DNA of 64,000 nucleotides from Chromobacterium sp. IIBBL 290-4 (GTDB lineage: Bacteria > Pseudomonadota > Gammaproteobacteria > Burkholderiales > Chromobacteriaceae), in the NCBI RefSeq assembly GCF_024207115.1, contig NZ_CP100128.1, positions 3,906,001-3,970,000 of the forward strand. Reading direction: 5' to 3'. Position numbers and translations under genes: made by a program. This document shows positions 1 to 64,000 of the stretch, piece by piece. Position 1 is the first letter of the stretch. Every line of letters starts with the position of its first letter. The notes beneath the pieces are model-generated. The model was not told where the DNA came from. It saw only the letters and a program-made list of their open reading frames with translations, and did no database searches.

Positions 1-468
1 CCGTTGGCCACGCGCGCCACTGTGGACTTGTTTGAGCAGATGCTGTCGCGCTTCAAGGCGCGCGATCTGCCGATCCGCCGACTGTTTGGCCACGCGCAGA
101 TGGCAGCCATCGCCAGCGACGTGGTGCTGGTCACCAGCGGCACGGCCACGCTGGAAGTGGCTTTGACCAAGCGGCCCATGGTGATCAGCTACAAGCTTTC
201 CAGCCTCACCTACCGTCTGGTCAAGCGCAAGATCAAGCTGCCTTACGTAGGTTTGCCGAATATCCTGTGCAACCGCTTTGTCGTGCCGGAGTTGCTGCAA
301 AAAGACGCCACGCCGGAAAAGCTGGCGGCGGAAATGCAGCGGCTGTTTACCGATACGGCGGCGCGCAAGGATATGGCGCAGGCTTTCACCGAGTTGCAGC
401 TGGCTCTGCGGCAGGATACCGCCACCCGCGCCGCGCGCGCGGTGCTGGAGGTGGCGCGATGCCATTGA
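1..468 (+). CDS. lpxB: Lipid-A-disaccharide synthase, C-terminal part (5' end outside window)
   Basis: This is the C-terminal ~155 residues of LpxB, the peripheral inner-membrane glycosyltransferase (GT19) that joins UDP-2,3-diacylglucosamine and lipid X in lipid A synthesis. The reading frame is open from base 1, so the apparent TTG at position 4 is not the start. Family-typical stretches are visible: VTSGTATLE for nucleotide-sugar binding, PMVISYK and the YVGLPNIL segment. The stop overlaps the start of rnhB by 10 nt, the usual lpxB-rnhB coupling in beta- and gammaproteobacteria. Identification is firm; only the missing N-terminus limits it. Confidence 0.95.
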
Positions 469-1055
469 GTCCGCTGCTCGCGGGAGTGGACGAGGCTGGG
501 CGCGGCCCTCTGGCCGGCGCGGTGTTCGCCGCGGCGGTGGTTTTGGATCCCGCCAAGCCGATTGCTGGTTTGGCGGACTCCAAGGTGCTGAGCGAGGCGA
601 AGCGCGATGCCTTGGCGGAGTTGATCAAGCGCGATGCGCTGGCTTGGTGCATCGCCAGCGCCAGCGTGGATGAAATCGACAAGCTCAACATCCTGCACGC
701 CACCATGCTGGCCATGACGCGGGCCGTGGAGGGCTTGTCGGTCACCCCGGATCTGGCCCAGATAGACGGCAACCGCGTGCCCAAGCATCTGCCGGTGCCG
801 GGCGAGGCCATCGTCAAGGGCGACGCCAAAGTGCAGGCTATCTCAGCAGCGTCCATCCTGGCCAAAACCGCGCGCGACGCGGAGCTGGTGGCCTTGGATG
901 GCCGTTATCCGCAATATGGCTTCGCCCGGCACAAGGGCTATCCCACCGCGGAGCATCTGGCGGCGATAGAAGCGCACGGCGTGCTGGCCGAGCATCGCAA
1001 AACTTTCGGCCCGGTCAAGGCATGGCTGGCGCGCCAGCAGGGGCAGCTGTTCTGA
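459..1055 (+). CDS. rnhB: Ribonuclease HII
   Basis: RNase HII (198 aa) removes ribonucleotides and RNA primers from RNA-DNA hybrids in the cytoplasm. The N-terminal [12 protein letters not shown] motif carries the first catalytic Asp and Glu. Further acidic active-site residues lie in ADSKVLSE and QIDGNRVP, with the conserved [21 protein letters not shown] block after them. The ATG at 459 is chosen because the protein then begins just before the catalytic motif at normal family length, and it overlaps the lpxB stop. Longer in-frame extensions upstream would duplicate lpxB territory. It is translationally coupled to lpxB. Confidence 0.96.
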
Positions 1056-1056
1056 A

Positions 1057-1572
1057 ATGGACGCGGATCAATCAGCCAAACGCTGCTTTCCGCCGGTGGT
1101 CGATGCCCAGACGCGAGTCCTGATTCTGGGCTCCTTGCCGGGGGATGCTTCCTTAAAAGCCAGCCAGTATTACGCCCATCCGCGCAATGCGTTTTGGGCT
1201 TTGTTAGGCGGGCTCATCGGCGTGGATTTGCCAACTTTTCCTTATGAGGCCCGCCTGCAAGCCTTGCTTGCCCGCGGCGTCGGCCTTTGGGATGTGATCG
1301 CCGAGGCCGACCGCAAGGGCAGCCTGGATGCGGCCATCCGCAATCAAACCCATAATGCTTTGTCGGAGCTGATCTCCAGCCTGCCGCTGCTGCAAGCGGT
1401 GGCCTTCAACGGCGGCACGGCGGCGAAGCTCGGTCGGCGGCAATTGCATGGCCTTGCTGAAGGCGTAGCGATGCTGGACTTGCCGTCCAGCAGCCCGGCT
1501 TATACGCTGCCCTTAGAGAAAAAGTCGCTGGCTTGGGCCGATCTTGTTCCTTACCTGAGCCAGAAGATATAA
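1057..1572 (+). CDS. Hypoxanthine-DNA (deoxyinosine) glycosylase, UDG family 6
   Basis: A 171-aa member of the uracil-DNA glycosylase superfamily of the hypoxanthine-DNA glycosylase type, which excises deaminated adenine (and in some homologues uracil) from DNA. Motif 1 is GSLPGDASLKASQYYAHPRNAFW-like at residues ~26-48 (RVLILGSLPGD then YYAHPRNAFW). Motif 2 is LPSSSPAYT near residue 143, equivalent to the minor-groove-inserting loop. It starts one base after the rnhB stop, so it is probably the third gene of the lpxB-rnhB transcript, which pairs two DNA-cleaning enzymes. Substrate range is inferred from family only. Confidence 0.85.
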   Translation: MDADQSAKRCFPPVVDAQTRVLILGSLPGDASLKASQYYAHPRNAFWALLGGLIGVDLPTFPYEARLQALLARGVGLWDVIAEADRKGSLDAAIRNQTHNALSELISSLPLLQAVAFNGGTAAKLGRRQLHGLAEGVAMLDLPSSSPAYTLPLEKKSLAWADLVPYLSQKI

Positions 1573-1650
1573 GCCTGTCTTGAATTGACGCGCATCGTCG
1601 CCATGTCTGCATGGCATTCGCATTGAAATAATCTCTTTGAGGTGATTCTT

Positions 1651-2709
1651 GTGAGCGATGTCCCATATTGCCAGATGAGCGAGGAGGTGGCCGTAGCGGG
1701 CCTGGCGCAGGCTCCGGTTGCGCTCAACATCCTGATCATGGGCGGCACGTTGTTTCTAGGCCGCCACATTGTCGAAGCCGCGTCGGCGCGCGGGCATAGG
1801 CTCACATTATTCAACCGCGGCCGGCAGAATGACGCCTTGTTTCCCGACATGGAAAAACTGAGAGGTGACCGCGACGCGGACATGTCGGCCCTTCAGGGGC
1901 GGCGCTTCGATGTCGTCATCGATCCATCGGCTTATCGGCCGGAGCAGGTTGAGCGGCTGTTGCGCGTGCTGGGCGAGCCGCCGGGGCTCTACGTCTTGGT
2001 CTCCACGGTTTCCGTTTACGATGGTTTGCCGCCAGGGCAGCCTTATGACGAGGCGCGCAAACGCCTGAGCGGCGGGGACGGATATGGCGCGCTGAAGGCC
2101 AGGGCCGAGGACGCGTTAACCGCAGCCTTGCCAGGGCGGTATGTCATTGCGCGACCCGGCGTGATAGTGGGCCCCTATGACCCGACTGACCGATTCAGCT
2201 ACTGGTTGAGGCGACTCGATCTTGGCGGCGATGTGCTGGCGCCGGGGCGGCCGGAAAGGCCAATCCAATATGTCGATGCCCGGGATTTGGCGGCTTGGCT
2301 TGTGGCGCTTGCGGAGCGCGGCCAAGCGGGCGCCTTCAATGTCGCCGGACCTGTCCAGCCCTTGAGCATGGGCGAGTGCCTGGAGGCCTGCCAAGCCATT
2401 GCGGGTGCTGCGGCGCGATTGCATTGGGTATCGGATGGGGAGATTGCGGATGCCGGGTTGGCGGCCTGGACGGAGCTCCCATTTTGGCTGCCTGAAGACG
2501 ACGCGGTCTTCGGCGGGATATTCATGGCGGACAGCCGCCAAGCGTTGGCCCATGGGCTTTCATTGCGCCCTTTGGAGCAGACGATTGCGGAGACCCTGGC
2601 GTGGCTGCGCGAGGCTGGTGAGACTCCTGAGTCCTCTGTGCGGGTGACGCCGATAAGCGCCGCTCGCGAGCGGGAGGTGCTGCGCATGCGCAGGAGGATT
2701 TCCGTTTGA
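1651..2709 (+). CDS. NAD-dependent epimerase/dehydratase-like extended SDR
   Basis: A cytoplasmic extended short-chain dehydrogenase (352 aa). The Rossmann nucleotide-binding motif GGTLFLGR sits near residues 29-36, and YGALK supplies the catalytic Tyr/Lys pair. RPGVIVGPYDPTDRFSYW matches the sugar-epimerase-like substrate-binding region. The substrate is unknown; relatives are annotated as isoflavone-reductase- or nucleoside-diphosphate-sugar-epimerase-like. GTG at 1651 is chosen because GAGG lies 8 nt upstream. The GTG at 1642 would overlap that site, and an ATG at 1675 is a weaker alternative. It stands alone, with no obvious partner gene. Confidence 0.8.
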   Translation: MSDVPYCQMSEEVAVAGLAQAPVALNILIMGGTLFLGRHIVEAASARGHRLTLFNRGRQNDALFPDMEKLRGDRDADMSALQGRRFDVVIDPSAYRPEQVERLLRVLGEPPGLYVLVSTVSVYDGLPPGQPYDEARKRLSGGDGYGALKARAEDALTAALPGRYVIARPGVIVGPYDPTDRFSYWLRRLDLGGDVLAPGRPERPIQYVDARDLAAWLVALAERGQAGAFNVAGPVQPLSMGECLEACQAIAGAAARLHWVSDGEIADAGLAAWTELPFWLPEDDAVFGGIFMADSRQALAHGLSLRPLEQTIAETLAWLREAGETPESSVRVTPISAAREREVLRMRRRISV

Positions 2710-3035
2710 GAATGCCTGGGGGCGGCGCGAAGCCTTCTTGCGGAGAACGAGTCCGATAGCGGCGAGGCCAGTGATTTCGGTTGTGATCTCACAGCCTGCG
2801 CCGCGGACCTGGCAAGCGTTGTTTAGCGCGGCGCCAGCCATGTCGATGCGGCCAATCGAGCCTGCGCGGAGATCGTCTTGGCGCAGCCGCGGTGTTGCGG
2901 ATTCACCTTCTTCCGCGACTGGCGCTCGCTGGCGCGGCGCCTTCTCCATACAAGGCTTGCTAAATGGCGGCGATTCAGCCGATATTTACATCTCCCATGC
3001 CATATTTGCCGCAACAGCCCGCCGGAGGGTAGACC
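2710..3035. other. Gene-poor stretch
   Basis: These ~326 bases lie between the SDR gene and a small hypothetical. Short open frames exist on both strands, but none shows a ribosome-binding site with a recognisable product. A minus-strand frame reads a hydrophobic ITGLAAIGLVLRKK-like patch that could be the relic of a membrane anchor, but this is too weak to call. Confidence 0.4.
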
Positions 3036-3257
3036 ATGAGCCGTTACTGCATCTGGTTCGTCACGGCCGACGACAGTGTGATGCGCAGAGCCGAAGTCGC
3101 CATCAATGGCGTTATCCATGGGCATCAAGTCCTGGAGGAGATTGAGGCGCAGTTGGCCCAGGACTGCGGCCTCAGCCAAGTGATGATTGTGGACTGGAAG
3201 CCGTTCGAGGTGCCTGAAGGCGCTGCGACTAGGGATGGCTTGATCAGGGTGGCGTGA
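3036..3257 (+). CDS. Small conserved-looking hypothetical protein (73 aa)
   Basis: Not recognised. The ATG has a good GGAGGG ribosome-binding site about 7 nt upstream. The product is a small soluble acidic protein with a beta-rich start (RYCIWFVTADDSV) and helix-forming residues in the middle (VLEEIEAQLAQDCG), with no signal peptide or membrane segment. Its last codons overlap by 14 nt the stop end of the convergent histidine-kinase gene. The real Shine-Dalgarno and coding-like composition argue for a gene, but function cannot be stated. Confidence 0.6.
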   Translation: MSRYCIWFVTADDSVMRRAEVAINGVIHGHQVLEEIEAQLAQDCGLSQVMIVDWKPFEVPEGAATRDGLIRVA

Positions 3258-5439
3258 GCTCGGAGTTGAGATAGCCCTGCATGACGCAGGCGTCGCGTGT
3301 GGCGTGGTATTGCGCCAGCACCTGCTGGATGTGGGAGGCCGGGGAGTTGTTGCTTTGGGTGATTTCCTGCTCCAGAGCCAGGCATTGCTGCGCCAGGCTG
3401 GTGAAGCCCAGCGTGACGGCGCCGCCTTTCATGCTGTGCGCCAGGTGGAACAACTGCACCCGATCCAGTTGGTGAATGTTGTCCTCCATCTGGCTGTAGG
3501 TGGCCATGTGGCTGGAGAAGAACTGCGCCACCAACTCCAGATATTTCTCCCGGGTCAGCAGGTCGATGAAGTCTGCGATGGCGCCGCTGTCCAGCGATAC
3601 GGCTTCAACAGGCAGCGATGGCGTGATTGGCGGAAAGTGCTTTAGCAGCATGGCAAGCAATTGCTCCCTGTGAAGTGGTTTGGACAGAAAGTCATCAAGC
3701 CCATGGCGCAGCACTTGCTGACAGGTTTCCGGGAAGGCGTCGGCGGTCAGCGCGATGATCTTCATATTCGGCGTCATCGCCTCCAGCCGCATGCGGCGGG
3801 TGGTTTCGAGTCCATCCATGACCGGCATGTGCAAATCCATCAACACCAGGTCATAAGGTTCTTTTCTGGCAAGCGTCAGCGCTTCGGGCCCGTCGCTGGC
3901 CATGCTTGGCGCTTGCCCCATGCGCTCCAATAGCGCGAGCATGTATTTGCGGTTGACTGCATTGTCGTCGACCACCAGGATGCGGATCGGGACCGACAGT
4001 TCTGCCGCCGGACAGGCCTTCTCGGAGAGCTCCAGCGCCGGCATGTCCGTGACTTGCAGCGGCAGGCTGAGATGGAAGCTGCTGCCTTGCCCCTGTTTGC
4101 TGGTGACGGTGATGTTGCCCCGCATCAATTGCGCCAGGCTCTGGGAGATTTCCAGCCCCAATCCGCTGCCGCCGTATTGGCGAGCGGTGGAGCCGTCTCC
4201 TTGGGAGAAGCGTTTGAACAGGCGCGCCATGGTGGCCTCGTCCATCCCTATGCCGGTATCGGTCACCAGGACGCTGAGAGCGACCTCTCCCGCGACCTCG
4301 CCGGGAGATACGCTGGCCTGGACGGAGATGCCGCCATGCTCGGTAAATTTCACGGCATTGCTCAGCAAATTAAGCAGTATCTGCCGCAGCCGCGTCGGAT
4401 CCAGCACCACCCATTCCGGCAATTCGGAAACCAATTCCAGGCCCAGCGTCAGATTTTTGGCCTGGGCCTGCGCGCTCAAGAGATTGACGATCTGCCTCAG
4501 CAAATAGGGCAGATTGCAAGTCACCGGCGCGAGCTCCAGCTTGCCCGACTCCAGTTTGCTGGCGTCCAGCACGTCGTTCAGCAGCAGCAGCAGATGTTTG
4601 GCGGACTCCTCGGCGGTGTTGATGTAGCTGGTTTGGTTGGGGGAGGGGGCGCTGTCCGCCAGCAGGGACAGCATGCCGAGCACGCCATTGAGCGGCGTTC
4701 GGATTTCATGGCTCATATTGGCCAGGAAGGCGCTTTTTGCCAGGCTGGCGGTTTCGGCTTCATTGCGGGCGTCCTCTAGTTTGCTCGTCAGGCGCTCCAA
4801 CTCCGATTTGCGGCGCTCCAGTTGTCTCAGCTGGCGGAAAACGATGGTGCCGAATCCCAGGATCAGCAGCCACTCGAAGCCCATCAGCCAATTGCTGATG
4901 GCGATATGCTGTTTCATGGTTCGGTTTCGGCCGTCGACCATTTCCGCAACGGACTCATTGGCCTGCAAGGAAAGATCATGCAGGCCTTCGCTCATTTGCT
5001 GGAGCTCCGCCTCCAGCCGTGCCAGGCGCGCTCCGTCCAGTTTTCCGGTTTGATCGCGGAAAAACTGGTCGCCGTCATTCACAAAGCCATCCAGACGGGT
5101 TTGCATTTGCTGATAGCTGGGCAAGTCTTGCATCACCGATTTGTACAGGCCGGTGCGGATGATGCCGATGCGGCTGACGAAGATGTCGTAGCGCTCCTGC
5201 AATTGATCGGCATCGCTCTGGCCGTGCCGGGCTCTTTGCATCGCGTCCAGCAAATGAAGTTGCTCGGTTTCCAGCTGGAAATACGCCCAGATAATGTTGT
5301 CATCCTGATACAGCAGCGCATAGGCCAGCATTTCTGATTGCCGCAGCTGCAGATAAGCCACTCCGGCGAAGACGCAGACCAGCGTGACGCCGATCGCTAT
5401 CAGCGCCCGCCAGGAGGTATGCCGCTTCGACTTGAGCAT
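3244..5439 (-). CDS. Hybrid sensor histidine kinase with receiver and Hpt domains
   Basis: A 731-aa inner-membrane hybrid kinase of the BarA/ArcB layout. Order: TM helix (~12-30), periplasmic helical sensor region (~31-180), second TM (~184-202), coiled linker, HisKA with phospho-acceptor His244 in NMSHEIRTP, HATPase_c with DTGIGM and GGSGLGL boxes (~350-460), receiver with Asp535 in LMDLHMP, and Hpt with His668 in HLAHSMKGG. All phosphorelay residues are present, so an internal relay is expected. It starts 3 nt after the periplasmic protein gene and shares an operon with a REC-EAL protein, its likely output. The signal sensed is unknown. Confidence 0.93.
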   Translation of the reverse strand: MLKSKRHTSWRALIAIGVTLVCVFAGVAYLQLRQSEMLAYALLYQDDNIIWAYFQLETEQLHLLDAMQRARHGQSDADQLQERYDIFVSRIGIIRTGLYKSVMQDLPSYQQMQTRLDGFVNDGDQFFRDQTGKLDGARLARLEAELQQMSEGLHDLSLQANESVAEMVDGRNRTMKQHIAISNWLMGFEWLLILGFGTIVFRQLRQLERRKSELERLTSKLEDARNEAETASLAKSAFLANMSHEIRTPLNGVLGMLSLLADSAPSPNQTSYINTAEESAKHLLLLLNDVLDASKLESGKLELAPVTCNLPYLLRQIVNLLSAQAQAKNLTLGLELVSELPEWVVLDPTRLRQILLNLLSNAVKFTEHGGISVQASVSPGEVAGEVALSVLVTDTGIGMDEATMARLFKRFSQGDGSTARQYGGSGLGLEISQSLAQLMRGNITVTSKQGQGSSFHLSLPLQVTDMPALELSEKACPAAELSVPIRILVVDDNAVNRKYMLALLERMGQAPSMASDGPEALTLARKEPYDLVLMDLHMPVMDGLETTRRMRLEAMTPNMKIIALTADAFPETCQQVLRHGLDDFLSKPLHREQLLAMLLKHFPPITPSLPVEAVSLDSGAIADFIDLLTREKYLELVAQFFSSHMATYSQMEDNIHQLDRVQLFHLAHSMKGGAVTLGFTSLAQQCLALEQEITQSNNSPASHIQQVLAQYHATRDACVMQGYLNSELTPP

Positions 5440-5442
5440 GCT

Positions 5443-5952
5443 TTACTCCACCTGAAGGGTCTTCAGCTGCCAAGCGGAGCGGTTGTAATAAATCTCCGAC
5501 TTCAAGGCCGGCTGGCTGTCGTAGGGGTAGACGATGAACAGGGGGCCCTTGTCGCGCACCGACATGGGCTTGCCGTTCAATAAGCGGGCCAGCACGACAT
5601 TGAATTTCGCCGCGTCCGCCAGGGGGATCTCGGTTTTGTAGTCGTTCAAGGCTATGGCTTTGAGCTTGTCGCCCTTGGCGCCGACGACGGCCAGCACGTC
5701 TTGCAGATAGGGGCCGGTGAATTGACTGATGCCTGGAATCCATGGCGTATGCGTGGCAATGGTGTGTTGCGGCAGCTTGGCCAGCATGTCCATGTCGAAG
5801 GCGGCGTCGTTGTCGCGGTTCTTGTGGGCGATCTGGCCGCTGATGACCAGCACTATTTTGCCTTTAGGCTTATCCAAGGTCTCAGCCCCTTGGGCATGCG
5901 GCATGCCAAGCGACAATATCAACAGCATGGCGGCCAGGCGTAGTGCTTGCAT
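5443..5952 (-). CDS. Periplasmic molybdopterin-fold (SUOX-like) domain protein
   Basis: A 169-aa exported protein with an N-terminal signal peptide (LAAMLLILSLGMPHAQGA, cleavage near residue 22). The mature part resembles the small oxidoreductase molybdopterin-binding fold, with FTGPYLQDVLAVVGAKG and ALNDYKTEIPLAD followed by RDKGPLFIVYPYDS. It lacks the Cys expected for a working molybdopterin enzyme, so a ligand-binding role is more likely. Its position between a REC-EAL gene (21 nt upstream) and a hybrid kinase (3 nt downstream) suggests it is a periplasmic sensor partner of that kinase. The role is inferred from context. Confidence 0.75.
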   Translation of the reverse strand: MQALRLAAMLLILSLGMPHAQGAETLDKPKGKIVLVISGQIAHKNRDNDAAFDMDMLAKLPQHTIATHTPWIPGISQFTGPYLQDVLAVVGAKGDKLKAIALNDYKTEIPLADAAKFNVVLARLLNGKPMSVRDKGPLFIVYPYDSQPALKSEIYYNRSAWQLKTLQVE

Positions 5953-5973
5953 GGTGCGGCTCCTGTCTAGGCG

Positions 5974-7191
5974 TTAATTGAGATTGGGCAGGTCATAAGC
6001 GCTGTCTTGCGGCACCGGAAAGACGCCATTGTGCTTGAGCAGCCAGCGGCGGAAGTTCTCCGCGTCGATAGGGGGAGAAATATACGAGCCTTGGGCCTTG
6101 TCTATGCCCAGCTGGCGGCATGACAGCCATTCGGTGATTGTCGCGACGCCTTCGGCCACGACCAGCAGCTTCAATTGCTTGCCCAGGGCGGCGCTGGCTT
6201 TCAGTATGGAAAGGTTGGTGGGGTTTTGCGCGGAATCGATCACAAATCCCTTGTCTATTTTCAGTTCGGTGAAGGGCAGCTTGGATAGTCTGTCCATGCT
6301 GGCGAAACCGGTGCCGAAGTCGTCGATGGCGAGTTTGGCGCCTTTCAGACGCAGACGGGACAGAATCTCCAGCGCGCGGGTCGGGTTTTCTATCAGGCCG
6401 GTTTCGGTGACCTCTACCGTCAAGCGGGACATCGGATAGCCGTTGCGCGTGAGTATCGATTCGAATTCCGAGACCAGCGCGGTATCGGAGAGCGAGGTCA
6501 TGGAAAGATTGATGGACAAATCCAAAGGCGGATTGTCGATCAGCTTGCTTAGAATCGAGGTGGCGGAATCCAGCAGGCTGAGCGTCAACGGCGTGATCAG
6601 CCCGGTTTTTTCCGCCAGCTCAATGAACTGCAGCGGACTGGTAAGACCTAGCCGGGGGTGATGCCAGCGGGCCAGGATTTCCACCGAGTGGACCTTGCCG
6701 CTGAGCATGTCGACCTGGGGTTGGAAAAAGGGGCAGAATTCGTTTTTTTCGATGCCGTCGCGCATTTCCTCCTGCGTAGGCTGGCTGGCCAGCGAGGCCG
6801 GTCTGCGCGCCGCGGGAGGCGCTTGCGTAAGCAGGTCCAGCAGTGTGCTGTGATTGATCGGTTTGGGCAGCACGCCGGCCAGCCATAGGTCATATAGCCT
6901 TGCCAGCTCCGCGACGGACTCAAGCACTTTTTCGTCGAATCCGCTGGAGATCAGCAATTTGCCTTGATACGTCCTCTCGCCCAGGTGCCGGACGAACTCG
7001 ATGCCGTCCATTCTCGGCATGTCCAAATCGCAGAAGATCACGTCGAATTGCAAATCGCCCGCGTCGAGCTGCACCAGCGCCTCGATGCCGTCATTGGCGA
7101 CGGCGATCTTGTCGTAACCCAATCGGCGCAGCACCATGACGAGGAACTGCTGGGAAACCGCGTCGTCGTCTATGACCAGTATCTGGTGCAT
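5974..7191 (-). CDS. Response regulator with EAL (c-di-GMP phosphodiesterase) output
   Basis: A receiver domain (~1-125, phospho-acceptor Asp55 in FCDLDMP) fused to an EAL domain (~150-400). The EAL signature is EILAR. Metal- and substrate-binding residues are visible in INLSM, VEVTETG, IDDFGTG, LKIDKGF and VAEGVAT, so the domain should hydrolyse c-di-GMP. ATG at 7191 is chosen because GGGAGGG lies just upstream; an ATG at 7203 lies in frame but has no ribosome-binding site. It is the first gene of a minus-strand operon with a periplasmic protein and the hybrid kinase, which probably phosphorylates it to control biofilm or motility. That last step is inference. Confidence 0.92.
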   Translation of the reverse strand: MHQILVIDDDAVSQQFLVMVLRRLGYDKIAVANDGIEALVQLDAGDLQFDVIFCDLDMPRMDGIEFVRHLGERTYQGKLLISSGFDEKVLESVAELARLYDLWLAGVLPKPINHSTLLDLLTQAPPAARRPASLASQPTQEEMRDGIEKNEFCPFFQPQVDMLSGKVHSVEILARWHHPRLGLTSPLQFIELAEKTGLITPLTLSLLDSATSILSKLIDNPPLDLSINLSMTSLSDTALVSEFESILTRNGYPMSRLTVEVTETGLIENPTRALEILSRLRLKGAKLAIDDFGTGFASMDRLSKLPFTELKIDKGFVIDSAQNPTNLSILKASAALGKQLKLLVVAEGVATITEWLSCRQLGIDKAQGSYISPPIDAENFRRWLLKHNGVFPVPQDSAYDLPNLN

Positions 7192-7387
7192 GAACCCTCC
7201 CATGGATAGGCCGCCGGTCGCGGCTTTATGCATTATAGCCAGCGCCTCGTCTTGCGCGAGGCGGCTTGCGAGAGGACATTTTTTGTCTTTGCTCAGGCGA
7301 TATGCCAGGCAGCGCTAGGGTCGCGCTCAGTTTGTCGCTACAATATCGGCCTCGTTGAATAGACACCAACCTAGCACTGGATTTTTT

Positions 7388-8992
7388 ATGTTGCGCATTT
7401 CCGAATTGAAGCTGCCGCTGGACCATACGCCGGAGGAGCTGGCTGCCGCCGTTTCCGATTTTCTGAAAGTGTCGGCAGCCGACGTTCGAAGCTTTACTGT
7501 GTTCAAACGCAGCTACGACGCGCGCAAAGGCGTGATGAGCCTGGTCTACATCATCGATGCGGACGTGGCCAATGAAGACAAGCTGTTCGCCCGTTTCAAG
7601 GGCGATCGCCGGGTGGCGCCCACTCCGGACACTAATTACTACTATGTCGCCCAAGCGCCGGAGAATCTCAAATCCCGGCCGGTCGTGGTCGGTTTTGGCC
7701 CTTGCGGCATTTTCGCCGCGCTGATCCTGGCGCAAATGGGTTTCAAGCCCATCGTGCTGGAACGCGGCAAGGAGGTGCGTCAGCGCACCAAGGATACCTG
7801 GGGCCTGTGGCGCAAGAGCGAGCTCAACACCGAGTCCAATGTCCAGTATGGCGAAGGCGGCGCCGGCACCTTCTCCGACGGCAAGCTGTACAGCCAGATC
7901 AAGGACCCGCGCCATCTGGGGCGCAAAGTGCTGACCGAATTCGTCAAAGCCGGCGCGCCGGAAGAAATCCTTTATCTCGCCCGTCCGCACATCGGCACTT
8001 TCCGCCTGGTTTCCATGGTGGAAAACATGCGCGCCGACATCATCGCCTTGGGCGGCGAAATCCGTTTCGAGCAGCGCGTGGACGACCTGATCCTGGACGG
8101 CGACCGCGTGCGCGGCGTGAAGCTGGCCGACGGCGGCGAGGTGCTGAGCGATCATGTGGTGCTGGCGCTGGGCCATAGCGCGCGCGACACTTTCCAGATG
8201 CTGGAAAAGCGCGGCGTGTACATGGAAGCCAAGCCCTTCTCCGTCGGCGTGCGCATCGAGCATCCGCAATCGTTGATCGATGCGGCCCGCTGGGGCAAAT
8301 ACGCCGGCCATCCGCTGCTGGGCGCGGCGGACTACAAACTGGTGCACCATGCCAGCAACGGCCGCGCGGTGTACAGCTTCTGCATGTGCCCGGGCGGCAC
8401 CGTGGTGGCGGCCACCTCGGAAGAAAAGCGCGTGGTCACCAATGGCATGAGCCAGTATTCCCGCAATGAGCGCAACGCCAACTCCGGCTTCGTGGTCAGC
8501 ATTTCGCCGGAAGTGGATTATCCGGGCGGCCCGCTGGCTGGCCTGGACTTCCAGCGCGAACTGGAAAGCAAGGCGTATGAGCTGGGCGGCGGCGACTACT
8601 TCGCCCCGGCGCAGTTGTTGGGCGACTTCATGGCCGGCAAACCGTCCACCAAGCTGGGCGAAGTTGAGCCGTCGTACAAACCGGGCGTGACCATGACCGA
8701 CCTTGCGCGCATCCTGCCGGATTTCTGCGTGGAAGCGATGCGCGAGGCGATTCCGCACTTCGCCCGCCAGATCCGCGGTTACGATCTCAACGACGCCGTG
8801 CTGACCGGCCTGGAAACCCGAACCAGCTCGCCGCTGCGCATCACTCGCGGCGATGATTTGCAGAGCCTGAACATCAAGGGCCTGTTCCCGGCGGGCGAGG
8901 GGGCGGGCTACGCCGGTGGCATTCTTTCGGCCGGCGTGGATGGCATCAAGATCGCGGAGGCAGTGGCGCAGGCTATCGTGTCTGGCCGTTGA
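7388..8992 (+). CDS. FAD-dependent oxidoreductase (COG2509-type)
   Basis: A 534-aa flavoprotein. After an N-terminal alpha/beta region (~1-95) comes the FAD-binding VVGFGPCGIFAAL motif (~102-114), then the highly conserved QYGEGGAGTFSDGKLYSQIKD segment typical of this family. The C-terminal GAGYAGGILSAGVDG completes the FAD site. Relatives are predicted NAD(P)/FAD oxidoreductases of unknown substrate. ATG 7388 gives the family N-terminus (MLRISELKLPLDH). It is monocistronic, divergent from the REC-EAL operon, and ends in a strong terminator. Confidence 0.88.
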   Translation: MLRISELKLPLDHTPEELAAAVSDFLKVSAADVRSFTVFKRSYDARKGVMSLVYIIDADVANEDKLFARFKGDRRVAPTPDTNYYYVAQAPENLKSRPVVVGFGPCGIFAALILAQMGFKPIVLERGKEVRQRTKDTWGLWRKSELNTESNVQYGEGGAGTFSDGKLYSQIKDPRHLGRKVLTEFVKAGAPEEILYLARPHIGTFRLVSMVENMRADIIALGGEIRFEQRVDDLILDGDRVRGVKLADGGEVLSDHVVLALGHSARDTFQMLEKRGVYMEAKPFSVGVRIEHPQSLIDAARWGKYAGHPLLGAADYKLVHHASNGRAVYSFCMCPGGTVVAATSEEKRVVTNGMSQYSRNERNANSGFVVSISPEVDYPGGPLAGLDFQRELESKAYELGGGDYFAPAQLLGDFMAGKPSTKLGEVEPSYKPGVTMTDLARILPDFCVEAMREAIPHFARQIRGYDLNDAVLTGLETRTSSPLRITRGDDLQSLNIKGLFPAGEGAGYAGGILSAGVDGIKIAEAVAQAIVSGR

Positions 8993-9034
8993 TTTTGCGC
9001 GCGAGCCGGTTTGTCAGGCTGCGGCAAGAAGACG

Positions 9035-9074
9035 AACAACCCTGCTTGCGAGCGCGCGCAGGGTTGTTTTTTTT
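9035..9074 (+). terminator. Rho-independent terminator after the FAD oxidoreductase gene
   Basis: An 11-bp perfect stem (AACAACCCTGC with GCAGGGTTGTT), a GC-rich loop and a run of T follow the stop by ~40 nt. Confidence 0.93.
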
Positions 9075-9105
9075 ACGAAGGCGGTGGGAGGTAGCGCCGG
9101 CATGG

Positions 9106-10458
9106 CTATGGCCGAGGGCGCCGGACGGCTTGGCGGGCCAGCAGCATGCTCTCAAATGCTTCGGCTATGTTTTGCACTTGGCGATTCTTGTGCGCCAGCG
9201 GGCTGTTCACCCCTACCCAATGCACCAGCATGGCTGGATTGGCCTCGAAAACCAGCAGCTCGCCGTTAGGCAGCAGGCTGAAGTCTATGCCGGCATAGTC
9301 TAGATCCAGACGGCAGCCGATCTCATGCAAGGTCGCCATTGCCCGCGCGCCCAGCGTGTGTTGCGGGTTTTCCAGAAAGCCGCGCTCTTCTTCTATTTTC
9401 CAGGGCTGCTCCTCCATGCCGGCGCTGTGATAATGCACCATCCAGTGTTCGGCGATAGCCAGGTGATAGGGCATTGGCTGACGGTCGATGAAGACTGCCC
9501 GATATTTTCGGTAGCAGCCATCGGCGCTGCGGTAGTCGATATAGCTGCTGAGGTAATGGCTGCCGGCTTCCTTGCGCAGTTGGCCTAGCGCTTCTTCAAG
9601 CGTGTCGCACCGTTGCAATCCATCGCCGCCCTGCGTGGCGGCAGGACGCGTCAATAGCGGAAAGCGCAGGCCGGCGCGCAGCAGGATGGTCTGCAGCGCG
9701 GCTTCGTCAGGGGGCGGGCTTTGCAATTGTAGGCAGGGGGCGATGCGCACGCCATCCAGCGCCGCCAGCCTGGCAGGCAGCCGGTGACGTTGGGTAGCGG
9801 CTACCCGGTGCGGCGGATTGAGCGTCTGGAGGCGATTGCCCGCCAAAAAGCGACGTAGCCTGGGCAGCATCGCGCGGGCGATATCCGGCTCGCCGATGGC
9901 GTTGAAAACCAAGTCATGCGGCGGCAGCGCAGCATCCTCGGATTCCGCCGCGCAATCCAGTGCGTACTTGATCCGCGTGCTGCCGCCGGCGGCGAGCAGG
10001 GTATCGAATGGCGTGTTGCCGACGGCGCGCCCGACGCACAATATCAACAGGCGCCTGGTCGCGGGCTCCACTTCTTCTATGAATACCCGCTGCAACTGGT
10101 AGGCGTGTTCGCGGCAGCGAGCTTCTTCCAGAGCATTCCCCGCGTGATGATGAATGGCGGCCAGATTGAGGTAGGCGCCGGCCTGGTTCGGATCCAGTCT
10201 CAGCAACAGGTGGTACCAGCGCTCCGCGGAGTCGTAATCCTGCTTCATGAAATAGCCGGTGGCGATGTCGCTCAGCGGCTGCAATGCGCTATTGCCTGCG
10301 CCCAGCCCGTAGGCTTGCAGCGCATGCGCGGCCAGAAGGTGCGCGGTGGCGCCCAGCTCATCGCCTAACGCGCGGGCCAGCTTGGCCATGACCAAATGCA
10401 GGCTGATGTCCTGAGGCGCGGCATCCAGCCGAGCTTGCAATTCGATCAATTCGTCCAT
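9106..10458 (-). CDS. TPR protein with ATP-grasp-like ligase domain
   Basis: A 450-aa cytoplasmic protein. Residues ~1-125 form TPR-like helical repeats (AERWYHLLLRLDPNQAGAYLNLAAIHHHAG). The C-terminal half resembles an ATP-grasp ligase: TRPAATQGGDGLQR looks like the nucleotide-binding lid, YRKYRAVFIDRQPMPYH is the central strand region, and DYAGIDFSLLPNGELLVFEANPAM carries the acidic metal-binding residues before a final Asn. ATP-grasp enzymes form amide or ester bonds, often on peptides. The gene is divergent from two tiny peptide genes ~850 bp away, which could be substrates (unproven). ATG 10458 is preferred over a TTG 24 nt upstream. Confidence 0.75.
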   Translation of the reverse strand: MDELIELQARLDAAPQDISLHLVMAKLARALGDELGATAHLLAAHALQAYGLGAGNSALQPLSDIATGYFMKQDYDSAERWYHLLLRLDPNQAGAYLNLAAIHHHAGNALEEARCREHAYQLQRVFIEEVEPATRRLLILCVGRAVGNTPFDTLLAAGGSTRIKYALDCAAESEDAALPPHDLVFNAIGEPDIARAMLPRLRRFLAGNRLQTLNPPHRVAATQRHRLPARLAALDGVRIAPCLQLQSPPPDEAALQTILLRAGLRFPLLTRPAATQGGDGLQRCDTLEEALGQLRKEAGSHYLSSYIDYRSADGCYRKYRAVFIDRQPMPYHLAIAEHWMVHYHSAGMEEQPWKIEEERGFLENPQHTLGARAMATLHEIGCRLDLDYAGIDFSLLPNGELLVFEANPAMLVHWVGVNSPLAHKNRQVQNIAEAFESMLLARQAVRRPRP

Positions 10459-10654
10459 GGCACGGCAGCCTCGCGACGGCAAGACGGGGGGAGCGAAGGA
10501 CTGGCAAGGAGTGGAATGGCATGGGGCGATAAAGAAATTATTCCAGGTCTTATTATCGCAAGGCAGATTATTAAGTTTTTCCGAATATTGTTGGGCTTTC
10601 TTAAGAGAGGCCAGCGAAGATCATCAATAACCCCTAAGAAAATCAATGGGTAAG

Positions 10655-10883
10655 CTGGCTGCGGCAGTGTGTAATGCGCATCGAGCCTGCGTCCAGGGCG
10701 AATGCGCGACTCGCTGAATCAAGCCAACCACACATGCGTTCTCATGACCGCTCAGCGATGCTGCCTAAGCTCCACGCTGTTCTCAAGGCCTCTACTGGCG
10801 ATGCGGGCCCTGATGTCACGTCGCCGAAGGCGGCCTCGACAATGGCGGCAGACATAACCTTTGTCGGCAGGTCGCCAGTCCGG
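10655..10883 (-). pseudogene. Decayed IS5-family transposase C-terminal fragment
   Basis: Reading the minus strand from 10883 gives a clear match in style to the C-terminus of IS5-group (IS427-like) transposases: ADKGY, then RLRRRDIRARIASRGLE, ELRQHR, a stop where Trp is expected, AVMRTHVWLA, a second stop, and SRIRP followed by RRLDAH. Intact relatives read RLGRHRWVVERTLAWL then FRRLRIRYERR. Two in-frame TGA codons and the loss of the N-terminal two thirds show it is long dead. It marks this intergenic area as a past insertion site. Confidence 0.75.
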
Positions 10884-11309
10884 TCATTAAGGTCCTGACG
10901 CCATGGTTCAAATTAATTTTTGCGTCGGGATCAAGAGGATGTCAGCAAGATGGTGCGACTTTGCATGGAAGCGCGCAGAGTAGTTTTCATGGAGAGTCCA
11001 ATGGTTGCCATAGCGGCAATTAGCTCGGGATGCTGCGGCGATAGGTGGTCGGGATGGGCTTTTGAGCATGATGGAGGCTTGCGTTGCCTTGCCTGCCAGC
11101 GCCTCTGATTGGATGAGCCGGGAGCAGGCCTGGGTTTCGCTTTCCTGTCCATTTCGAAGTATTTCGCCATTTGAAGCGGATGTTTGCTGTTCTTGCGGGA
11201 GGCAGAGAATTGTGCAAGCATGTAAATGCCAATGACATTCATTGGTCGCTGCATTCATGTATTTGTGATTATGCGGCGCATGCCTAATAAACATAGATGG
11301 AGAAGACGA
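10884..11309. other. Gene-poor stretch upstream of the two peptide genes
   Basis: No convincing gene is seen on either strand. The stretch becomes AT-richer towards 11,200-11,300 and must hold the promoter of the two small peptide genes. No sharp -35/-10 pair is evident by eye. Confidence 0.4.
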
Positions 11310-11465
11310 ATGAGCAATCAAGTACAGGTCATCGAGGAAATTGCGGAGGATGACGTCGCTGTAGTGCAAGGCGCAGGCATCCCACGCGACATGATTAATG
11401 ACAGCTCCTCCTTGCGCATGATAGATGAGTTCTTGAGGGCTGTGACTGGGCATGGGCTGGACTAA
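11310..11465 (+). CDS. Small peptide (51 aa) with possible double-glycine-type leader
   Basis: An ATG with a GGAGA ribosome-binding site 6 nt upstream opens a 51-aa acidic peptide. The N-terminal part (VIEEIAEDDVAVVQGAG) resembles leaders cleaved after Gly-Gly/Gly-Ala by C39-peptidase transporters, which would leave a ~28-residue product rich in Asp/Ser and ending HGLD. No hydrophobic signal peptide is seen. It is followed 27 nt later by a second peptide gene and then a terminator, so the two form a compact transcript. A RiPP or bacteriocin precursor is possible, but no transporter or protease gene is in view. Confidence 0.55.
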   Translation: MSNQVQVIEEIAEDDVAVVQGAGIPRDMINDSSSLRMIDEFLRAVTGHGLD

Positions 11466-11492
11466 ACTAAACTGATTTTGGAGATTCGCTAA

Positions 11493-11663
11493 ATGATTAA
11501 AGAGTCAGGTTTGGAGCAGTTCGAAAGCCATTTGGAATCCAGTCTTGAGCTGGCGAAAGCAGTTCGCCTGCAGTTCCAAGAGGTTGAGCAAGTGAGCGCT
11601 GCTGGGATCAAGGAGGTAGTCGATCAGATCATTCTGATTGGCGGCAATTTGTTGGGTAACTAA
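11493..11663 (+). CDS. Second small peptide (56 aa) with possible double-glycine-type leader
   Basis: An ATG with GGAG ~9 nt upstream opens a 56-aa peptide. The first ~38 residues are a charged amphipathic helix ending in EVEQVSAAG, which resembles the ELxxVSGG type of leader. The remainder (IKEVVDQIILIGGNLLGN) is short and hydrophobic. Together with the preceding gene this looks like a two-peptide precursor pair. A strong terminator lies 20 nt downstream. No homologue is recognised, so function is inference from size, leader shape and pairing. Confidence 0.55.
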   Translation: MIKESGLEQFESHLESSLELAKAVRLQFQEVEQVSAAGIKEVVDQIILIGGNLLGN

Positions 11664-11683
11664 GCTTAGGCCAATCAATTGAT

Positions 11684-11719
11684 AATGCCGTCCATTTTCA
11701 CAAATGGACGGCATTTTTC
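11684..11719 (+). terminator. Rho-independent terminator after the peptide genes
   Basis: A near-perfect 14-bp stem (AATGCCGTCCATTT with AAATGGACGGCATT), a 4-nt loop and T-run closes the two-peptide transcript, supporting that those small frames are genuinely transcribed. Confidence 0.92.
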
Positions 11720-12044
11720 TTGAAACGGACGGACGTCGGCACTGTTGGCGAAGGGGCCTGCAGGAGTCTGCATTCGACAGATGCCTGGCACTTCGATGCC
11801 AGGGAAGCGCGGACTTGTCGCTTGCCTGCCACGGTTTTTGGGAAGCAGATGGTTATGGAGAAGCGTTCGATCGTCACCGTCAGGGCATGGCTTGCATTGC
11901 CTTACTCCCATGGTTTAGCGATTATTTTCAAAAAAATAATGAATATCCTTGATAATTTTTGCCAATTATCAAGGTTTATTTAAGTTGGCAGAATGCATTT
12001 CAACCGCCGGCGTGGTGTCGGCGGAAGACATGACAGGAGCCGAC
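11720..12044. other. Intergenic stretch with a 9-bp inverted repeat
   Basis: No gene is supported in these 325 bases. The AT-rich end contains a perfect inverted repeat at 11947-11974 (CCTTGATAA, 10-nt spacer, TTATCAAGG), ~70 bp before the SnoaL gene start. It lacks a T-run in the right place and could be an operator for the downstream operon. Confidence 0.5.
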
Positions 12045-12569
12045 ATGAATCCATCCTTCCCGCTGCTGGGCGCCGCTTTGCTGGCGCTTTCCCTGAACGC
12101 CGCCGCTGCCGAAGTTTTGCCGCAAGCCGAGCGCGTGTTTTCCGATCGCAAAGGCGGCGACGCCGTCGCCGTCAAATTGGCCGCCTTGCGTTATGCCGCG
12201 TTCTGGAACAGCGGCGATCCGCATTACGCCGAGCTGGCCTTGGCTCCCAGCTTTACCGATCACACTCTGCCTGAGGGCAGGCCTCAAGGCGTGGCCGGGC
12301 CCTTGCAAGCCTCCAAGACTTTCCGCGCGGCGGTGCCCGACCTCAAGGTGGAGGTGACGGATATGGTGCTGGCGGGCGATAGAGTGGCCTTACGCCTGCA
12401 TTTCACCGGTCATTTCAGCGGCAAATTCGGCGAGCTGCAGGGCGTGGGACAGGCTGTGGATTTCCAGGCTTTCGATCTGTATCGGGTGAAGGATGGCCGC
12501 ATCGCCGACAACTGGCACCTGGAAGACAATTTGTCCTTGCTGAAGCAACTGGGAGCGATCAAGCCATGA
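12045..12569 (+). CDS. Exported SnoaL-like (NTF2-fold) protein
   Basis: A 174-aa protein with a signal peptide (LLGAALLALSLNAAAAE, cleavage near residue 19), predicted periplasmic. The mature part follows the ester-cyclase/SnoaL pattern: RYAAFWNSGDPHYAELALAPSFTDHTLPEG, then LRLHFTGHFSGKFGE and DLYRVKDGRIADNWHLEDNLSLL. SnoaL-fold proteins bind or isomerise small hydrophobic molecules; the substrate here is unknown. ATG 12045 has AGGAG 5 nt upstream. Its TGA overlaps the ATG of an SDR gene, and a Tat-exported deacetylase-like gene follows, so the three form one operon. Confidence 0.85.
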   Translation: MNPSFPLLGAALLALSLNAAAAEVLPQAERVFSDRKGGDAVAVKLAALRYAAFWNSGDPHYAELALAPSFTDHTLPEGRPQGVAGPLQASKTFRAAVPDLKVEVTDMVLAGDRVALRLHFTGHFSGKFGELQGVGQAVDFQAFDLYRVKDGRIADNWHLEDNLSLLKQLGAIKP

Positions 12570-13273
12570 ATGCGAAACCGGATTTTCTGCGCCAGCGCAA
12601 AGTGGCGGTATTGGGCGGCGCCTCCGGCATCGGCCGCGCCGTGGCGCATTTGGCCGCGGAGCAAGGCGCGGAAGTGTTTGTGCTGGGACGTTCCGAGGCT
12701 GAGGCCGGTCCCTGGCGTTATCTGCCGGCCGACATCACCGATGCGGAGAGTTTGAAGAGGGCGTTTGAGGCCATCGGCCATATCGACCACCTGGTGGTGA
12801 CCGCCGGCGCGCGAGTGGGCTCGCCCAAGCTGGATGAGCTGTCGCTGGCGGCCTTGAGCCAAACCTTCGAGGTCAAGCTGTTCGGCAGCCTGATCGCCGC
12901 TCAGCAGGCGCTGCCTTACCTGGCCGCTGACGGGTCCATCACCTTCACCTCCGGCCTGCTGTCGCGCAAGTACGGCCCGGGCGGCCTGCTCAAGAGCACG
13001 GTCAATGCCGCGCTGGAGGCGGCGGCGAAAAATCTGGCCAAGGAGTTGGCTCCGCGGCGGGTCAATGTGGTGAGTCCCGGCGTGGTGGATACCGAGCTGT
13101 GGGGCGAGGCGGACGCGGCAGGCCGTCTGGCGGCGATGGCGCGGATAGGCGCCGGTTTGCCTGTCGGCCGGGTAGGACGGCCGGACGAGCTGGCCGAGGC
13201 TTATCTGTTCGCCATGGGCAATGGCTATCTCACCGGCGCGGTGCTGGACGTGGACGGCGGCGGCCTGCTGTAG
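12566..13273 (+). CDS. Atypical SDR oxidoreductase lacking the catalytic tyrosine
   Basis: A classical-length (235 aa) cytoplasmic short-chain dehydrogenase. The cofactor motif GGASGIG is at residues 17-23, and the C-terminal VSPGVVDTEL and GAVLDVDGG are typical. The expected Y-x-x-x-K is replaced: the active-site region reads SGLLSRKYGPGGLLKSTVNAAL, with Gly where Tyr should stand before Lys. Such Tyr-less SDRs form a recognised divergent group whose activity is unclear. It overlaps the SnoaL gene by 4 nt (ATGA) and is followed after 11 nt by the deacetylase-like gene, so translation is coupled. Confidence 0.87.
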   Translation: MNAKPDFLRQRKVAVLGGASGIGRAVAHLAAEQGAEVFVLGRSEAEAGPWRYLPADITDAESLKRAFEAIGHIDHLVVTAGARVGSPKLDELSLAALSQTFEVKLFGSLIAAQQALPYLAADGSITFTSGLLSRKYGPGGLLKSTVNAALEAAAKNLAKELAPRRVNVVSPGVVDTELWGEADAAGRLAAMARIGAGLPVGRVGRPDELAEAYLFAMGNGYLTGAVLDVDGGGLL

Positions 13274-13284
13274 AGGAGCGGCGG

Positions 13285-14274
13285 ATGTCTGAACATTTGT
13301 CTGAACATTGGATCATCAACCGCCGCCAGTTTCTGGCCGGCATGGCGGCGAGCGGCGCCAGCGCGGCGCTGCCGGCAGGCTCGGCCTGGGCGGCGTCGGC
13401 GGATTCGACAAGGAGCATGCAGGATATGCAAGGCAAGCAAACTGAATTTTGGCCGGATGGCGCCAGATTGGCGATTTCCATTTCCATGCAGTTCGAAGCG
13501 GGCGCGCAACCGGAACGCGGCGCCAGCGGGCCTTTTCCGCCGCTGGATCCCAAGTACGCCGATTTGCCCATGCAAAGCTGGTACGACTACGGCGTGCGCG
13601 AAGGCATTCCACGGCTGCTGGACCTGTGGGAGCGGACAGGGGTGAAGGTGACCTCGCATATGGTGGGGCAGGCGGTGGATCGCCATCCGCAGTTGGCGAG
13701 GGAGATTGTCGAGCGCGGGCATGAGGCGGCCGGCCACGGTCAGACTTGGGAGCCGCAGTATTCGATGACGCCCGATCAGGAAAGGGTGGCTTATCGCGCC
13801 AGCATCGCCAGCATAGAGCGGGCGACCGGCACGCGGCCGACAGGCTTCAACGCGTTTTGGCTGCGCGGCACGCCCCATACACTGGGCATTCTCCAAGAGC
13901 TGGGCTTTGTCTATCACATCGACAATGTCAGCCGCGACGAGCCATTCACCGTGCCGGTGAACGGCAAGCCTTTCGTGGTGGTGCCGTACACGCTGCGCAA
14001 CAACGATATCGTCCGCTTCGACTCGCCCGCTTTGAGCAACGACGCTTATCTGGCGGATCTGAAGGCCGAGTTCGACCAGCTGTATCTGGAGGCCGGCAGC
14101 CGCCGCCGCATGATGTCGATCAGCACGCATGACCGCATCTCCGGCACCCCGGCGCGGGTGAAGGCGCTGGAAGCCTTCATCCTGTACGCGCAGAGTCATC
14201 CCGGCGTGCGCTTCATGCGCAAGGACGAGATCGCCCGCTTCGCGCTGGCGGCGCCGGGCGTGCCGGCGTTCTGA
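13285..14274 (+). CDS. Tat-exported polysaccharide deacetylase-like / PuuE-type hydrolase
   Basis: A 329-aa protein with a twin-arginine signal (INRRQFLAGMAASGASAALPAGSAWA). The mature domain is a NodB-type deacetylase of the PuuE-allantoinase subgroup, with the SMQFEAGAQPERG segment, VGQAVDRHP, the GHEAAGHGQTWEP block and a late STHDRISG histidine. These residues are consistent with metal-dependent amidohydrolase chemistry on a small molecule or glycan. ATG 13285 has GAGGAG upstream. It ends the SnoaL-SDR operon and converges with the AmpH-like gene 5 nt away. The substrate is unknown. Confidence 0.85.
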   Translation: MSEHLSEHWIINRRQFLAGMAASGASAALPAGSAWAASADSTRSMQDMQGKQTEFWPDGARLAISISMQFEAGAQPERGASGPFPPLDPKYADLPMQSWYDYGVREGIPRLLDLWERTGVKVTSHMVGQAVDRHPQLAREIVERGHEAAGHGQTWEPQYSMTPDQERVAYRASIASIERATGTRPTGFNAFWLRGTPHTLGILQELGFVYHIDNVSRDEPFTVPVNGKPFVVVPYTLRNNDIVRFDSPALSNDAYLADLKAEFDQLYLEAGSRRRMMSISTHDRISGTPARVKALEAFILYAQSHPGVRFMRKDEIARFALAAPGVPAF

Positions 14275-14278
14275 GCGC

Positions 14279-15586
14279 TTACTGAGCCTTCTTGGCCTTG
14301 TGAGCGGCAGCCTTGCGGGCTGCCGGCTTAGCCTTGGCCTTGGGCGCTGACTTGGCGGCGGCTTTCTTCTTGGGAGCCGCCGCCTTTTTCTTGGCGGATG
14401 TCAGCTGCTGTTTCGGCGCGATGACGGTTTTCTTGCGCGCGGCCGCGGGTTTGACCGCCGCCACCGGCTGGAAGCCGCTCATCTCGGCCACCAGCTGGTT
14501 CACGCCATTGCTCATATTGCCGAAGTGGGTGCCGCCGCTGCGCGTCAGGCTGACCCAGACCGCCACATTCTGCTTGGGCGCGATGGCCACATAACCGATG
14601 AAGCCGCCGCCGCCGGCGGTTTTCTGGATGATTTCCGGCGCTCTGGCGCTAGGCTCCATTCTGATCCAGGCCAAGCCCAGGTCATCCGCTTGTCCCGCCA
14701 CGTCCATGCCGCGCAGGTAGCGCAAATCATTGCGCTTGTAGTGCATCTGGAAGATTTGCTCGTGCAATTGGCGGCGCGCCGGATTCTGCGGTTGAACCAA
14801 GTCTTGCAGCCAGCGCTGCATATCGCGCGGGGTGGAATAGATGCCGCCGCTGCCGCTGGCCGCCGTGGTGTCCAGGCAGGGGCTGGCGCCGTAGCCTTCC
14901 ATCAGCCGGGCGCATTGCGAGGCGTTGGGCGTCAGCGTGGTGTCCTTCATGCCCAGCGGCGCGGTGACCTTGTCGCGCAGCAGCGCGGCGTAAGGACGGC
15001 CGGTGGCGACTGCCAACGCATCGGCCAGGAAGTCGAAGGCCAGGTTGGAATACTGCGCGTGGTTGCCGGCGGCGTACTTGCTCTTGTTGTTGGCCAGCCA
15101 GTCCCAGCGCTGCTGGCGATCGGGCCAGACGAATACCGGCGTGTTTTCCGGCTTGTTGCCCGGCATTTCACGCGGGAAGCCGCTGGTGTGGGTGGCCAGG
15201 TTGAGCAGGGTGATGGATTGGGCGCCGGCCGGCATGGCGAAACCGGCCGGTGCGTATTTCTGCAGCGGATCGTTGAGGCTGACTTTTCTGTCCTGGGCCA
15301 AGGCGGCCAGCACTTCGCCAGTCATGGTTTTGCTGACGCTGGCGAGGCGCACGACGGTGTCGGTGTCCGGCGGCTGGCGATTGCCGGGCTTGGTCTGGCC
15401 CTGGAAACGCTGGAAGGTTTCGTTGCCGCGCACGGCCACCATCACCATGCCGACCGCGCGGGTGTCGCGGTAAATCTTGGCGGCATAGCGGTCTACCATT
15501 TGTTCCGTGGTTTCGGAGCCGGCCTGCGCGGCTGCCAGAGAGGGAGCAAGTGCCAGCAAAACGCTGAGAGAAAGGATTTTTTTCAT
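14279..15586 (-). CDS. AmpH-like serine hydrolase (beta-lactamase/D,D-carboxypeptidase fold) with Lys/Ala-rich tail
   Basis: A 435-aa exported class-C-type penicillin-recognising enzyme. After a signal peptide (SVLLALAPSLAAA) come the nucleophile motif SVSK, the YSN motif (AQYSNLAFDF) and a KTA/GG triad equivalent near residue 320 (QKTAGGGGF). This matches D-alanyl-D-alanine carboxypeptidase/endopeptidase AmpH relatives acting on peptidoglycan. The last ~58 residues form an extremely basic Lys/Ala/Pro-rich tail (AAAPKKKAAAKSAPKAK-like) resembling histone H1. This is not part of the usual fold and may bind polyanions. The gene stands alone. Confidence 0.88.
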   Translation of the reverse strand: MKKILSLSVLLALAPSLAAAQAGSETTEQMVDRYAAKIYRDTRAVGMVMVAVRGNETFQRFQGQTKPGNRQPPDTDTVVRLASVSKTMTGEVLAALAQDRKVSLNDPLQKYAPAGFAMPAGAQSITLLNLATHTSGFPREMPGNKPENTPVFVWPDRQQRWDWLANNKSKYAAGNHAQYSNLAFDFLADALAVATGRPYAALLRDKVTAPLGMKDTTLTPNASQCARLMEGYGASPCLDTTAASGSGGIYSTPRDMQRWLQDLVQPQNPARRQLHEQIFQMHYKRNDLRYLRGMDVAGQADDLGLAWIRMEPSARAPEIIQKTAGGGGFIGYVAIAPKQNVAVWVSLTRSGGTHFGNMSNGVNQLVAEMSGFQPVAAVKPAAARKKTVIAPKQQLTSAKKKAAAPKKKAAAKSAPKAKAKPAARKAAAHKAKKAQ

Positions 15587-15891
15587 TGCGTGCTTAATAT
15601 GCCCGCCAGCCTGAGGCGACGGGACCGAATTCGTGGGTCTGACGATGTTTCGCGCGGCGCGCGCGCGAGCCGCCGATATTACCCTTTTGCGGCAGAAAAT
15701 GACATGAATGCTTTACATTTCGTTTCACATGACAGGGGGTAGGCGCGAGTCGTGAATATTCCCGCTTGATTTGATATGTTTAAAATCAAAACCTGTCCTT
15801 AAATGCAATGCCTTGCAATTGAAATTTCCCATATGCTTCGGATCGCTCATTTTCATAGTTGAGCGTCATTTATCAGCTTATGGGTGTTCAA
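15587..15891. other. Divergent promoter region between the AmpH-like and collagenase genes
   Basis: About 305 bases with no gene. The composition is AT-rich near 15,700-15,860 (for example the GATATGTTTAAAATC stretch), as expected for two divergent promoters. No defined operator could be picked out by eye. Confidence 0.5.
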
Positions 15892-18564
15892 ATGAAAACA
15901 ATAACACTGCCTCGCCGGTATCGGGCGATGGGGTATTCCGTGATGATGTCGGCGCTGTTGAGCGCCTGCGTCGCCAGCAATGGCGGTTCGCCAGGCCAGG
16001 CGAGCCAGCCTGCGCCGCAGGCCAACCAGCCGTCCGCGAAGTTTTCCTCGCACTCTCCCGCGTTGGGAGACAAGCCATCCTACCCGCATGGCTTGCCGCC
16101 GACCGCGCCGGATGCGGGAAGCGCGCAGCCGCCGGCCCGGCCGCAAGGTCCGCAAGGGGCGATGGCGCTCAAGGCGGCTCGCAAAGCGCAGCTTGCCGCG
16201 CCCAGCTATGCCGATTGCGATGAAGCCAGGCTGGGGCAGCTGTCCGGCCAGGAGTTGGTCCGCTACGTCGCCAGCGTGGATGGCACTTGCGTCAATCGCC
16301 TGTTCCAGGCCGACGCGCTGAGCTACCGCGCGGTGTCGCCGGCCAATATGAAGCTGGTGGCGGCAGAGGCCCGCGTCCGCGCGGCCAATTGGGACGGACA
16401 GAATGCCAATGGCTTGTGGCCGCTGGCGGTGTTCCTGAAGGCCGGTTACTTCCAGCAGTACAGCCATGCCAAGGAGGTGGGCGATTACGGTCCGACGGTG
16501 GATCAGCCGGTGATGCAGGTGGTGGAAGCGATGGCGGCCAACCCCGCGCTGTGGAATGTTCCGGCGCAAGAAGGCAATGGCGATGCCGATAGCTGGTATC
16601 GCGCCCGCGACGCGCGGCAAAGCGTGGCGGAAACGATGATCCTGGCCGACTCGGTGCGCAAGGCGGAATACGGCTTGCCGCTGCTGACGCGCTTCTTTGG
16701 CCGCTACAACGCGGCGGCGAAGGACAACTGGGCCCGTTTCGCGCTGCATCCGATGCAGACTTTGCTGTTCAATATGCATTACCAGCCGGATTTCGCCCAG
16801 AAAGTGGAGCAGGGCCAGCTGGATGGATTGGTCGCCAGCCTGGCAGGGCTGACGCGCGCCGGCCAGCCAGCCTTCGCCGACGAGCAGATGTTCCTCAATA
16901 CGCTGCGCGAAACCGGCCGTTTCATGCAGTATCCGCGCACCGCACCGCAGGCCGAATCGGCGGTGGCGCAGCATCTGCAGGGCGAGAAGTTCGGCGCGGC
17001 CTGGGCCGAAGCGGTGTATGCGCTGAAAAAGATGGGCAAGACGCCGTGCGAGCGCTACGGCATCTGTCAGGCGGAGCAAGAGCTGCGCGCTCATCTGTTC
17101 CCCAATCGCTGGAGCTTCGATAACGGCAATCTGGTGTTCGAGACGCCATTGAGCCTGGCCGACGTCGAACCGCTGTACTACGCGATGAAGCAGGTGCAGA
17201 CCCAGCTGTTCCGCGTGGCCGGCACGCGCAATCCGGTTCCCGACGATACCAATGCCAAGCTGCGCATGGTGATCTACGGCACCAAGACCGATTACCAGCG
17301 CTTCCAGGGCCTGCTCAACGATTTGTCCACTGACAACGGCGGCATCTACATCGAGAAAGACGGAACCTTCTACACCTACCAGCGCGAAGTGCCCAAGGAA
17401 AGCTATCTGACGCTGGAAGAGCTGGTGCGTCATGAGTATGTGCACTATCTGTCCGGCCGCTTCATCCAGCCGGGCATGTGGGGCACGTCCGAGTTCTACC
17501 GCGACGACCGCCGCATGCCGTGGTACGACGAAGGCTTCGCCGAATTCATGGCCTGGAGCACGCCGCGCGACGGCATCAAGGTGCGCGGCCATGTGGTGGA
17601 CGTGGTGGCCGGCGGCTGGCCGGGCAGTTTCCTGGAGCCGTCGCGCATCATGCGCTCCAGTTACAGCGACGGCTGGGACTTCTACAGCCATTCCGCGCTG
17701 TGGTTCTACTATCTGAACCAGAAGCAGCCAGGCAAGATCGCGGATATCCTCGCCTCCTTGCGGGCCGTTGACGTCAAACGTTTCGACGCGCTGGTGCGCG
17801 ACATGGGCGGCGACGGCGCGCTGGTATCAGGCTTCCGCGATTATGTCGATCAACAGGTGAAACTGGCTCAGGCCGGACAGTTGGGCAACACCTCTACTGT
17901 GGAAGGCACGGACTGGATGGCGCAAGACAAGTGGCAGACCGGCGACGCCGCGGCTGTGGAAACGGCGATGCGTCGCGCGCTGCCGGTGGGTTGCCAAGTG
18001 TGGGCCGACGGCAAGGAGAGCGGGCTGCGCCGTTTTGAGTGCAACGGCACGCTGCCGCTGAACGCGGCGGACAATACTCAGGCGCGGCAGGAGCTGGACC
18101 GCGTCCTGGATGGTGCGCTGCAAAGCCTGGTGAAAACCGGCGGGCTGAGCAATATGCTGGCCACCAATTGCGCCGCCACCGACTACGACTTCAAGCGCAA
18201 GACCGCCGCGCTGCGCTGCGAAGGTCCGCTGGGGCCGTCTGGCGCCAAGCCGCAACCGCCGCAACCGGGCGAGCTGGGTCTGGCCAAAACCAGCTACGGC
18301 AGCGCGGTTCGATGCTTGCGCGGCCAACTGCAGGGCGTGGGCGGGGTGGAACGCTATCAACTGGTGCGGGGTCCGCAACTGGGCCGCGCCCAGGTGGCCG
18401 ATTGGGGCGCGTTCAACTATCGCCGCGACGCCGATCAGCCGGGAAAGGCCGACAGCATGACAGTGCGGCTGAGCAAGGGCGCGCAAAGCCTAGATGTGGT
18501 GGTGGAACTGAACGCCACGCCGCGCAATGTGCCGGAAGACCAGTGCTGGGCGCAGGCGGGTTGA
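15892..18564 (+). CDS. M9-family microbial collagenase, lipoprotein-type signal
   Basis: An 890-aa zinc metalloprotease of the Vibrio/Aeromonas collagenase type (peptidase M9). The zinc site is HEYVH at residues 514-518, with the third ligand Glu547 in YDEGFAEFMAW. A lipobox (LSAC, Cys26) follows a basic N-terminus, suggesting membrane anchoring before or instead of secretion. A Pro/Gln/Ser-rich linker (~27-90) precedes the activator and catalytic domains. The C-terminal third lacks an obvious PKD domain. ATG 15892 is taken as start; an ATG 12 nt upstream is an alternative. A strong terminator follows. A likely virulence or nutrient-scavenging exoenzyme. Confidence 0.92.
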   Translation: MKTITLPRRYRAMGYSVMMSALLSACVASNGGSPGQASQPAPQANQPSAKFSSHSPALGDKPSYPHGLPPTAPDAGSAQPPARPQGPQGAMALKAARKAQLAAPSYADCDEARLGQLSGQELVRYVASVDGTCVNRLFQADALSYRAVSPANMKLVAAEARVRAANWDGQNANGLWPLAVFLKAGYFQQYSHAKEVGDYGPTVDQPVMQVVEAMAANPALWNVPAQEGNGDADSWYRARDARQSVAETMILADSVRKAEYGLPLLTRFFGRYNAAAKDNWARFALHPMQTLLFNMHYQPDFAQKVEQGQLDGLVASLAGLTRAGQPAFADEQMFLNTLRETGRFMQYPRTAPQAESAVAQHLQGEKFGAAWAEAVYALKKMGKTPCERYGICQAEQELRAHLFPNRWSFDNGNLVFETPLSLADVEPLYYAMKQVQTQLFRVAGTRNPVPDDTNAKLRMVIYGTKTDYQRFQGLLNDLSTDNGGIYIEKDGTFYTYQREVPKESYLTLEELVRHEYVHYLSGRFIQPGMWGTSEFYRDDRRMPWYDEGFAEFMAWSTPRDGIKVRGHVVDVVAGGWPGSFLEPSRIMRSSYSDGWDFYSHSALWFYYLNQKQPGKIADILASLRAVDVKRFDALVRDMGGDGALVSGFRDYVDQQVKLAQAGQLGNTSTVEGTDWMAQDKWQTGDAAAVETAMRRALPVGCQVWADGKESGLRRFECNGTLPLNAADNTQARQELDRVLDGALQSLVKTGGLSNMLATNCAATDYDFKRKTAALRCEGPLGPSGAKPQPPQPGELGLAKTSYGSAVRCLRGQLQGVGGVERYQLVRGPQLGRAQVADWGAFNYRRDADQPGKADSMTVRLSKGAQSLDVVVELNATPRNVPEDQCWAQAG

Positions 18565-18589
18565 GTCCGCGTTCTGTGTAAGGCATGCC

Positions 18590-18613
18590 AAAGCCGGGTT
18601 TGCCCGGCTTTTT
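18590..18613 (+). terminator. Terminator between collagenase and patatin-like genes
   Basis: Stem AAGCCGGG / CCCGGCTT with a short TTTG loop and T5 serves the plus-strand collagenase gene. The minus strand also gives a weaker T-run, so it may work for both converging genes. Confidence 0.88.
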
Positions 18614-18615
18614 GC

Positions 18616-19689
18616 TTACAAAGGCTCCACTGCGATGGCTGATGGTTTTTCCAGCCACTCCAAAAACGCATCTCCCAGCCGCTGGCTTTCCGCCGTGGCG
18701 GTTTTCCAGTGTTGGCGGCGCAGTTCATCCCGTCCCAGATAACGACGGAAATCCTTGCGGTCCGGCAGGCCGCCGCCGGGCAGCGCCGCCAGATATTCCC
18801 GCGACGGCGCGATCAATACCGTATTGGCATGATTGGCCTGGCTGGGTTTGCGCCAGGGCAGGGTTTTGTCGAACCAGCCGGGCACGATGCGGTCGGTGAA
18901 ATGCGGATAGAGCGCGATCTCGTCGCCGTGGGCGAAGGGGAAGTCGATGTGGTAGTCGGTGAGGCCGCCATCGCGATAAGTCGCTTGCGGCAAGCCAGGC
19001 AACTGCACGCCATGGATCAGGCCGGGGATGGCGACGGTGCCCATCAACGCGGCTTCGATATTGTCTGCGGCCAGGGCCAATAGCTGTGTGGGGATGCGGT
19101 CTTGCGGCCGGAAGCGCAGGCTGCCGCGTGCGTCATGGCAGATCACCCGGCTGAAACTATGTCGGATCAAGGGCCGCGAGATCGCATTGAGCGCGGCGGC
19201 CATGGCGAGTCCGGATAGCAGCGCGGCTTTGTCTTCGCGGTTGGCCAAGCCGCGGGAGCGAACCAGCAGCAGATTCAGGCGGTAATGCGGGTGCGTCAGC
19301 GCGGCGCCCATGCCATCCGGACCCAGGATGTCGCGCAGCATCTGGCGGGTCTGCGCGGTGATTTGGGCGGCGGTTACTTTGGGATGATAGCTTTCCGCCG
19401 AATATCGCTCCGCCAATCGCGCCAGGGCCTGGGCCGGGTCGGCCTGCATGGCGCAAGCGAAGCGCCAGCCGCCTATCGACGCGCCCACCAGTTCGCGTTC
19501 GCGCGGCGCGGTGGCCAGCCAGCTAAACACAGCCTGGTCCAGTCCAGTCAGGCCGACGGCCTTGGGTCCGCCGGCGGCGCCGGGCAGAATGCCCACTTGC
19601 TCGGGCCTCAGCCCTTGTTGCAACAGTCGGCGCGCCTTGGCGCCCGCTTTGATGGTCAATGCCGAGTACGGGATATGAATGGCGGTCAT
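18616..19689 (-). CDS. Patatin-like phospholipase family protein
   Basis: A 357-aa predicted cytoplasmic serine hydrolase. The patatin nucleophile elbow is GASIGGW near residue 70 (G-x-S-x-G), the oxyanion-hole-like Gly-rich segment is LPGAAGGPKAVG upstream of it, and the catalytic Asp lies in YRDGGLTDYH (DGG motif). This supports a lipid acyl hydrolase; the substrate is unknown. ATG 19689 is selected because the longer frame begins only with TTG and would run into the divergent promoter. It converges with the collagenase gene and diverges from the GAF-domain gene. Confidence 0.82.
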   Translation of the reverse strand: MTAIHIPYSALTIKAGAKARRLLQQGLRPEQVGILPGAAGGPKAVGLTGLDQAVFSWLATAPRERELVGASIGGWRFACAMQADPAQALARLAERYSAESYHPKVTAAQITAQTRQMLRDILGPDGMGAALTHPHYRLNLLLVRSRGLANREDKAALLSGLAMAAALNAISRPLIRHSFSRVICHDARGSLRFRPQDRIPTQLLALAADNIEAALMGTVAIPGLIHGVQLPGLPQATYRDGGLTDYHIDFPFAHGDEIALYPHFTDRIVPGWFDKTLPWRKPSQANHANTVLIAPSREYLAALPGGGLPDRKDFRRYLGRDELRRQHWKTATAESQRLGDAFLEWLEKPSAIAVEPL

Positions 19690-19792
19690 TACGTTATAAG
19701 GTTGCGAAATGGCGTTGCGGGGTAGGCTTTGGTATCCTGTCGCGTTTAGCAATCCAAGCGCGCGGCGACGCGCGGCAGTTCAGGAGTAGTTG

Positions 19793-20515
19793 ATGATACC
19801 CGCAAGCCAATTGACCGACTATCTGCGCGAACAGGCGCTGAATCTGGACCTGACCGAACTGCAGATCGCGGTGATGACGCTGCAGGCTGTGATCGCCGTC
19901 GCCAAGCCCAAACCCAGCCGCGACTTGTACCGCTACCGCGTGCCCAAACTGGGCGAAGGCGGCAGTTGCTCCTTGATCGATGAGCTGGATGAAACCCCGT
20001 ACGACCTGCGCGTGATCCTGGGGGTGGAAACGGCCGAAACCACCGCCGGGCTGGCCAATCTCTACGCTTTGCTGGATTCGGTCAACGCCAAGATCGGCGC
20101 GGATTGGCTAGGCATTTACCGCCGTATCGGCGCGGGCTCCAGCGGCGTGCTGGTCAAGCTGGCTTACAAAGGCGTGGAAAGCCGCGCCGAATTCCCGCTG
20201 ACGGAAGAGTTCGCCGCTGTCAGCAATAACAGCCGCGTCGGACTGACTGGCTGGGCGGTGCTGGTGGATGACGTGGCGACATGGCGGGAAGAGGGCGGCG
20301 GCTATTACGAGTGCGACCCGAAAGTGAAGAGCGAAGTCTGCCTGCCGGTGCTGAACAGCGACGACAATGTGCTGGGCATCATCGACGCCGAATCGTTCGA
20401 ACCGGGCTATTTCACGCCGGAGCGGCTGGTGTGGCTGGCGGCGCTGGCCATTGTATTGCCGCAATTGCTGGTGACTTTGCCGCCGCTTGAAACTGCGGCT
20501 TCCGCCCCCAATTGA
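19793..20515 (+). CDS. GAF-domain protein related to free-methionine-(R)-sulfoxide reductase fold
   Basis: A 240-aa cytoplasmic protein whose C-terminal ~150 residues form a GAF domain: LANLYALLDSVNAKIGADWLGIYRRIGAG, then GLTGWAVLVDD, YYECDPKVKSEVCLPVLNSDDNVLGIIDAESF and FTPERL. Two Cys (YYEC and EVC) match positions used by fRMsr enzymes, but the first Cys of that family seems absent, so catalysis is uncertain. ATG 19793 has CAGGAG 6 nt upstream. It sits 59 nt before ribA in the same direction and may share its transcript. Confidence 0.8.
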   Translation: MIPASQLTDYLREQALNLDLTELQIAVMTLQAVIAVAKPKPSRDLYRYRVPKLGEGGSCSLIDELDETPYDLRVILGVETAETTAGLANLYALLDSVNAKIGADWLGIYRRIGAGSSGVLVKLAYKGVESRAEFPLTEEFAAVSNNSRVGLTGWAVLVDDVATWREEGGGYYECDPKVKSEVCLPVLNSDDNVLGIIDAESFEPGYFTPERLVWLAALAIVLPQLLVTLPPLETAASAPN

Positions 20516-20574
20516 TAGTTGACCAGGCCGCTGCGGCGGCCTTTTGGCATTAAGCGCATCTTGTTGGAGAAGTC

Positions 20575-21192
20575 ATGTCGTCGCATCCGCAGTCCGTTCC
20601 CGAGCCTGTCATCCGTTACATCGCCAGCTGCCAGCTGCCCACGCCTTGGGGCGAGTTCACCATGCATGGTTTCGAGGAGGAAAGCGGGCAGGAGCATGTG
20701 GCGCTGACGCTGGGCGACGTGGCCAATGGCGAACCGGTGCTGGCGCGACTGCACTCGGAATGCCTGACCGGCGACGCCTTGTTCTCGCTGCGCTGCGATT
20801 GCGGTTTCCAACTGGAGGTGGCGATGGAGGCCATCAGCAAGGCAGGCCGCGGCGCGCTGCTGTATTTGCGCCAGGAAGGCCGCGGCATCGGCCTGATCAA
20901 CAAAATCCGCGCCTATAAGCTGCAGGATGGCGGAGCCGATACCGTGGAGGCCAATGAGCAACTGGGCTTTCCGGCCGATATGCGCGACTTCCGCATCGGC
21001 CGCCACATGCTGGAGCATCTGGGCATAGGCAGCGTCAAGGTCATGACCAATAATCCACGCAAACTGGCCACGCTGGAGGCTGCCGGCATCAAGGTGGTGG
21101 AGCGCGTGCCGCTGCAAGTGGGCCGCAATCCCTATAATGATAAATACTTGGACACCAAGGCTGCCAAGCTGGGGCATATGTTGTTCAAGTAA
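20575..21192 (+). CDS. ribA: GTP cyclohydrolase II
   Basis: RibA (205 aa) opens the imidazole ring of GTP, the committed step to riboflavin. Zinc-binding Cys residues are in [22 protein letters not shown], followed by [21 protein letters not shown] for GTP binding and the family-typical [18 protein letters not shown] ribosome-binding site precedes the ATG. It is stand-alone RibA, not fused to RibB, and lies directly upstream of ssrA. Confidence 0.97.
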
Positions 21193-21241
21193 AGTGAAAG
21201 GCGGGCGTATGATAAGGCTCGCCAAGCGATGATGGATGTAA

Positions 21242-21247
21242 TATAAT
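21242..21247 (+). promoter_or_regulatory. -10 element of the ssrA promoter
   Basis: A perfect TATAAT lies 14 nt before the mature tmRNA 5' end, as expected for a strongly transcribed stable RNA. The -35 match is poor by eye. Confidence 0.65.
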
Positions 21248-21261
21248 CATCATTCTTATCT

Positions 21262-21626
21262 GGGGGCGACCTGGTTTCGACGGGGGTTGCGAAGCAGATG
21301 AGGGCATACCGGGATTTCAGTCACCCCGTAAAACGCTGAATTTATTTAGTCGCAAACGACGAAACTTACGCTCTGGCAGCCTAACGGCCGGCCAGACACT
21401 ACAACGGTTCGCAGATGGGCCGGGGGCGTCAAAACCCTGTAGTGTCACTTTACATCTGCTAGTGCTGTCCCGGGTTACTTGGTTCAGTGCGAAATAATAG
21501 GTAACTCGCCAAAGTCCAGCCTGTCCGTCGGCGTGGCAGAGGTTAAATCCCAAAAGACACGACTAAGTATGTAGAACTCACTGTAGAGGACTTTCGGACG
21601 CGGGTTCGATTCCCGCCGCCTCCACC
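21262..21626 (+). ncRNA. ssrA: Transfer-messenger RNA (tmRNA), tag ANDETYALAA
   Basis: The 5' end GGGGGCGACCTGGTTTCGAC and 3' end with a T-arm (GGTTCGATTCC) and CGCCTCCACCA pair as a tRNA-Ala-like acceptor with encoded CCA. The internal tag frame starts with GCA at 21352 and reads ANDETYALAA before TAA at 21382-21384, a typical betaproteobacterial tag. It is one-piece and 365 nt, as expected. tmRNA rescues stalled ribosomes and tags nascent proteins for proteolysis with SmpB. Its 3' end is a classic integration site, and accessory DNA begins directly after it. Confidence 0.98.
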
Positions 21627-21663
21627 AAAATTCCTGGCAAAGTCAATTGCTTGCAAAAAACAG

Positions 21664-21687
21664 CCCTGCTTATGCAGGGTTTTTTTT
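21664..21687 (+). terminator. Terminator of ssrA
   Basis: CCCTGC / GCAGGG stem with TTAT loop followed by eight T residues, 38 nt after the tmRNA 3' end. Confidence 0.93.
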
Positions 21688-21845
21688 GGCTTTTTGAGGT
21701 GGTTTGGTCAGCATTTTGGTCAGCTTTTTCAAGTGGTTATCGCTTTTTTCATGATTGCACAGTCCGTCAAAGGCTGGTTGCGGGAATGAGCTGTAATCCT
21801 GTATGTTGAAATTGTACAAATTCAATGTGCTAGTGAGTAATATGC

Positions 21846-22168
21846 CTATCGGCCTAAGTAAAACATCTGTGTCCGGTACTCAGCGCTCGCCGCTCGCCCT
21901 GACGCCCGTGTTCGCCGGCTTCCCATCCCCGGCGGATGACTATCTCGATGACGTGCCGACGCAGCGTAATAGCCACTCGACCCCATCAGGGCGGCAATGA
22001 AAAGGCCAACGGCAGGCGCGAGCCATGTTCCAGCCCGAGCAGAGGCAACCACGCTTGGCGGCGCCCCGAAGAAAACGAACCAAGACACACCGCGCCGACA
22101 TGGATGATGACGCCCGCGGCAGCGATGAGAATAGCCAGATAAACCCAGACGGTAGTTCGGAGCTTCAT
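21846..22168 (-). pseudogene. Frameshifted small membrane protein (cassette-like)
   Basis: From the ATG at 22168 the frame reads a transmembrane start (MKLRTTVWVYLAILIAAAG, then IIHVGAV). The continuation shifts to another frame: SWFVFFGAPPSVVASARAGTWLAP, then GLFIAALMGSSGYYAAS. Together these match one family of small integral-membrane hypotheticals in which HLGAV runs directly into SWFxFFGAPPWVV. A second loss of homology follows near 21,930. The break lies at ~22,095-22,105. The start codon lies only 6 nt after the GTTAGGC end of an attC-like hairpin, as in integron cassettes. Confidence 0.6.
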
Positions 22169-22174
22169 TGCAAA

Positions 22175-22273
22175 GCCTAACATTGGAGCAGACTGGCCCG
22201 CGCCGGCAGAACGCCGCAAGGCCTGAATGAAATGAAATCCGCAGGCGGCGCGCCGGCGCGGGTCCGGTTGAGC
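22175..22273 (-). repeat. attC-like recombination site (candidate) after the SDR gene
   Basis: On the minus strand this starts GCTCAAC (fits RYYYAAC) and ends GTTAGGC (fits GTTRRRY), 99 nt in all. The inside folds into a long hairpin whose main stem is a perfect 11-bp CCCGCGCCGGC / GCCGGCGCGGG pair plus a second GC-rich stem. It lies 18 nt after the SDR stop and 6 nt before the next start codon, the usual cassette geometry. No integrase gene is in the window. The two terminal boxes are not perfectly complementary, so this is a candidate. Confidence 0.5.
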
Positions 22274-22291
22274 GAGGGGGCCGGCCGCAGT

Positions 22292-23023
22292 TCAGATTTG
22301 CACATGCGCAATCGATCCGCCGTCAACGTACCAGTTTGCGCCCGTGACAAAGCTTGCGACGGGACTCGAAAGAAAGACCACGACCCGCGCAATCTCCTCG
22401 GGCGCAGCGAGTCGCCCGAGAGGGTTGCGGGCCAGGACCTTCGCATATGTGTCTGGATCTTCTTCGCGCACCTTGTCCCAAAGGCCGCCTTCCGCCAGCG
22501 TGTCGCCAGGCGAGACAACATTCACGCGCACTCTTGGCGCGTACTGAGCGGCAAGACTTTTCATGTAGTGGGCCATCGCCGCCTTGGATGCGCCGTACGC
22601 AGCAGAGTTGGGGGCGGCCAATGATCCAGCCTTCGAGCCAATATACGTGATGGCCGCGCATGGCGAGCGCTGAAGGTGGGGAATGGCAAGCTCCGTGACC
22701 GCCACGGTAGCGCGAATGTCTACGGCGAGAGATTGCTCCCACGCGCCAGACAGCGCGCTGACGTTGGGGATGAAGAAGTCAAAGTCACCCACTCGATTAA
22801 GCCAGTCCGCGCTGGCCTGAGCATCGGTCACATCAAGGCGTTCGCCGACAACCTTTGCCGAGAGGTGCGCGCACCGCTTCAACGTGCGCTCGATGTTTTC
22901 AGCATTACGACCGCAAAAGTGGACATTTCAGCCTTCTTCCGCGAGGGTTTGAACGATTGCAGCGCCAATTCCGCTGGAGCCGCCCGTAACAACGGCGCAT
23001 CGATCTTGGAGTTGAAGATTCAT
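22292..23023 (-). pseudogene. SDR oxidoreductase interrupted by one in-frame stop
   Basis: From ATG 23023 (AGGAG 9 nt upstream) the frame reads a complete 243-codon SDR: cofactor motif VVTGGSSGIGAAIV, then YIGSKAG, catalytic YGASK, VVSPGDT and the C-terminal VDGG. It is broken only by a TGA at 22928-22930 between ...LAEEG and NVHFCGRN, where Cys or Trp would fit. Everything after the stop stays in frame, so this is a single nonsense mutation (or a sequencing error). A restart further down would lack the nucleotide-binding motif. Confidence 0.8.
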
Positions 23024-23210
23024 GGCGGGGCGCTCCTGAGGCCTAGGCTAGTGATTGGCACCCGAAAGTCGGGCGAAGCACCAGATTCTGGCGTGCGCAA
23101 AATATGACGTTAAGATTATTGCGTTAAATGCAGCCTAATGAAGGCCGGGTGCTTTATGGGGTAGGGAGGGGACGGGACGTACTATTGCCAAGCTAGTGGC
23201 CGTATGCTGA

Positions 23211-23287
23211 GCCCAACGTTGACCGAGAAAAATAGACTTTGCCTGATTCGATAGGCAGCATCAAATGTTTCGCGGTAAACGTTGGGC
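23211..23287 (-). repeat. attC-like recombination site (candidate) after the 172-aa hypothetical
   Basis: A 77-nt element bounded by a perfect 10-bp inverted repeat (GCCCAACGTT ... AACGTTGGGC). The outer 7-mers fit the attC boxes RYYYAAC and GTTRRRY. The interior pairs as an imperfect hairpin (ACCG/CGGT, A-rich/T-rich, then TGCCT / AGGCA around a GATTCGAT loop). It begins 44 nt after the stop of the minus-strand gene at 23332. Adjacent bases (GGCTGGGCCAAGCTTGCGAAGCCCAAC) also resemble a common palindromic intergenic repeat, which is the main alternative reading. Confidence 0.5.
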
Positions 23288-23331
23288 TTCGCAAGCTTGG
23301 CCCAGCCTACGGCCCATCTTCTACAGAGTGA

Positions 23332-23850
23332 TTAGGCCGCATCTCGCTTAGAAAGAGTGTGCCTAACAAGCTCAAGATAATATCGAGCACAATCTGACTT
23401 GATTGTGGATGCAAGAGATTCGAGAGCACGAATGCCTGGGGCCTCCAACTCAATATATTTAAGGCTTAGGGCAGCTATTGCAGCCATTGCAGCATCTTGT
23501 GAGGCAGACCCAACTGGAAGGCTTAATATTGCGGCATCTTCCACTGCACGATTAAGATTCTGAATTGTAAGGGGCGTACCTTCTTCCACTTTAAGGTTTT
23601 GAAGGATAAATTCTGCAGTTTTCTCCGATAACTGGTACCCACTCCGGCCATTGGCAATTTTCAACAGCTCCACAAATAGGGTTTGAAGGCGAATTTCAGC
23701 CTCTATTTCCATGGATTTTTGTTGGCGCCCCTCCGCACGTAGCTTTAATCTGTATTCTTTAAGTGAGAGCCAAATGCTCGTGGCAATTGTAAACATGGAT
23801 ATGCTTGCAGACAATCCGAGCATTAAATCCTTGAATTCAGAGATGGTCAT
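23332..23850 (-). CDS. Membrane-anchored hypothetical protein (172 aa)
   Basis: Not recognised. An N-terminal transmembrane helix (MLGLSASISMFTIATSIWLSL, ~9-29) is followed by a basic stretch and a soluble alpha-helical cytoplasmic domain with an EIEAEIRLQTLFVELLKIANG segment and a late ALSLKYIELEAPGIRALESLAS helix. Base composition is clearly more AT-rich than the core genes, consistent with acquisition. It is followed by an attC-like hairpin and could be the gene of an integron cassette. Such anchored small proteins are common in cassettes and defence islands, but no function can be assigned. Confidence 0.65.
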   Translation of the reverse strand: MTISEFKDLMLGLSASISMFTIATSIWLSLKEYRLKLRAEGRQQKSMEIEAEIRLQTLFVELLKIANGRSGYQLSEKTAEFILQNLKVEEGTPLTIQNLNRAVEDAAILSLPVGSASQDAAMAAIAALSLKYIELEAPGIRALESLASTIKSDCARYYLELVRHTLSKRDAA

Positions 23851-23985
23851 AACTTACCCAGATGGCTTGCTGCCTAATATTTAAGTATAGATGTCGTTCA
23901 GCCAAATCACGCATTATCAGGTGAGGTGGAGTAATGAGTTAAGAATTGGTTAGCCTCAGGGCTGTCGAGCCTAATGGCGAAAAGC

Positions 23986-24885
23986 CTAGTCCTCTTCTTG
24001 TTGGTTCTCGATTGTTGTTTTGCTTTCAAGTTCTAGATCAGGCACCAATTTTACTAATTCATTATAAGCATCGTTTAATTTCGATATGGAATCAGGGTGT
24101 AGTTTTATATCGGGAATATGTTTTTTGAAATAATCTTTAAGGCAAAGAACTGTTTCGGCCAATGCTGCATAATGTATTGCAAGCAGATTTTTGCTGAGGC
24201 TTTCATCAAAATTGGATATAAAGCTATATTGCAATGGTGAAATTAGCATTTCGGGCATGCTATTCCCCTTTGCTATTGTTGATAAGCTGTCATGGCAAGA
24301 AAGGTGAGTTATTTTCGTTAGCTCACTATACAAACGCCTATAGAAAATCTCCAGCACTTTAATATTTGGTGCTGTTTTATCTTTGGCCGTGTCTTGTATG
24401 AGATTTCGCATTTGCGTGAGCGCTTCGAGCTCCTGCCTGATAAGTGCACATGCTTGAACATACGCGCCTTCAAAAATAACATTCTCTACACTTCTAACCC
24501 CAGAGGTATATGAGGCTAAAACTGCTTCAAATTTTTCTCTCTCCTTGATATCTGGCAAGATATCCCCTGAGCCTGACAATACAAGATGACTATGTCCTGG
24601 TTCTTTTCTAATCATTAATTCATATCTATTCCATATTTCATTTAAACAATTACTGAACTCGAGCCGAATGGGACGTAGAGCTGTTAAAAAAACCTCAAGA
24701 TTAGATGCAGTCAGATCTCTGCAAATTTGAATGTGTTTATCTTGGATAGAGTCTAATTGTGTAAAAAAAGGTTGCTTATTAATATCGCTCATCATATTAA
24801 CGGCGTCATTTGGATTTGTCACTCCGAGAGCCAGCTTGCAATTGGCCGTCCGAATGTTCGATTTAAATAAAAAATTTTGCCGCAC
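23986..24885 (-). CDS. AT-rich hypothetical protein, HEPN/DUF5677-like
   Basis: An all-alpha soluble protein of up to 299 aa with no certain family. The central GAYVQACALIRQELEALTQMRNLIQD resembles the helical core of DUF5677/HEPN-like proteins, which are often found in defence or abortive-infection loci. The gene is markedly AT-rich against its surroundings. The start is uncertain: GTG at 24885 has a close AGGA, while ATG codons at 24795 and 24792 would give a ~268-aa protein. It lies upstream of the 172-aa gene in the same direction within the ssrA-tRNA-Ser island. Confidence 0.6.
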   Translation of the reverse strand: MRQNFLFKSNIRTANCKLALGVTNPNDAVNMMSDINKQPFFTQLDSIQDKHIQICRDLTASNLEVFLTALRPIRLEFSNCLNEIWNRYELMIRKEPGHSHLVLSGSGDILPDIKEREKFEAVLASYTSGVRSVENVIFEGAYVQACALIRQELEALTQMRNLIQDTAKDKTAPNIKVLEIFYRRLYSELTKITHLSCHDSLSTIAKGNSMPEMLISPLQYSFISNFDESLSKNLLAIHYAALAETVLCLKDYFKKHIPDIKLHPDSISKLNDAYNELVKLVPDLELESKTTIENQQEED

Positions 24886-25059
24886 AAGTCCTATGTCGTC
24901 AAGACTTTCATATTAATATTATTATGATTCTGGCCGGATCACTTCTTAATTGGGTTCTAGAAGTGAATGAATCGCACCACTTACCAGGCAAGGTCGCTCG
25001 GCGCTGAGTCCATGGTTGTAAGAGTGGTCTGTATCCTATTCTATTACGCCCCCTCGCCA

Positions 25060-25545
25060 TCAAGCCGCCGCCACCTCATACCGCAACCTGCCAATAATCT
25101 CTCCCAGCGGCCGCTCCAGCGCGGCATAGGCTTGGTGCATTGCCTGCTCCAGCTGGCGGACGATGGTTTTGCCGTAGCGGTGCAGGGTGGTGTGGTGGAC
25201 GCCGTGGCGGTCGCCCAGGTCTCGGCAGCCGGGGCCTTTGCCGGTGGCCCATTTGCGGATGATGTCCAGGTCCGTCTTGTAGCCGTATTTGCACGGCGTG
25301 TGGGTGGTGAGGTAGATCATTTCGGTTTCGCGGCGGGCGTGCAGCGCCCACAGCACGGCGCGTTGAAGATTGGGCAGGCGGTTGATCTTGGCCATGATCA
25401 TGGCGGTTTGGGCTTTCTTCTCGTGCATGGTCAGCGCTTCAAACTCCGGCGGCTCGTACTGGCCAAAGCGCTGGGTTTTGAGCAGCAGGGTGGTTTCCAT
25501 CTGAAAGCACAGCCCCACCAGGTTTTGAATCGTCGATGCCTGCAT
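25060..25545 (-). CDS. Phage-type HTH protein, possible late-gene antiterminator
   Basis: A 161-aa soluble protein. The C-terminal half has a helix-turn-helix-like segment (DLGDRHGVHHTTLHRYGKTIVRQLEQAM). The N-terminal half is helical (MTMHEKKAQTAMIMAKINRLPNLQRAVLWALHARR-like). Its place 20 nt after rusA matches lambdoid early-right operons, where an antitermination protein or similar regulator follows. GC content is high, unlike the neighbouring cassettes, marking a different origin. DNA binding is inferred; the Q-like role is a guess from synteny. Confidence 0.6.
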   Translation of the reverse strand: MQASTIQNLVGLCFQMETTLLLKTQRFGQYEPPEFEALTMHEKKAQTAMIMAKINRLPNLQRAVLWALHARRETEMIYLTTHTPCKYGYKTDLDIIRKWATGKGPGCRDLGDRHGVHHTTLHRYGKTIVRQLEQAMHQAYAALERPLGEIIGRLRYEVAAA

Positions 25546-25565
25546 GTCTGTCCCCCTGCTTGTCG

Positions 25566-26030
25566 TCACGTAGGCTGGGCGGCGTCGATCGGCTTGATCG
25601 TCACCTTGACTCCAGCTTGTTCTGCGTACCGCTTGCTCTTCACCACATCGCACACCAGCGCGTCGTCCTGCCAGACGACCTTGTTCAGCGCGTCGTAAAC
25701 CGCCTTTTCGATGTTGTCGATGTCTGGCTTCACCGTGGGCAGTACCAGCCCGGCCAGAGCCAGCGCGCGGCGGCGTTTCGGCCAGCTGGCCGGCACCGGC
25801 AGAAAAATCCGCAGCTCGATGTCCACCGGGCCGGTGATCAAGGGCCGGTTGCCGAAGGCCTGCTTGGCGATCCACGACACCCGCGCTTCGTAGTGGGCGG
25901 TTTTGGCTGGCGTGTAATGCCGGGTGTGGGCCTGGGCCTGGCCGTCGGCGCCCTGGCGGATGCGGGTGGCGCTGCGCGCGTGCTGCTTGCCCACTGGCGC
26001 GCCGGGGATGAAGAAGGTTACGGCGCTCAT
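25566..26030 (-). CDS. rusA: RusA-family Holliday-junction resolvase (prophage)
   Basis: A 154-aa RusA-type endodeoxyribonuclease, a phage-derived enzyme that cleaves four-way DNA junctions as a dimer. The acidic active-site block KPDIDNIEKAVYDALN followed by VVWQDDALV is diagnostic, with the C-terminal SKRYAEQAGVKVTI strand and the N-terminal FFIPGAPVGKQ. Its ATG overlaps the TGA of a tiny upstream frame. It belongs to a lambdoid prophage remnant transcribed towards ssrA and lying next to tRNA-Ser. Confidence 0.92.
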   Translation of the reverse strand: MSAVTFFIPGAPVGKQHARSATRIRQGADGQAQAHTRHYTPAKTAHYEARVSWIAKQAFGNRPLITGPVDIELRIFLPVPASWPKRRRALALAGLVLPTVKPDIDNIEKAVYDALNKVVWQDDALVCDVVKSKRYAEQAGVKVTIKPIDAAQPT

Positions 26031-26116
26031 CCCAACTCCTTCAGCCGCTGCTTGTCGATCACCACCAGCCCGGCCAGCGCCAGCTGCTCCAGCGTTTGCA
26101 CGATGGCGCGGTTCAT
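26027..26116 (-). CDS. Tiny phage frame upstream of rusA (29 aa), possibly truncated
   Basis: ATG 26116 opens a 29-codon frame (MNRAIVQTLEQL, then LVVIDKQRLKELG) whose TGA overlaps the rusA ATG. The tight overlap suggests real coupling. The length suggests a tail left from a larger phage gene or a leader peptide for rusA. No ribosome-binding site is convincing. Confidence 0.35.
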   Translation of the reverse strand: MNRAIVQTLEQLALAGLVVIDKQRLKELG

Positions 26117-26193
26117 TAGGTGCAGATCACGAAGATGGTGTATGTGAGGGTGGGGAAAACGGTAAGACCGACCAAGTGAGAGACGGAAATGGC

Positions 26194-26223
26194 AAAGGCC
26201 CGGACGATATGTCCGGGCCTTTT
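26194..26223 (-). terminator. Hairpin terminator downstream of tRNA-Ser
   Basis: A perfect stem GGCCCGGAC / GTCCGGGCC with a 5-nt loop and short T-run lies just after the tRNA-Ser 3' end on the minus strand. Confidence 0.75.
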
Positions 26224-26227
26224 GTAT

Positions 26228-26315
26228 TGGCGGAGGCTGTGGGATTCGAACCCACGGACGGTTGCCCGTCGGCAGTTTTCAAGACTGCTGGTTTAAACCA
26301 CTCACCCAAACCTCC
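26228..26315 (-). tRNA. tRNA-Ser (anticodon UGA)
   Basis: The acceptor GGAGGTT pairs with AGCCTCC, with discriminator G and encoded CCA. The anticodon loop is CTTGAAA within the CAGTCTTGAAAACTG stem-loop, giving anticodon TGA (UCA codons). It has the long variable arm (GACGGGCAACCGTC) expected of class II tRNA-Ser and a GGTTCGAATCC T-loop. The 88 nt include CCA. The prophage remnant lies directly 3' of it, as expected for integration at a tRNA. Confidence 0.97.
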
Positions 26316-26403
26316 GGTGTTCAAAATCATCTTGGGTGCGGAAATGATTTTGCTTGATGCGGAAACGGTGCCTTGCGCTTATTGGCTCGTAGGGCTTTGC
26401 ACA

Positions 26404-26445
26404 GACTTTCAATACCCTTGCATTAAACCGCTCTGCCACGCTTCC
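26404..26445 (-). pseudogene. 5' fragment of a second tRNA-Ser gene
   Basis: The minus strand from 26445 reads GGAAGCGTGGCAGAGCGG, then TTTAATGCA and a TTGAAA anticodon-like loop. This resembles the 5' half of a serT-type tRNA-Ser. The anticodon stem no longer pairs, and no variable arm, T-arm or matching 3' acceptor follows. It looks like a truncated tRNA left by integration or recombination ~90 nt from the intact tRNA-Ser. Confidence 0.55.
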
Positions 26446-26491
26446 AGATTCGGTAGAGGGAGACAATTCTATCTGTAAATGCGGCTTTTGG

Positions 26492-28162
26492 CTAGAGGGA
26501 TGCGGCGTTTGAGGCCAGCATTTCCGCCGCGTGCTCGCGGGTGGTTTGGGTGAGTTCCACGCCGCCCAGCATGCGGGCGATTTCCAGCACCCTTTGTTCG
26601 GCGTCCAGCGGCGCGATGCGGCTGAGCACTTGGCCTTTTTGCTCGCGCTTGCTGACTTGCCAGTGCTGCTTGCCGCAGGACGCCACCTGGGGCAGGTGGG
26701 TGATGCATAGCACCTGGTAGCGTTGGCCCAGGTCGCGCAGCATGTGGCCGATGACTTCGGCCACGCGGCCGCCTATGCCGACGTCCACTTCGTCGAAGAT
26801 CAGCGTCGGCACGCTGGCTACCTGGCTGATTACCACTTGCATGGCCAGGCTGATGCGCGACAGTTCGCCGCCGGAAGCCACTTTGGCCAATGGGCGCAGG
26901 CTGGTGCCGGCGTTGGCCGCCACCAGGTATTCGATGGATTCCATGCCATGCGCGCCGGGTTCGGCGAGGGCGGAGAGCTCGATGGCGAAGCGGGCGCCGC
27001 CCATCGCCAGCCGGCCCATTTCGCCGGAGATGCGTTCCGATAGCTCGCTGGCGGCCTGGCGGCGCTTGCCGGACAGCGATTCGGCCAGCGTGCGGTAGCG
27101 GGCCAGCTTGGCCGACTCGGCCACGCTCAGCGCTTCCACGTCCACGCTGGCTTCCAGCGCCGCCAGCTGCTGCTGCCAGTCGGCCAGCTTGTCGTTCAGA
27201 TCGGCCGGCTGCACGCGGTATTTGCGCGCGGCGCTCATCAACAGGTCCAGTCGGCGCTCCATCTCGGCCAGCTGGCTGGGGTCTTGATCGATATCGCTGG
27301 CGTAGTCGCGCAGGCTGTAGACCACTTCGCGCAGCTCGGCGTCCACCGAGTCCAGCAACGACAGCGTGTCCGCCAGGCGGGGGTCGAGGTTGGCCAGTCT
27401 GGAGAGCCGGGTTTGCACGTGGGCCAGCAGGCTCAGGCAGCTGTTGTCCTGTTCCGACAGCACGTCCACCGCCTGCTGAGCGCTTTGCACCAGTTCGGCG
27501 GAGTTGGCCAGCCGGGTGTGGCTTTGGCTTAGCGCGGCCCATTCGTCGGGTTGCAGGTTCAGTTCCGACAGCTCGCCGATCTGCCAGGTCAGGCGTTCGC
27601 GCTCCACTTCCGACTCGCGCGACAGCCGCTCAGCGTCGCTCCGGGCTTGGCGCGCGCTCTGCCATTCCTGCCAGGCCTTGTTGACGTCCCGCGCCAGCGC
27701 GCCGGAGCCGGCGTAGGCATCCAGCAACTGGCGCTGGATCTCGCTTTTGGTCAGCGACTGGTGGGCATGCTGGCCGTGGATGTCCACCAGGAATTCGCCT
27801 AGCTGCTTCAATTGCGCCAGCGTGGCGGCCTGGCCGTTGACGAAGCTTTTGGAGCGGCCGCTTCTGTCCACCAGGCGGCGCAGCAGCAGGATGCCTTCGT
27901 CGCCGGACAGTTCGTTGCCGTTCAGCCAGGCATCGATTTCCGGCCGCTGCGCGATGGAAAACTCCGCCGTGATCTCGGCGCGGTCGGAGCCTTCGCGCAC
28001 TTGAGCGCCGTCGGCGCGGTCGCCCAGCAGCAGGCCCAGCGCGTCCAGGATGATGGATTTGCCGGCGCCGGTTTCGCCGGTGAGCACGGTGAAGCCGGGA
28101 GAGAAGTCCAGCGCGATGCTGTCGACGATGACGAAGTCTTTTACGGTCAGCGATAGAAGCAT
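26492..28162 (-). CDS. recN: DNA repair protein RecN
   Basis: A 556-aa SMC-like ATPase acting in double-strand-break repair with RecA. Walker A is GETGAGKS at residues ~30-37. Long coiled-coil arms occupy ~150-370. The signature ASGGELSRISLAMQ and Walker B TLIFDEVDVGIGG lie in the C-terminal ATPase half. Length is normal. It follows nadK by 19 nt and so is co-transcribed, a common arrangement. No LexA box was found in that short gap. Confidence 0.97.
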   Translation of the reverse strand: MLLSLTVKDFVIVDSIALDFSPGFTVLTGETGAGKSIILDALGLLLGDRADGAQVREGSDRAEITAEFSIAQRPEIDAWLNGNELSGDEGILLLRRLVDRSGRSKSFVNGQAATLAQLKQLGEFLVDIHGQHAHQSLTKSEIQRQLLDAYAGSGALARDVNKAWQEWQSARQARSDAERLSRESEVERERLTWQIGELSELNLQPDEWAALSQSHTRLANSAELVQSAQQAVDVLSEQDNSCLSLLAHVQTRLSRLANLDPRLADTLSLLDSVDAELREVVYSLRDYASDIDQDPSQLAEMERRLDLLMSAARKYRVQPADLNDKLADWQQQLAALEASVDVEALSVAESAKLARYRTLAESLSGKRRQAASELSERISGEMGRLAMGGARFAIELSALAEPGAHGMESIEYLVAANAGTSLRPLAKVASGGELSRISLAMQVVISQVASVPTLIFDEVDVGIGGRVAEVIGHMLRDLGQRYQVLCITHLPQVASCGKQHWQVSKREQKGQVLSRIAPLDAEQRVLEIARMLGGVELTQTTREHAAEMLASNAASL

Positions 28163-28181
28163 GATTTAGGGTCTGTGCGGG

Positions 28182-29057
28182 TCAGATCAGGCGCTCGCCC
28201 CAATGGAGCTTGTGGCGCAGCATGTCGTAGTAGTTGTAGCCTTCGGGATGCAGGATGCGCAGCGGGTTGCGGTAGCGGCGGATCAGCACCCGGTCCATTT
28301 CCATCAGATTGCAGTGCAGTTGGCCGTCGAAGTGGACGCGCGCGTCCAGTCCGCGGGTGAGCATGAATTCCACCTCGCAGGAGTCGTTGACCGCAATCGG
28401 CCGGTTGGACAGCGACTGCGGGCAGATGGGCACCAGGGCGATGGCCTGCAGCGTGGGATGCAGGATGGGGCCGCCTGAGGCCAGCGAATAAGCGGTGGAG
28501 CCGGTGGGCGTGGACACGATCAGGCCGTCCGAGCGCTGGCTGTAGACGAACTGGTTGTCGATGAAGACTTCGAATTCTATCATCGAGCCCACTGCGCCGC
28601 GGCTGAACACGACATCGTTGAAGGCCAGCGCGCTGGCGACTTCGGCATCCTCGCGGACAACGGCCGCTTGCAGCAGGATGCGGTCTTCCGGCACGAATTT
28701 GCCGTGCAGGATGGCGTCCACCGAATCCAGCATCTCATGCAGCGGGATGTCGGTCATGAAGCCCAGCCGGCCTTGGTTGATGCCGACCAGCGGCACGCGG
28801 TAGGGCGCCAGCAGGCGGGCGATGGACAGCATGGTGCCGTCGCCGCCCAGCACGATGCACAGATCGGCCAGCTTGCCCATGTCGTTGCGGTCGATCAGCG
28901 CATGGTCCTTCGCCTCGTCCGGATTGATGCTTTCTTTGTCTATCAGCACCGTGGCGCCGGCTGCGGCCAGGTGGTCGGCCAGCTGCAACAGCGCCGGCGT
29001 GATGCTGGGCTTGTTGTGGCGGGCAACCAGGCAGATGTGTTTGAACAGTCTTTGCAT
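28182..29057 (-). CDS. nadK: NAD kinase
   Basis: A 291-aa ATP-NAD kinase that makes NADP in the cytoplasm. The GGDGT motif (VLGGDGTMLSIARLL) binds phosphate. INQGRLGFMTDI and GLIVSTPTGSTAYSLASGGP are the conserved NAD-site blocks. It starts the nadK-recN transcript. The RR gene ends 10 nt upstream in the same direction, so transcription may continue from the two-component operon. Confidence 0.97.
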   Translation of the reverse strand: MQRLFKHICLVARHNKPSITPALLQLADHLAAAGATVLIDKESINPDEAKDHALIDRNDMGKLADLCIVLGGDGTMLSIARLLAPYRVPLVGINQGRLGFMTDIPLHEMLDSVDAILHGKFVPEDRILLQAAVVREDAEVASALAFNDVVFSRGAVGSMIEFEVFIDNQFVYSQRSDGLIVSTPTGSTAYSLASGGPILHPTLQAIALVPICPQSLSNRPIAVNDSCEVEFMLTRGLDARVHFDGQLHCNLMEMDRVLIRRYRNPLRILHPEGYNYYDMLRHKLHWGERLI

Positions 29058-29066
29058 GCGTCGATT

Positions 29067-29735
29067 TTACGGGTTCGGCGGCATTTCGTTGAGAAAAATA
29101 TCGTCATTGCGCTTTTTGCCGGTGGCCTCCAGCGCCTTCAGGTAGAAGCGTACCAGATCGGCGAGCGAATCGACGCCTAGCTTGCTGAACAGGTTGGCGC
29201 GATGCACTTCGATGGTGCGCGGCGACAGGTCCAGTTCGCGGGCGATTTCCTTGCTGGACAAGCCGTCCGCCACCAACTCCAGCACCTCGCGCTCGCGGCC
29301 GCTGATCTTGGAGAGCTGGCTCATCACCTCCTGCGTTTCTTCTTCTTTCTGCAGTTGCTGAATGCTGAGCCGAATGCCCTTGCGCAGGCTTTCAATCAGC
29401 CTGGCCTGGTCTATGGGCTTGGTCAGGAAGTCTATCGCGCCGGTCTGGAACGCGCGGCGGCATTGTTCGATATCGCCATGGCCGGTGATGAAAACGATGG
29501 GGATGTTGACATCGCGCTCCAGCAATTGCTCCTGCAGCGCCAGTCCGGTGATTTGCGGCATGCGGATGTCCAGCACCAAGCAGCAGATCTGGTTGCCTTG
29601 ATAACCGTCCAGAAATTCCATGGCATTGGGAAAGGTGACGGTTTTCATCCCTTGCGCAGTGATCAGCATGGCCAATGAGTCGAGCACCGCCGGGTCGTCG
29701 TCGACGATGAACACGGTTGGAGTGGTGTTTTGCAT
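29067..29735 (-). CDS. FixJ/TtrR-type response regulator
   Basis: A 222-aa regulator: receiver domain (~1-120, FIVDDDPAV with the phospho-acceptor Asp in LVLDIRMP, Lys in LTKPID) and a C-terminal LuxR-type HTH (ISGREREVLELVADGLSSKEIARELDLS). ATG 29735 overlaps by one base the stop of the cognate kinase gene, so the pair is translationally coupled. It should be activated by phosphorylation to bind promoter DNA. Target genes are unknown. Confidence 0.94.
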   Translation of the reverse strand: MQNTTPTVFIVDDDPAVLDSLAMLITAQGMKTVTFPNAMEFLDGYQGNQICCLVLDIRMPQITGLALQEQLLERDVNIPIVFITGHGDIEQCRRAFQTGAIDFLTKPIDQARLIESLRKGIRLSIQQLQKEEETQEVMSQLSKISGREREVLELVADGLSSKEIARELDLSPRTIEVHRANLFSKLGVDSLADLVRFYLKALEATGKKRNDDIFLNEMPPNP

Positions 29736-32020
29736 CAGGCTTCTGCTCCGGATGGTTGGGCCACGGCGCGCGGGACGCATGGCAAGTCAATGATGAACTC
29801 GGCTCCCGAGCCGGGTTTGTTGCCGGCTGTGAGCCTGCCGCCGAATGCCTCGACCGCGGTCTGGCAGATCGCCAGACCCAGGCCCATGCCGTTGGGCTTG
29901 GTGCTGAAGAACGGGTCGAAGATACGGTCCAGCTTGTCGGGTGGAATGCCGCTGCCGTTGTCGCTGATGATCAGTTGGACACGGTCGCCCTGTTGGCGGG
30001 TGGTCAGGTTCAGGCGTCCCCAGGGGCGCGTCTGCTCCATGGCTTCCACCGCGTTGCGGGCCAGATTCAGCACCACTTGCTCCAGCTGGATAGTATCAGC
30101 GTATACCAGCGGCAACTCGGGCGCGAAGTTTTGCTCGATATGAATTTCGTGATCCTGCAACTCATAGTCCAGCAGCGACAATGCGTTATGCACAGTCTGA
30201 TTGAGCTGTACCGCTGACAGTTGATGGTTTTTGCGGGTGACGAAATCGCGCAGGCGGTGAATGATGCGGCCGGCCCGGTCGGCCTGGTTGACGGAAGAGG
30301 TCAGGGCGCGCCGCAGCATGGCCGTGTCCAGCTCGTCCTCGTCCAGCAAGCTCAAGCCAGCCTGGCAATAGCTCATGATCGCGGACAGCGGCTGGTTGAT
30401 CTCGTGGGCGATGCCGGATGCCATTTCGCCCATGGTGTTGATGCGGGCGACGCGCGCCAGCTCCATTTCATGCTGGCGCAGCCGGGTTTCGCTGGCTTCC
30501 AGCGCGGCCAGCATGCGGCGGCGAATGGGGGCGGTGTCGCGGAACGTCAGCACGAAACCGGTCAGTTGGCCGTTGCGTCCCAGCAACGGCGCCACGCTGC
30601 CCTCGATCAGGATTTTTTCGCCGCTGTTGCGTTTCAGGTAGCAGTTTTGCGCCAGATAGACCTCCTGGCGGCTTCTTTCGGCTTCTTCGACAGGGTCGGA
30701 GGCCGGGTGCCGGGAAAATTCGTAGTGCAGCGGCGCGACTTGCTGCAGCCGGCGTTGCAGCGCTTGAACGGCGGGCAGGCTGAGCAAAGCCTCTGCGGCG
30801 GGGTTCAGGTATTGAATAATGCGATGGGTGTCGATGCTGATGACCGCGTCGCCGATGCTGCGCAAGGCGACCGTGGCATATTCGCGCTCGCGGAAAATAT
30901 CCTCTTCCGTTTTTTTGCGCGTCTGATGGGTGTGCTCCAGCATGGCCAGCAGCGCCCAGCATAGGTAGGCGGGCAACAGCGCGTACGTCCCTATCAGCAA
31001 GAGCTCGATCAGCGTGGTGCGTTCAAATTGCAATTGCCGCTTCAACACCAGCTCATAGGGCAGCGTGGCGCGGGGCAGCGCGGCATGGAAGCTGAGCTCA
31101 GGCAAGACCTCCGGCAGCCAGGATTCGGTTTCCTCCAGGCTTTGGCTGGCAAGGCTTTGCGGTGTTTCGGCGCCGGCGTCGCGGCTGATCAGCTGCAGGG
31201 AATAGCGCGTGCTTTGCGAGGGCGGCAGGGCCAGCAGGGGCTTCAGATACAGCACTTGCATCACCACGCCGCAGGCTTGCTCCATTCTGACCAGCGGAAC
31301 CGGCGAGGGCGTTTCGGTTTGGTAGATGGTGCGGAACAAGGCGAAGCCGGGTTCGCCGTTGTGAAGCGTCAGGATGGGGGAGGTGGCCTGGAGGTTTCCC
31401 AAAGCCTTGTTGACCGACGCCGCCAGCACATTGTCGTCCAGCATGTCCAGGCCGGCCTCTCGCCAATCATGCGAACCGAGTCCAGGTTCGGCCATGCTTA
31501 GCGGCAGGTAGCGGGGGCGTACTGGAGCCAGCCGCCATGCGGAAGGATTGCGCCAGCTGTTGCTGCGATCATGAAGATAGTCGCGGATATTGAAGGGCTT
31601 GCCTAGCAGCTTGGTCTGCTGGGCTTCGAATCCGGCGCGCTCGGCCTGGCTGACCAGGGGCTGATAGCCGATGAAATAAAGCTGCGGCTGCGTCTCCGTG
31701 GCGGAGGCTGTCAGGGCGCTGATGCGTTCCCGCCGGGCGGGCGAGGCGCTGGAAACAATCTCTCCCACTTCTTGTTGCAGCATTTCGCTGTTGCGCAGAC
31801 GGTGGTCGGCGTTTTGGACGAGTTGATCCGCAGTTTGCTGGAACTCTTGTTTTTGCTGGCGCAGATCCAGCAGCAAAGAGTGGGCAAGCAATAAACCGCT
31901 GGCCAACAGCCAGCACAGCAAGCCTGCCAGCTTGCTGCGAGGAGAGGAGGTCCGCAAGATGTCAAAATGTGTCCTCAGCGCACGGTGAGTGGTTGGGCGT
32001 TGTGCCGCTTGGTGGGACAT
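29735..32020 (-). CDS. Sensor histidine kinase with CHASE-like sensor and PAS domain
   Basis: A 761-aa inner-membrane kinase. TM1 lies near residues 30-50 (LAGLLCWLLASGLLLAHSLLL). A periplasmic CHASE-like domain follows (FIGYQPLVSQAERAGFEA then RTIYQTETPSP), with TM2 near 345-365. Next come a PAS domain (SIGDAVISIDTHRIIQYLNPAAE), a HisKA box (GIAHEINQPL, phospho-acceptor His) and HATPase_c (NLARNAVEAM, DNGSGIP, GMGLGLAI). This is the FixL/DctB-like class that partners FixJ-type regulators, and the regulator gene follows with 1-nt overlap. The ligand is unknown; CHASE domains usually bind small extracellular molecules. Confidence 0.92.
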   Translation of the reverse strand: MSHQAAQRPTTHRALRTHFDILRTSSPRSKLAGLLCWLLASGLLLAHSLLLDLRQQKQEFQQTADQLVQNADHRLRNSEMLQQEVGEIVSSASPARRERISALTASATETQPQLYFIGYQPLVSQAERAGFEAQQTKLLGKPFNIRDYLHDRSNSWRNPSAWRLAPVRPRYLPLSMAEPGLGSHDWREAGLDMLDDNVLAASVNKALGNLQATSPILTLHNGEPGFALFRTIYQTETPSPVPLVRMEQACGVVMQVLYLKPLLALPPSQSTRYSLQLISRDAGAETPQSLASQSLEETESWLPEVLPELSFHAALPRATLPYELVLKRQLQFERTTLIELLLIGTYALLPAYLCWALLAMLEHTHQTRKKTEEDIFREREYATVALRSIGDAVISIDTHRIIQYLNPAAEALLSLPAVQALQRRLQQVAPLHYEFSRHPASDPVEEAERSRQEVYLAQNCYLKRNSGEKILIEGSVAPLLGRNGQLTGFVLTFRDTAPIRRRMLAALEASETRLRQHEMELARVARINTMGEMASGIAHEINQPLSAIMSYCQAGLSLLDEDELDTAMLRRALTSSVNQADRAGRIIHRLRDFVTRKNHQLSAVQLNQTVHNALSLLDYELQDHEIHIEQNFAPELPLVYADTIQLEQVVLNLARNAVEAMEQTRPWGRLNLTTRQQGDRVQLIISDNGSGIPPDKLDRIFDPFFSTKPNGMGLGLAICQTAVEAFGGRLTAGNKPGSGAEFIIDLPCVPRAVAQPSGAEA

Positions 32021-32101
32021 GCTTATTGCTTTGCTTGGTACGAGTGGGACGGAGCCAGGTTTGCGCCTGGCGCGCCATTATACCGGCGGAGGCTGCCTTT
32101 G

Positions 32102-32638
32102 TTACTCCCCTTGTTGCAGCAAATGTGCGAATTTATGGCGAATTTTGGCCAGTTTTGGTGATATTACCAGTTGGCAATAGTTTTGCTCCTGGTGCTGATT
32201 GTAGTAATCCTGATGATATTCCTCGGCCGGATAAAAGCGCGGCGCGGATTCCAGGCGGGTGACGATGGGCGCGTCGAAAACCTGCTCCCGCTCCAACTGG
32301 GCGATGGTTTGCTCGGCGACGAGCCGCTGCCGCTCGTCCTTGAAGAAAATTGCCGAGGCGTACTGGGTGCCGACATCGTGCCCTTGACGATTCAGGGTGG
32401 TCGGGTCATGGATGGCGAAGAAGACTTGCAGCAGCGTGGCGTAGTCGATGCGGGCCGGGTCGTAATGAACTTCCACCACTTCGACATGGCCGGTCGCGCC
32501 CGAGCAGACTTGGCGGTAGTCCGGTTGATCGGTATCGCCTCCGCAATAGCCGGACACAACTTTCGTTACGCCCTGAAGACGGGAGAAGGCGGCCTCCAGG
32601 CACCAGAAGCAGCCGCCCCCCAGGATCGCTTGTTCCAT
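32102..32638 (-). CDS. msrA: Peptide methionine-(S)-sulfoxide reductase
   Basis: MsrA (178 aa) reduces Met-S-sulfoxide in proteins. The catalytic GGCFWCLEAAF is at residues 7-17, followed by VVSGYCGGD, GATGHVEVVEV and a C-terminal Cys (NYCQ) for resolution. ATG 32638 is preferred because GGAG (within the ATG-GAG of a start 12 nt upstream) sits 7 nt before it. Last gene of a GNAT-DUF1653-HDAC-msrA run on the minus strand. Confidence 0.95.
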   Translation of the reverse strand: MEQAILGGGCFWCLEAAFSRLQGVTKVVSGYCGGDTDQPDYRQVCSGATGHVEVVEVHYDPARIDYATLLQVFFAIHDPTTLNRQGHDVGTQYASAIFFKDERQRLVAEQTIAQLEREQVFDAPIVTRLESAPRFYPAEEYHQDYYNQHQEQNYCQLVISPKLAKIRHKFAHLLQQGE

Positions 32639-32666
32639 CGTTGGCTCCATTGGGATGAGGGACGAT

Positions 32667-33569
32667 TTAGCTTTGTCCCGGTTGAAAAGTCTCGCAGGCC
32701 AGTCTGACCGTTTCCGCCTGAATTGTCACGGTGTCGTCAATGGGGATGGCATAGCCTCCAGCCATGGCGATGGCCAGCGCCGCATCCTTTTCCTGGCAAG
32801 CGTTGATCACCATCCGGTCGCGCTCGGCAAGCCCTTCGCGGCTGAGCGCCAGCCTTCCCAGCCTATCGCCGCGATAGGGGTCGGCGCCGGCCAGGTAAAA
32901 CACCAGATCGGGGCGGCCGGCGGCAAATATCCGGGGGAGTTGCTGGCGCAGCGTCGACAAATACTGATCGTCATCCGCATCGTCGGGCAGCTCGATGTCC
33001 AGCGAGCTGCGTTCGCGGCGGAAGGGAAAGTTGCGGGCACCATGCATGGAGAAGGTGTAAATCCGGGGATCTCCGGCGGCGATGGCGGCGGTGCCGTTGC
33101 CTTGGTGCACATCCAGATCGATGATCAGCACGCGGCGAGAGAGCGCTTCGCCCAGCATCAACAGGGCGGCGACGGCCACATCGTTGAATACGCAGAAACC
33201 GCTGCCCTTGTCCCGATAGGCGTGATGGGTGCCGCCTGCCAGATTGACGCCGCAGCCTTCCTGAAGGGCGGAGCGCGCGGCAGCGATCGTGGCGCCGACG
33301 GAGCGCAGGCTGCGCTCGGCCAACTGGGCAGACCAGGGCAGGCCGATTTCGCGCTGGGCCTGAGCGCTGAGGCTGCCGTTCAGGACGGCGTCGATATATT
33401 CGGCGTCATGGGCATGCAGCAGTTCATAGCGGCTGGCGGCGGGCGCCGTTTCCAGCAGCCGGCTGGCGAACCCTTCCACGCGGCGCGCCAGCAGCGCGTA
33501 CTTCTCCACCGGAAAACGGTGGCCATCCGGCAGCGGCAGCGGAAACTGGTCTGTCCGATAAATGCGCAT
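32667..33569 (-). CDS. Histone-deacetylase-family amidohydrolase
   Basis: A 300-aa zinc hydrolase of the class IV/bacterial HDAC-like family, which includes acetoin-utilisation and acetylpolyamine amidohydrolases. The His-His pair is in LAGGTHHAYRDKGSGFCVFND. Zinc ligands lie in DLDVHQGNGTA and in the later YLAGADPYRGD Asp. Substrates of bacterial members are acetylated polyamines or lysines; the specific one here is unknown. It starts 7 nt after the DUF1653 gene stop and precedes msrA by 28 nt, so all are one transcript. Confidence 0.92.
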   Translation of the reverse strand: MRIYRTDQFPLPLPDGHRFPVEKYALLARRVEGFASRLLETAPAASRYELLHAHDAEYIDAVLNGSLSAQAQREIGLPWSAQLAERSLRSVGATIAAARSALQEGCGVNLAGGTHHAYRDKGSGFCVFNDVAVAALLMLGEALSRRVLIIDLDVHQGNGTAAIAAGDPRIYTFSMHGARNFPFRRERSSLDIELPDDADDDQYLSTLRQQLPRIFAAGRPDLVFYLAGADPYRGDRLGRLALSREGLAERDRMVINACQEKDAALAIAMAGGYAIPIDDTVTIQAETVRLACETFQPGQS

Positions 33570-33576
33570 TCAGGAC

Positions 33577-33792
33577 TTACAGGCTTTGAACCAGGCTGAA
33601 TCGGGGAACTTGCGCGCCCTCATGTTCGACCATTTCCTCGAACATGGCGGCGGGCCGCGCCCAAAGGCCGTAGTCGCCGTACAGCGCGCGGTAGATCACC
33701 ATGGGCTCAAGGCTTTCCGAATGTTTGGCGGGGCCGATCAACTGGTAGAGCTGCTGATTGCGGAAATGGCGGTAGATTCCTGGCGCGGGCAT
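33577..33792 (-). CDS. DUF1653 domain protein
   Basis: A 71-aa single-domain protein: YRHFRNQQLYQLIGPAKHSESLE followed by MVIYRALYGDYGLWARP and VPRFSL. This is the whole DUF1653 signature (small beta-rich protein of unknown function). ATG 33792 gives the family start; the longer frame has no ribosome-binding site. Close spacing to the HDAC gene suggests co-expression. Confidence 0.9.
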   Translation of the reverse strand: MPAPGIYRHFRNQQLYQLIGPAKHSESLEPMVIYRALYGDYGLWARPAAMFEEMVEHEGAQVPRFSLVQSL

Positions 33793-33851
33793 GCGGACGC
33801 TCCGATCAAGGGTTGGAGGGAGGCCGAGAATGCACCAGCCCGCCGATAGCG

Positions 33852-34307
33852 TCAACTTGGCAGGCTGTGCCAGTAATAGACGCGGAAGTCCTTGTCCAGC
33901 TTGAAGCCGAGCTTTTCGTAGAGCCGCTGAGCCTGCTTGTTGTCATGCGCGGTTTGCAGCATGATCTCGCCGCCGCCCAGATCTAGCGCGTATTGCTGGC
34001 AGCGCTTGATCAACTGGGCGCCGAACCCTTGCCCGCGAGCGTCGGCGGCGACGAATAGGTCATGCAATACCCAGCACGGCCTGAGCGACAAGGAGGAAAA
34101 TCCAGTGTACATCAGGGCGAAACCCTTGGGTTGGCCATCCTGGGAGGCGAGAAAGGCCACGGCCTGGCGGCGGCGAAGTCTTTCGCCCAGATAGTCTAGG
34201 CAGGCTTCCGGCGGCTGCTGCACCTTGTAGAAGGCCAGGTAGGCGGTGAATAGCGGCAGCCAGCTGCCAACCGACTCTGGCGTGGCGATGGTCAGAGTGG
34301 TGGTCAT
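33852..34307 (-). CDS. GNAT-family N-acetyltransferase
   Basis: A 151-aa acetyltransferase. The acetyl-CoA-binding motif A is LHDLFVAADARGQGFGAQLIKRCQQYA (R-G-Q-G-F-G). The C-terminal NKQAQRLYEKLGFK is typical of the fold. Substrate is unknown. ATG 34307 has GGAG 7 nt upstream and is preferred to the TTG two codons earlier. First gene of the run ending in msrA, divergent from dusC across 65 nt. Confidence 0.9.
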   Translation of the reverse strand: MTTTLTIATPESVGSWLPLFTAYLAFYKVQQPPEACLDYLGERLRRRQAVAFLASQDGQPKGFALMYTGFSSLSLRPCWVLHDLFVAADARGQGFGAQLIKRCQQYALDLGGGEIMLQTAHDNKQAQRLYEKLGFKLDKDFRVYYWHSLPS

Positions 34308-34372
34308 CGACAATCTCCATCATGTTTTTTCGGCTTGCGTTACAATAACGCCCTTTTTCAGCAGGTTAGATA

Positions 34373-35320
34373 ATGAAGCTGGTGCTCGCTCCCATGGAGG
34401 GACTGGTTGACGATGTGATGCGCGATGTCCTGACCCGGATCGGCGGCATCGATCTGTGCGTGACGGAATTTGTCCGCGTCACTTCCGTCTTGCTCCCGAC
34501 ACGCATGTTCATGCGGCTGGCGCCTGAGCTGGCTACGCAGTCGCGTACCCGCGCGGGAGTGCCGGTGCGGGTGCAATTGCTGGGCTCGGACGCGGTCTGC
34601 CTGGCTGAAAACGGCGCTAAGGCGGCCAGTTTGGGCGCGCTGGGCGTTGATCTTAATTTCGGCTGTCCCGCGCCGACTGTCAATCGCCACCGCGGCGGCG
34701 CCGTGTTGTTGAATGAGCCCGAGCTGCTGCACGAGATCGTATCCGCCATGCGCCGCGCCGTTCCCGCCGGCACGCCGGTAACGGCCAAGATGCGCTTGGG
34801 CTTCGAGGACAAGAGCCGGGCGCTGGAGTGCGCCCAGGCCATCGCCAGCGCGGGCGCGGACGAGTTGACCGTGCATGGCCGCACCAAGGTGGAAGGCTAC
34901 AAACCGCCGGCGCATTGGGACTGGATCGCGAAAATCCGCGAGAGCGTGAATATTCCCGTGACCGCCAATGGCGAAGTATGGACGTTGGACGATTACCGCG
35001 CGATTCGCGAAGAGAGCGGTTGCGAAACGGTGATGATAGGGCGCGGTTTGGTGGCCTGTCCGGATTTGGCTTTGAGAATAGCAAACGGGCTCGGCGAGGC
35101 GCCTATGGCATGGAATGCCATGCTGCCTTGGGTCTTGGACTTTTTCCAGCAGTGCTGGGAGAAGTCTGGGGAGAACCGTTACCCGGTCGCTCGGCTGAAG
35201 CAGTGGCTGGGCTTGTTGAAGCGGACATGGCCGGAGGCGGCCGAGCTGTTCGAGCTGATTCGGCGAGAGCAGGAGTCTGAAGCGGTAAGCCGTATTCTAT
35301 CGTCTCAATTGGGTAAGTAA
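34373..35320 (+). CDS. dusC: tRNA-dihydrouridine(16) synthase DusC-like
   Basis: A 315-aa FMN enzyme that reduces uridine in the tRNA D-loop. Family motifs: [14 protein letters not shown] at the N-terminus, [21 protein letters not shown] with the catalytic Cys, [18 protein letters not shown] and PVTANGEVW. The MEG (rather than MAG) start and overall pattern favour DusC over DusA/DusB, so U16 is the likely target. Monocistronic, ending in a strong terminator. Confidence 0.93.
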
Positions 35321-35446
35321 ATATACTCATATCGAAATCGGCAAGCAGTTGTTAAGATCGAAAAGTACCTTGTTTCGGTATAAACAAGGTTCTGTAATTT
35401 CTGACGGCCGCCTGGCCGCAGATCTTACACTTCCCCGATACCTTGC

Positions 35447-35475
35447 AACCCTCCCTCACGGGAGGGCTTTTTTTT
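35447..35475 (+). terminator. Terminator of dusC
   Basis: A 7-bp stem CCCTCCC / GGGAGGG with TCAC loop and eight T residues, ~130 nt after the dusC stop. Confidence 0.93.
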
Positions 35476-35524
35476 ATCCGCCGCTATGGGCTATCAATAA
35501 AAGAAAAATCCGGGCGGATAATGT

Positions 35525-37060
35525 ATGGATGACTCTCCTGTTGCCATTGGTTGGCTGGAACGCCTGATACCTTCTGTATGGCATGGTTCCTTGACCTTGT
35601 TTGTCGCTGTTACGGCTGTTTTCGCCATTCTCTTGTATTTTCTCCGTCCAGATAGCCGCAAGCGAGTGCTGCGCACGTCGATATTGACGCTTGCGATGCT
35701 GCTGGTGGTGAATATCAGCAATGCCACCGTTACGGGGCAATACCTTCGCCAGACCGCGGTCGTGATAATGGGTTTGTCATTGATCCGTCTGTGGGCCATG
35801 CTTTTATTCCGTTTATTCATGCCTGTGCTGCGTCTGCATCCGCCCAGGATTCTGGAAGATATCCTGGTGGCGCTGGGCTATGTCGCCTGGGGTTTGGTCT
35901 TGCTCAGATTGGCGGGACTGGATGTGAGCCATATCGTCACCACGTCGGCGGTGATCACGGCGGTGCTGGCGTTCTCGATGCAGGATACGCTGGGCAATAT
36001 CCTGGCCGGCCTGTCCTTGCAGTTCGACAACTCCGTCGAGTTGGGCGATTGGATCAAGGTTGGGGATCTGGTGGGGCGGGTGGTGGAGATCAATTGGCGC
36101 GCCACCACGCTGGAAACGCGCAATTGGGAGACCATGGTCATTCCCAATAGCGTGCTGATGAAAAACTACTTCGCGATTCTGGGCAAGCGTCATGGCCAGC
36201 CGCTGCAATGGCGGCGCTGGGTGTGGTTCAACATCCATTGGGATACCTTGCCCACTCAGATCATAGGCGTGGTGGAGCGCTCTTTGCGCGAGGCGCAGTT
36301 GCCCGGCGTGGCCGCGATGCCTGAGCCGAACTGCATCCTGATGGGGCATGAAAACGGCTATAGCCGCTATGCGGTGCGGTATTGGCTGACGGACTTGTCG
36401 GCGGACGACTATACCGATTCCGTGGTCCGTACCCATATCGACGCGGCGCTGCGGCGGCACAATCTGAAAATGGCTTCGCCGTACTACAACGTGCTGACCA
36501 TCAAGGAAAATGAAAAGTATATGGAAGCGCGGATGAAGAAGCACCTGGAGGAGCGGGTGCAGGCCTTGCGCAAGGTGGAGCTGCTGACCAGCCTGAACGA
36601 TGAAGAGATGGTGGTGCTGGCGGATCAGTTGAAGTTCACGCCCTTTGTGACCGGCGACATCATCATGCATCAGGGTTCGGTGGCGCATTGGCTGTATATC
36701 ATGCTGTCAGGCGAGGTGGAGGTGTGGGTGACACTGCCGGACGGCAATCGCAAGCTGGTGGATGTGTTGAAGCCTGGCAGCTTTTTTGGCGAAATGGGCT
36801 TGATGACCGGCGAATCGCGCTCTGGCACTGTCATTGCCCGATCCAATGTGGAGTGCTTGCGTTTGGATAAGGACGCCTTCCAGGCGATTCTTGTCTCGCG
36901 CAAGGAATTGGCGGAGACAATCTCGTCGATATTGGCTGAGCGGCTGGAAGAGCGCCGCAGCCGTTTGCCGGAGGCCATGGGTGAGGACGAGGGCGGTTTG
37001 CCGCGGCGGGCTGAGCTGGTGGATCGCATCCGCAACTTCTTTGGCCTCAACAAGCACTGA
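35525..37060 (+). CDS. MscS-type mechanosensitive channel with cyclic-nucleotide-binding domain
   Basis: A 511-aa fusion. Four or five TM helices (~20-160) are followed by the pore-lining TM3 and MscS beta domain (AVLAFSMQDTLGNILAGLSLQFD, VGDLVGRVVEINWRATTLETRNWETMVIPNS). A cAMP-receptor-like domain (~350-470) carries the phosphate cassette GSFFGEMGLMTGESRSGTV. This is the bacterial cyclic-nucleotide-gated channel (bCNG) layout, in which ligand gating replaces or modifies tension gating. Length and domain order are standard. It acts in the inner membrane. Which nucleotide binds is not readable by eye. Confidence 0.93.
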   Translation: MDDSPVAIGWLERLIPSVWHGSLTLFVAVTAVFAILLYFLRPDSRKRVLRTSILTLAMLLVVNISNATVTGQYLRQTAVVIMGLSLIRLWAMLLFRLFMPVLRLHPPRILEDILVALGYVAWGLVLLRLAGLDVSHIVTTSAVITAVLAFSMQDTLGNILAGLSLQFDNSVELGDWIKVGDLVGRVVEINWRATTLETRNWETMVIPNSVLMKNYFAILGKRHGQPLQWRRWVWFNIHWDTLPTQIIGVVERSLREAQLPGVAAMPEPNCILMGHENGYSRYAVRYWLTDLSADDYTDSVVRTHIDAALRRHNLKMASPYYNVLTIKENEKYMEARMKKHLEERVQALRKVELLTSLNDEEMVVLADQLKFTPFVTGDIIMHQGSVAHWLYIMLSGEVEVWVTLPDGNRKLVDVLKPGSFFGEMGLMTGESRSGTVIARSNVECLRLDKDAFQAILVSRKELAETISSILAERLEERRSRLPEAMGEDEGGLPRRAELVDRIRNFFGLNKH

Positions 37061-37287
37061 GCCAAGCCGCGCTCGATGCCGAGCTTGATCGCCGTCGGAA
37101 AACCGCTGGCAAAGCTCCTGATGCTGCATTGCCCCGCACTAGCGATGCAGTCTGGACTGCCTGCGTCGACGCTCCTTGCCTCAGACGCTTCGCCGCGTTT
37201 TGTTTGCGGCTCTTTGGCGGACAGTTCGCGGCGTGGTTTCATCCGGAGAGGCGCGGTGATGGCGCTGCTCAGCCGCCATCCCGCCGC

Positions 37288-37434
37288 TTATACGAATTGG
37301 ACAGGAACGAAGAAGGTGCGGCCGGGGCGGCTGACCAAGACTTGCGGCTGTCCTTCTATCATGGCGCAGTAGGGCCGCGGCAGGCGCTTCCAGTCGTTGA
37401 ACTTCATCTTGATGCTGTCGCTTGGCTTGCCCAT
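37288..37434 (-). CDS. Small hypothetical protein (48 aa) downstream of the UmuD-like gene
   Basis: ATG 37434 with GGGAG 6 nt upstream opens a 48-codon frame (MGKPSDSIKMKFNDWKRLPRP, then a Cys and a VSRPGRTFFVPVQFV end). The stretch is basic with aromatic residues and no membrane segment. It begins 17 nt after the stop of the UmuD-like gene, so the two should be co-expressed. Not recognised. The strong ribosome-binding site and tight linkage argue for a real gene. Confidence 0.55.
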   Translation of the reverse strand: MGKPSDSIKMKFNDWKRLPRPYCAMIEGQPQVLVSRPGRTFFVPVQFV

Positions 37435-37451
37435 GCTAGTCTCCCGTATGC

Positions 37452-38048
37452 TTAGTCCACTTTGTGGATGACATTGGTCACCACGCCCCAGATATGGAAC
37501 GACGCGTCTTCCGGCACTTCTATAGGCGAGTAGTCGGGGTTTTCCGGCAGCAGGCGCACGCTGTCCGCGTTCTTTTCCAGACGTTTCACCGTCAGTTCGC
37601 CGTTCAGCGCGGCTACCACCACTCTGCCGCTTTTAGGCTCTTTGCCGCGCTCCACCAGTAACAGGTCGCCATCATGTATGCCTGCGCCCAGCATGGAGTC
37701 GCCCTTGACCCGCACCATGAAGGTGTCGCCGGGGCGGCTCACCAGGTGAGCGTTCAGGTCGATGTCCGCTTCTTTCAGGTCATCGGCGGGAACCGGCGAG
37801 CCGGCCGGCACGCTGCTGGCGAACAGCGGCAGCGATACCTCGCTCAATTGATGCGACAAGGTGCGGAAGTCGCTTGCCTGCTCGCTGTTGGCGGTGCGCC
37901 AGCTGCGATAGTCGTCCAGCCATTGCTGGAGTATGGGCTTGAGTGGTTCCGGCACGCGCAGGGCAACGGTTTTGTCGCCGCCGAAGGCGGATTTGCGTCC
38001 GGCGCTGGCGCGCTTGCCGCCGTGCTGCTTGGCTTCGTCTGTTTTCAT
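37452..38048 (-). CDS. UmuD/LexA-like S24 autoprotease with N-terminal extension
   Basis: A 198-aa protein whose C-terminal ~120 residues are a UmuD-type S24 protease. The cleavage-site region is SVPAGSPVPADD (Ala82-Gly83), the nucleophile is Ser118 in KGDSMLGAG and the Lys is K155 in ELTVKRL. The ~70-residue N-terminus (GKRASAGRKSAFGGDKTVALRVPE) is longer than in UmuD and basic, perhaps DNA-binding. No umuC follows, so it is an orphan: either a LexA-like repressor or a polymerase-V accessory acting in trans. It lies 49 nt after the ABC-F gene. No obvious LexA box is upstream. Confidence 0.85.
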   Translation of the reverse strand: MKTDEAKQHGGKRASAGRKSAFGGDKTVALRVPEPLKPILQQWLDDYRSWRTANSEQASDFRTLSHQLSEVSLPLFASSVPAGSPVPADDLKEADIDLNAHLVSRPGDTFMVRVKGDSMLGAGIHDGDLLLVERGKEPKSGRVVVAALNGELTVKRLEKNADSVRLLPENPDYSPIEVPEDASFHIWGVVTNVIHKVD

Positions 38049-38097
38049 GATTTGATTTTGTACGGTTTCATGTTGAAATGCAAGAAAAGCCGTGCCC

Positions 38098-39723
38098 TCA
38101 ATTTGCCTCTATCGGGAAATCCTCGCTGAGACTGGCTTTCGTCTTGTTGGATTCCAGCCACAACCAGCGATCCGGATGAAGGGCGCGCAAGAAGGCGGCA
38201 TCGTGGGAGACGGCCAGCAGGGCGCCCTGATATTGCTTGAGCATGGCGATCAGCGCCTGCTTGGCGGCCTGGTCCAGATGATTGTCCGGCTCGTCCAGCA
38301 GCAATAATTGCGGCGTCGCCTCGGCGTAGAGCGCCGCGGCCAGCGCCACGCGCATTTTTTCGCCGCCGCTCAGCTCTGCGCATGGGCCTTCGGTTTGCGC
38401 GCGGCTGAGTCCCAGCTGCGCCAGCCGGGTTCTGATTTCCGACTCGCCCAGTTTGGCGTGGCTTTGCTGGAGCTTCTGGATGGGAGAGAGCGCGAGGCCG
38501 GCGTGGATGGCGTGCTGGTCCACGCAACCGAGCGCCGCCTGCAGGCGCAACTCCCCGGACAGGGCCGGCAGATGGCCGGCCAGGGTGCGCAGCAGCGTGG
38601 ATTTGCCGCTGCCGTTGCCGCCTATGATGGCGATCCTTTCCGGCCCCCGCATTTGCAGCGTGATGGCGGCGCGCGTGCCGTGGCGCAGCCGCAGCTCGAT
38701 CAGCTCAAGCGCGATTTTGCCGTCTGGAAGCTCGCAGCCAGGCATGCGCAGCATCGGCGCTGGTCTGGCTTGCAGGTCGGTCTGCGCGTCCAGCAGCTTT
38801 TGCTTTTGTTCGGCTTGGGTCCTTTGTTGCCGCTCCAGCAGTTTGCCCAATTGCTTTTGGCTGCGGTCTTTTTTCGCATCGGTAATGAGCTTGCTTTGAT
38901 TGCCGTCGCGCGCTTCGCGGGCGCCATGGCTGGCCCGCTTGCGCTGTTTCTCCAGTTGCGATTGCTGCTCAAGGCGCAGCTGGCGGTTGGCGCGGCGTTC
39001 GGTTTCAAGGCGAGCTTGCGCCAGGCTTTGCTGCTGGACTCGCGTCTCCAGGTAGCGCGTGTAACCCGGCCCGTAGTTGCGCAGGCCCAGGCTGGACAGT
39101 TCGACGATTTCATCCGTGGCGTCGAGGATGGCCGGCTCATGGCTGATCAAGATCAGTCCGCCTGGCCAGTCGCGGATGCGCTTGGCCAGATCGCGCCGTT
39201 GCAGAATGTCCAGGTGATTGCTGGGTTCGTCGAGAATCAGCCAGTCGGCGCCGGATTGCCAGGCGCAGGCGAGGGCGACGCGTTGGCGCTCTCCGCCGCT
39301 TAGGGCGTGGCTGGGCGTGTCGGCGCGGGCGCTGGGCAGTCCGATTTCAGCCAAGAGTTGGAGCAAGCGTTGTTCGCAGTCCCAGCGGTCTTGAGCCTGG
39401 AGGTAATCCCCTTCGTCCAGCGAGCCTTGCGCTATGCGGCGCAAGGCCGCCAGTATGGCATCCACCCCGGCCAGATGGGCGATGGTCGGGTATCGGCGGC
39501 TCTCCATTTCCTGGGGCAGGCGCCAGATGCGGTTTTTGCCCAATAGTTGGCCGCCCGTCGGCGGCAGGCTCCGGGCCAGCAGGCGGCCCAGCAAGGATTT
39601 TCCGCAGCCGTTTTCGCCGACAAGGCCGATGCGGCGCGGTTGGAAAACATGATTGAGAGCGGGAAACGGCTGGCGGCCGTCCGGCAATAGGTAGGACAGG
39701 TTTTGCAGCTGCAATGCGGGCAT
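38098..39723 (-). CDS. ABC-F family ATPase
   Basis: A 541-aa soluble protein with two ABC cassettes and no membrane domain. Walker A motifs are GENGCGKS and GGNGSGKS. Signatures are LSGGERQRVALA and LSGGEKMRVALA, with Walker B LILDEPSNHLD and LLLDEPDNHLD. A long basic helical linker (~230-310, rich in Arg/Gln/Lys) separates them. ABC-F proteins act on ribosomes (translation factors or antibiotic protection). ATG 39723 is preferred because GGAG lies 7 nt upstream. Subfamily not assigned. Confidence 0.92.
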   Translation of the reverse strand: MPALQLQNLSYLLPDGRQPFPALNHVFQPRRIGLVGENGCGKSLLGRLLARSLPPTGGQLLGKNRIWRLPQEMESRRYPTIAHLAGVDAILAALRRIAQGSLDEGDYLQAQDRWDCEQRLLQLLAEIGLPSARADTPSHALSGGERQRVALACAWQSGADWLILDEPSNHLDILQRRDLAKRIRDWPGGLILISHEPAILDATDEIVELSSLGLRNYGPGYTRYLETRVQQQSLAQARLETERRANRQLRLEQQSQLEKQRKRASHGAREARDGNQSKLITDAKKDRSQKQLGKLLERQQRTQAEQKQKLLDAQTDLQARPAPMLRMPGCELPDGKIALELIELRLRHGTRAAITLQMRGPERIAIIGGNGSGKSTLLRTLAGHLPALSGELRLQAALGCVDQHAIHAGLALSPIQKLQQSHAKLGESEIRTRLAQLGLSRAQTEGPCAELSGGEKMRVALAAALYAEATPQLLLLDEPDNHLDQAAKQALIAMLKQYQGALLAVSHDAAFLRALHPDRWLWLESNKTKASLSEDFPIEAN

Positions 39724-39871
39724 AGGATGCTCCATGAAAGCATGGCTTGGACCCCGAAAGGGGACAGATCAAGGCCGTGCTTGGCACGGCGGCATCAATG
39801 GCGCATGTCGGCTGCTCCTGGGAGAGTGAGCAGCCATTCTAGCGAGAGCGGCGGCCTTTGGGTAGGGGCGC

Positions 39872-40456
39872 TCAGCGGGCGAAGCGCCGGCGCAGCCAGT
39901 AGTCCGCGCTGACATAGCGTCCGCCGCCGTAGAAGAACAACACCAGCAGCATGACGAAGTAAGTGGCGGCGAATTCCATGCCGTTGTTCAGGATCACCGG
40001 ATCGCCCAGTTCGGTGATGTAGTTGTAGCGGCCGGGGAAGTTCTCGGCCAGCCATGACAGGAAGCCCGCCAGCCGCTGGCTGGATTCCATGTCCTTGCCG
40101 GCGATGGCCAGCCAGCCGCGAGGCAGGTGCACCATGGCGCTGGCCGCGCTCATCAAAACCATCATCGGAATCGCCATGACCCGGGTGAACAGACCCAGCG
40201 CGATGCAGATCAGTCCGGCCACCTCGGTGGCGGCGGCCAGGAAGGCGAACAGCATGGGGAAGGGCAGGCCGAGGCCGCCTTCGCTGGCTGGCGCGCCGAA
40301 CCAGGCGGCGGCAGCGTCGAAGCCGAGCACTTTGGAGTGCGCGCCGACATAGATCACCGGCAGAAGGTAAAGCCGGATGCCCAGCAGGGCGAGGAAGTCG
40401 TAAGGTCGGCAAGCGGCGACCGCGCGGTCGAATGCGTGCATTATCTTGGCAATCAT
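39872..40456 (-). CDS. DoxX-family membrane protein of the bufferin-type operon
   Basis: A 194-aa inner-membrane protein with about four TM helices: LALLGIRLYLLPVIYVGAHSK, FPMLFAFLAAATEVAGLICIALG, VMAIPMMVLMSAASAMVH and ATYFVMLLVLFFYGGG. It matches the DoxX/BufD-HvfD type often found last in DUF692-containing RiPP operons. It begins 28 nt after the DUF2063 gene stop. Its exact role in those operons is not established; it may act in export or redox coupling. Confidence 0.87.
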   Translation of the reverse strand: MIAKIMHAFDRAVAACRPYDFLALLGIRLYLLPVIYVGAHSKVLGFDAAAAWFGAPASEGGLGLPFPMLFAFLAAATEVAGLICIALGLFTRVMAIPMMVLMSAASAMVHLPRGWLAIAGKDMESSQRLAGFLSWLAENFPGRYNYITELGDPVILNNGMEFAATYFVMLLVLFFYGGGRYVSADYWLRRRFAR

Positions 40457-40484
40457 TTCAGTTACTCCTGGCTTGGCGGCCGCG

Positions 40485-41135
40485 TCAGGCGCGACCGCTG
40501 CTTGTGTTGATCAGGCCCGCGGCGTAGGCGTCGCTCAGCCAGCCGCGGATAGTGGCCGCGTCCAGCGCGGATTGGGCGATCAGTTCGTTTGGCATGGCGC
40601 CCTGGCTGATCTTGCCCAGCATCCAGCGATCGAGTTGCGACAGCGGCTTTTGCGCTACTTGATGCCGAGCGTCGCGGTAAATGGCGAAGGCGCCGTCCAG
40701 TCCGATCCCGCTCAGCTGAAGCTCGATGCAGATCAGCGTGGGATTGAGCGCGAGCGCAGCGCTGCCCGGCAGGGGCGAATCTGACGGCGGACGGACATCG
40801 GCGTCGTCGATCTCCGCGCGCAGCAGCACCCACTCGTATTCCAGGCATTGCCGCAGCGGCAAGGGCAGCCGCGTTTGCATGAAACACAGAAACTCGGTGG
40901 CGATGTGGTGGAAGGCCGGCGACTGCGCCCCATGCTCGGCCAGAAAGGCGTCCACCATGTCCGCGAGCTGGTCTTCGCCTGTCTGCTCGCAGAACAAGGG
41001 GAAGACTTGCGTCAGCGCCTCCTCGATATTGCCGCATACAAACTCCCGGTACAGTTCGACGGAGGGAGAAGGCGGCTTCGCGGCGCGCGTCCTCAGCTGG
41101 CGGCTGAAGCATTCGATGCGGGTTTGCCTATCCAT
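40485..41135 (-). CDS. DUF2063 protein, MNIO partner (BufC/HvfC-like)
   Basis: A 216-aa soluble protein of the DUF2063 family: N-terminal LYREFVCGNIEEALTQVFPLFCEQTG, then a beta-rich C-terminus ending in a winged-helix-like segment (IAQSALDAATIRGWLSDAY). In bufferin and HvfA systems this protein binds the DUF692 enzyme and the leader of the precursor. ATG 41135 with AAGGAAAAGCC upstream is the start; longer frames would overlap the MNIO gene. It starts 14 nt after the bufB-like gene. Confidence 0.88.
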   Translation of the reverse strand: MDRQTRIECFSRQLRTRAAKPPSPSVELYREFVCGNIEEALTQVFPLFCEQTGEDQLADMVDAFLAEHGAQSPAFHHIATEFLCFMQTRLPLPLRQCLEYEWVLLRAEIDDADVRPPSDSPLPGSAALALNPTLICIELQLSGIGLDGAFAIYRDARHQVAQKPLSQLDRWMLGKISQGAMPNELIAQSALDAATIRGWLSDAYAAGLINTSSGRA

Positions 41136-41149
41136 GGCTTTTCCTTTGG

Positions 41150-41989
41150 CTAGCCAGCCCATGCCTGGGCGGGATGAAGGCGCCGGCCCAGCGCCACGGC
41201 TTCGCCGCATAAGTCCTGCCATGGCGGCAAGCGGTTGTCGCGCTCCAGCACTAGGGGACGAGGGCCGTGAACGGCGACGGCGTGCCGAGCCAATGCCTCC
41301 ACCTTCGCGCAAACTGGCTCGCCATGGGTGTCGATCAGCATGCCGTCCTCGCGTCGCCAGTGGCCGGCGATGTGGAAGTAGCGGATGGCGGCGCTCGGCA
41401 GGGCGGCGATGAAGCGCTCGGCCTGGTAGCCGTGATTGCCGGCGTTGACGCGGACATTGTTGATGTCCAGCAGCAGCTGGCAGCCGCTTCGCTCCGCGAC
41501 TGCGCGGATGAAATCCGCCTCGTCCATCTGGCCGGGATGCTGGTGGTAGTAACTGATGTTTTCCAGAATCAGCGGCCGCGCCAGCATGTCTTGCGCTTGG
41601 CGGATTTTGGCGGCGATGCGTTTCGCTTCCGCCTCGCTGCGCGGAAGCGGCAGCAGTTCGTAAAGATAGCCTTGGCTGTCGCGGGAGTAGCTGAGGTGGT
41701 CGCTGTAGAGGTCGATGCCGTAGCGGTCGAGAAAGCGCCGGGCCTGCGCGACATGCTCCCGATCCAGCGGCAATTCATCGCCTATCGACAAGCTGAGGCC
41801 GTGGGCGATCAGCGGATATTTTTCGGCGATGCGCTCCAGTTGTTCGCGTTTGCGGCCGCCGACGCCCAGCCAGTTCTCCAGCGTGATTTCCAGGAAGTCT
41901 ATGCCGGGCTGCGGATCGTTGTCGGCCAGCCACTGCGCATGTTCGGCGCGCAGGCCGACGCCGACGGCCAAGGGAGCTATTGTCCGCAT
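41150..41989 (-). CDS. DUF692 multinuclear non-heme iron enzyme (MNIO), BufB/HvfB-like
   Basis: A 279-aa TIM-barrel iron oxygenase that in known systems rewrites Cys residues of a peptide precursor. Diagnostic blocks: GVGLRAEH, FLEITLENWLG, AHGLSLSIG, SDHLSYS, LENISYY, LLDINNVRVNAGNHG, YFHIAGH, DTHGEPV and LERDNRLPP, supplying the His/Asp/Glu iron ligands. ATG 41989 has GGAGGGGGT upstream and overlaps the precursor gene by 13 nt, so enzyme and substrate are translationally coupled. Expected product: thiooxazole/oxazolone-type modified Cys that binds copper (family knowledge). Confidence 0.93.
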   Translation of the reverse strand: MRTIAPLAVGVGLRAEHAQWLADNDPQPGIDFLEITLENWLGVGGRKREQLERIAEKYPLIAHGLSLSIGDELPLDREHVAQARRFLDRYGIDLYSDHLSYSRDSQGYLYELLPLPRSEAEAKRIAAKIRQAQDMLARPLILENISYYHQHPGQMDEADFIRAVAERSGCQLLLDINNVRVNAGNHGYQAERFIAALPSAAIRYFHIAGHWRREDGMLIDTHGEPVCAKVEALARHAVAVHGPRPLVLERDNRLPPWQDLCGEAVALGRRLHPAQAWAG

Positions 41990-42279
41990 ACCCCCTCCAC
42001 GATCTTGCCGCAGCGCGGCGGCGCGGCATGCAGGCCCTGGCCGCTCTTGCCGCATTTGCCATCGCGGGCGCGCACCAACTGGTCTTGAGGATTGTGCTGG
42101 ATGTTCGCTTTTTCATACATTTTCACGGTGCCGCATTTGCCGCTGGCGCATTTGCCGCCGTGGCCGCTGTCGGTTTTCACCGCTTGCGCGGGTTGGCTGG
42201 CCTCGGCTGCCGGCGCGGCTTCGGCGCTCAGGCTCAGCATCGAGGTCATGGCGATGGAAAGAATGATCTGCTTGTTCAT
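41977..42279 (-). CDS. Cys-rich exported RiPP precursor (bufferin/HvfA-like)
   Basis: A 100-aa precursor with a signal-peptide-like N-terminus (MNKQIILSIAMTSMLSLSAEA). Five Cys follow: C44, C49, C76, C90, C98. Three sit in (E/D/S)GxCG motifs (SGKCG 46-50, DGKCG 73-77, EGVCG 95-99), the core motif modified by MNIO enzymes in HvfA-type systems. It lacks the EKCYG signature of DUF2282, so it is an atypical precursor. AGGAG lies 7 nt before the ATG. It overlaps the DUF692 gene by 13 nt. Probable role: periplasmic copper binding. Confidence 0.85.
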   Translation of the reverse strand: MNKQIILSIAMTSMLSLSAEAAPAAEASQPAQAVKTDSGHGGKCASGKCGTVKMYEKANIQHNPQDQLVRARDGKCGKSGQGLHAAPPRCGKIVEGVCGQ

Positions 42280-42314
42280 GGCGGGGCTCCTGTGACGGGG
42301 ATGGCGCGGCGATG

Positions 42315-43241
42315 TCAGCGCGCCGTAAAGCATGAGAGATCGCGGCCGGCGTAAACCGGGCCGGCGTAGTAGCGGCGAACGACAGCGAGGGATGCGTCTT
42401 TGACTCGCAGGCCTTTGCCCATGAAGTGGTTGAGCACCAGTTGCTTGGGTTTTGCCGCCGCGGCGATGCGGCCTACGGTGGACGGCTTGGCGTGCAGAAA
42501 CGCGGAGGCCGCGTCGGCTTGCTCGTCGATGGCGAGCGGCATCACCAAGATGTCCGCATTCTTGGCGAAATCGACAAATCGCGGATTGCCGCCGTTTTGG
42601 TCGGCGGAAATCACGATGCTGCCTTCCGGCGCGTCGATGCGATAGGCCAGTGTCGGCACATCGCCATGCGGAATGCCCAAGGCGCTGATGGAGACGCCGC
42701 CATGTCGATATACCGTGCTGCGCTCGGCCTTGGCGTAATCCACTGTTTTCAGGTTGAGCTTCAGCGGGATGTCGCCTTTGCCGGAATACAGGCCAGAGAG
42801 GTAGGCGTAAGCGCCGGTTTTGGCATTGAACTGCGCATTCATGAAGCCGCTCAGGCTGGGAAAACCTGCGCCGCCGCTGGGGCCGGCGATGTCGATCTGA
42901 TGCGGCGAATTGAAAAAATAGCTGCCTTTGAGCAATGCCGGCAGGTCGCTGACGTGGTCGGTATGGAAGTGGGTGAGGCCGATGAAGCGCACGTCCTCCA
43001 GCCGGGCGCCGGATTGGCCGAAGCGCAGAAACGCGCCGCCGCCGGCGTCTATCAGCGCTAGCGGTTTGCCCTTCAGCCAGATCAGCGTGGCGGAGGAGGC
43101 GCGGGCGTCGTCGGAGATGGGGCCGCCTGAGCCTAGAAATTGCACGGTGAAGGCTTTGTTTTCGCATTGGGTGGGGCTGGCTTGGGCAATGCAGGCGGCG
43201 CAGGCCAGGCTCAGCGATAGCGCGAGCGCGTGGATTTTCAT
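42315..43241 (-). CDS. Exported MBL-fold metallohydrolase
   Basis: A 308-aa periplasmic protein with a signal peptide (MKIHALALSLSLACAACIAQA). The metallo-beta-lactamase fold is shown by FLGSGGPISDD, LIDAGGG, the metal-binding LTHFHTDHVSDLP (HxHxDH) and later GIPHGDVPTLAY, SADQNGG and LVLNHFM. It resembles ribonuclease-Z-like/arylsulfatase-type MBL enzymes; substrate unknown. It ends 35 nt before the Cys-rich precursor gene and is probably the first gene of the bufferin-type transcript. Confidence 0.87.
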   Translation of the reverse strand: MKIHALALSLSLACAACIAQASPTQCENKAFTVQFLGSGGPISDDARASSATLIWLKGKPLALIDAGGGAFLRFGQSGARLEDVRFIGLTHFHTDHVSDLPALLKGSYFFNSPHQIDIAGPSGGAGFPSLSGFMNAQFNAKTGAYAYLSGLYSGKGDIPLKLNLKTVDYAKAERSTVYRHGGVSISALGIPHGDVPTLAYRIDAPEGSIVISADQNGGNPRFVDFAKNADILVMPLAIDEQADAASAFLHAKPSTVGRIAAAAKPKQLVLNHFMGKGLRVKDASLAVVRRYYAGPVYAGRDLSCFTAR

Positions 43242-43513
43242 GATGGGCTCCTGGGTGGGGCGGAGATGGCAGTGCGCGGGATATGATCGTAAGTTTCCTG
43301 AATTTGCCGTTTATTCGCGGTAATTCTCTGCGTTTTGTCCATCTTGCCGTGATGATGGACAAAGCTTAGCATTGGTAAAGAATTGAAATTACTTTTTAAT
43401 TTAATAAAAACAATTAGTTTTTCTAATTAATTGACTGCCAAGCAAGAGGCTTGCCAAATGAGTAGTGGCGAATTAATATATGTTTTATATATTATTCGTA
43501 TATTGAGAACGCC
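43242..43513. other. AT-rich divergent promoter region
   Basis: About 270 bases separate the MBL gene from the ParD-like gene. Bases 43,380-43,505 are very AT-rich (TTTTATATATTATTCGTATATTG and similar) and must hold both promoters. A CAAGC...GCTTG inverted repeat at ~43,440-43,455 may be an operator, but this is weak. Confidence 0.45.
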
Positions 43514-43738
43514 GTGGGCATCGTCAAGATTTCCGAGCAGATGCATGACAATCTGCGCGTGGCCAGCGAGGCGCTGAGCCGCTCCATCAACTCGCAAGCC
43601 GAACATTGGCTGCGCATCGGCATGTTGGCCGAACTGCATCCCGAGCTGCATTACAGCGAATTATGCCAACTCATGCTGCGCGCCAGCCGCGATGGCGACA
43701 ACTTGAGCCTGGGCCAGGCGATGGAGGCGCAGCGATGA
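43514..43738 (+). CDS. ParD-like family protein upstream of map
   Basis: A 74-aa protein: GIVKISEQMHDNLRVASEALSRSINSQAEHWLRIGMLAELHPEL. This matches the ParD-like family (ribbon-helix-helix-like start, then helices). The start is GTG at 43514 with GAGAA upstream. No ParE-type toxin follows; instead its TGA overlaps the map ATG (ATGA). The same ParD-like/map pairing recurs in proteobacteria, so the pair is likely functional together, perhaps autoregulated. Role unknown. Confidence 0.85.
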   Translation: MGIVKISEQMHDNLRVASEALSRSINSQAEHWLRIGMLAELHPELHYSELCQLMLRASRDGDNLSLGQAMEAQR

Positions 43739-44529
43739 AACGACGCGTGCCGATCCATGGCGCCGAAAATCTGGCGCATGCCCGCGAGGCAGGCAAGCTG
43801 GCGGCCGAAGTGCTGGCGATGATAGGCGAGCATGTCCGCCCAGGCGTCAGCACCGAGGAGCTGGACGCGCGTTGCCGCGAGTTCATCATCAAGGAATTGA
43901 AATCCAAGCCGGCCAATATCGGTTATCACGGTTATCCCAAAACCATCTGCGCTTCGGTCAATGATGTGATCTGCCATGGCATCCCCTCGGAAAAGGAGAT
44001 CCTGAAGGATGGCGACATCGTCAACATCGACGTGGCCTTGATCAAAAACGGCTGGTTCGGCGACAGCAGCCGCATGTACTACGCAGGAACGCCCAAGCCG
44101 CAGTCCAAGCGGCTGGTGGAGACCTGCTATGCGGCGATGCGCGCCGGCATTCTGGCGGTGCGTCCCGGCGCGACGCTGGGCGATGTGGGCCACGCCATCC
44201 AGAGCGTCACCGAGGCGGCGGGTTACAGCGTGGTGCGGGAATACTGCGGCCACGGCATCGGCAAGGTGTATCACGATGAGCCGGAAGTGCTGCATTACGG
44301 CCGCCAAGGACAGGGTTTGAAGCTGCGGCCCGGCATGATTTTCACCATCGAACCGATGATCAATGAGGGCGAAGCCGCCACGCGGATACTGGCGGACGGC
44401 TGGACGGTGTTGACCCGCGATGGTTCGCTGTCGGCGCAGTGGGAGCATATGGTGACGGTGACTGAAACCGGCTTTGAAGTGCTGACCGCCTGGCCCGATG
44501 GCTTGGGCGATTACCCGGCGCTAGGCTGA
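43735..44529 (+). CDS. map: Type I methionine aminopeptidase
   Basis: A 264-aa cytoplasmic metalloprotease that removes the initiator Met. Metal ligands are visible: NIDVALIKNGWFGDSSRMY (two Asp), CGHGIG (His), TIEPMI (Glu) and WEHMVTVTETG (Glu). ATG 43735 overlaps the ParD-like stop. This copy is not beside rpsB/tsf, so it is probably a second, accessory map. Three nt later starts the (broken) WYL regulator. Confidence 0.95.
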   Translation: MKRRVPIHGAENLAHAREAGKLAAEVLAMIGEHVRPGVSTEELDARCREFIIKELKSKPANIGYHGYPKTICASVNDVICHGIPSEKEILKDGDIVNIDVALIKNGWFGDSSRMYYAGTPKPQSKRLVETCYAAMRAGILAVRPGATLGDVGHAIQSVTEAAGYSVVREYCGHGIGKVYHDEPEVLHYGRQGQGLKLRPGMIFTIEPMINEGEAATRILADGWTVLTRDGSLSAQWEHMVTVTETGFEVLTAWPDGLGDYPALG

Positions 44530-44531
44530 CG

Positions 44532-45222
44532 ATGAGCCGCTCGGAACGCTTGCTTGGCCTGCTGCAGCTGCTGCGCGGCTATCGGCTGCCGGTCACCGCC
44601 CAAACGCTGGCGGATGAGTTGCAAGTCAGCGTGCGCACCGTGTATCGCGATATCGCCAGCTTGCAGTTGCAGGGGGCGGATATCGCCGGCGAGCCGGGGC
44701 TGGGCTACCAGTTGCGCCCCGGTTTTTTGCTGCCGCCCTTGATGTTCGCCGAAGAGGAAATCGAGGCGCTGGTGTTGGGCATGCGGCTGGGTGGCGGAGC
44801 GGGCAGACCCAAAGCTGGCGCGCGCGGCGGGCAATGCCTTGGCCAAGGTGGGCGCGGTGCTGCCGCAAGACCTCAAGCGGCAGCTGGAAGACAATGCCTT
44901 GCTGGTCGGCTCGGCCGAGCGTTTCGAGGCCAGTGTGGATGTGGCCATGGTGCGGGAGGCTATCCGCGGGCAGCGCAAGTTGCAGCTGCGCTATCAGGAT
45001 GAGAAAGGCGCGGCGAGCGAGCGGGTAGTATGGCCTTTCGCGCTGGGTTTTTTCGAGCGCGTCCAGGTTCTGGCGGCCTGGTGCGAGAAGCGGCAGGATT
45101 ACCGCCATTTCCGCTGCGATCGCATCCAGCTGTGCGCGCCGCTGGAGGAGCGCTATCCCCGCCGCCGCCAAGCGCTGATGCGCGATTGGCGGAAGCTGCA
45201 GGGCATCGCCGAGCCTAAATAA
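44532..45222 (+). pseudogene. YafY-type HTH/WYL transcriptional regulator with a 1-bp frameshift
   Basis: The N-terminal frame (44532 on) reads a DeoR-like HTH (LLGLLQLLRGYRLPVTAQTLADELQVSVRTVYRDIASLQ) up to ALVLGMR. The rest of the protein (VAERADPKLARAAGNALAKVG then the WYL-type ERVVWPFALGFFERVQVLAAWCEKRQDYRHFRCDRI) is in another frame. Deleting one C at ~44787 (CGGCTGGG to CGGTGGG) restores GMRWVAERAD and a ~230-aa product. This is either a sequencing error or a real mutation that leaves only the DNA-binding part. Confidence 0.85.
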
Positions 45223-45225
45223 CCG

Positions 45226-45573
45226 TCAAGCGCCCGCCGGTTCGATGATTTCCACGCCGCCGGTCTCCGACATCGCGAGATAAGTGCTGGGCTGCAGCGC
45301 GGTGACGGAATGCACCACCTGGCGGTCGATGAACAAATGGTCGCCATGATCGAGCACATGCTCGCCTATCTTCAACTTGCCCGCTGTCACATAAACCTGT
45401 TCCCAGCCTGGATGGTGATGAGGAGGCAGGGAAGCGCCTTTTTCCAGTTTGATCAGCGCCGAGCCGCCGCCGTCGGGATTGCGCCGTAGCCAGACGAATT
45501 CCACGCCGGGGAAGGGTGTGCGGCTCCAGTGGTAGTCGTTGGAAGAGGTGAGAATGGGGGCGGTCGGGTTCAT
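45226..45573 (-). CDS. Single-domain cupin protein
   Basis: A 115-aa protein with one cupin barrel: VEFVWLRRNPDGGGSALIKLEKGASLPPHHHPGWEQVYVTAGKLKIGEH and HGDHLFIDRQVVHSVTAL. The HHH...E...H pattern gives a metal-binding site. Such ChrR-type small cupins act as sensors or dioxygenase-like enzymes; the role is unknown. ATG 45573 chosen; an in-frame ATG at 45606 would add 11 residues. Converges with the WYL regulator pseudogene. Confidence 0.85.
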   Translation of the reverse strand: MNPTAPILTSSNDYHWSRTPFPGVEFVWLRRNPDGGGSALIKLEKGASLPPHHHPGWEQVYVTAGKLKIGEHVLDHGDHLFIDRQVVHSVTALQPSTYLAMSETGGVEIIEPAGA

Positions 45574-45728
45574 GGCTGCGTTTTCCGGTGGCAAGGGGGC
45601 TGGCATGACGCGGCGGCGGGGCGGGATGTTTCCAGGATGCGCCGATCGCACGTGAATGCCAGATGGCATTATCCCATAGCTGGCGCCAGAAATTGTCAGC
45701 AATCCGCCATTTTGGCCAGCATAAGAGC

Positions 45729-45755
45729 AAAAAAAGGATGCCGCGGCATCCTTTT
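45729..45755 (-). terminator. Terminator of the prpF-type gene
   Basis: Stem AAAAGGATGCC / GGCATCCTTTT with minimal loop. On the minus strand it is followed by a T-run, 20 nt after the prpF stop. Confidence 0.9.
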
Positions 45756-45774
45756 GAGGCGGGAGCGGTTTCTA

Positions 45775-46965
45775 TCAGAACGAATCGCCCGGCACCCGCA
45801 CCCATCCCTCCATCAACACCCGCGCGCTGCGGCTCATGATGGCCCTGGTGACTGTCCATGCGCCGTTGATCTGCTTGGCCTCCGCGCCGACGCGCAGCGT
45901 GCCGGACGGGTGGCCGAAGCGCACGGCCTGGCGCTTGACGCCGCCAGCCGCCAAGTTGACCAGGGTGCCAGGCACCGCCGCCGCCGTGCCGATGGCTACG
46001 GCGGCCGTGCCCATCATGGCATGGTGCAGCTTGCCCATCGACATCGCCCGCGCCAACACGTCGATGTCGGACGCCTTCACCGGCTTGCCGCTTGAGGCGG
46101 TGTAGTCGGCCGGCGGTGCGACGAAGGCGATCTTGGGCGTGTGCTGGCGGCTGGCGATCTCGTCCAGGTTCTTGATCAGCCCCATTTTCAGCGCGCCGTG
46201 GGCGCGGATGGTTTCGAAGCGCGCCAGTGCGGCCGGGTCGGCGTTGATGGCGTCCTGCAATTCCGCGCCGGTGTAGCCGATGTCGGCGGCGTTGACGAAG
46301 ATGGTGGGGATGCCGGCGTTGATCAGCGTGGCCGGGAAGCTGCCGACGCCCGGCACTTCCAGCGTGTCCACCAGCTTGCCGGTGGGGAACATCGCGCCGC
46401 CGTCGCCGTCTCCCTCATCGGCCGGGTCGAGGAATTCCAGCTGCACCTCGGCGGCCGGGAACGTGACGCCGTCCAGTTCGAAATCGCCGGTTTCCTGCAC
46501 CTGGCCGCGGGTGATGGGCACGTGGGCGATGATGGTCTTGGCTATATTGGCCTGCCAGATGCGCACGGTGCAGATGCCATGGTCCGGGATGCGCGCCGGA
46601 TCAATCAGACCATTGGCGATGGCGAAGGGTCCGACGGCGGCGGACAGATTGCCGCAGTTGCCGGTCCAATCGACGAAGGCCTTGTCGATGGCGACCTGGC
46701 CGAACAGGTAGTCCACGTCATGGCCCGGCCGCGCGGATTTGGACACGATGACGGTCTTGCTGGTGCTGGAAGTGGCGCCGCCCATGCCGTCTATCTGCTT
46801 GCCGTACGGGTCCGGACTGCCGATGACGCGCAGCAGCAGCGCGTCGCGGGCCGCGCCGGGCTGGCGAGCGGTTTCGGGCAGATCCTGCAGCCGGAAGAAC
46901 ACGCCTTTGCTGGTGCCGCCGCGCATATAGGTGGCGGGAATCTTGATTTGTGCCGCGTGAGTCAT
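45775..46965 (-). CDS. prpF: PrpF-family 2-methylaconitate/aconitate isomerase
   Basis: A 396-aa member of the PrpF (diaminopimelate epimerase-like) family that isomerises trans- to cis-2-methylaconitate in the methylcitrate cycle. Blocks: PATYMRGGTSKGVFF, GGATSSTSKTVIVS, TGNCGNLSAAVGPFAI (active-site Cys), INAGIPTIFVNA and MGKLHHAMMGTAAVA. No prpB/C/D or acnD genes are nearby, so an alternative substrate (other 3-methylitaconate-like acids) is possible. Confidence 0.9.
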   Translation of the reverse strand: MTHAAQIKIPATYMRGGTSKGVFFRLQDLPETARQPGAARDALLLRVIGSPDPYGKQIDGMGGATSSTSKTVIVSKSARPGHDVDYLFGQVAIDKAFVDWTGNCGNLSAAVGPFAIANGLIDPARIPDHGICTVRIWQANIAKTIIAHVPITRGQVQETGDFELDGVTFPAAEVQLEFLDPADEGDGDGGAMFPTGKLVDTLEVPGVGSFPATLINAGIPTIFVNAADIGYTGAELQDAINADPAALARFETIRAHGALKMGLIKNLDEIASRQHTPKIAFVAPPADYTASSGKPVKASDIDVLARAMSMGKLHHAMMGTAAVAIGTAAAVPGTLVNLAAGGVKRQAVRFGHPSGTLRVGAEAKQINGAWTVTRAIMSRSARVLMEGWVRVPGDSF

Positions 46966-47017
46966 GTGTTTGCTTTCCTGTATATGCCGCAGGCCTGAAG
47001 CGGGTTTGTCTCGACGT

Positions 47018-47317
47018 TTATTTTGCCAGGGCGCTTAGCATTTGCCATATCGTTTCAAAGACGGCGCCTGGGTTTTGCAGAATGTCGTGGTTCCAGAAAC
47101 GCATGATGGTGAAGCCTTGTTTTCGCAGCCAGGCATCGCGCATCGCGTCTTTGGGGCTTGCGTCATGTTGGTCGCCGTCCGCTTCTATGATCAGCCGCGC
47201 GCCGAAGTGGACGAAATCGACGATGTAAGGGCCGATAGGCTGCTGGCGACGGAATTTCTCGCCGTTCAATCGGTGAGCCCGTAGCTGTTTCCATAGCAAG
47301 CGCTCCGCGTCGGTCAT
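47018..47317 (-). CDS. DUF559 (VSR-like) endonuclease-fold protein, possibly frameshifted at the start
   Basis: A 99-aa protein of the DUF559 family, related to very-short-patch-repair endonucleases: MTDAERLLWKQLRAHRLNGEKFRRQQPIGPYIVDFVH then RLIIEADGDQHD and GFTIMRFWNHDIL. The acidic residues fit a PD-(D/E)xK nuclease. Upstream coding signal continues in frame (LTKALRQN) without a start. Adding one base to the seven-G run at 47341-47347 would join it to an ATG at ~47359 (MVGLSLPPLTKALRQN). As written, translation must begin at the internal ATG. Confidence 0.8.
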   Translation of the reverse strand: MTDAERLLWKQLRAHRLNGEKFRRQQPIGPYIVDFVHFGARLIIEADGDQHDASPKDAMRDAWLRKQGFTIMRFWNHDILQNPGAVFETIWQMLSALAK

Positions 47318-47477
47318 GTTTTGGCGCAGAGCTTTGGTGAGGGGGGGAGAGATAAACCCACCATGTAGTCACGTGATAATCGGGAACAGCTGGGATGATA
47401 CGGGAAGATGGTGGACGGCTGTCTGAAAATCTATTTCACGTATTGCAAAGGGTGGTGAGCCGGTCGGCCCACCACTT

Positions 47478-47831
47478 TCAGCTGAACATGTCGCCCTGGC
47501 GGCTTTCCATTTCCTCGCGCCGGACGGCCTTCACAATCTTGTAAATCCACTGCAGGCTGACACCATACTTGCGCGCCAGGTCGCCATGGTTGTCTCCGGT
47601 AAATTCCTCGAATATCTTCCTGTCCCGCTTCGATAACCTGACCGACAGTCCCATCGGAAAGTAGATGTTCTGGCCGCCCCAGTGCGCCGCCATCCGGTTG
47701 GCGATCTCGCTGCCCAGCTGCTCACCGATTTCCCGTTCAATGCTGGCCAGCTCTTGCAAAGCCTCGGCGATGTGGTCGGCCAGATCGGACAGCAGCTCCG
47801 GGCCTTTGCTGCGGGTATGGATGGGCTTCAT
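47478..47831 (-). CDS. Mor transcription activator-family protein (Mu-like phage)
   Basis: A 117-aa Mu Mor/C-type activator of middle or late phage genes. The conserved middle is NRMAAHWGGQNIYFPMGLSVRLSKRDRKIFEEFTGDN, and the C-terminal HTH is LARKYGVSLQWIYKIVKAVRRE. Its ATG overlaps the gemA stop by 4 nt. It is the last gene of the early operon remnant; the phage late genes that should follow are missing. Confidence 0.9.
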   Translation of the reverse strand: MKPIHTRSKGPELLSDLADHIAEALQELASIEREIGEQLGSEIANRMAAHWGGQNIYFPMGLSVRLSKRDRKIFEEFTGDNHGDLARKYGVSLQWIYKIVKAVRREEMESRQGDMFS

Positions 47832-48430
47832 GCTTCCTCCTTGGCCTTAAGGGTGGTGGTCAGACCTTCCCAAACGCTCAACATCGGGTCAAACGTTTTG
47901 CGAGTCATAGCCGTATTCAGCAGCTGATTCAGTTGATTGCACTGCGCCGCAGTCAGCGGCAGCTGTTGTACCTCGGCCGCCAGCTTCTGCACCAGATCGG
48001 GCAGCGAACGCATCGCCCACTTCTTCAGCGATTCGATCACCTGTTCCAGCTGATCGCCGGCCAGCCACTGCATGGCGTCCCGCCCGGTAATCCGCTTCAC
48101 ATATGCAGCCAGGGCGCTCTCGGCCGGGTTCTTGACCACGCCGATCTGATGCAGAAACAGCCACAGCGCACGTATCTTCTTGTGCTGCTCGTCCTGGGCC
48201 AGCGAGCGCGCCTGAGTGGCTGGCTGCGCTTTGGAACGTACCTTGAATCCGCTGCGCTTCAAGTATTCCAACACCTGGTTGAGCTCTGGAACGGTCAGGT
48301 CAGCCGCGGATGCCTTCTTTCCAATCCGCTGGAGAATGGCGCGGTAGCTGTCGTCTTCCAGGGCCAGCTCGCGCTTGGCTACGTGGATCAGGCGGATCAG
48401 TCGCTGTCGGTCTTGGGTCTTTGCGTTCAT
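47828..48430 (-). CDS. GemA/gp16-family protein (Mu-like phage)
   Basis: A 200-aa protein matching the DUF1018/Mu gp16 (GemA) family, a modulator of host gene expression in Mu: RLIRLIHVAKRELALEDDSYRAILQRIGKKASAADLTVPELNQVLEYLKRSGFK is characteristic, and RALWLFLHQIGVV and RDAMQWLAGDQLEQVIESLKKW follow. ATG 48430 is the natural start. It sits between HU and Mor as in many Mu-like early regions. Confidence 0.9.
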   Translation of the reverse strand: MNAKTQDRQRLIRLIHVAKRELALEDDSYRAILQRIGKKASAADLTVPELNQVLEYLKRSGFKVRSKAQPATQARSLAQDEQHKKIRALWLFLHQIGVVKNPAESALAAYVKRITGRDAMQWLAGDQLEQVIESLKKWAMRSLPDLVQKLAAEVQQLPLTAAQCNQLNQLLNTAMTRKTFDPMLSVWEGLTTTLKAKEEA

Positions 48431-48504
48431 CGTTGGCTGCTCATCAGTACCCGGCAACCACGCCGGGCAGACCGCGCACATATTTCTATGCGCACGGTTT
48501 CGCT

Positions 48505-48777
48505 TTATGCGGCGGCGTCCTTCAGCGCCTTGGCCGCTGAGAACTTAGGCGCGCGCTTGGCGGCGATCCGGATGGTCTCGCCGGTTTTCGGATTACGGCC
48601 AGTCTTAGCCGCGCGTTGGGTGGTCCCAAACTTGCCAAGGTCAGAGATTGCCAGCTCGCCTCCCGCTCGCACGGTATCCAGCACCGCGGTTGTCAGCGCG
48701 TTGAGAACGGCTTCGGCTTGTTTGTTGGTGACATCCGCGTGGGCGGCCAGGTGTTTGATCAGGTCTTGCTTGGTCAT
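48505..48777 (-). CDS. HU-family DNA-binding protein (phage-linked copy)
   Basis: A 90-aa HU/IHF-type architectural protein: MTKQDLIKHLAAHADVTNKQAEAVLNALTTAV followed by GKFGTTQRAAKTGRNPKTGETIRI (DNA-wrapping arm). AAGGAG lies upstream of ATG 48777. HU copies are common in Mu-like early operons and aid transpososome assembly. It precedes gemA by 74 nt. Confidence 0.93.
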   Translation of the reverse strand: MTKQDLIKHLAAHADVTNKQAEAVLNALTTAVLDTVRAGGELAISDLGKFGTTQRAAKTGRNPKTGETIRIAAKRAPKFSAAKALKDAAA

Positions 48778-48832
48778 GGTTTGCTCCTTGCTGGTGAACG
48801 AAATTGTCAAAACAGCGTAGTGTTTAATCCAC

Positions 48833-49045
48833 TTACACATCGTTTGCGGTTTCTTTGGCCTCCCGCAACAGCTGGGCGATTGGCTGCGCATGTATTCCCG
48901 CAATCAGGGCCATCACGACTGAGCGACCATCTGCCAGCTCCATTTCCACGATGTCGAATTGGTTTTCTACAGTGGCCTCAGTCTCTTCAAACAGCTCTCG
49001 CAGCGTGGTTTTGCTCCACTCAAACGGGTTGATCAGCTTGCCCAT
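48833..49045 (-). CDS. Small Mu-like phage protein (70 aa)
   Basis: Not recognised at family level. ATG 49045 (MGKLINPFEWSKTTLRELFEETEA) opens a short acidic protein that overlaps or abuts the end of the DUF3164-like fragment. The next gene is HU, 55 nt on. Its position suits one of the small unassigned early genes of Mu-like phages. No membrane segment or motif seen. Confidence 0.6.
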   Translation of the reverse strand: MGKLINPFEWSKTTLRELFEETEATVENQFDIVEMELADGRSVVMALIAGIHAQPIAQLLREAKETANDV

Positions 49046-49046
49046 C

Positions 49047-49158
49047 TCACACCCCCGCCAAATCCAGCCGAACCGCTTCGAACTTGCCGGTGCCTTCACT
49101 ACGTCGTTCAATGCGGACATAAGCCTTGGAGCACTGAACCCGAATCGACTCAGTCAAA
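49047..49158 (-). pseudogene. C-terminal fragment of a DUF3164-like phage gene, cut by IS256
   Basis: The minus strand ending at TGA 49047-49049 reads SIRVQCSKAYVRIERRSEG then TGKFEAVRLDLAGV, the style of the C-terminus of DUF3164 proteins of Mu-like phages (xYIRxYxRDxxGxWxxISLDIA). The upstream part is replaced by the IS256-family element. Only ~37 codons remain. Confidence 0.55.
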
Positions 49159-49161
49159 GCC

Positions 49162-50490
49162 GGGCGTGTACTGAATTTTGTGTAAACGGACATTTGGCAG
49201 GAAACTGCCACCTAGTCTGGAGACACAATGAGCTCAAAGAAACACGACGTACCTGACACACTACTGGACAGCTTGCTGGCCGACTATCAGAAGCCCGAAG
49301 ACCTCATCGGTGAGAACGGCCTACTCAAGCAACTGACCAAGCTGCTGGTCGAGAAAGCACTGGATGCTGAGATGGCCGCACACCTCGGCCATAGCAAACA
49401 CGAGCCGGTGCTCAATCCAGCCGGCAACACCCGGAACGGCAAGAGCCGCAAGACCCTCAAGGGCGAGTTCGGCGAATTGCCTATCGAAGTGCCACGAGAC
49501 CGCCAGGGTACCTTCGAGCCGCAACTCATTCCCAAGCACCAGACCCGCTGGACCGGCTTCGACGACAAAGTCATCTCGCTTTACGCCCGTGGTATGACTG
49601 TTCGGGAAATCCAGGCCCATCTGGAAGAGATGTACGGCACCGAGGTCTCGCCCAGCCTGATCTCCTCCATCACCGATTCCGTCACAGAAGAGGTCAAGGC
49701 GTGGCAGGCTCGCCCCCTGGACTCGCTCTATCCGATCATCTACCTCGACTGCATCCACGTGAAAGTACGTGAGGGAGCTGTACGTGTGAAAGCCGTCTAT
49801 CTCGCCATCGGTATTACCCTGGCTGGAGAGAAGGAGGTTCTGGGGATGTGGCTGGCTCAGACGGAAGGAGCCAAGTTTTGGCTTCAGGTCGTGACCGAGC
49901 TGCGTAACCGGGGCGTACAGGACATCTTTATCGCCTGCGTCGATGGTCTGAAGGGTTTCCCGGAAGCGATCGAGGCGGTCTTCCCGAAAGCAGCGGTGCA
50001 GTTGTGCATCGTGCACATGGTGCGACACAGCCTGAACTACGTGTCGTGGAAGCGGCGTGCTGAAGTAGCCGCCGACCTGAAGCGAATCTACCAATCGGCC
50101 ACCCTCGACGAAGCTGAGCAGCGGCTAGGTGAGTTTGAGGCCAAGTGGGATGACGAGTATTTGCCAATTGGTCAGTTCTGGCGGCGCAACTGGGCTCGGT
50201 TGACGCCATTCTTCGACTACCCGCCGGAGATCAGGAAAGTGATCTACACCACTAATGCCATCGAGTCGGTGAATATGAGTCTGCGAAAGCTGACCAAGAA
50301 TCGGGGCTCGTTCCCGAGTGATGAGGCATTGCTGAAACTGTTCTATCTGGCGCTAAGGAACATCAGTCAGAAGTGGACCATGCCGATTCGGGATTGGAAG
50401 GCAGCGCTGACTCGCTTTACCATTCAGTTCGAGGAACGCATTCCACAGGCGTAACCCAAACCCCGTTTACACAAAAATTCGGACACGCCC
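49162..50490 (+). mobile_element. IS256-family insertion sequence
   Basis: About 1.33 kb with imperfect terminal inverted repeats: left GGGCGTGTACTGAATTTT... and right (reverse complement) GGGCGTGTCCGAATTTTT..., both continuing GTGTAAACGG. It carries one intact transposase gene. The flanks (TCAAAGCC left, GGCAATGC right) are not an 8-9-bp direct repeat, so a deletion or recombination next to the element is likely. It interrupts the Mu-like phage remnant. Confidence 0.9.
49228..50454 (+). CDS. IS256-family transposase
   Basis: A 408-aa mutator-type DDE transposase. Catalytic acids are in YLDCIHVKV (Asp), ACVDGLKGFPEAI (Asp) and TTNAIESVN (Glu). The N-terminal DNA-binding half includes LLVEKALDAEMAAHLGH and RNGKSRKTLKGEFGELPIEVPRDR. 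Full length with no stops, so the element may be active. Confidence 0.96.
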   Translation: MSSKKHDVPDTLLDSLLADYQKPEDLIGENGLLKQLTKLLVEKALDAEMAAHLGHSKHEPVLNPAGNTRNGKSRKTLKGEFGELPIEVPRDRQGTFEPQLIPKHQTRWTGFDDKVISLYARGMTVREIQAHLEEMYGTEVSPSLISSITDSVTEEVKAWQARPLDSLYPIIYLDCIHVKVREGAVRVKAVYLAIGITLAGEKEVLGMWLAQTEGAKFWLQVVTELRNRGVQDIFIACVDGLKGFPEAIEAVFPKAAVQLCIVHMVRHSLNYVSWKRRAEVAADLKRIYQSATLDEAEQRLGEFEAKWDDEYLPIGQFWRRNWARLTPFFDYPPEIRKVIYTTNAIESVNMSLRKLTKNRGSFPSDEALLKLFYLALRNISQKWTMPIRDWKAALTRFTIQFEERIPQA

Positions 50491-50679
50491 GGCAATGCAA
50501 AGAATCACCATCCGCACCAAATATTTTTATTCTGGAATATCAAATTCTTCGTGGGCCAGCCTTATTGCTTTTGGTCCAACCCCCTTAATGCTGCTGAGAC
50601 TGGCTATGTTAAGTTTTCCTTGTCTAACTCTCGCTTTAAATATTTCCTTCGCGATGGCGCGACTAACATCCAATTGAGC

Positions 50680-50687
50680 TTCAATTT
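50680..50687 (+). repeat. Target-site duplication, left copy
   Basis: TTCAATTT directly precedes the left end of the IS1595-family element and is repeated exactly at 51719-51726 after its right end. Eight bp is the normal duplication for this family. Confidence 0.93.
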
Positions 50688-51718
50688 GGCTATGTCCCAA
50701 TTCCGTGTTGGGAGCTATGCTGAATACAGTAGCAGACCGGGAGTCGCGCCATGGATGCCCAGAGTTTTCAGCGTTTTCTTGCCCAACTGGATCAGCTCAC
50801 GCTCAAACAGAGGAGCTTGCTGTCTTCTGCGCTTAAACATCCCACTCACCATGACGCCATTCAGGACGCCTTGCCTGACCTGACGGCTTGCCCACACTGC
50901 CAGGCCGAGGCCAACCAGTTGGCGTTATGGGGCTGGAGCCGAGGCCTGCGGCGTTATCGCTGCAAACAGTGCCACCGGACCTGCAATGCCTTGTCGGGCA
51001 GTCCATTAGCCAAATTGCGCAAGGCCGATCGCTGGCTGAGCTACGCCCAAGCACTGCAGGATGGCTTGACCGTGCGAGCAGCCGCTCGTGCATGCGGCAT
51101 CAGCAAGAACACGGCTTTCCTATGGCGGCATCGCTTCTTGCATCGCGCATCAGACCATCTGGCGGCGCAAGCCCGAGGCATCGTCGAAGTAGATGAAACC
51201 TTCATTCTGGAATCATTCAAAGGGCAGCGGTGCCTCCCCCGCGCGCCGCGCCAGCGGGGTGGCGTCAGCCAAACACGGGGAACCGGGCCGGATCAGATTC
51301 CCATCATGGTGGTGCAGGACCGAGAGGGACATATAGCGGACTTCAAGTTGAAGAAGCTCAATGGCGCTCATGTGGAAGCGGCTTTAGCCCCGTTGGTGGA
51401 TAGCGACGCCATCCTGTGTTCGGACGGCGCAGCGGTGTACTCGACCTTTGCCAGGCAGCATGGCATTACCCATCGAGTCGTGCATGCCAAGACGGGACAG
51501 CGGGTACGCGAGGGGGCGTTCCATATCCAGCATGTGAATGCCTACCATAGCCGCTTGAAGCTTTGGATGGCTCGATTCCACGGGGTTGCCACCAAATACC
51601 TTGAAAACTATCTGGGGTGGCGACGGATGCTGGAGCGCTATCAGCAAACCATGCAGCCTTGCCACTGCTTGCAGGAGGCAGTGGGTCGTCCCTTGCAACA
51701 CATTATTGGGACATAGCC
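50688..51718 (+). mobile_element. IS1595-family insertion sequence
   Basis: A 1031-bp element with terminal inverted repeats GGCTATGTCCCAAT...GTGTTG at the left and the same (GGCTATGTCCCAATAATGTGTTG) at the right. It is flanked by perfect 8-bp direct repeats TTCAATTT. One intact transposase gene fills it. Confidence 0.94.
50751..51716 (+). CDS. IS1595-family transposase
   Basis: A 321-aa transposase: N-terminal zinc ribbon (CPHCQ ... [11 protein letters not shown]), an HTH ([21 protein letters not shown]), then a DDE-like domain with VEVDETFI (Asp), CSDGAAVY (Asp) and [10 protein letters not shown] (the Asn/His-Lys of the DDNK type). The stop lies inside the right terminal repeat. No internal stops; likely functional. 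Confidence 0.95.
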
Positions 51719-51726
51719 TTCAATTT
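51719..51726 (+). repeat. Target-site duplication, right copy
   Basis: TTCAATTT immediately after the right terminal repeat, identical to the left copy at 50680-50687. Confidence 0.93.
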
Positions 51727-52747
51727 CGTCTAACGTTGCCTCATTAATGCTTTTTTTTACGCTGCTCGGAGGGGGTTCTGTTGCGCACTCTAAAATATCG
51801 GCAACGATAAGATAGGTGTGAAACACTGCTTTTGTTGCTTCAATTTGACTTACTTCTGCATGCACTCCCTTGTTTGAGATTTTATTCACCTTTTCAAGCC
51901 AGGAACCAAGGAAGTCAATGTGAGTTTTAGCCAATTCTTTGTTGGAGTTCGATGCGATGGATTTATCCATGAAGGCCCAGAGGCGATTTACGTAGTTTGT
52001 TGGGCCAAGAGCACGGCCATTTTGCTTCTGATCACTAGGAGGGTAAAGTGTGTCAGCAAGTCCTTCGATTAGTCGACGGCATGTTGTTAGCGCTTGAGAC
52101 CATTCTTCACTCTTGGTTGATGCAACAGCCTTAAATGCGAGCATTAGTTGCTCAGCGAGCTCCGGGTTTAAATCCAATAACTTATCGTCTGCTGCTGTTT
52201 TTAGTGTGTCAAAGCAGTTCTGTACTGTGCCTGAAAATTTGAGTTGGTTGAATATTTCCGATGCCTGGGAATGGGCTTTTCTTTTAACATAATTGATGTG
52301 GTTGCTTAATTGGCTTTTGTAATGTGTTCCATCATTGCCTTTGCGAAGGCGTATAAGGTCGGCGTATCGCTCCTCAACAAAGCCAATGCTCACATATCCG
52401 CCACCTCCTGTTGAGGCTTTGATGTTCAGCTCTTCATTGGAATAATGAAATTTTTCATTGAGCTTTAATTCATTCAACTTCTTTATTAATTGATCTGTTT
52501 TTTCTTTCGCAGATTTTGACTCATGGTCCACTGATGTATCCACGAGGTGATTAATTAGTGCTTGCAATGTACGCGTGTACTTCTGGTCACCTAATTGAAT
52601 TGCACACCAGGCAGCTACGTCCAAACGCTCCATTATTCCAGCTGCACGTGCTAGCTTTTGAATGCCTGATAAAACTGAGCCTTTCTGGGACTCTAGTTCT
52701 TGCAGACAATCTTCGATTAGGCGTAGGGCTTCTTGTTTATGAGGCAT

Positions 52748-53144
52748 ATGCTTAAGATATATAATAGTGTTTATACGGTCATTGGTGTCCGTATATCAAT
52801 TGATCTTGATCATCTGAATGATCACTCCCAACGCTATGTTTCATAAGCGCCTTGTCATAACTGTGTCCGTATTGCAACCCCTAATCTACAGGGCGGTTTG
52901 ACTGAGCTTACCAGCTGCCCGTTGAATTCAATTATCAAGGGAGAAGCTGATGACTTCGATCCAAACCAAGGGCCACTTCGAACGTCAAAGCAGCCACTTC
53001 CCAGTTATGACGGCAAATGACAGCTCAGGGACGAGGGCTGCCACTCTTCTGTCGGTGGCTGAAGGGCCACTTCGGCCGATAAGTCGAAGCCGGGGTTCTT
53101 CTCAACACATAACCTTATGAACCGCCACCCCTTCGGGATACGAC
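52748..53144. other. Gene-poor stretch upstream of the disrupted gene
   Basis: No firm gene. A 56-codon frame starts at 52950 (MTSIQTKGHFERQSSHFPVM) behind an AAGGGAGAAG box, but its composition looks non-coding and nothing is recognised. The AT-rich bases 52,750-52,800 probably hold the promoter of the disrupted minus-strand gene. Confidence 0.35.
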
Positions 53145-53172
53145 AAAGGCCCTGCAACTACAGGGCCTTTGC
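53145..53172. terminator. Symmetric hairpin AAAGGCCCTG/CAGGGCCTTT
   Basis: A perfect 10-bp stem with 6-nt loop (CAACTA). It has only short T/A runs on either side, so it could act in both directions but weakly. It lies ~150 nt beyond the nrdB stop. Confidence 0.6.
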
Positions 53173-53246
53173 TTCTCGCAAAGCAAGATTTCAAGCGTTG
53201 GTTACAGGATTTCAGGCTTTCTGATTTCCGACATTATTGGCAACGC

Positions 53247-53308
53247 GATGAAAAATTATGCGTCGTCGGATGAAAAATTATGCGTCGTAAATGAAAAATT
53301 ATCTGTCG
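53247..53308 (+). repeat. Three tandem copies of a ~20-bp repeat (GATGAAAAATTATGCGTCG)
   Basis: Copies start at about 53247, 53269 and 53290 (period 21-22 bp). The first two are identical over 20 bp; the third changes GCG to CTG. A CGACGCAT in opposite orientation follows at 53310-53318. Closely spaced repeats like this occur at the ends of IS21-type elements as transposase-binding sites, so an IS-end remnant is one reading. They lie only 16 bp from the nrdB stop. Confidence 0.75.
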
Positions 53309-53324
53309 CCCGACGCATGTCAAA

Positions 53325-54404
53325 TCAATCCCAGCTCAACGCCCCGCCAGTCTGATATTCCGTAACCCGCGTCTCAAAGAAGTTCTTCTCCTTCTTCAAG
53401 TCGATCATCTCGCTCATCCACGGGAAGGGGTTGTTCACGCCCGGGAACAGTTGATCCAGGCCGATCTGCTGCATGCGGCGGTTGGCGATGAAGCGCAGGT
53501 ATTCCTTGAACATGCTGGCGTTCAGGCCCAGCACGCCGCGCGGCATGGTGTCTTCGGCGTAGGCGTATTCCAGCTCCACCGCTTGCTTGAACAGCTCAAC
53601 GATCTCGGCCTTGAAGCTGTCGGTCCACAGCAGCGGGTTTTCCAGTTTGATGGTGTTGATCAGGTCGATGCCGAAGTTGCAGTGCATGGACTCGTCGCGC
53701 AGGATGTACTGGTACTGTTCAGCCGCGCCGGTCATCTTGTTCTGGCGGCCCAGCGCCAGGATCTGCACGAAGCCAACGTAGAAGAACAGGCCTTCCATGA
53801 TGCAGGCGAACACGATCAGCGACTTCAGCAGCTTCTGGTCGTTTTCCACGGTGCCGGTCTTGAATTCCGGGTTGCACAGCACGTCGATGAACGGGATCAG
53901 GAATTCGTCCTTGTCGCGGATGGACTTGATCTCGTGATAGGCGTTGAACACTTCGCCTTCGTTCAGGCCCAGGCTTTCCACGATGTATTGGTAGGCGTGG
54001 GTGTGGATGGCTTCGTCAAAGGCTTGGCGCAGCAGGAACTGGCGGCATTCCGGGCTGGTGATCTGGCGATAGGTGCCCAGCACGATGTTGTTGGCGGCCA
54101 GCGAGTCGGCGGTGACGAAGAAGCCCAGGTTGCGCTTGACGATGCGCATTTCGTCTTCGGTCAACTGGCCGGTTTTCCACTGTTCGATATCGCGCTGCAT
54201 GTTCACTTCCTGCGGCATCCAGTGGTTGGCGCACTGCGCCAGGTACTTTTCCCAAGCCCACTTGTGCTTGAACGGTACCAGCTGGTTGACGTCGGTCGTG
54301 CCGTTGATCACCTTCTTGTCCACCACGTTGACGCGGCCGGTGCCATGGACGTCCATGGAGTTGGCGGCGGACGAGGTGTCGACGGTGTCTTCGAAATTCA
54401 ACAT
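53325..54404 (-). CDS. nrdB: Class Ia ribonucleotide reductase, beta subunit
   Basis: A 359-aa di-iron tyrosyl-radical subunit that supplies the radical to NrdA for dNTP synthesis. Iron ligands are in [14 protein letters not shown] and [14 protein letters not shown]. The C-terminal tail ([16 protein letters not shown]) ends in residues used to bind the alpha subunit. It is last in a run with nrdA first and three small genes between. Confidence 0.97.
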
Positions 54405-54505
54405 GGGTGCTCCTGATTGTTTTTGCTTGCCGCGCTGGAGCGCGGTTGGGGTTTCAATGGCGGCGATGCCGGCTGCGCAAGGGCAGGGCGGGCATCGGCC
54501 GCTGT

Positions 54506-54718
54506 TTATGCGGTTTTGACGATGACGCGGCGACGCTGGGCGGCGCTGGCGCCGGGTTGCAGCGCGGTCACGGCCACGGTGCGCACTTCGCCCTCCGCCG
54601 GCGGCGGGCCTTCCGGCTGCGGGGCGGAGGTAATCAGCGCATGAGCGCCACTGCTGGCGACGACGGCGCGGCGGCCGGACGCGGACTTGCGCAAGTAGTA
54701 GTACGCTGCGGTGCTCAT
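54506..54718 (-). CDS. Small basic protein (70 aa) between nrdA and nrdB
   Basis: ATG 54718 with GGGAG upstream opens [39 protein letters not shown] and a C-terminus of alternating hydrophobic and Arg residues (RVIVKTA). No family recognised; it looks partly disordered. It begins 16 nt after the preceding small gene and ends 101 nt before nrdB, so it is part of the nrd transcript. Confidence 0.6.
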
Positions 54719-54734
54719 GGGCTCTCCCGTGGTT

Positions 54735-55121
54735 TCAGAATCGCAGTTGCTGCGCCAGCTGGCGGATGATGACCCGCTCTTGCGCCTCTTCCTGCTCCAG
54801 CTGCCGGCCGCGTTTGCCGCGCAGCGTTTGCAGCTGGCGGTATTGGCGGTTGGCGGCGGCGATGTCGTGCTTCAGGTTTTCGATTTCCTGCTGCAATTCT
54901 TCCGGCTGGCAATACACCACCAGACAGTCGCCTTCTACCCAGGCTCTGCGCCATGGCTGGGCGCGGGCTTCGCGGCGCGATTCGGCGAAGTAGTCTTTCC
55001 ATTCGCTGGCCGGCGGGCAGCTCAGCTGCAGATACATGTCGAACAGCAGGAACTGCTTGTCCGGGTTGTGCGATTTGTCTTCGCAAAAGCCGATGATTCC
55101 GATGTTTTCGAATGTCTGCAT
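54735..55121 (-). CDS. Hypothetical protein with coiled-coil C-terminus (128 aa) in the nrd cluster
   Basis: A soluble protein: N-terminus MQTFENIGIIGFCEDKSHNPDKQFLLFDMYLQL, then a strongly helical coiled coil (ELQQEIENLKHDIAAANRQYRQLQTLRGKRGRQLEQEEAQERVI). No family recognised. ATG 55121 follows an AGGACAG-type box. It sits between nrdA and nrdB, so expression with ribonucleotide reductase is expected. Confidence 0.7.
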   Translation of the reverse strand: MQTFENIGIIGFCEDKSHNPDKQFLLFDMYLQLSCPPASEWKDYFAESRREARAQPWRRAWVEGDCLVVYCQPEELQQEIENLKHDIAAANRQYRQLQTLRGKRGRQLEQEEAQERVIIRQLAQQLRF

Positions 55122-55186
55122 CTGTCCTCCCAGTGTTGCCTTGACTGTGGGGCGGATGCCGCCGCCCCTGGCGGTTCGCGACCGAT

Positions 55187-55597
55187 TCAGGCTTGCGCCG
55201 CAACCGGGATCAGCGTTTGCTGCTCCGGCGCCGTGTCGTATTGCACGATGCCGTAAATCTTCCAATGGCCTTGCACCTGTTTCAGGTGGTAGCCGGTGTG
55301 GTAGCGCCAGTCGGGCGCGTTGTCGCGCTTGACGGTCCAGGCCACCACGGCGCTGGCGGCGCCTGCGCCCATCGGCTGCACGCTTTCCAGTACATGGCTG
55401 GCGTTCTGAAACCCTTGGCCGCGATACCAGGCCAGCAAGGCCTCGGTGGTATCGACCAGTGAATCCATATCGGTCCAGCAGGCGAGGTCGCCGTGATGGA
55501 TGGCGGTGAAGGGCACGGTGAAGTGCGCGGTCACGCCGGGGCAGTCCAGTTGCGAGTAGCTGTCGCGGTAGTGCTTGAAAAAGGCTTCCAGGCTCAT
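55187..55597 (-). CDS. SnoaL/NTF2-fold protein in the nrd cluster
   Basis: A 136-aa single-domain NTF2-like protein (MSLEAFFKHYRDSYSQLDCPGVTAHFTVPFTAIHHGDLACWTD, then VAWTVKRDNAPDWRYHTGYHLKQVQGHWKIYGIVQYD). It fits the SnoaL/DUF4440-like group that binds small ligands or serves as an adaptor. ATG 55597. It lies 205 nt after the nrdA stop and starts the group of three small genes before nrdB. Function unknown. Confidence 0.8.
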   Translation of the reverse strand: MSLEAFFKHYRDSYSQLDCPGVTAHFTVPFTAIHHGDLACWTDMDSLVDTTEALLAWYRGQGFQNASHVLESVQPMGAGAASAVVAWTVKRDNAPDWRYHTGYHLKQVQGHWKIYGIVQYDTAPEQQTLIPVAAQA

Positions 55598-55802
55598 CGT
55601 CGCTCTCTTGGCTTGTTGGGGCTGCCGTGAAAACTTCCCGTTCGGGCGGTTTGCCAGATATCTGGCGGAACGCCCCTGCGGTTGGTTTGGGCTCATCCTG
55701 AAACCGCCTGGATCCAAGCGGCTTGGGGATGGGGAGGCTTGCGCCTCCCGCTGGCCCGTGCGATGGCGGAACGCCCCAAGGGAGCCTCCGCCCTGCGAGT
55801 CC

Positions 55803-58649
55803 TTATTGGCAGGATTCGCAATCCGGGTTGTCGATGCTGCAGAACTTGGCGTCGGTGGCCGGGGTGTTGTCCACGGCGGCCGGCGCGGCTTGCTGCACCT
55901 GGTTGGATACGGCGTTCAGCTCGCCGCCGCGGCCGGTGGACTTCTCGGCGCTGGTGGCGGCCAGGGTGCGCAGGTAGTAGGTGGTCTTCAGGCCCTTCAC
56001 CCAGGCGTGCTTGTACAGATCGTCCAGTTTCTTGCCGGAAGCGCCAGCCATGTACAGGTTCAGCGACTGCGCCTGGTCCAGCCACTTCTGGCGGCGGGAG
56101 GCGGCTTCCACCAGCCAGCGCGGGTCCACTTCGAAAGCGGTGGCGTAGATGGCTTTCAGTTCGGCCGGGATGCGGTCGATCTGGCCCAGGCTGCCGTCGA
56201 AGTATTTCAGGTCGGCAACCATCACTTCATCCCACAGGCCGGCGGCCTTCAGGTCGCGCACCAGGTACTCGTTGGTGACGGTGAATTCGCCGGACAGGTT
56301 GGACTTCACAAACAGGTTCTGGTAGGTCGGCTCGATGGATGCGGACACGCCGATGATGTTGGCGATGGTCGCAGTCGGGGCGATGGCCAGGCAGTTGCTG
56401 TTGCGCATGCCGAACTGTTTGACGCGCTCGCGCAGCTTGTTCCAGTCCATGCGCTCGGTGCGGTCCACTTCCAGGTAGCCGCCGCGCTCGGCCGCCAGCA
56501 GGTTGATGCTGTCGTGCGGCAGGATGCTGCGATCCCACAGGCTGCCCTTGTAGGACGGGTAGCGGCCGCGCTCTTCGGCCAGCTCGGTGGAAGCCAGGTA
56601 GGCGTAGTAAGCCACCACTTCCATCGATTCGTCGGCAAACTCCACCGCGGCTTCCGATGCGTACGGCACGCGCTTGATGTGCAGGCAGTCCTGGAAGCCC
56701 ATGATGCCCATGCCCACCGGACGATGCTTCAAGTTGGCGTTGCGCGCCTTCTGCACCGGGTAGAAGTTGATGTCGATCACGTTGTCCAGCATGCGCAGGG
56801 CGATGCGGACGGTGTTCTGCAGTTTTTCCTGGTTCAGGCTGCCATCGGCCAGCAAGTGCTTGGCCAGGTTGACGGAGCCCAGGTTGCAGACGGCGATTTC
56901 GTCGTCATTGGTGTTCAGCGTGATTTCGGTGCACAGGTTGGAGCTGTGAACCACGCCCATGTGCTGCTGCGGGCTGCGGATGTTGCACGGGTCCTTGAAG
57001 GTGATCCAGGGATGGCCGGTTTCAAACAGCATGGTCAGCATCTTGCGCCACAGGCTCAGGGCCGGGATGCGCTTGTATACCTTCAGCTCGCCGCGCGCGC
57101 CCTTGGCTTCGTAAGCGGTGTAGGCTTTTTCGAAGGCTTGGCCGTAAATATCGTGCAGATCCGGCGTCTCGGACGGGGAGAACAGGCTCCACTCGCCGCC
57201 TTCCATCACGCGCTTCATGAACAGGTCCGGAATCCAGTTGGCGGTGTTCATGTCGTGGGTGCGGCGGCGGTCGTCGCCGGTGTTCTTGCGCAGCTCGAGG
57301 AATTCCTCGATGTCGGCGTGCCAGGTTTCCAGGTAGGCGCAGACGGCGCCCTTGCGCTTGCCGCCCTGGTTCACCGCCACGGCGGTGTCGTTGACCACTT
57401 TCAGGAACGGCACCACGCCTTGCGATTTGCCGTTGGTGCCCTTGATGTGCGAGCCCATGGCGCGAACCGGGGTCCAGTCATTGCCCAGGCCGCCGGCGAA
57501 CTTGGACAGCAGGGCGTTTTCCTTGATGCCTTCGTAGATGCCGTCCAGGTCATCGGCGATGGTGGTCAGGTAGCAGCTGGACAGCTGGCTGCGGCGGGTG
57601 CCGGAGTTGAACAGCGTCGGAGTGGACGACATGAAGTCGAAGCTGGACAGCACGTTGTAGAACTCGATGGCGCGCTCTTCGCGGCGCACTTCGTTCAGCG
57701 CCAGGCCCATGGCGACGCGCATGTAGAAAGCCTGCGGCATTTCGATGCGGGTGCCGTCCACGTGCAGGAAGTAGCGATCGTACAGGGTTTGCAGGCCCAG
57801 GTAGCCGAATTGCAGGTCGCGGTCGGCGTTCAGCGCGGCGCCCAGCTTTTTCAGGTCGAACTCGGCCAGCTTTTCGTCCAGCAGTTCGGCGGCGATGCCC
57901 TTCTTGATGTAATCGACGAAGTATGGGCCGTACTGATTGGCCATTTCGTCCTGCGGCACGGCTTCGCCCAGGATTTCCAGGCGGATGTTGCCCAGCAGCA
58001 GGCGCGCGGTCACGTAATCGTAGGCCGGGTCTTGCTCGATCATGGAGCGGGCGGCCAGGATGGCGGACTTGCCCACTTCTTCTTCGGACACGCCGTCGTA
58101 GATGTTCTTCAGGGTTTCGGCCAGGATGGCGTCCACATCGATATTGGCCAGGTTCTTGCTGGCGGCTTCGATGCTGGCGCGCAGGCGGGCCACGTCCAGC
58201 GGCAGCTTGCGGCCGTCGTGGCGCACCACGTTGATCTGCACGCTGGCCAGCGCTTCGCCGCGGGCGGCGCGCTCTTGCGAGCGTTGTTCGCGGTACAGCA
58301 CGTAGGCGCGGGCCACGTCGTGCTCGCCGAAGCGCATCAGCGACAGTTCCACCTGGTCCTGGATGTCTTCGATATGGATGGCGCCGCCTTCCGGCTTGCG
58401 GCGCATCAGCGCATTGACCACTTGCTCCGTCAGCTGGGCGACTTTGTCGCGCAGGCTGGCCGAGTTGGCGCCTTGCTGCCCCATGACGGCCAGGAAGGCC
58501 TTGGTCATGGCGATGGAGATTTTGACGGGCTCGAACGCCACCACCGCGCCGTTGCGGCGGATGGTCTTGTACAGGCTGAAGTCGGCTTGCGGCGCGGCGG
58601 CTCGGCCGAGTTCTGCGGCGGTTTGGCCTTCAAAAGTGGTCAATTGCAT
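55803..58649 (-). CDS. nrdA: Class Ia ribonucleotide reductase, alpha subunit
   Basis: A 948-aa catalytic subunit reducing NDPs to dNDPs. An N-terminal ATP-cone (~25-115, IRRNGAVVAFEPVKI) gives allosteric control by dATP. A second cone-like segment follows (VVRHDGRKLPLDVARLRAS, ~140-230), making it longer than E. coli NrdA. Active-site Cys and finger-loop residues are in LSSCYLTTIADDLD, SSNLCTEITLNTND and GIMGFQDCLH. The C-terminal thiol pair is CESCQ. First gene of the nrd cluster. Confidence 0.97.
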   Translation of the reverse strand: MQLTTFEGQTAAELGRAAAPQADFSLYKTIRRNGAVVAFEPVKISIAMTKAFLAVMGQQGANSASLRDKVAQLTEQVVNALMRRKPEGGAIHIEDIQDQVELSLMRFGEHDVARAYVLYREQRSQERAARGEALASVQINVVRHDGRKLPLDVARLRASIEAASKNLANIDVDAILAETLKNIYDGVSEEEVGKSAILAARSMIEQDPAYDYVTARLLLGNIRLEILGEAVPQDEMANQYGPYFVDYIKKGIAAELLDEKLAEFDLKKLGAALNADRDLQFGYLGLQTLYDRYFLHVDGTRIEMPQAFYMRVAMGLALNEVRREERAIEFYNVLSSFDFMSSTPTLFNSGTRRSQLSSCYLTTIADDLDGIYEGIKENALLSKFAGGLGNDWTPVRAMGSHIKGTNGKSQGVVPFLKVVNDTAVAVNQGGKRKGAVCAYLETWHADIEEFLELRKNTGDDRRRTHDMNTANWIPDLFMKRVMEGGEWSLFSPSETPDLHDIYGQAFEKAYTAYEAKGARGELKVYKRIPALSLWRKMLTMLFETGHPWITFKDPCNIRSPQQHMGVVHSSNLCTEITLNTNDDEIAVCNLGSVNLAKHLLADGSLNQEKLQNTVRIALRMLDNVIDINFYPVQKARNANLKHRPVGMGIMGFQDCLHIKRVPYASEAAVEFADESMEVVAYYAYLASTELAEERGRYPSYKGSLWDRSILPHDSINLLAAERGGYLEVDRTERMDWNKLRERVKQFGMRNSNCLAIAPTATIANIIGVSASIEPTYQNLFVKSNLSGEFTVTNEYLVRDLKAAGLWDEVMVADLKYFDGSLGQIDRIPAELKAIYATAFEVDPRWLVEAASRRQKWLDQAQSLNLYMAGASGKKLDDLYKHAWVKGLKTTYYLRTLAATSAEKSTGRGGELNAVSNQVQQAAPAAVDNTPATDAKFCSIDNPDCESCQ

Positions 58650-59023
58650 GAATCCCTCGATAAAGAGAAGTTAAAGCCCGGCGGCACGCTTTCTGGTGCG
58701 CGCGTCCGCTTGTGGACAATTCTGTTGAAAAGCTGTGTGCGGGCTGTGGGTAAACACAATATATACCGTCAGCACCGCTAAATCTGCCCAAATTCTAGTG
58801 GTGAGGGTGACGCAGTTCAAGTCTTGACTTTGAGTGGAAAGATGGAAAGCCGCGTGGTTGCTGGCTCTAGGACAAGGAATTTTTTTTGGATGGGTTTTCG
58901 CGTTTGATGTCGCTGTCAGAAAAATGCCTGTCGAAACAATGAGACTAGCAGAGGGTGCTGAAAACTTAAGCAGACCTATATGTTGTGTATTTGCACTGTT
59001 GCCCATTCGCTACGCCGCCGGGC
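58650..59023. other. nrdA upstream region
   Basis: About 375 bases with no gene. It holds the nrdA promoter (minus strand) and a candidate NrdR box at 58754-58769. The remainder (58,800-59,020) shows nothing recognisable. Confidence 0.5.
58754..58769 (-). promoter_or_regulatory. Candidate NrdR box upstream of nrdA
   Basis: ACACAATATATACCGT resembles the NrdR consensus (acaCwAtATaTwGtgt) on one half and in its AT core. It sits ~105 nt upstream of the nrdA start. A second box one or a few helical turns away, as NrdR usually needs, is not clear. Confidence 0.5.
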
Positions 59024-59062
59024 TCAAAAAAACGCCGCCCGGACGCCTAAGCATCCGGGCGG
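59024..59062 (-). terminator. Terminator of the lipoprotein gene
   Basis: On the minus strand: 9-bp stem CCGCCCGGA / TCCGGGCGG followed by CG and seven T, directly after the stop at 59075. Confidence 0.93.
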
Positions 59063-59074
59063 AGGGGAGGGCGC

Positions 59075-60928
59075 TTACTGGCAGTTGCCTACGCCGGTCG
59101 TGCAACTGATGTAATTGCTTTCATACCCCACATTCTGCCGGTCGCGCCCATAGAGCGCGATCTGTTTGTAGTCGCTGACGGCCAGGCTGAGGCTGCCCAG
59201 GTTGAAGCTGCTGCTGCCGGCGCTGCCCAGCTTGCCGCTCAAATCCAACTGCACGGGGTTGCTGCAGCTGGCATCGGCGCAGAAAGAGGCGTCATGAGGC
59301 ACGATGGCGTTGCTGCCGGTCCAGGCGAAGGCAAGATTGGCGCCCAGCGTGCTGGCGTAATTGGCGAGCGCGCTCTGGCTGCTTGCATCCAGCGTCAGCC
59401 AGGGCAGGCCGGCCAATTGGGCAGACTTGGGCGGGACCCCGTCTATACGCTGCACCACGCTGGCCAGCAAGCTGGTTGCCGCTTGGTCAGAGTACAAGTC
59501 TATCCGGACCTGCCGTCCGCGCCGATAGAAGGCGTCAATCATGGCGTCGCCATTGGCCAGGCTGGCGTTGTTGAAACTGTCCAGAGAAAGCCAGGTGGCG
59601 CCGCAGCTGGAGCCATTGATGGTAAGCCTGGGCTGAGAAGTGCAGCCGACATTGCTGAGCGCGACGATAGGCTGGGTATCCCAACCGGTATTGGCGGCAT
59701 TGCGCTGATACACCCGCGCGGCTTGCACCGCATTGCTGACGCCATTGGCGCTGCTGCTGATGTCGAAGGAGATGGCGCGGGTGTAGGCGGGCTGCGGGCT
59801 GCTGGCATTGACGCGCAAATTGCGCTGCACCGAGGCGTTGACATGGATTTCATACGGCGTGCGGTTGCCCAGCAGCAGCCAGTTGCCGCTGCCATTGCGC
59901 AGCACGATGGTCAGCTCCGCGCCTTCTTGAACATTGCCGCCATTCAAGATATCGAAGCCTACCGTGCAGAATTTGTCGCTGCCGGAGAAGTCGCAATCGC
60001 GCAAAACGGGGTCGGCCACCGTCCCGCCCAGCAAACTGCTTTGCGACATGGCGTTGCAGATGGTGCTGGCCGCATTGGCCGCCGTCATGGCCTGGTTGTT
60101 GATGCTGAGACTGAACGCAGCATCCAGAATATTGGCCGAACTGAATGCGCTGGTGCAGGCGGATACGGTGCTGCTGGAGACGGCGGCATTCAGCGCCCTG
60201 AATATCTGGCTGATGCCGGTCAAATCCACTGCCAATCCATTCAGCAAAGTACTGTCGGCCAGTCCGCCGGCTTGACTCCCGCCGGTATCGATATAGAAAT
60301 TTCCCGCGCCGACCAGCCCCTCCAGCTGCACAAAGCTGGCGCTGCCATTTTGCCCGGTGCTGACGCGTATGGTGTCCAGCAGCTTGTCCATGCCGGTGCG
60401 GTTGGCCGCGAAACTGGCCGTGGTGAAGTCCTGCGTGGCGCTCAAGCCCAGGGCAGACAACACCGAAGACAAGGCCGACTGCAATGACTGCTGGCTACTG
60501 GCGATGCTGCTGGACGCGGGGGCCGAGCCGCTCATCATGGAGGCGGGGTCGTTGCCTAGCGCCAGGGTGAGGGTGGCGGTGGTCAGCGGCGTGACATTGG
60601 CCGTTCCCGCCGCCTGCGCCACCGCATAGTGGCACACCTGAATGGCGTTGACCGTACCGCAGGCCTGCAAGCGGTAGGGCGCGGTCAGGCTGCCGATATT
60701 CAGATTGCTGTAGCTGCCGTCGCTGTTGATGCCGGTGGAGACGGACTGCCCGTTGGCGCCCAGCACCGTCAAGGTAGCGTTCTGCATCGGCGCGCCCACT
60801 GCCACCGTGCCGGACAAGGCGCTGCCTGAACTGCTGCTGGAGCCGGCGGCCGAACCTGAACCGCCTCCTCCGCACGCCGCCACAAGCAGGCAACAGCTGA
60901 GCACGGCGGACAAAGTGAATATTTTCAT
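59075..60928 (-). CDS. Large Ser/Ala-rich lipoprotein, function unknown
   Basis: A 617-aa lipoprotein: signal MKIFTLSAVLSCCLLVAACGGGG with lipobox LVAAC, then a Gly/Ser linker. The next ~75 residues (LSGTVAVGAPMQNATLTVLGANGQSV then DGSYSNLNIGSLTAPYRLQACG) resemble a carboxypeptidase-regulatory-like beta sandwich. The rest is rich in Asn/Ser/Ala with paired Cys and YxxY-type strands, without a recognised enzyme domain. Start supported by GGGAGGAAGC. Likely outer-membrane or surface exposed. Confidence 0.8.
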   Translation of the reverse strand: MKIFTLSAVLSCCLLVAACGGGGSGSAAGSSSSSGSALSGTVAVGAPMQNATLTVLGANGQSVSTGINSDGSYSNLNIGSLTAPYRLQACGTVNAIQVCHYAVAQAAGTANVTPLTTATLTLALGNDPASMMSGSAPASSSIASSQQSLQSALSSVLSALGLSATQDFTTASFAANRTGMDKLLDTIRVSTGQNGSASFVQLEGLVGAGNFYIDTGGSQAGGLADSTLLNGLAVDLTGISQIFRALNAAVSSSTVSACTSAFSSANILDAAFSLSINNQAMTAANAASTICNAMSQSSLLGGTVADPVLRDCDFSGSDKFCTVGFDILNGGNVQEGAELTIVLRNGSGNWLLLGNRTPYEIHVNASVQRNLRVNASSPQPAYTRAISFDISSSANGVSNAVQAARVYQRNAANTGWDTQPIVALSNVGCTSQPRLTINGSSCGATWLSLDSFNNASLANGDAMIDAFYRRGRQVRIDLYSDQAATSLLASVVQRIDGVPPKSAQLAGLPWLTLDASSQSALANYASTLGANLAFAWTGSNAIVPHDASFCADASCSNPVQLDLSGKLGSAGSSSFNLGSLSLAVSDYKQIALYGRDRQNVGYESNYISCTTGVGNCQ

Positions 60929-61079
60929 TGCTTCCTCCCTCGCGTGCGGCGCATGCGCGCCGGATAATTCACCGTAGACGATGAATCGAATGGAAAGCTT
61001 GGTTTCTTTTCCGCTTGCGCATTGGCGGGCAAAAACGCCGCAGGCTAGTCTGGAGAGGCAGGACCAAGGAGAGGAATGC

Positions 61080-61865
61080 ATGAAGCGCGGGATAGGGATG
61101 ATTTGCTTGGCCTGGATGAGTTGGGTTGGCCCGGCCAGGGCGGATGCTCAGTTAGATGAAGTGAAGTTGGCCAATGGCGAGTGGTCGCCATATCTGTCGG
61201 TCAATCTGCCGCACTGGGGCTATGCGTCCGATATCGTCACCGAGGCCTTCCGCCTGGCCGGCGCGCGCGTGACGTATCGCTTTTACCCCTGGGCCCGCGC
61301 CGAGGCCATGGTGCGCAACGGCGACATCGCCGGCTCCGTCGTTTGGTCCACCACGCCGGAGCGCCAGCAGTTCGCCTTGTTCAGCGACCCGGTGGTATCG
61401 GACGAAGAGGTGGTGTTCCATCTAGCCACCCGCAGAATGAAGGCGGACAAGGTGGAGGACTTCTACGGCCTGACCATGGCCACGCCAAACGGCTCCCGGC
61501 TGGGTGTCTGGCAACAGGCGATAGAGTCCGGGCGCATCCACAATTACATGACCAAGGATTTGGAAACCGGCATGCACCAGCTGCTGATCGGCCGCATCGA
61601 TTTTTTCCCCTTGATCCGCGCAGTGGGAATGGCGGAATTGCGACAACACTTCCCGCCCAAGCAGCAGGCGGCGATCACCGCGTCGCCGCGGGTGTTCAGC
61701 AAGATAGATTACCGGCTGATGATAAGCCGAAAATATCCCGGCGCGGAGGCCTTGCTGGCAAGGTTCAATCAAGGCCTGGCCAAGCTGCGGGCCAGCGGCG
61801 AATACCGGCAAATGGAAAAGGACTTTCAGTCGGGCCGTTACGACGCCCCGAACGGGCCGCCTTAG
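61080..61865 (+). CDS. Periplasmic solute-binding protein, family 3-like
   Basis: A 261-aa exported protein (signal MKRGIGMICLAWMSWVGPARA) of the amino-acid-binding SBP_bac_3 type: LANGEWSPYLSVNLPHWGYASDIVTEAFRLAGARVTYRFYPWARAEAMVRNGDIAGS is the ligand-lobe start, and ASPRVFSKIDYRLMISRKYPGAEALLARFNQGLAKLRASGEYRQM the end. No permease or ATPase genes adjoin, so it may be a stand-alone sensor-type binder. AAGGAG upstream of ATG 61080. Confidence 0.87.
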   Translation: MKRGIGMICLAWMSWVGPARADAQLDEVKLANGEWSPYLSVNLPHWGYASDIVTEAFRLAGARVTYRFYPWARAEAMVRNGDIAGSVVWSTTPERQQFALFSDPVVSDEEVVFHLATRRMKADKVEDFYGLTMATPNGSRLGVWQQAIESGRIHNYMTKDLETGMHQLLIGRIDFFPLIRAVGMAELRQHFPPKQQAAITASPRVFSKIDYRLMISRKYPGAEALLARFNQGLAKLRASGEYRQMEKDFQSGRYDAPNGPP

Positions 61866-62009
61866 CGCGGCTGGCAAAACCTGCGCCTGCGCGACGCCTG
61901 CCGCGGCTCTTAATGTGTTGCCATTTCTTTACGACCCAACCAAGGTCGAGCTTTTTGTCTAATATGTTTTTTGCATGTCAAAACCAATAAAGACGAAGAG
62001 GAGACGGCC

Positions 62010-63224
62010 ATGGCCTGGACCAAGCAGCAAAAGCAGACCGTACTGGCTTGCTATTTAGGCTGGACGCTGGATGCGTTCGATTTTTTCCTGATGGTGTTCG
62101 TGCTTAAAGATGTGGCGCGCGAATTCGGCGCCGATATCGAGTCGGTGAGCTGGGCCATCATGCTGACCCTGGCCGCGCGGCCGCTGGGCGCCTTGATTTT
62201 TGGCAGGCTGGCCGACCGATTTGGCCGCCGCCCAATACTGATGGCCAATATCGTACTGTATTCCGCGCTGGGCTTTTCTTCCGCCTTCGCGCCCAATCTG
62301 GCCGTGCTGCTGGTGCTGCGCACGCTGTTTGGCGTGGCCATGGGCGGGGAGTGGGGCGTGGGGTCCTCGCTCACCATGGAAAGCATTCCCAAGGAGTCGC
62401 GCGGCTTTGTTTCCGGCCTGCTGCAGGCTGGCTATCCCAGCGGCTACCTGCTGGCGACGCTGGCTTTCGGCCAGTTGTTCGAACATATCGGCTGGCGCGG
62501 CATGTTCATGTTGAGCTTGCTGCCGGCGCTGCTGACGCTGTATATCCGCCGCAATGTGCCGGAAAGCCCCAGCTGGGAAGCGGCCAGGCATCATGACAAG
62601 CCTGGCCTGTGGCAATCTATCGCCGCGCAATGGCGCTTGTCGCTTTACGCCATCTTATTGATGACTTGCTTCAACTTCTTCTCGCACGGCACCCAGGACA
62701 TGTACCCCACCTTCCTGCGAGTGCAGCACAAGTTTGATCCGCATACCGTGCAAATGATCGCCATCTGCCTGAATGTCGGCGCGATCATCGGCGGCCTGGC
62801 GCTGGGCAGCCTGTCGGAGAAAATAGGCCGCCGCAACGCCATCACGCTGGCGGCCCTGATCGCGCTGCCGGTACTGCCGCTGTGGGCGTTTTCCACCACG
62901 CCGCTGATGTTGGCCATCGGCGCGTTTCTGATGCAGATATCGGTGCAAGGCGCATGGGGCGTGATTCCCGCGCATCTCAACGAAATCTCTCCGACAGCGG
63001 TGCGGGCCACATTTCCCGGCCTGGTTTATCAATTGGGCAATCTATTGGCCTCGGTCAACAGCCCCATGCAAGCGCATATGGCCAAATCCTTTGGCGGCGA
63101 CTACGGCTTGGCGATGGCCATCGTGGCTGGCGTGGTCGCTTTGGCCATCGCCATTTTGATCCGTTTCAGCCATGAGCGGCGCGGCGAGGCGATGACCGTG
63201 ACAGGGCATCAAAGCGGGCACTGA
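62010..63224 (+). CDS. MFS transporter, sugar-acid/carboxylate:H+ symporter type
   Basis: A 404-aa inner-membrane permease with ~12 TM helices. MFS signatures: GRLADRFGRRP (loop 2-3) and SLSEKIGRRN (loop 8-9). GWTLDAFDFFLMVFVL at TM1 is typical of NanT/JEN/AAHS-like carboxylate transporters (sialate, lactate, aromatic acids). Substrate cannot be told. GAGGAGACGG precedes ATG 62010. A strong terminator follows. Confidence 0.9.
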   Translation: MAWTKQQKQTVLACYLGWTLDAFDFFLMVFVLKDVAREFGADIESVSWAIMLTLAARPLGALIFGRLADRFGRRPILMANIVLYSALGFSSAFAPNLAVLLVLRTLFGVAMGGEWGVGSSLTMESIPKESRGFVSGLLQAGYPSGYLLATLAFGQLFEHIGWRGMFMLSLLPALLTLYIRRNVPESPSWEAARHHDKPGLWQSIAAQWRLSLYAILLMTCFNFFSHGTQDMYPTFLRVQHKFDPHTVQMIAICLNVGAIIGGLALGSLSEKIGRRNAITLAALIALPVLPLWAFSTTPLMLAIGAFLMQISVQGAWGVIPAHLNEISPTAVRATFPGLVYQLGNLLASVNSPMQAHMAKSFGGDYGLAMAIVAGVVALAIAILIRFSHERRGEAMTVTGHQSGH

Positions 63225-63240
63225 CGCGCCCCGCCTCAAC

Positions 63241-63282
63241 AAAATCGCCGGCACGGGCCCTCCCGCCGCCGGCGATTTTTTT
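63241..63282 (+). terminator. Terminator of the MFS gene
   Basis: A long stem AAAATCGCCGGC / GCCGGCGATTTT with a GC-rich loop and T-run, 16 nt after the stop. Confidence 0.93.
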
Positions 63283-63328
63283 GCCCATGCGTTCAAGACG
63301 GCCCCGGCCATGCTCCGCGCCGCTTGAC

Positions 63329-63344
63329 TTAAAGTTAACTTTAA
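63329..63344 (+). promoter_or_regulatory. Perfect 16-bp palindrome overlapping a promoter (MerR/other operator)
   Basis: TTAAAGTTAACTTTAA is self-complementary. It lies directly after a TTGACT -35-like box (63324-63329) and before TTTGAT/GATCAT -10-like bases, ~60 nt upstream of the questin-oxidase-like gene. Operators placed between -35 and -10 are typical of MerR-family activators (SoxR, CueR). Confidence 0.65.
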
Positions 63345-63404
63345 CTTTGATCATGCGGGCAAGGCGCCTATCCATCGACGCCAAAACCAAAGGAGAAGCT
63401 CGTC

Positions 63405-64000
63405 ATGATCGAAATCGCCGCCAACCCGCTCGCCAGCCGCGAGACCTTGCGTCGCAGTCTCAACCAGGCCGCTGCCTGGGGGCCGGAATATGGAGGAGGC
63501 CTGGCCAACCATCTGCCCATGGTCTTGCACGCCGCCTGGGAGCTGGGCGCCGACGCAGACCGGCTGCAAGCGCAAATTAAACTGGACAGTCCGGAGCTTG
63601 AGCTGCCAGAACCAGCAGGCCATATGCTGCCAAACTGGCAAGATGGACTGGGCGAACGCGAAGCCTATTCAGATTTGCGCATTCATTTTGAGAGCATGCT
63701 GGCCAAACAGGGCTGGGATGAGACTCTGCAAGCGGTCTTGCCCATTTTGGCGCCAGGTTTGATCGCGCATGCTTTTCACGGCCTGATCCGCACGGCGCAT
63801 GCCTATGAATCCGGCTGCGAGGCTGAGATGGCGGCGGCGCTGGCGGCCTGGGCTTGCGAGTGGACCGAACCAGCCGCGCCGGAAGCGCCTGTCGAGCGGC
63901 TGACATGGGCCGCGTGGCGGCGCGAAGCGCGATCGAGACTGGCGGACTTTCATAGCGATCTTCACCTGATCCAGCAGCGCATGACAGCCGCAACGGGCAG
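63405..64000 (+). CDS. Questin-oxidase-like (DUF4243) protein, 3' end outside window
   Basis: ATG 63405 with AAAGGAG upstream opens a frame that runs off the window (198 codons seen). WGPEYGGGLANHLPMVLHAAWELGAD and the later PGLIAHAFHGLIRTAHAYE match the questin oxidase-like family, whose fungal members are Baeyer-Villiger-type oxidases in polyketide pathways. Bacterial roles are unknown. The gene is isolated behind its own palindromic promoter, pointing to inducible expression. Confidence 0.85.
   Translation, partial: MIEIAANPLASRETLRRSLNQAAAWGPEYGGGLANHLPMVLHAAWELGADADRLQAQIKLDSPELELPEPAGHMLPNWQDGLGEREAYSDLRIHFESMLAKQGWDETLQAVLPILAPGLIAHAFHGLIRTAHAYESGCEAEMAAALAAWACEWTEPAAPEAPVERLTWAAWRREARSRLADFHSDLHLIQQRMTAATG

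Follow-up and report, generated by a model that had tools for sequence, protein, structure and literature searches.

Probable remains of one or two integron cassettes, with a separate REP pair, between ssrA and tRNA-Ser in a Chromobacterium genome

The locus described here lies in a window of 64 kb (positions 3906001-3970000 of C1, the single 5.117-Mb contig of the host genome), and coordinates refer to that window unless stated otherwise. One or two integron cassettes have very probably been stranded and fossilised in the stretch from 21.8 to 23.0 kb, which lies in a variable region between ssrA and tRNA-Ser; a 77-nt hairpin in the same region is a separate REP pair. At the level of sequence, the comparisons below establish the relationship of the fossil site to other attC sites, its position, its decay and the identity of the REP pair. 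A lone decayed attC site, one or two broken cassettes and a REP pair are all things of known kinds, and this is a new instance of them; the locus looks unlike a working gene-capture array. No description of it was found in the portions covered of the literature on integrons, SALIN and CALIN, on Chromobacterium attC or REP sequences, and on RAYT and REPIN elements.

The variable region and its genes

The initial annotation had placed the locus between ssrA and tRNA-Ser, and both genes were located there. The interval contains genes for a RusA-like resolvase, a 299-aa protein, a 172-aa protein, an SDR oxidoreductase and a small membrane protein, all on the minus strand. The features referred to below are as follows; the attC boxes carry their usual names (R'', L'', L' and R').

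21262-21627, plus strand: ssrA (tmRNA), one edge of the variable region
21846-22168, minus strand: small membrane-protein gene, ATG at 22168-22166; frameshifted and split over two frames
22175-22285, minus strand: attC remnant, 111 nt; sole default-filter match of attC model R1 in the 64-kb window
22181-22175, minus strand: R' of the attC remnant, GTTAGGC; fits GTTRRRY, with G/TT kept
Between R' and R'', minus strand: inner parts of the attC remnant by the model alignment, namely spacer CCCTC, L'' GCTCAACC, loop TCATTTCATTC and the L' region
22285-22279, minus strand: R'' of the attC remnant, GCCGGCC; RYYYAAC consensus lost
22292-23023, minus strand: SDR oxidoreductase pseudogene (PF13561, PF00106); stop 6 nt before R''
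23198-23315, minus strand: REPIN-like element, made up of two GTAG-headed REPs in inverted orientation; the 77-nt hairpin, 23211-23287, forms its inner part
23332-23850, minus strand: gene for the 172-aa protein, no assigned family; stop TAA inside GCCTAAT
23872-23922, minus strand: weak, non-significant attC-like candidate upstream of the 172-aa gene (12.2 bits and E 0.51 in the 64-kb scan, filters off)
25566-26030, minus strand: RusA-like Holliday junction resolvase (PF05866, 119 bits; phrog_140, 143 bits)
26228-26315, minus strand: tRNA-Ser(TGA), the opposite edge of the variable region

The resolvase gene is probably a prophage remnant. Neither the 299-aa nor the 172-aa protein has a Pfam match above the cut-off, an NCBIfam match or a PHROGs match, and an Rfam search of 21600-25100 (E up to 1) returned only the end of the tmRNA.

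The ssrA edge is the same in all five congeners examined, over 15 kb around ssrA in each. Both edges are kept in two of them (G003 and G010), where they enclose about 9 and 10.7 kb; in the other three (G005, G008 and G012), the far edge at tRNA-Ser was not found inside the 15-kb stretch. In G010, the end of ssrA also occurs a second time, as a perfect copy of 30 bp close to the far side. Thus, the interval is a variable region, and at least one species has an attachment site at ssrA. In the window, no attR copy of the end of ssrA was found; the best match there is a 30-nt stretch of 83% identity in tRNA-Ser.

An attC model and two hairpins

The window was scanned for attC sites with R1, a covariance model built specifically for this analysis and distinct from the model of IntegronFinder. 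R1 is based on 16 attC sites of other genomes, none of them found with the site in the window as query. These training sites come from integrase-linked arrays of the family (loci L066, L067, L069, L070 and L074) and from three loci that entered through relatives of the membrane protein in the window (L078, L082 and L096). The two-helix structure of R1 pairs 89.5% of cells compared with 80.1% in shuffled alignments, and covariation in the alignment is 0.264 compared with 0.113; neither value is reached by any of 500 shuffles. Two of the five measures applied to the training alignment fail to beat the shuffles, namely the number of pairs in which both sides change (6, a value reached by 97 of 500 shuffles) and the pair types (10, reached by 491 of 500). 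Applied to 348 kb in 33 fetched loci, some of which overlap and which include the training loci, the model gives 65 matches with E up to 1.

Under the default filters, with E values of up to 10 admitted, R1 matches the window at one place, 22285-22175 on the minus strand (25.1 bits, E 2.2e-4). The score is low, since 34 of the 65 matches from the fetched loci reach 45 bits or more. Turning the filters off adds six weak matches, the best of 12.2 bits and E 0.51. The initial annotation had pointed to two hairpins on the minus strand with outer 7-mers resembling R boxes, and both are present: GCCCAAC...GTTGGGC over 77 nt at 23287-23211, and GCTCAAC...GTTAGGC over 99 nt at 22273-22175. It had taken both for attC sites, each close behind a stop codon. 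The second claim is borne out for the remnant, whose R'' follows the SDR stop by 6 nt, but the 77-nt hairpin starts 44 nt after the stop of the 172-aa gene. The first claim fails for that hairpin, whose palindrome is dispersed over seven places in the genome, an outcome that the annotation itself had named as speaking against its reading.

The 77-nt hairpin folds far better than shuffled sequences (z -5.98). The element that contains it consists of one GTAG-headed REP followed, after a spacer, by a second that is inverted and worn, with the head GCATACGG. The tail pattern AAGCCCAACGTTTACCG, with up to two mismatches, has 11 matches at these seven places in the own genome and none in a reversed control; a BLAST search with the hairpin itself finds five further places (six in total). 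Counting the own genome, at least 10 of the 19 genus genomes have a match to the stretch (up to 15 candidates scored). One REP reported for a REP-associated tyrosine transposase (RAYT) is GTAGGTTGGGCTGAGCTTGCGAAGCCCAAC, as listed in Table 1 of PMC2817692; the REP in the window reads GTAGGCTGGGCCAAGCTTGCGAAGCCCAAC, which is nearly identical. RAYT genes match in 15 of the 19 genus genomes (13 over the cut-off). Among 30 RAYT loci whose flanks were inspected, the gene has the same REP on both sides, inverted, in six of the 19 genomes (G002, G003, G009, G015, G016 and G017). The REP pair in the window aligns with these flanking REPs and with the other copies. The RAYT gene in G002 that is flanked by the window type of REP is a broken copy. 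These likenesses identify the 77-nt hairpin as a RAYT-type REP palindrome, one of several dispersed copies.

The own genome was considered as the source of the transposase. Its RAYT (NF047646, 188 bits) is flanked by a different REP and was therefore rejected as the source; because the one RAYT found bears this other REP, the cognate transposase seems to be absent. A RAYT would have spread the REP pair that now stands between the 172-aa and SDR genes.

Read as attC sites, the two hairpins, perhaps with a third candidate ahead of the 172-aa gene, would make the locus a three-cassette array without an integrase (CALIN), as the initial annotation had proposed. There are indeed three genes on the same strand and R-box-like 7-mers at both hairpins, and the 172-aa gene ends in the R''-like GCCTAAT. 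Cassette genes are commonly seen on short contigs, and 29 of the 35 relatives of the 172-aa protein (itself excluded) are on contigs of which the longest is under 10 kb. A cassette origin of this gene is possible; the protein has no relative in the 398 other genomes of the order and no match in plasmids. The array as a whole is nevertheless improbable. R1 scores the 77-nt hairpin at 10.3 bits (E 1.6 over the window) on one strand and at 8.7 bits (E 4.1) on the other, and as a REP pair with copies at six other places, linked to RAYT genes, it was rejected as an attC site. The third candidate does no better than chance: with filters off, the model prefers 23922-23872 (minus strand) at 12.2 bits and E 0.51, and it was likewise rejected. 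One significant attC site stands in the window, and with 150 of 5605 candidates scored, the same site (E 0.017) is the only genome-wide match at E up to 0.1. IntegronFinder 2.0 by default calls a CALIN from at least two attC sites, although true positives may occur among attC sites that stand alone (PMC9024848). With its single site, the locus falls short of that two-site rule.

REP pairs might also be related to attC sites in another way, by landing preferentially in or beside attC hairpins in this genus and wearing down or taking over cassette arrays. This reading, in which REPs and attC sites are both folded single-strand substrates, is very unlikely. We counted REPs at 25 attC loci of the genus, covering about 1.5 kb on each side and less at contig ends. 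A REP with its tail occurs at one of the 25, that of the window, so that an association of REPs with attC is not supported and was rejected; four more loci show only loose head matches, and 11 other loci, taken as background, have no tail match in 115 kb. In favour of the reading, the REP pair in the window sits just behind a gene ending in R''-like GCCTAAT, G002 has a decayed attC next to a REP pair, and REP pairs elsewhere are interspersed in rows of small genes that lie mostly on one strand. R1 has no match with E up to 1 at any of four REP-bearing loci (L047, L049, L050 and L051).

The attC remnant and the genes beside it

The 99-nt hairpin of the initial annotation is part of a decayed attC site in the right orientation, but its limits were wrong. 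The model alignment gives a site of 111 nt, and the 99-nt limits were rejected; the GCTCAAC that had been read as R'' belongs to the L'' box, and the real R'', GCCGGCC, lies 12 nt further 5'. This R'' fails RYYYAAC, two of the seven R pairs are non-standard in the model alignment, several L pairs are broken and part of L' has decayed. In attC recombination, it is the bottom strand that takes part, in folded form (PMC8266576). The bottom strand of the site in the window folds with z -0.91, and 35 of 200 shuffles fold at least as well; three of its relatives give z -2.48, -5.44 and -7.83. The weak score, genome-wide E of 0.017, non-consensus R'' and poor fold are the reasons for filing the site as an attC remnant, and the altered R'' is why we do not class it as recombination-competent. 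With GCCGGCC as R'' and several L pairs broken, it is probably inactive. The pair poses a trap for sequence readers: with GCCCAAC and GTTGGGC, the REP palindrome mimics the R boxes of attC, and it both imitates these boxes and folds better than the truly attC-derived site next to it.

The same weaknesses, together with the GC content of 70%, would fit an ordinary GC-rich intergenic hairpin, such as a terminator, that resembles attC by chance. We consider that extremely unlikely in view of the relatives of the site. A search of 399 genomes of the order with the DNA of the remnant gave matches in at least 66 (own genome included; E up to 0.01), mostly short; up to two candidates were scored per genome, and such counts are lower bounds. 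Among the candidates scored, the best match outside the own genome is in another family of the order (G275:C55; 80% identity over 98 bp, E 2e-18), at a site without an array whose R boxes are unmatched by R1 (model positions 7-74 only). The next best (72%, E 1.5e-7) is an attC site of an integrase-bearing integron, G253:C24, where an integron integrase (TIGR02249, 414.7 bits; cut-off 265) lies beside two attC sites of 57.8 and 55.0 bits. Relatives of the remnant also occur in cassette arrays in G245, G049 and Paucibacter. The loop TCATTTCATTC is common to all eight aligned sites (rows chosen as this type of site), array attC sites among them. The relative in G245 reads GCCTAAC-CCCTC-GTTCAACC...GTTAGGC, compared with GCCGGCC-CCCTC-GCTCAACC...GTTAGGC in the window.

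The gene ahead of the remnant is also a cassette gene elsewhere. G245 is the only other genome among the 399 with a match to the SDR protein at E up to 1e-60 (up to six candidates scored per genome). Its relative (62% identity) lies between two attC sites (3752-3822 and 4568-4645 of locus L161; 47.8 and 45.9 bits), and the gap from stop codon to attC is 6 nt there as in the window. The SDR gene in the window is 75% identical over 243 aa to the intact protein P0011, with one in-frame TGA (22928-22930); its nearest protein besides itself is 77% identical. On these comparisons, the SDR pseudogene is probably the gene of the cassette that bears the 111-nt remnant.

On the other side of the remnant, the ATG of the membrane-protein gene is at 22168-22166, 6 nt after GTTAGGC, exactly as the initial annotation had it. 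Its view that two of the genes are decaying also stands, the SDR gene being interrupted by the TGA and the membrane-protein gene split over two frames. By comparison with other loci, the SDR gene and the 111-nt site are arranged as in a gene cassette, and the start of the membrane-protein gene is placed like that of a next cassette, to which it probably belongs. With R1 and filters off, no attC boundary was found in the window ahead of the SDR gene or behind the membrane-protein gene, so none belonging to the latter. A protein search gave nine relatives of the membrane protein, and named records contain 21 loci of the family. A simple motif scan found attC candidates at five of the 21 and none at 16. 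Arrays of attC sites are present at two of the 21 (Paucibacter L096 and L082 from a MAG); the candidates at L087 and L088 are single and doubtful. In Iodobacter (L078), the gene starts 6 nt after a decayed attC-like site, which was read by eye. Cassettes on plasmids were considered and rejected: a search with the SDR-membrane DNA gave short matches in two records, covering 6% and 4%, and searches with the 172-aa protein and with a relative of the membrane protein gave none.

Decay of the integron in the genus, and comparison with known systems

As the initial annotation had noted, no integrase gene is visible nearby; tblastn found no integron integrase in the 64-kb window. It had also suggested looking for intI in the wider genome, where none passes the cut-off but an N-terminal fragment survives. 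All seven partial TIGR02249 matches are below the cut-off of 265. Four belong to XerD (L021) and XerC (L022), as named by NCBIfam, and two to other recombinase-like ORFs (L006 and L007). The last is a 231-nt fragment at 136070-136300 of the genome (model positions 2-78, with two TAG codons), 1.3 Mb from the locus in the window and the only remnant of an integron integrase found in the genome. The flanks of this fragment show synteny with G002:C94; there, an integrase N-terminus (41 residues aligned, near the contig end) stands at the head of five attC sites. The own relic locus (L020) has one weak R1 match (15.1 bits, E 0.49).

An integron integrase passes the TIGR02249 cut-off in seven of 61 genomes of the family. 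Within the genus, it does so only in G013, where the gene has four stops inside; the only near-full-length integrase seen in the genus is thus a pseudogene. G008 contains a broken integrase piece beside two attC sites (L199). Matches to attC are kept in at least 11 of the 19 genus genomes at E up to 0.02, and in at least 12 at E up to 0.1 (150 candidates scored per genome, so that the counts are lower bounds). These attC matches and broken integrases across the genus point to a decaying chromosomal integron, of which the site in the window would be one stray cassette junction, a small case of integron decay. From what is known of integron biology, an integron integrase would once have joined the SDR and membrane-protein cassettes by cleavage at G/TT of the folded attC site; since then, the genome would have lost the integrase except for the distant fragment, and the attC site would have decayed.

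The idea that REP pairs replaced attC sites in the genus, so that rows of genes and REPs are another sort of cassette array, could draw on a decayed attC abutting a REP pair in G002 (L164, 8031-8153; no R1 match with E up to 1), on seven REP places (six paired) alternating with small ORFs, mostly on one strand, in G017:C30, and on reported insertions of REPs in other palindromes (PMC3733652), but it is barely credible given the count at the 25 attC loci and the occurrence of REP pairs where no attC is seen.

Compared with the REPs and REPINs associated with RAYTs, the pair in the window has the same GTAG head and imperfect palindrome, in two inverted copies of near-published sequence, and its REP flanks RAYT genes in six genomes of the genus; it differs in that the RAYT of its own genome goes with another REP and in its few copies (seven places). 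With a CALIN, the locus shares a chromosomal attC that lacks a nearby integrase and is decaying, but it has one site rather than the two or more of the IntegronFinder 2.0 default. Chromosomal integrons and their cassettes differ from it in that here the R'' consensus is lost, L' is partly decayed, there is one site and no integrase, and both genes are broken. What the locus has in common with them is the order R''-spacer-L''...L'-spacer-R' with G/TT in R', a sequence similar to the attC sites of arrays, and the spacing of a gene cassette, with a stop codon 6 nt before the site and the next start codon 6 nt after R'.

Decaying integrons in the genus

Integron remains occur in the strain's own genome (G000) and in other genomes of the same genus (G002 and G008), and include the following:

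G000:C1:135455-136300 (5456-6301 of fetched locus L020): relic integron, with a 128-aa ORF and a fragment of the integron integrase gene intI
L199 (G008:C1) 8541-8976: broken integron integrase pieces, within 5920-8976 and beside two attC cassette sites
L164 (G002:C1) 8031-8153: decayed attC that follows a response-regulator gene

The intI fragment of the own-genome relic carries two TAG triplets, and the syntenic locus in G002:C94 (L197) retains five attC sites. The stretch 5920-8976 of L199 is a further decaying integron of the genus. At L164, a pair of inverted GTAG-headed palindromes (a REP pair, as at window 23198-23315) abuts the R' end of the decayed attC. A regulator gene very similar to that of L164 is also present in the own genome, where two REP pairs adjoin it, together with small genes of unknown kind (L015 13714-17044).

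The ssrA/tRNA-Ser region and a ribozyme

Two further features were placed in the window:

25566-26030 (-): RusA-like Holliday junction resolvase, inside the ssrA/tRNA-Ser region
48431-48505 (-): hammerhead ribozyme of Type II, scoring 66.9 bits where the gathering score is 37

The resolvase is probably a prophage remnant. In another genome of the genus, G010, the 3' end of ssrA is duplicated as a perfect 30-bp copy about 10 kb downstream of the gene (L192 10985-11014); this copy is probably where an island integrated at ssrA has its attachment site. The ribozyme overlaps the start of an ORF at 47828-48481 (-).

REP palindromes and their surroundings

Only one REP-associated tyrosine transposase (RAYT) gene was found in the own genome. 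The GTAG REP that flanks it, CGTAGGGCGGGCA, differs from the window type, and four head matches surround the gene.

G000:C1:3446922-3447494 (L076 6923-7495): RAYT gene

In G017:C30, small ORFs lying mostly on one strand alternate with REP places (L047 5991-10123), and L049, L050 and L051 show the same alternation. The REP places of L047 number seven, six of them paired and all in a single orientation, and upstream of the row lies a protein of 1802 aa that contains hemagglutinin repeats (PF13332). Such rows are perhaps orphan toxin/immunity-type modules, with REP pairs as punctuation; the function given here is a guess.
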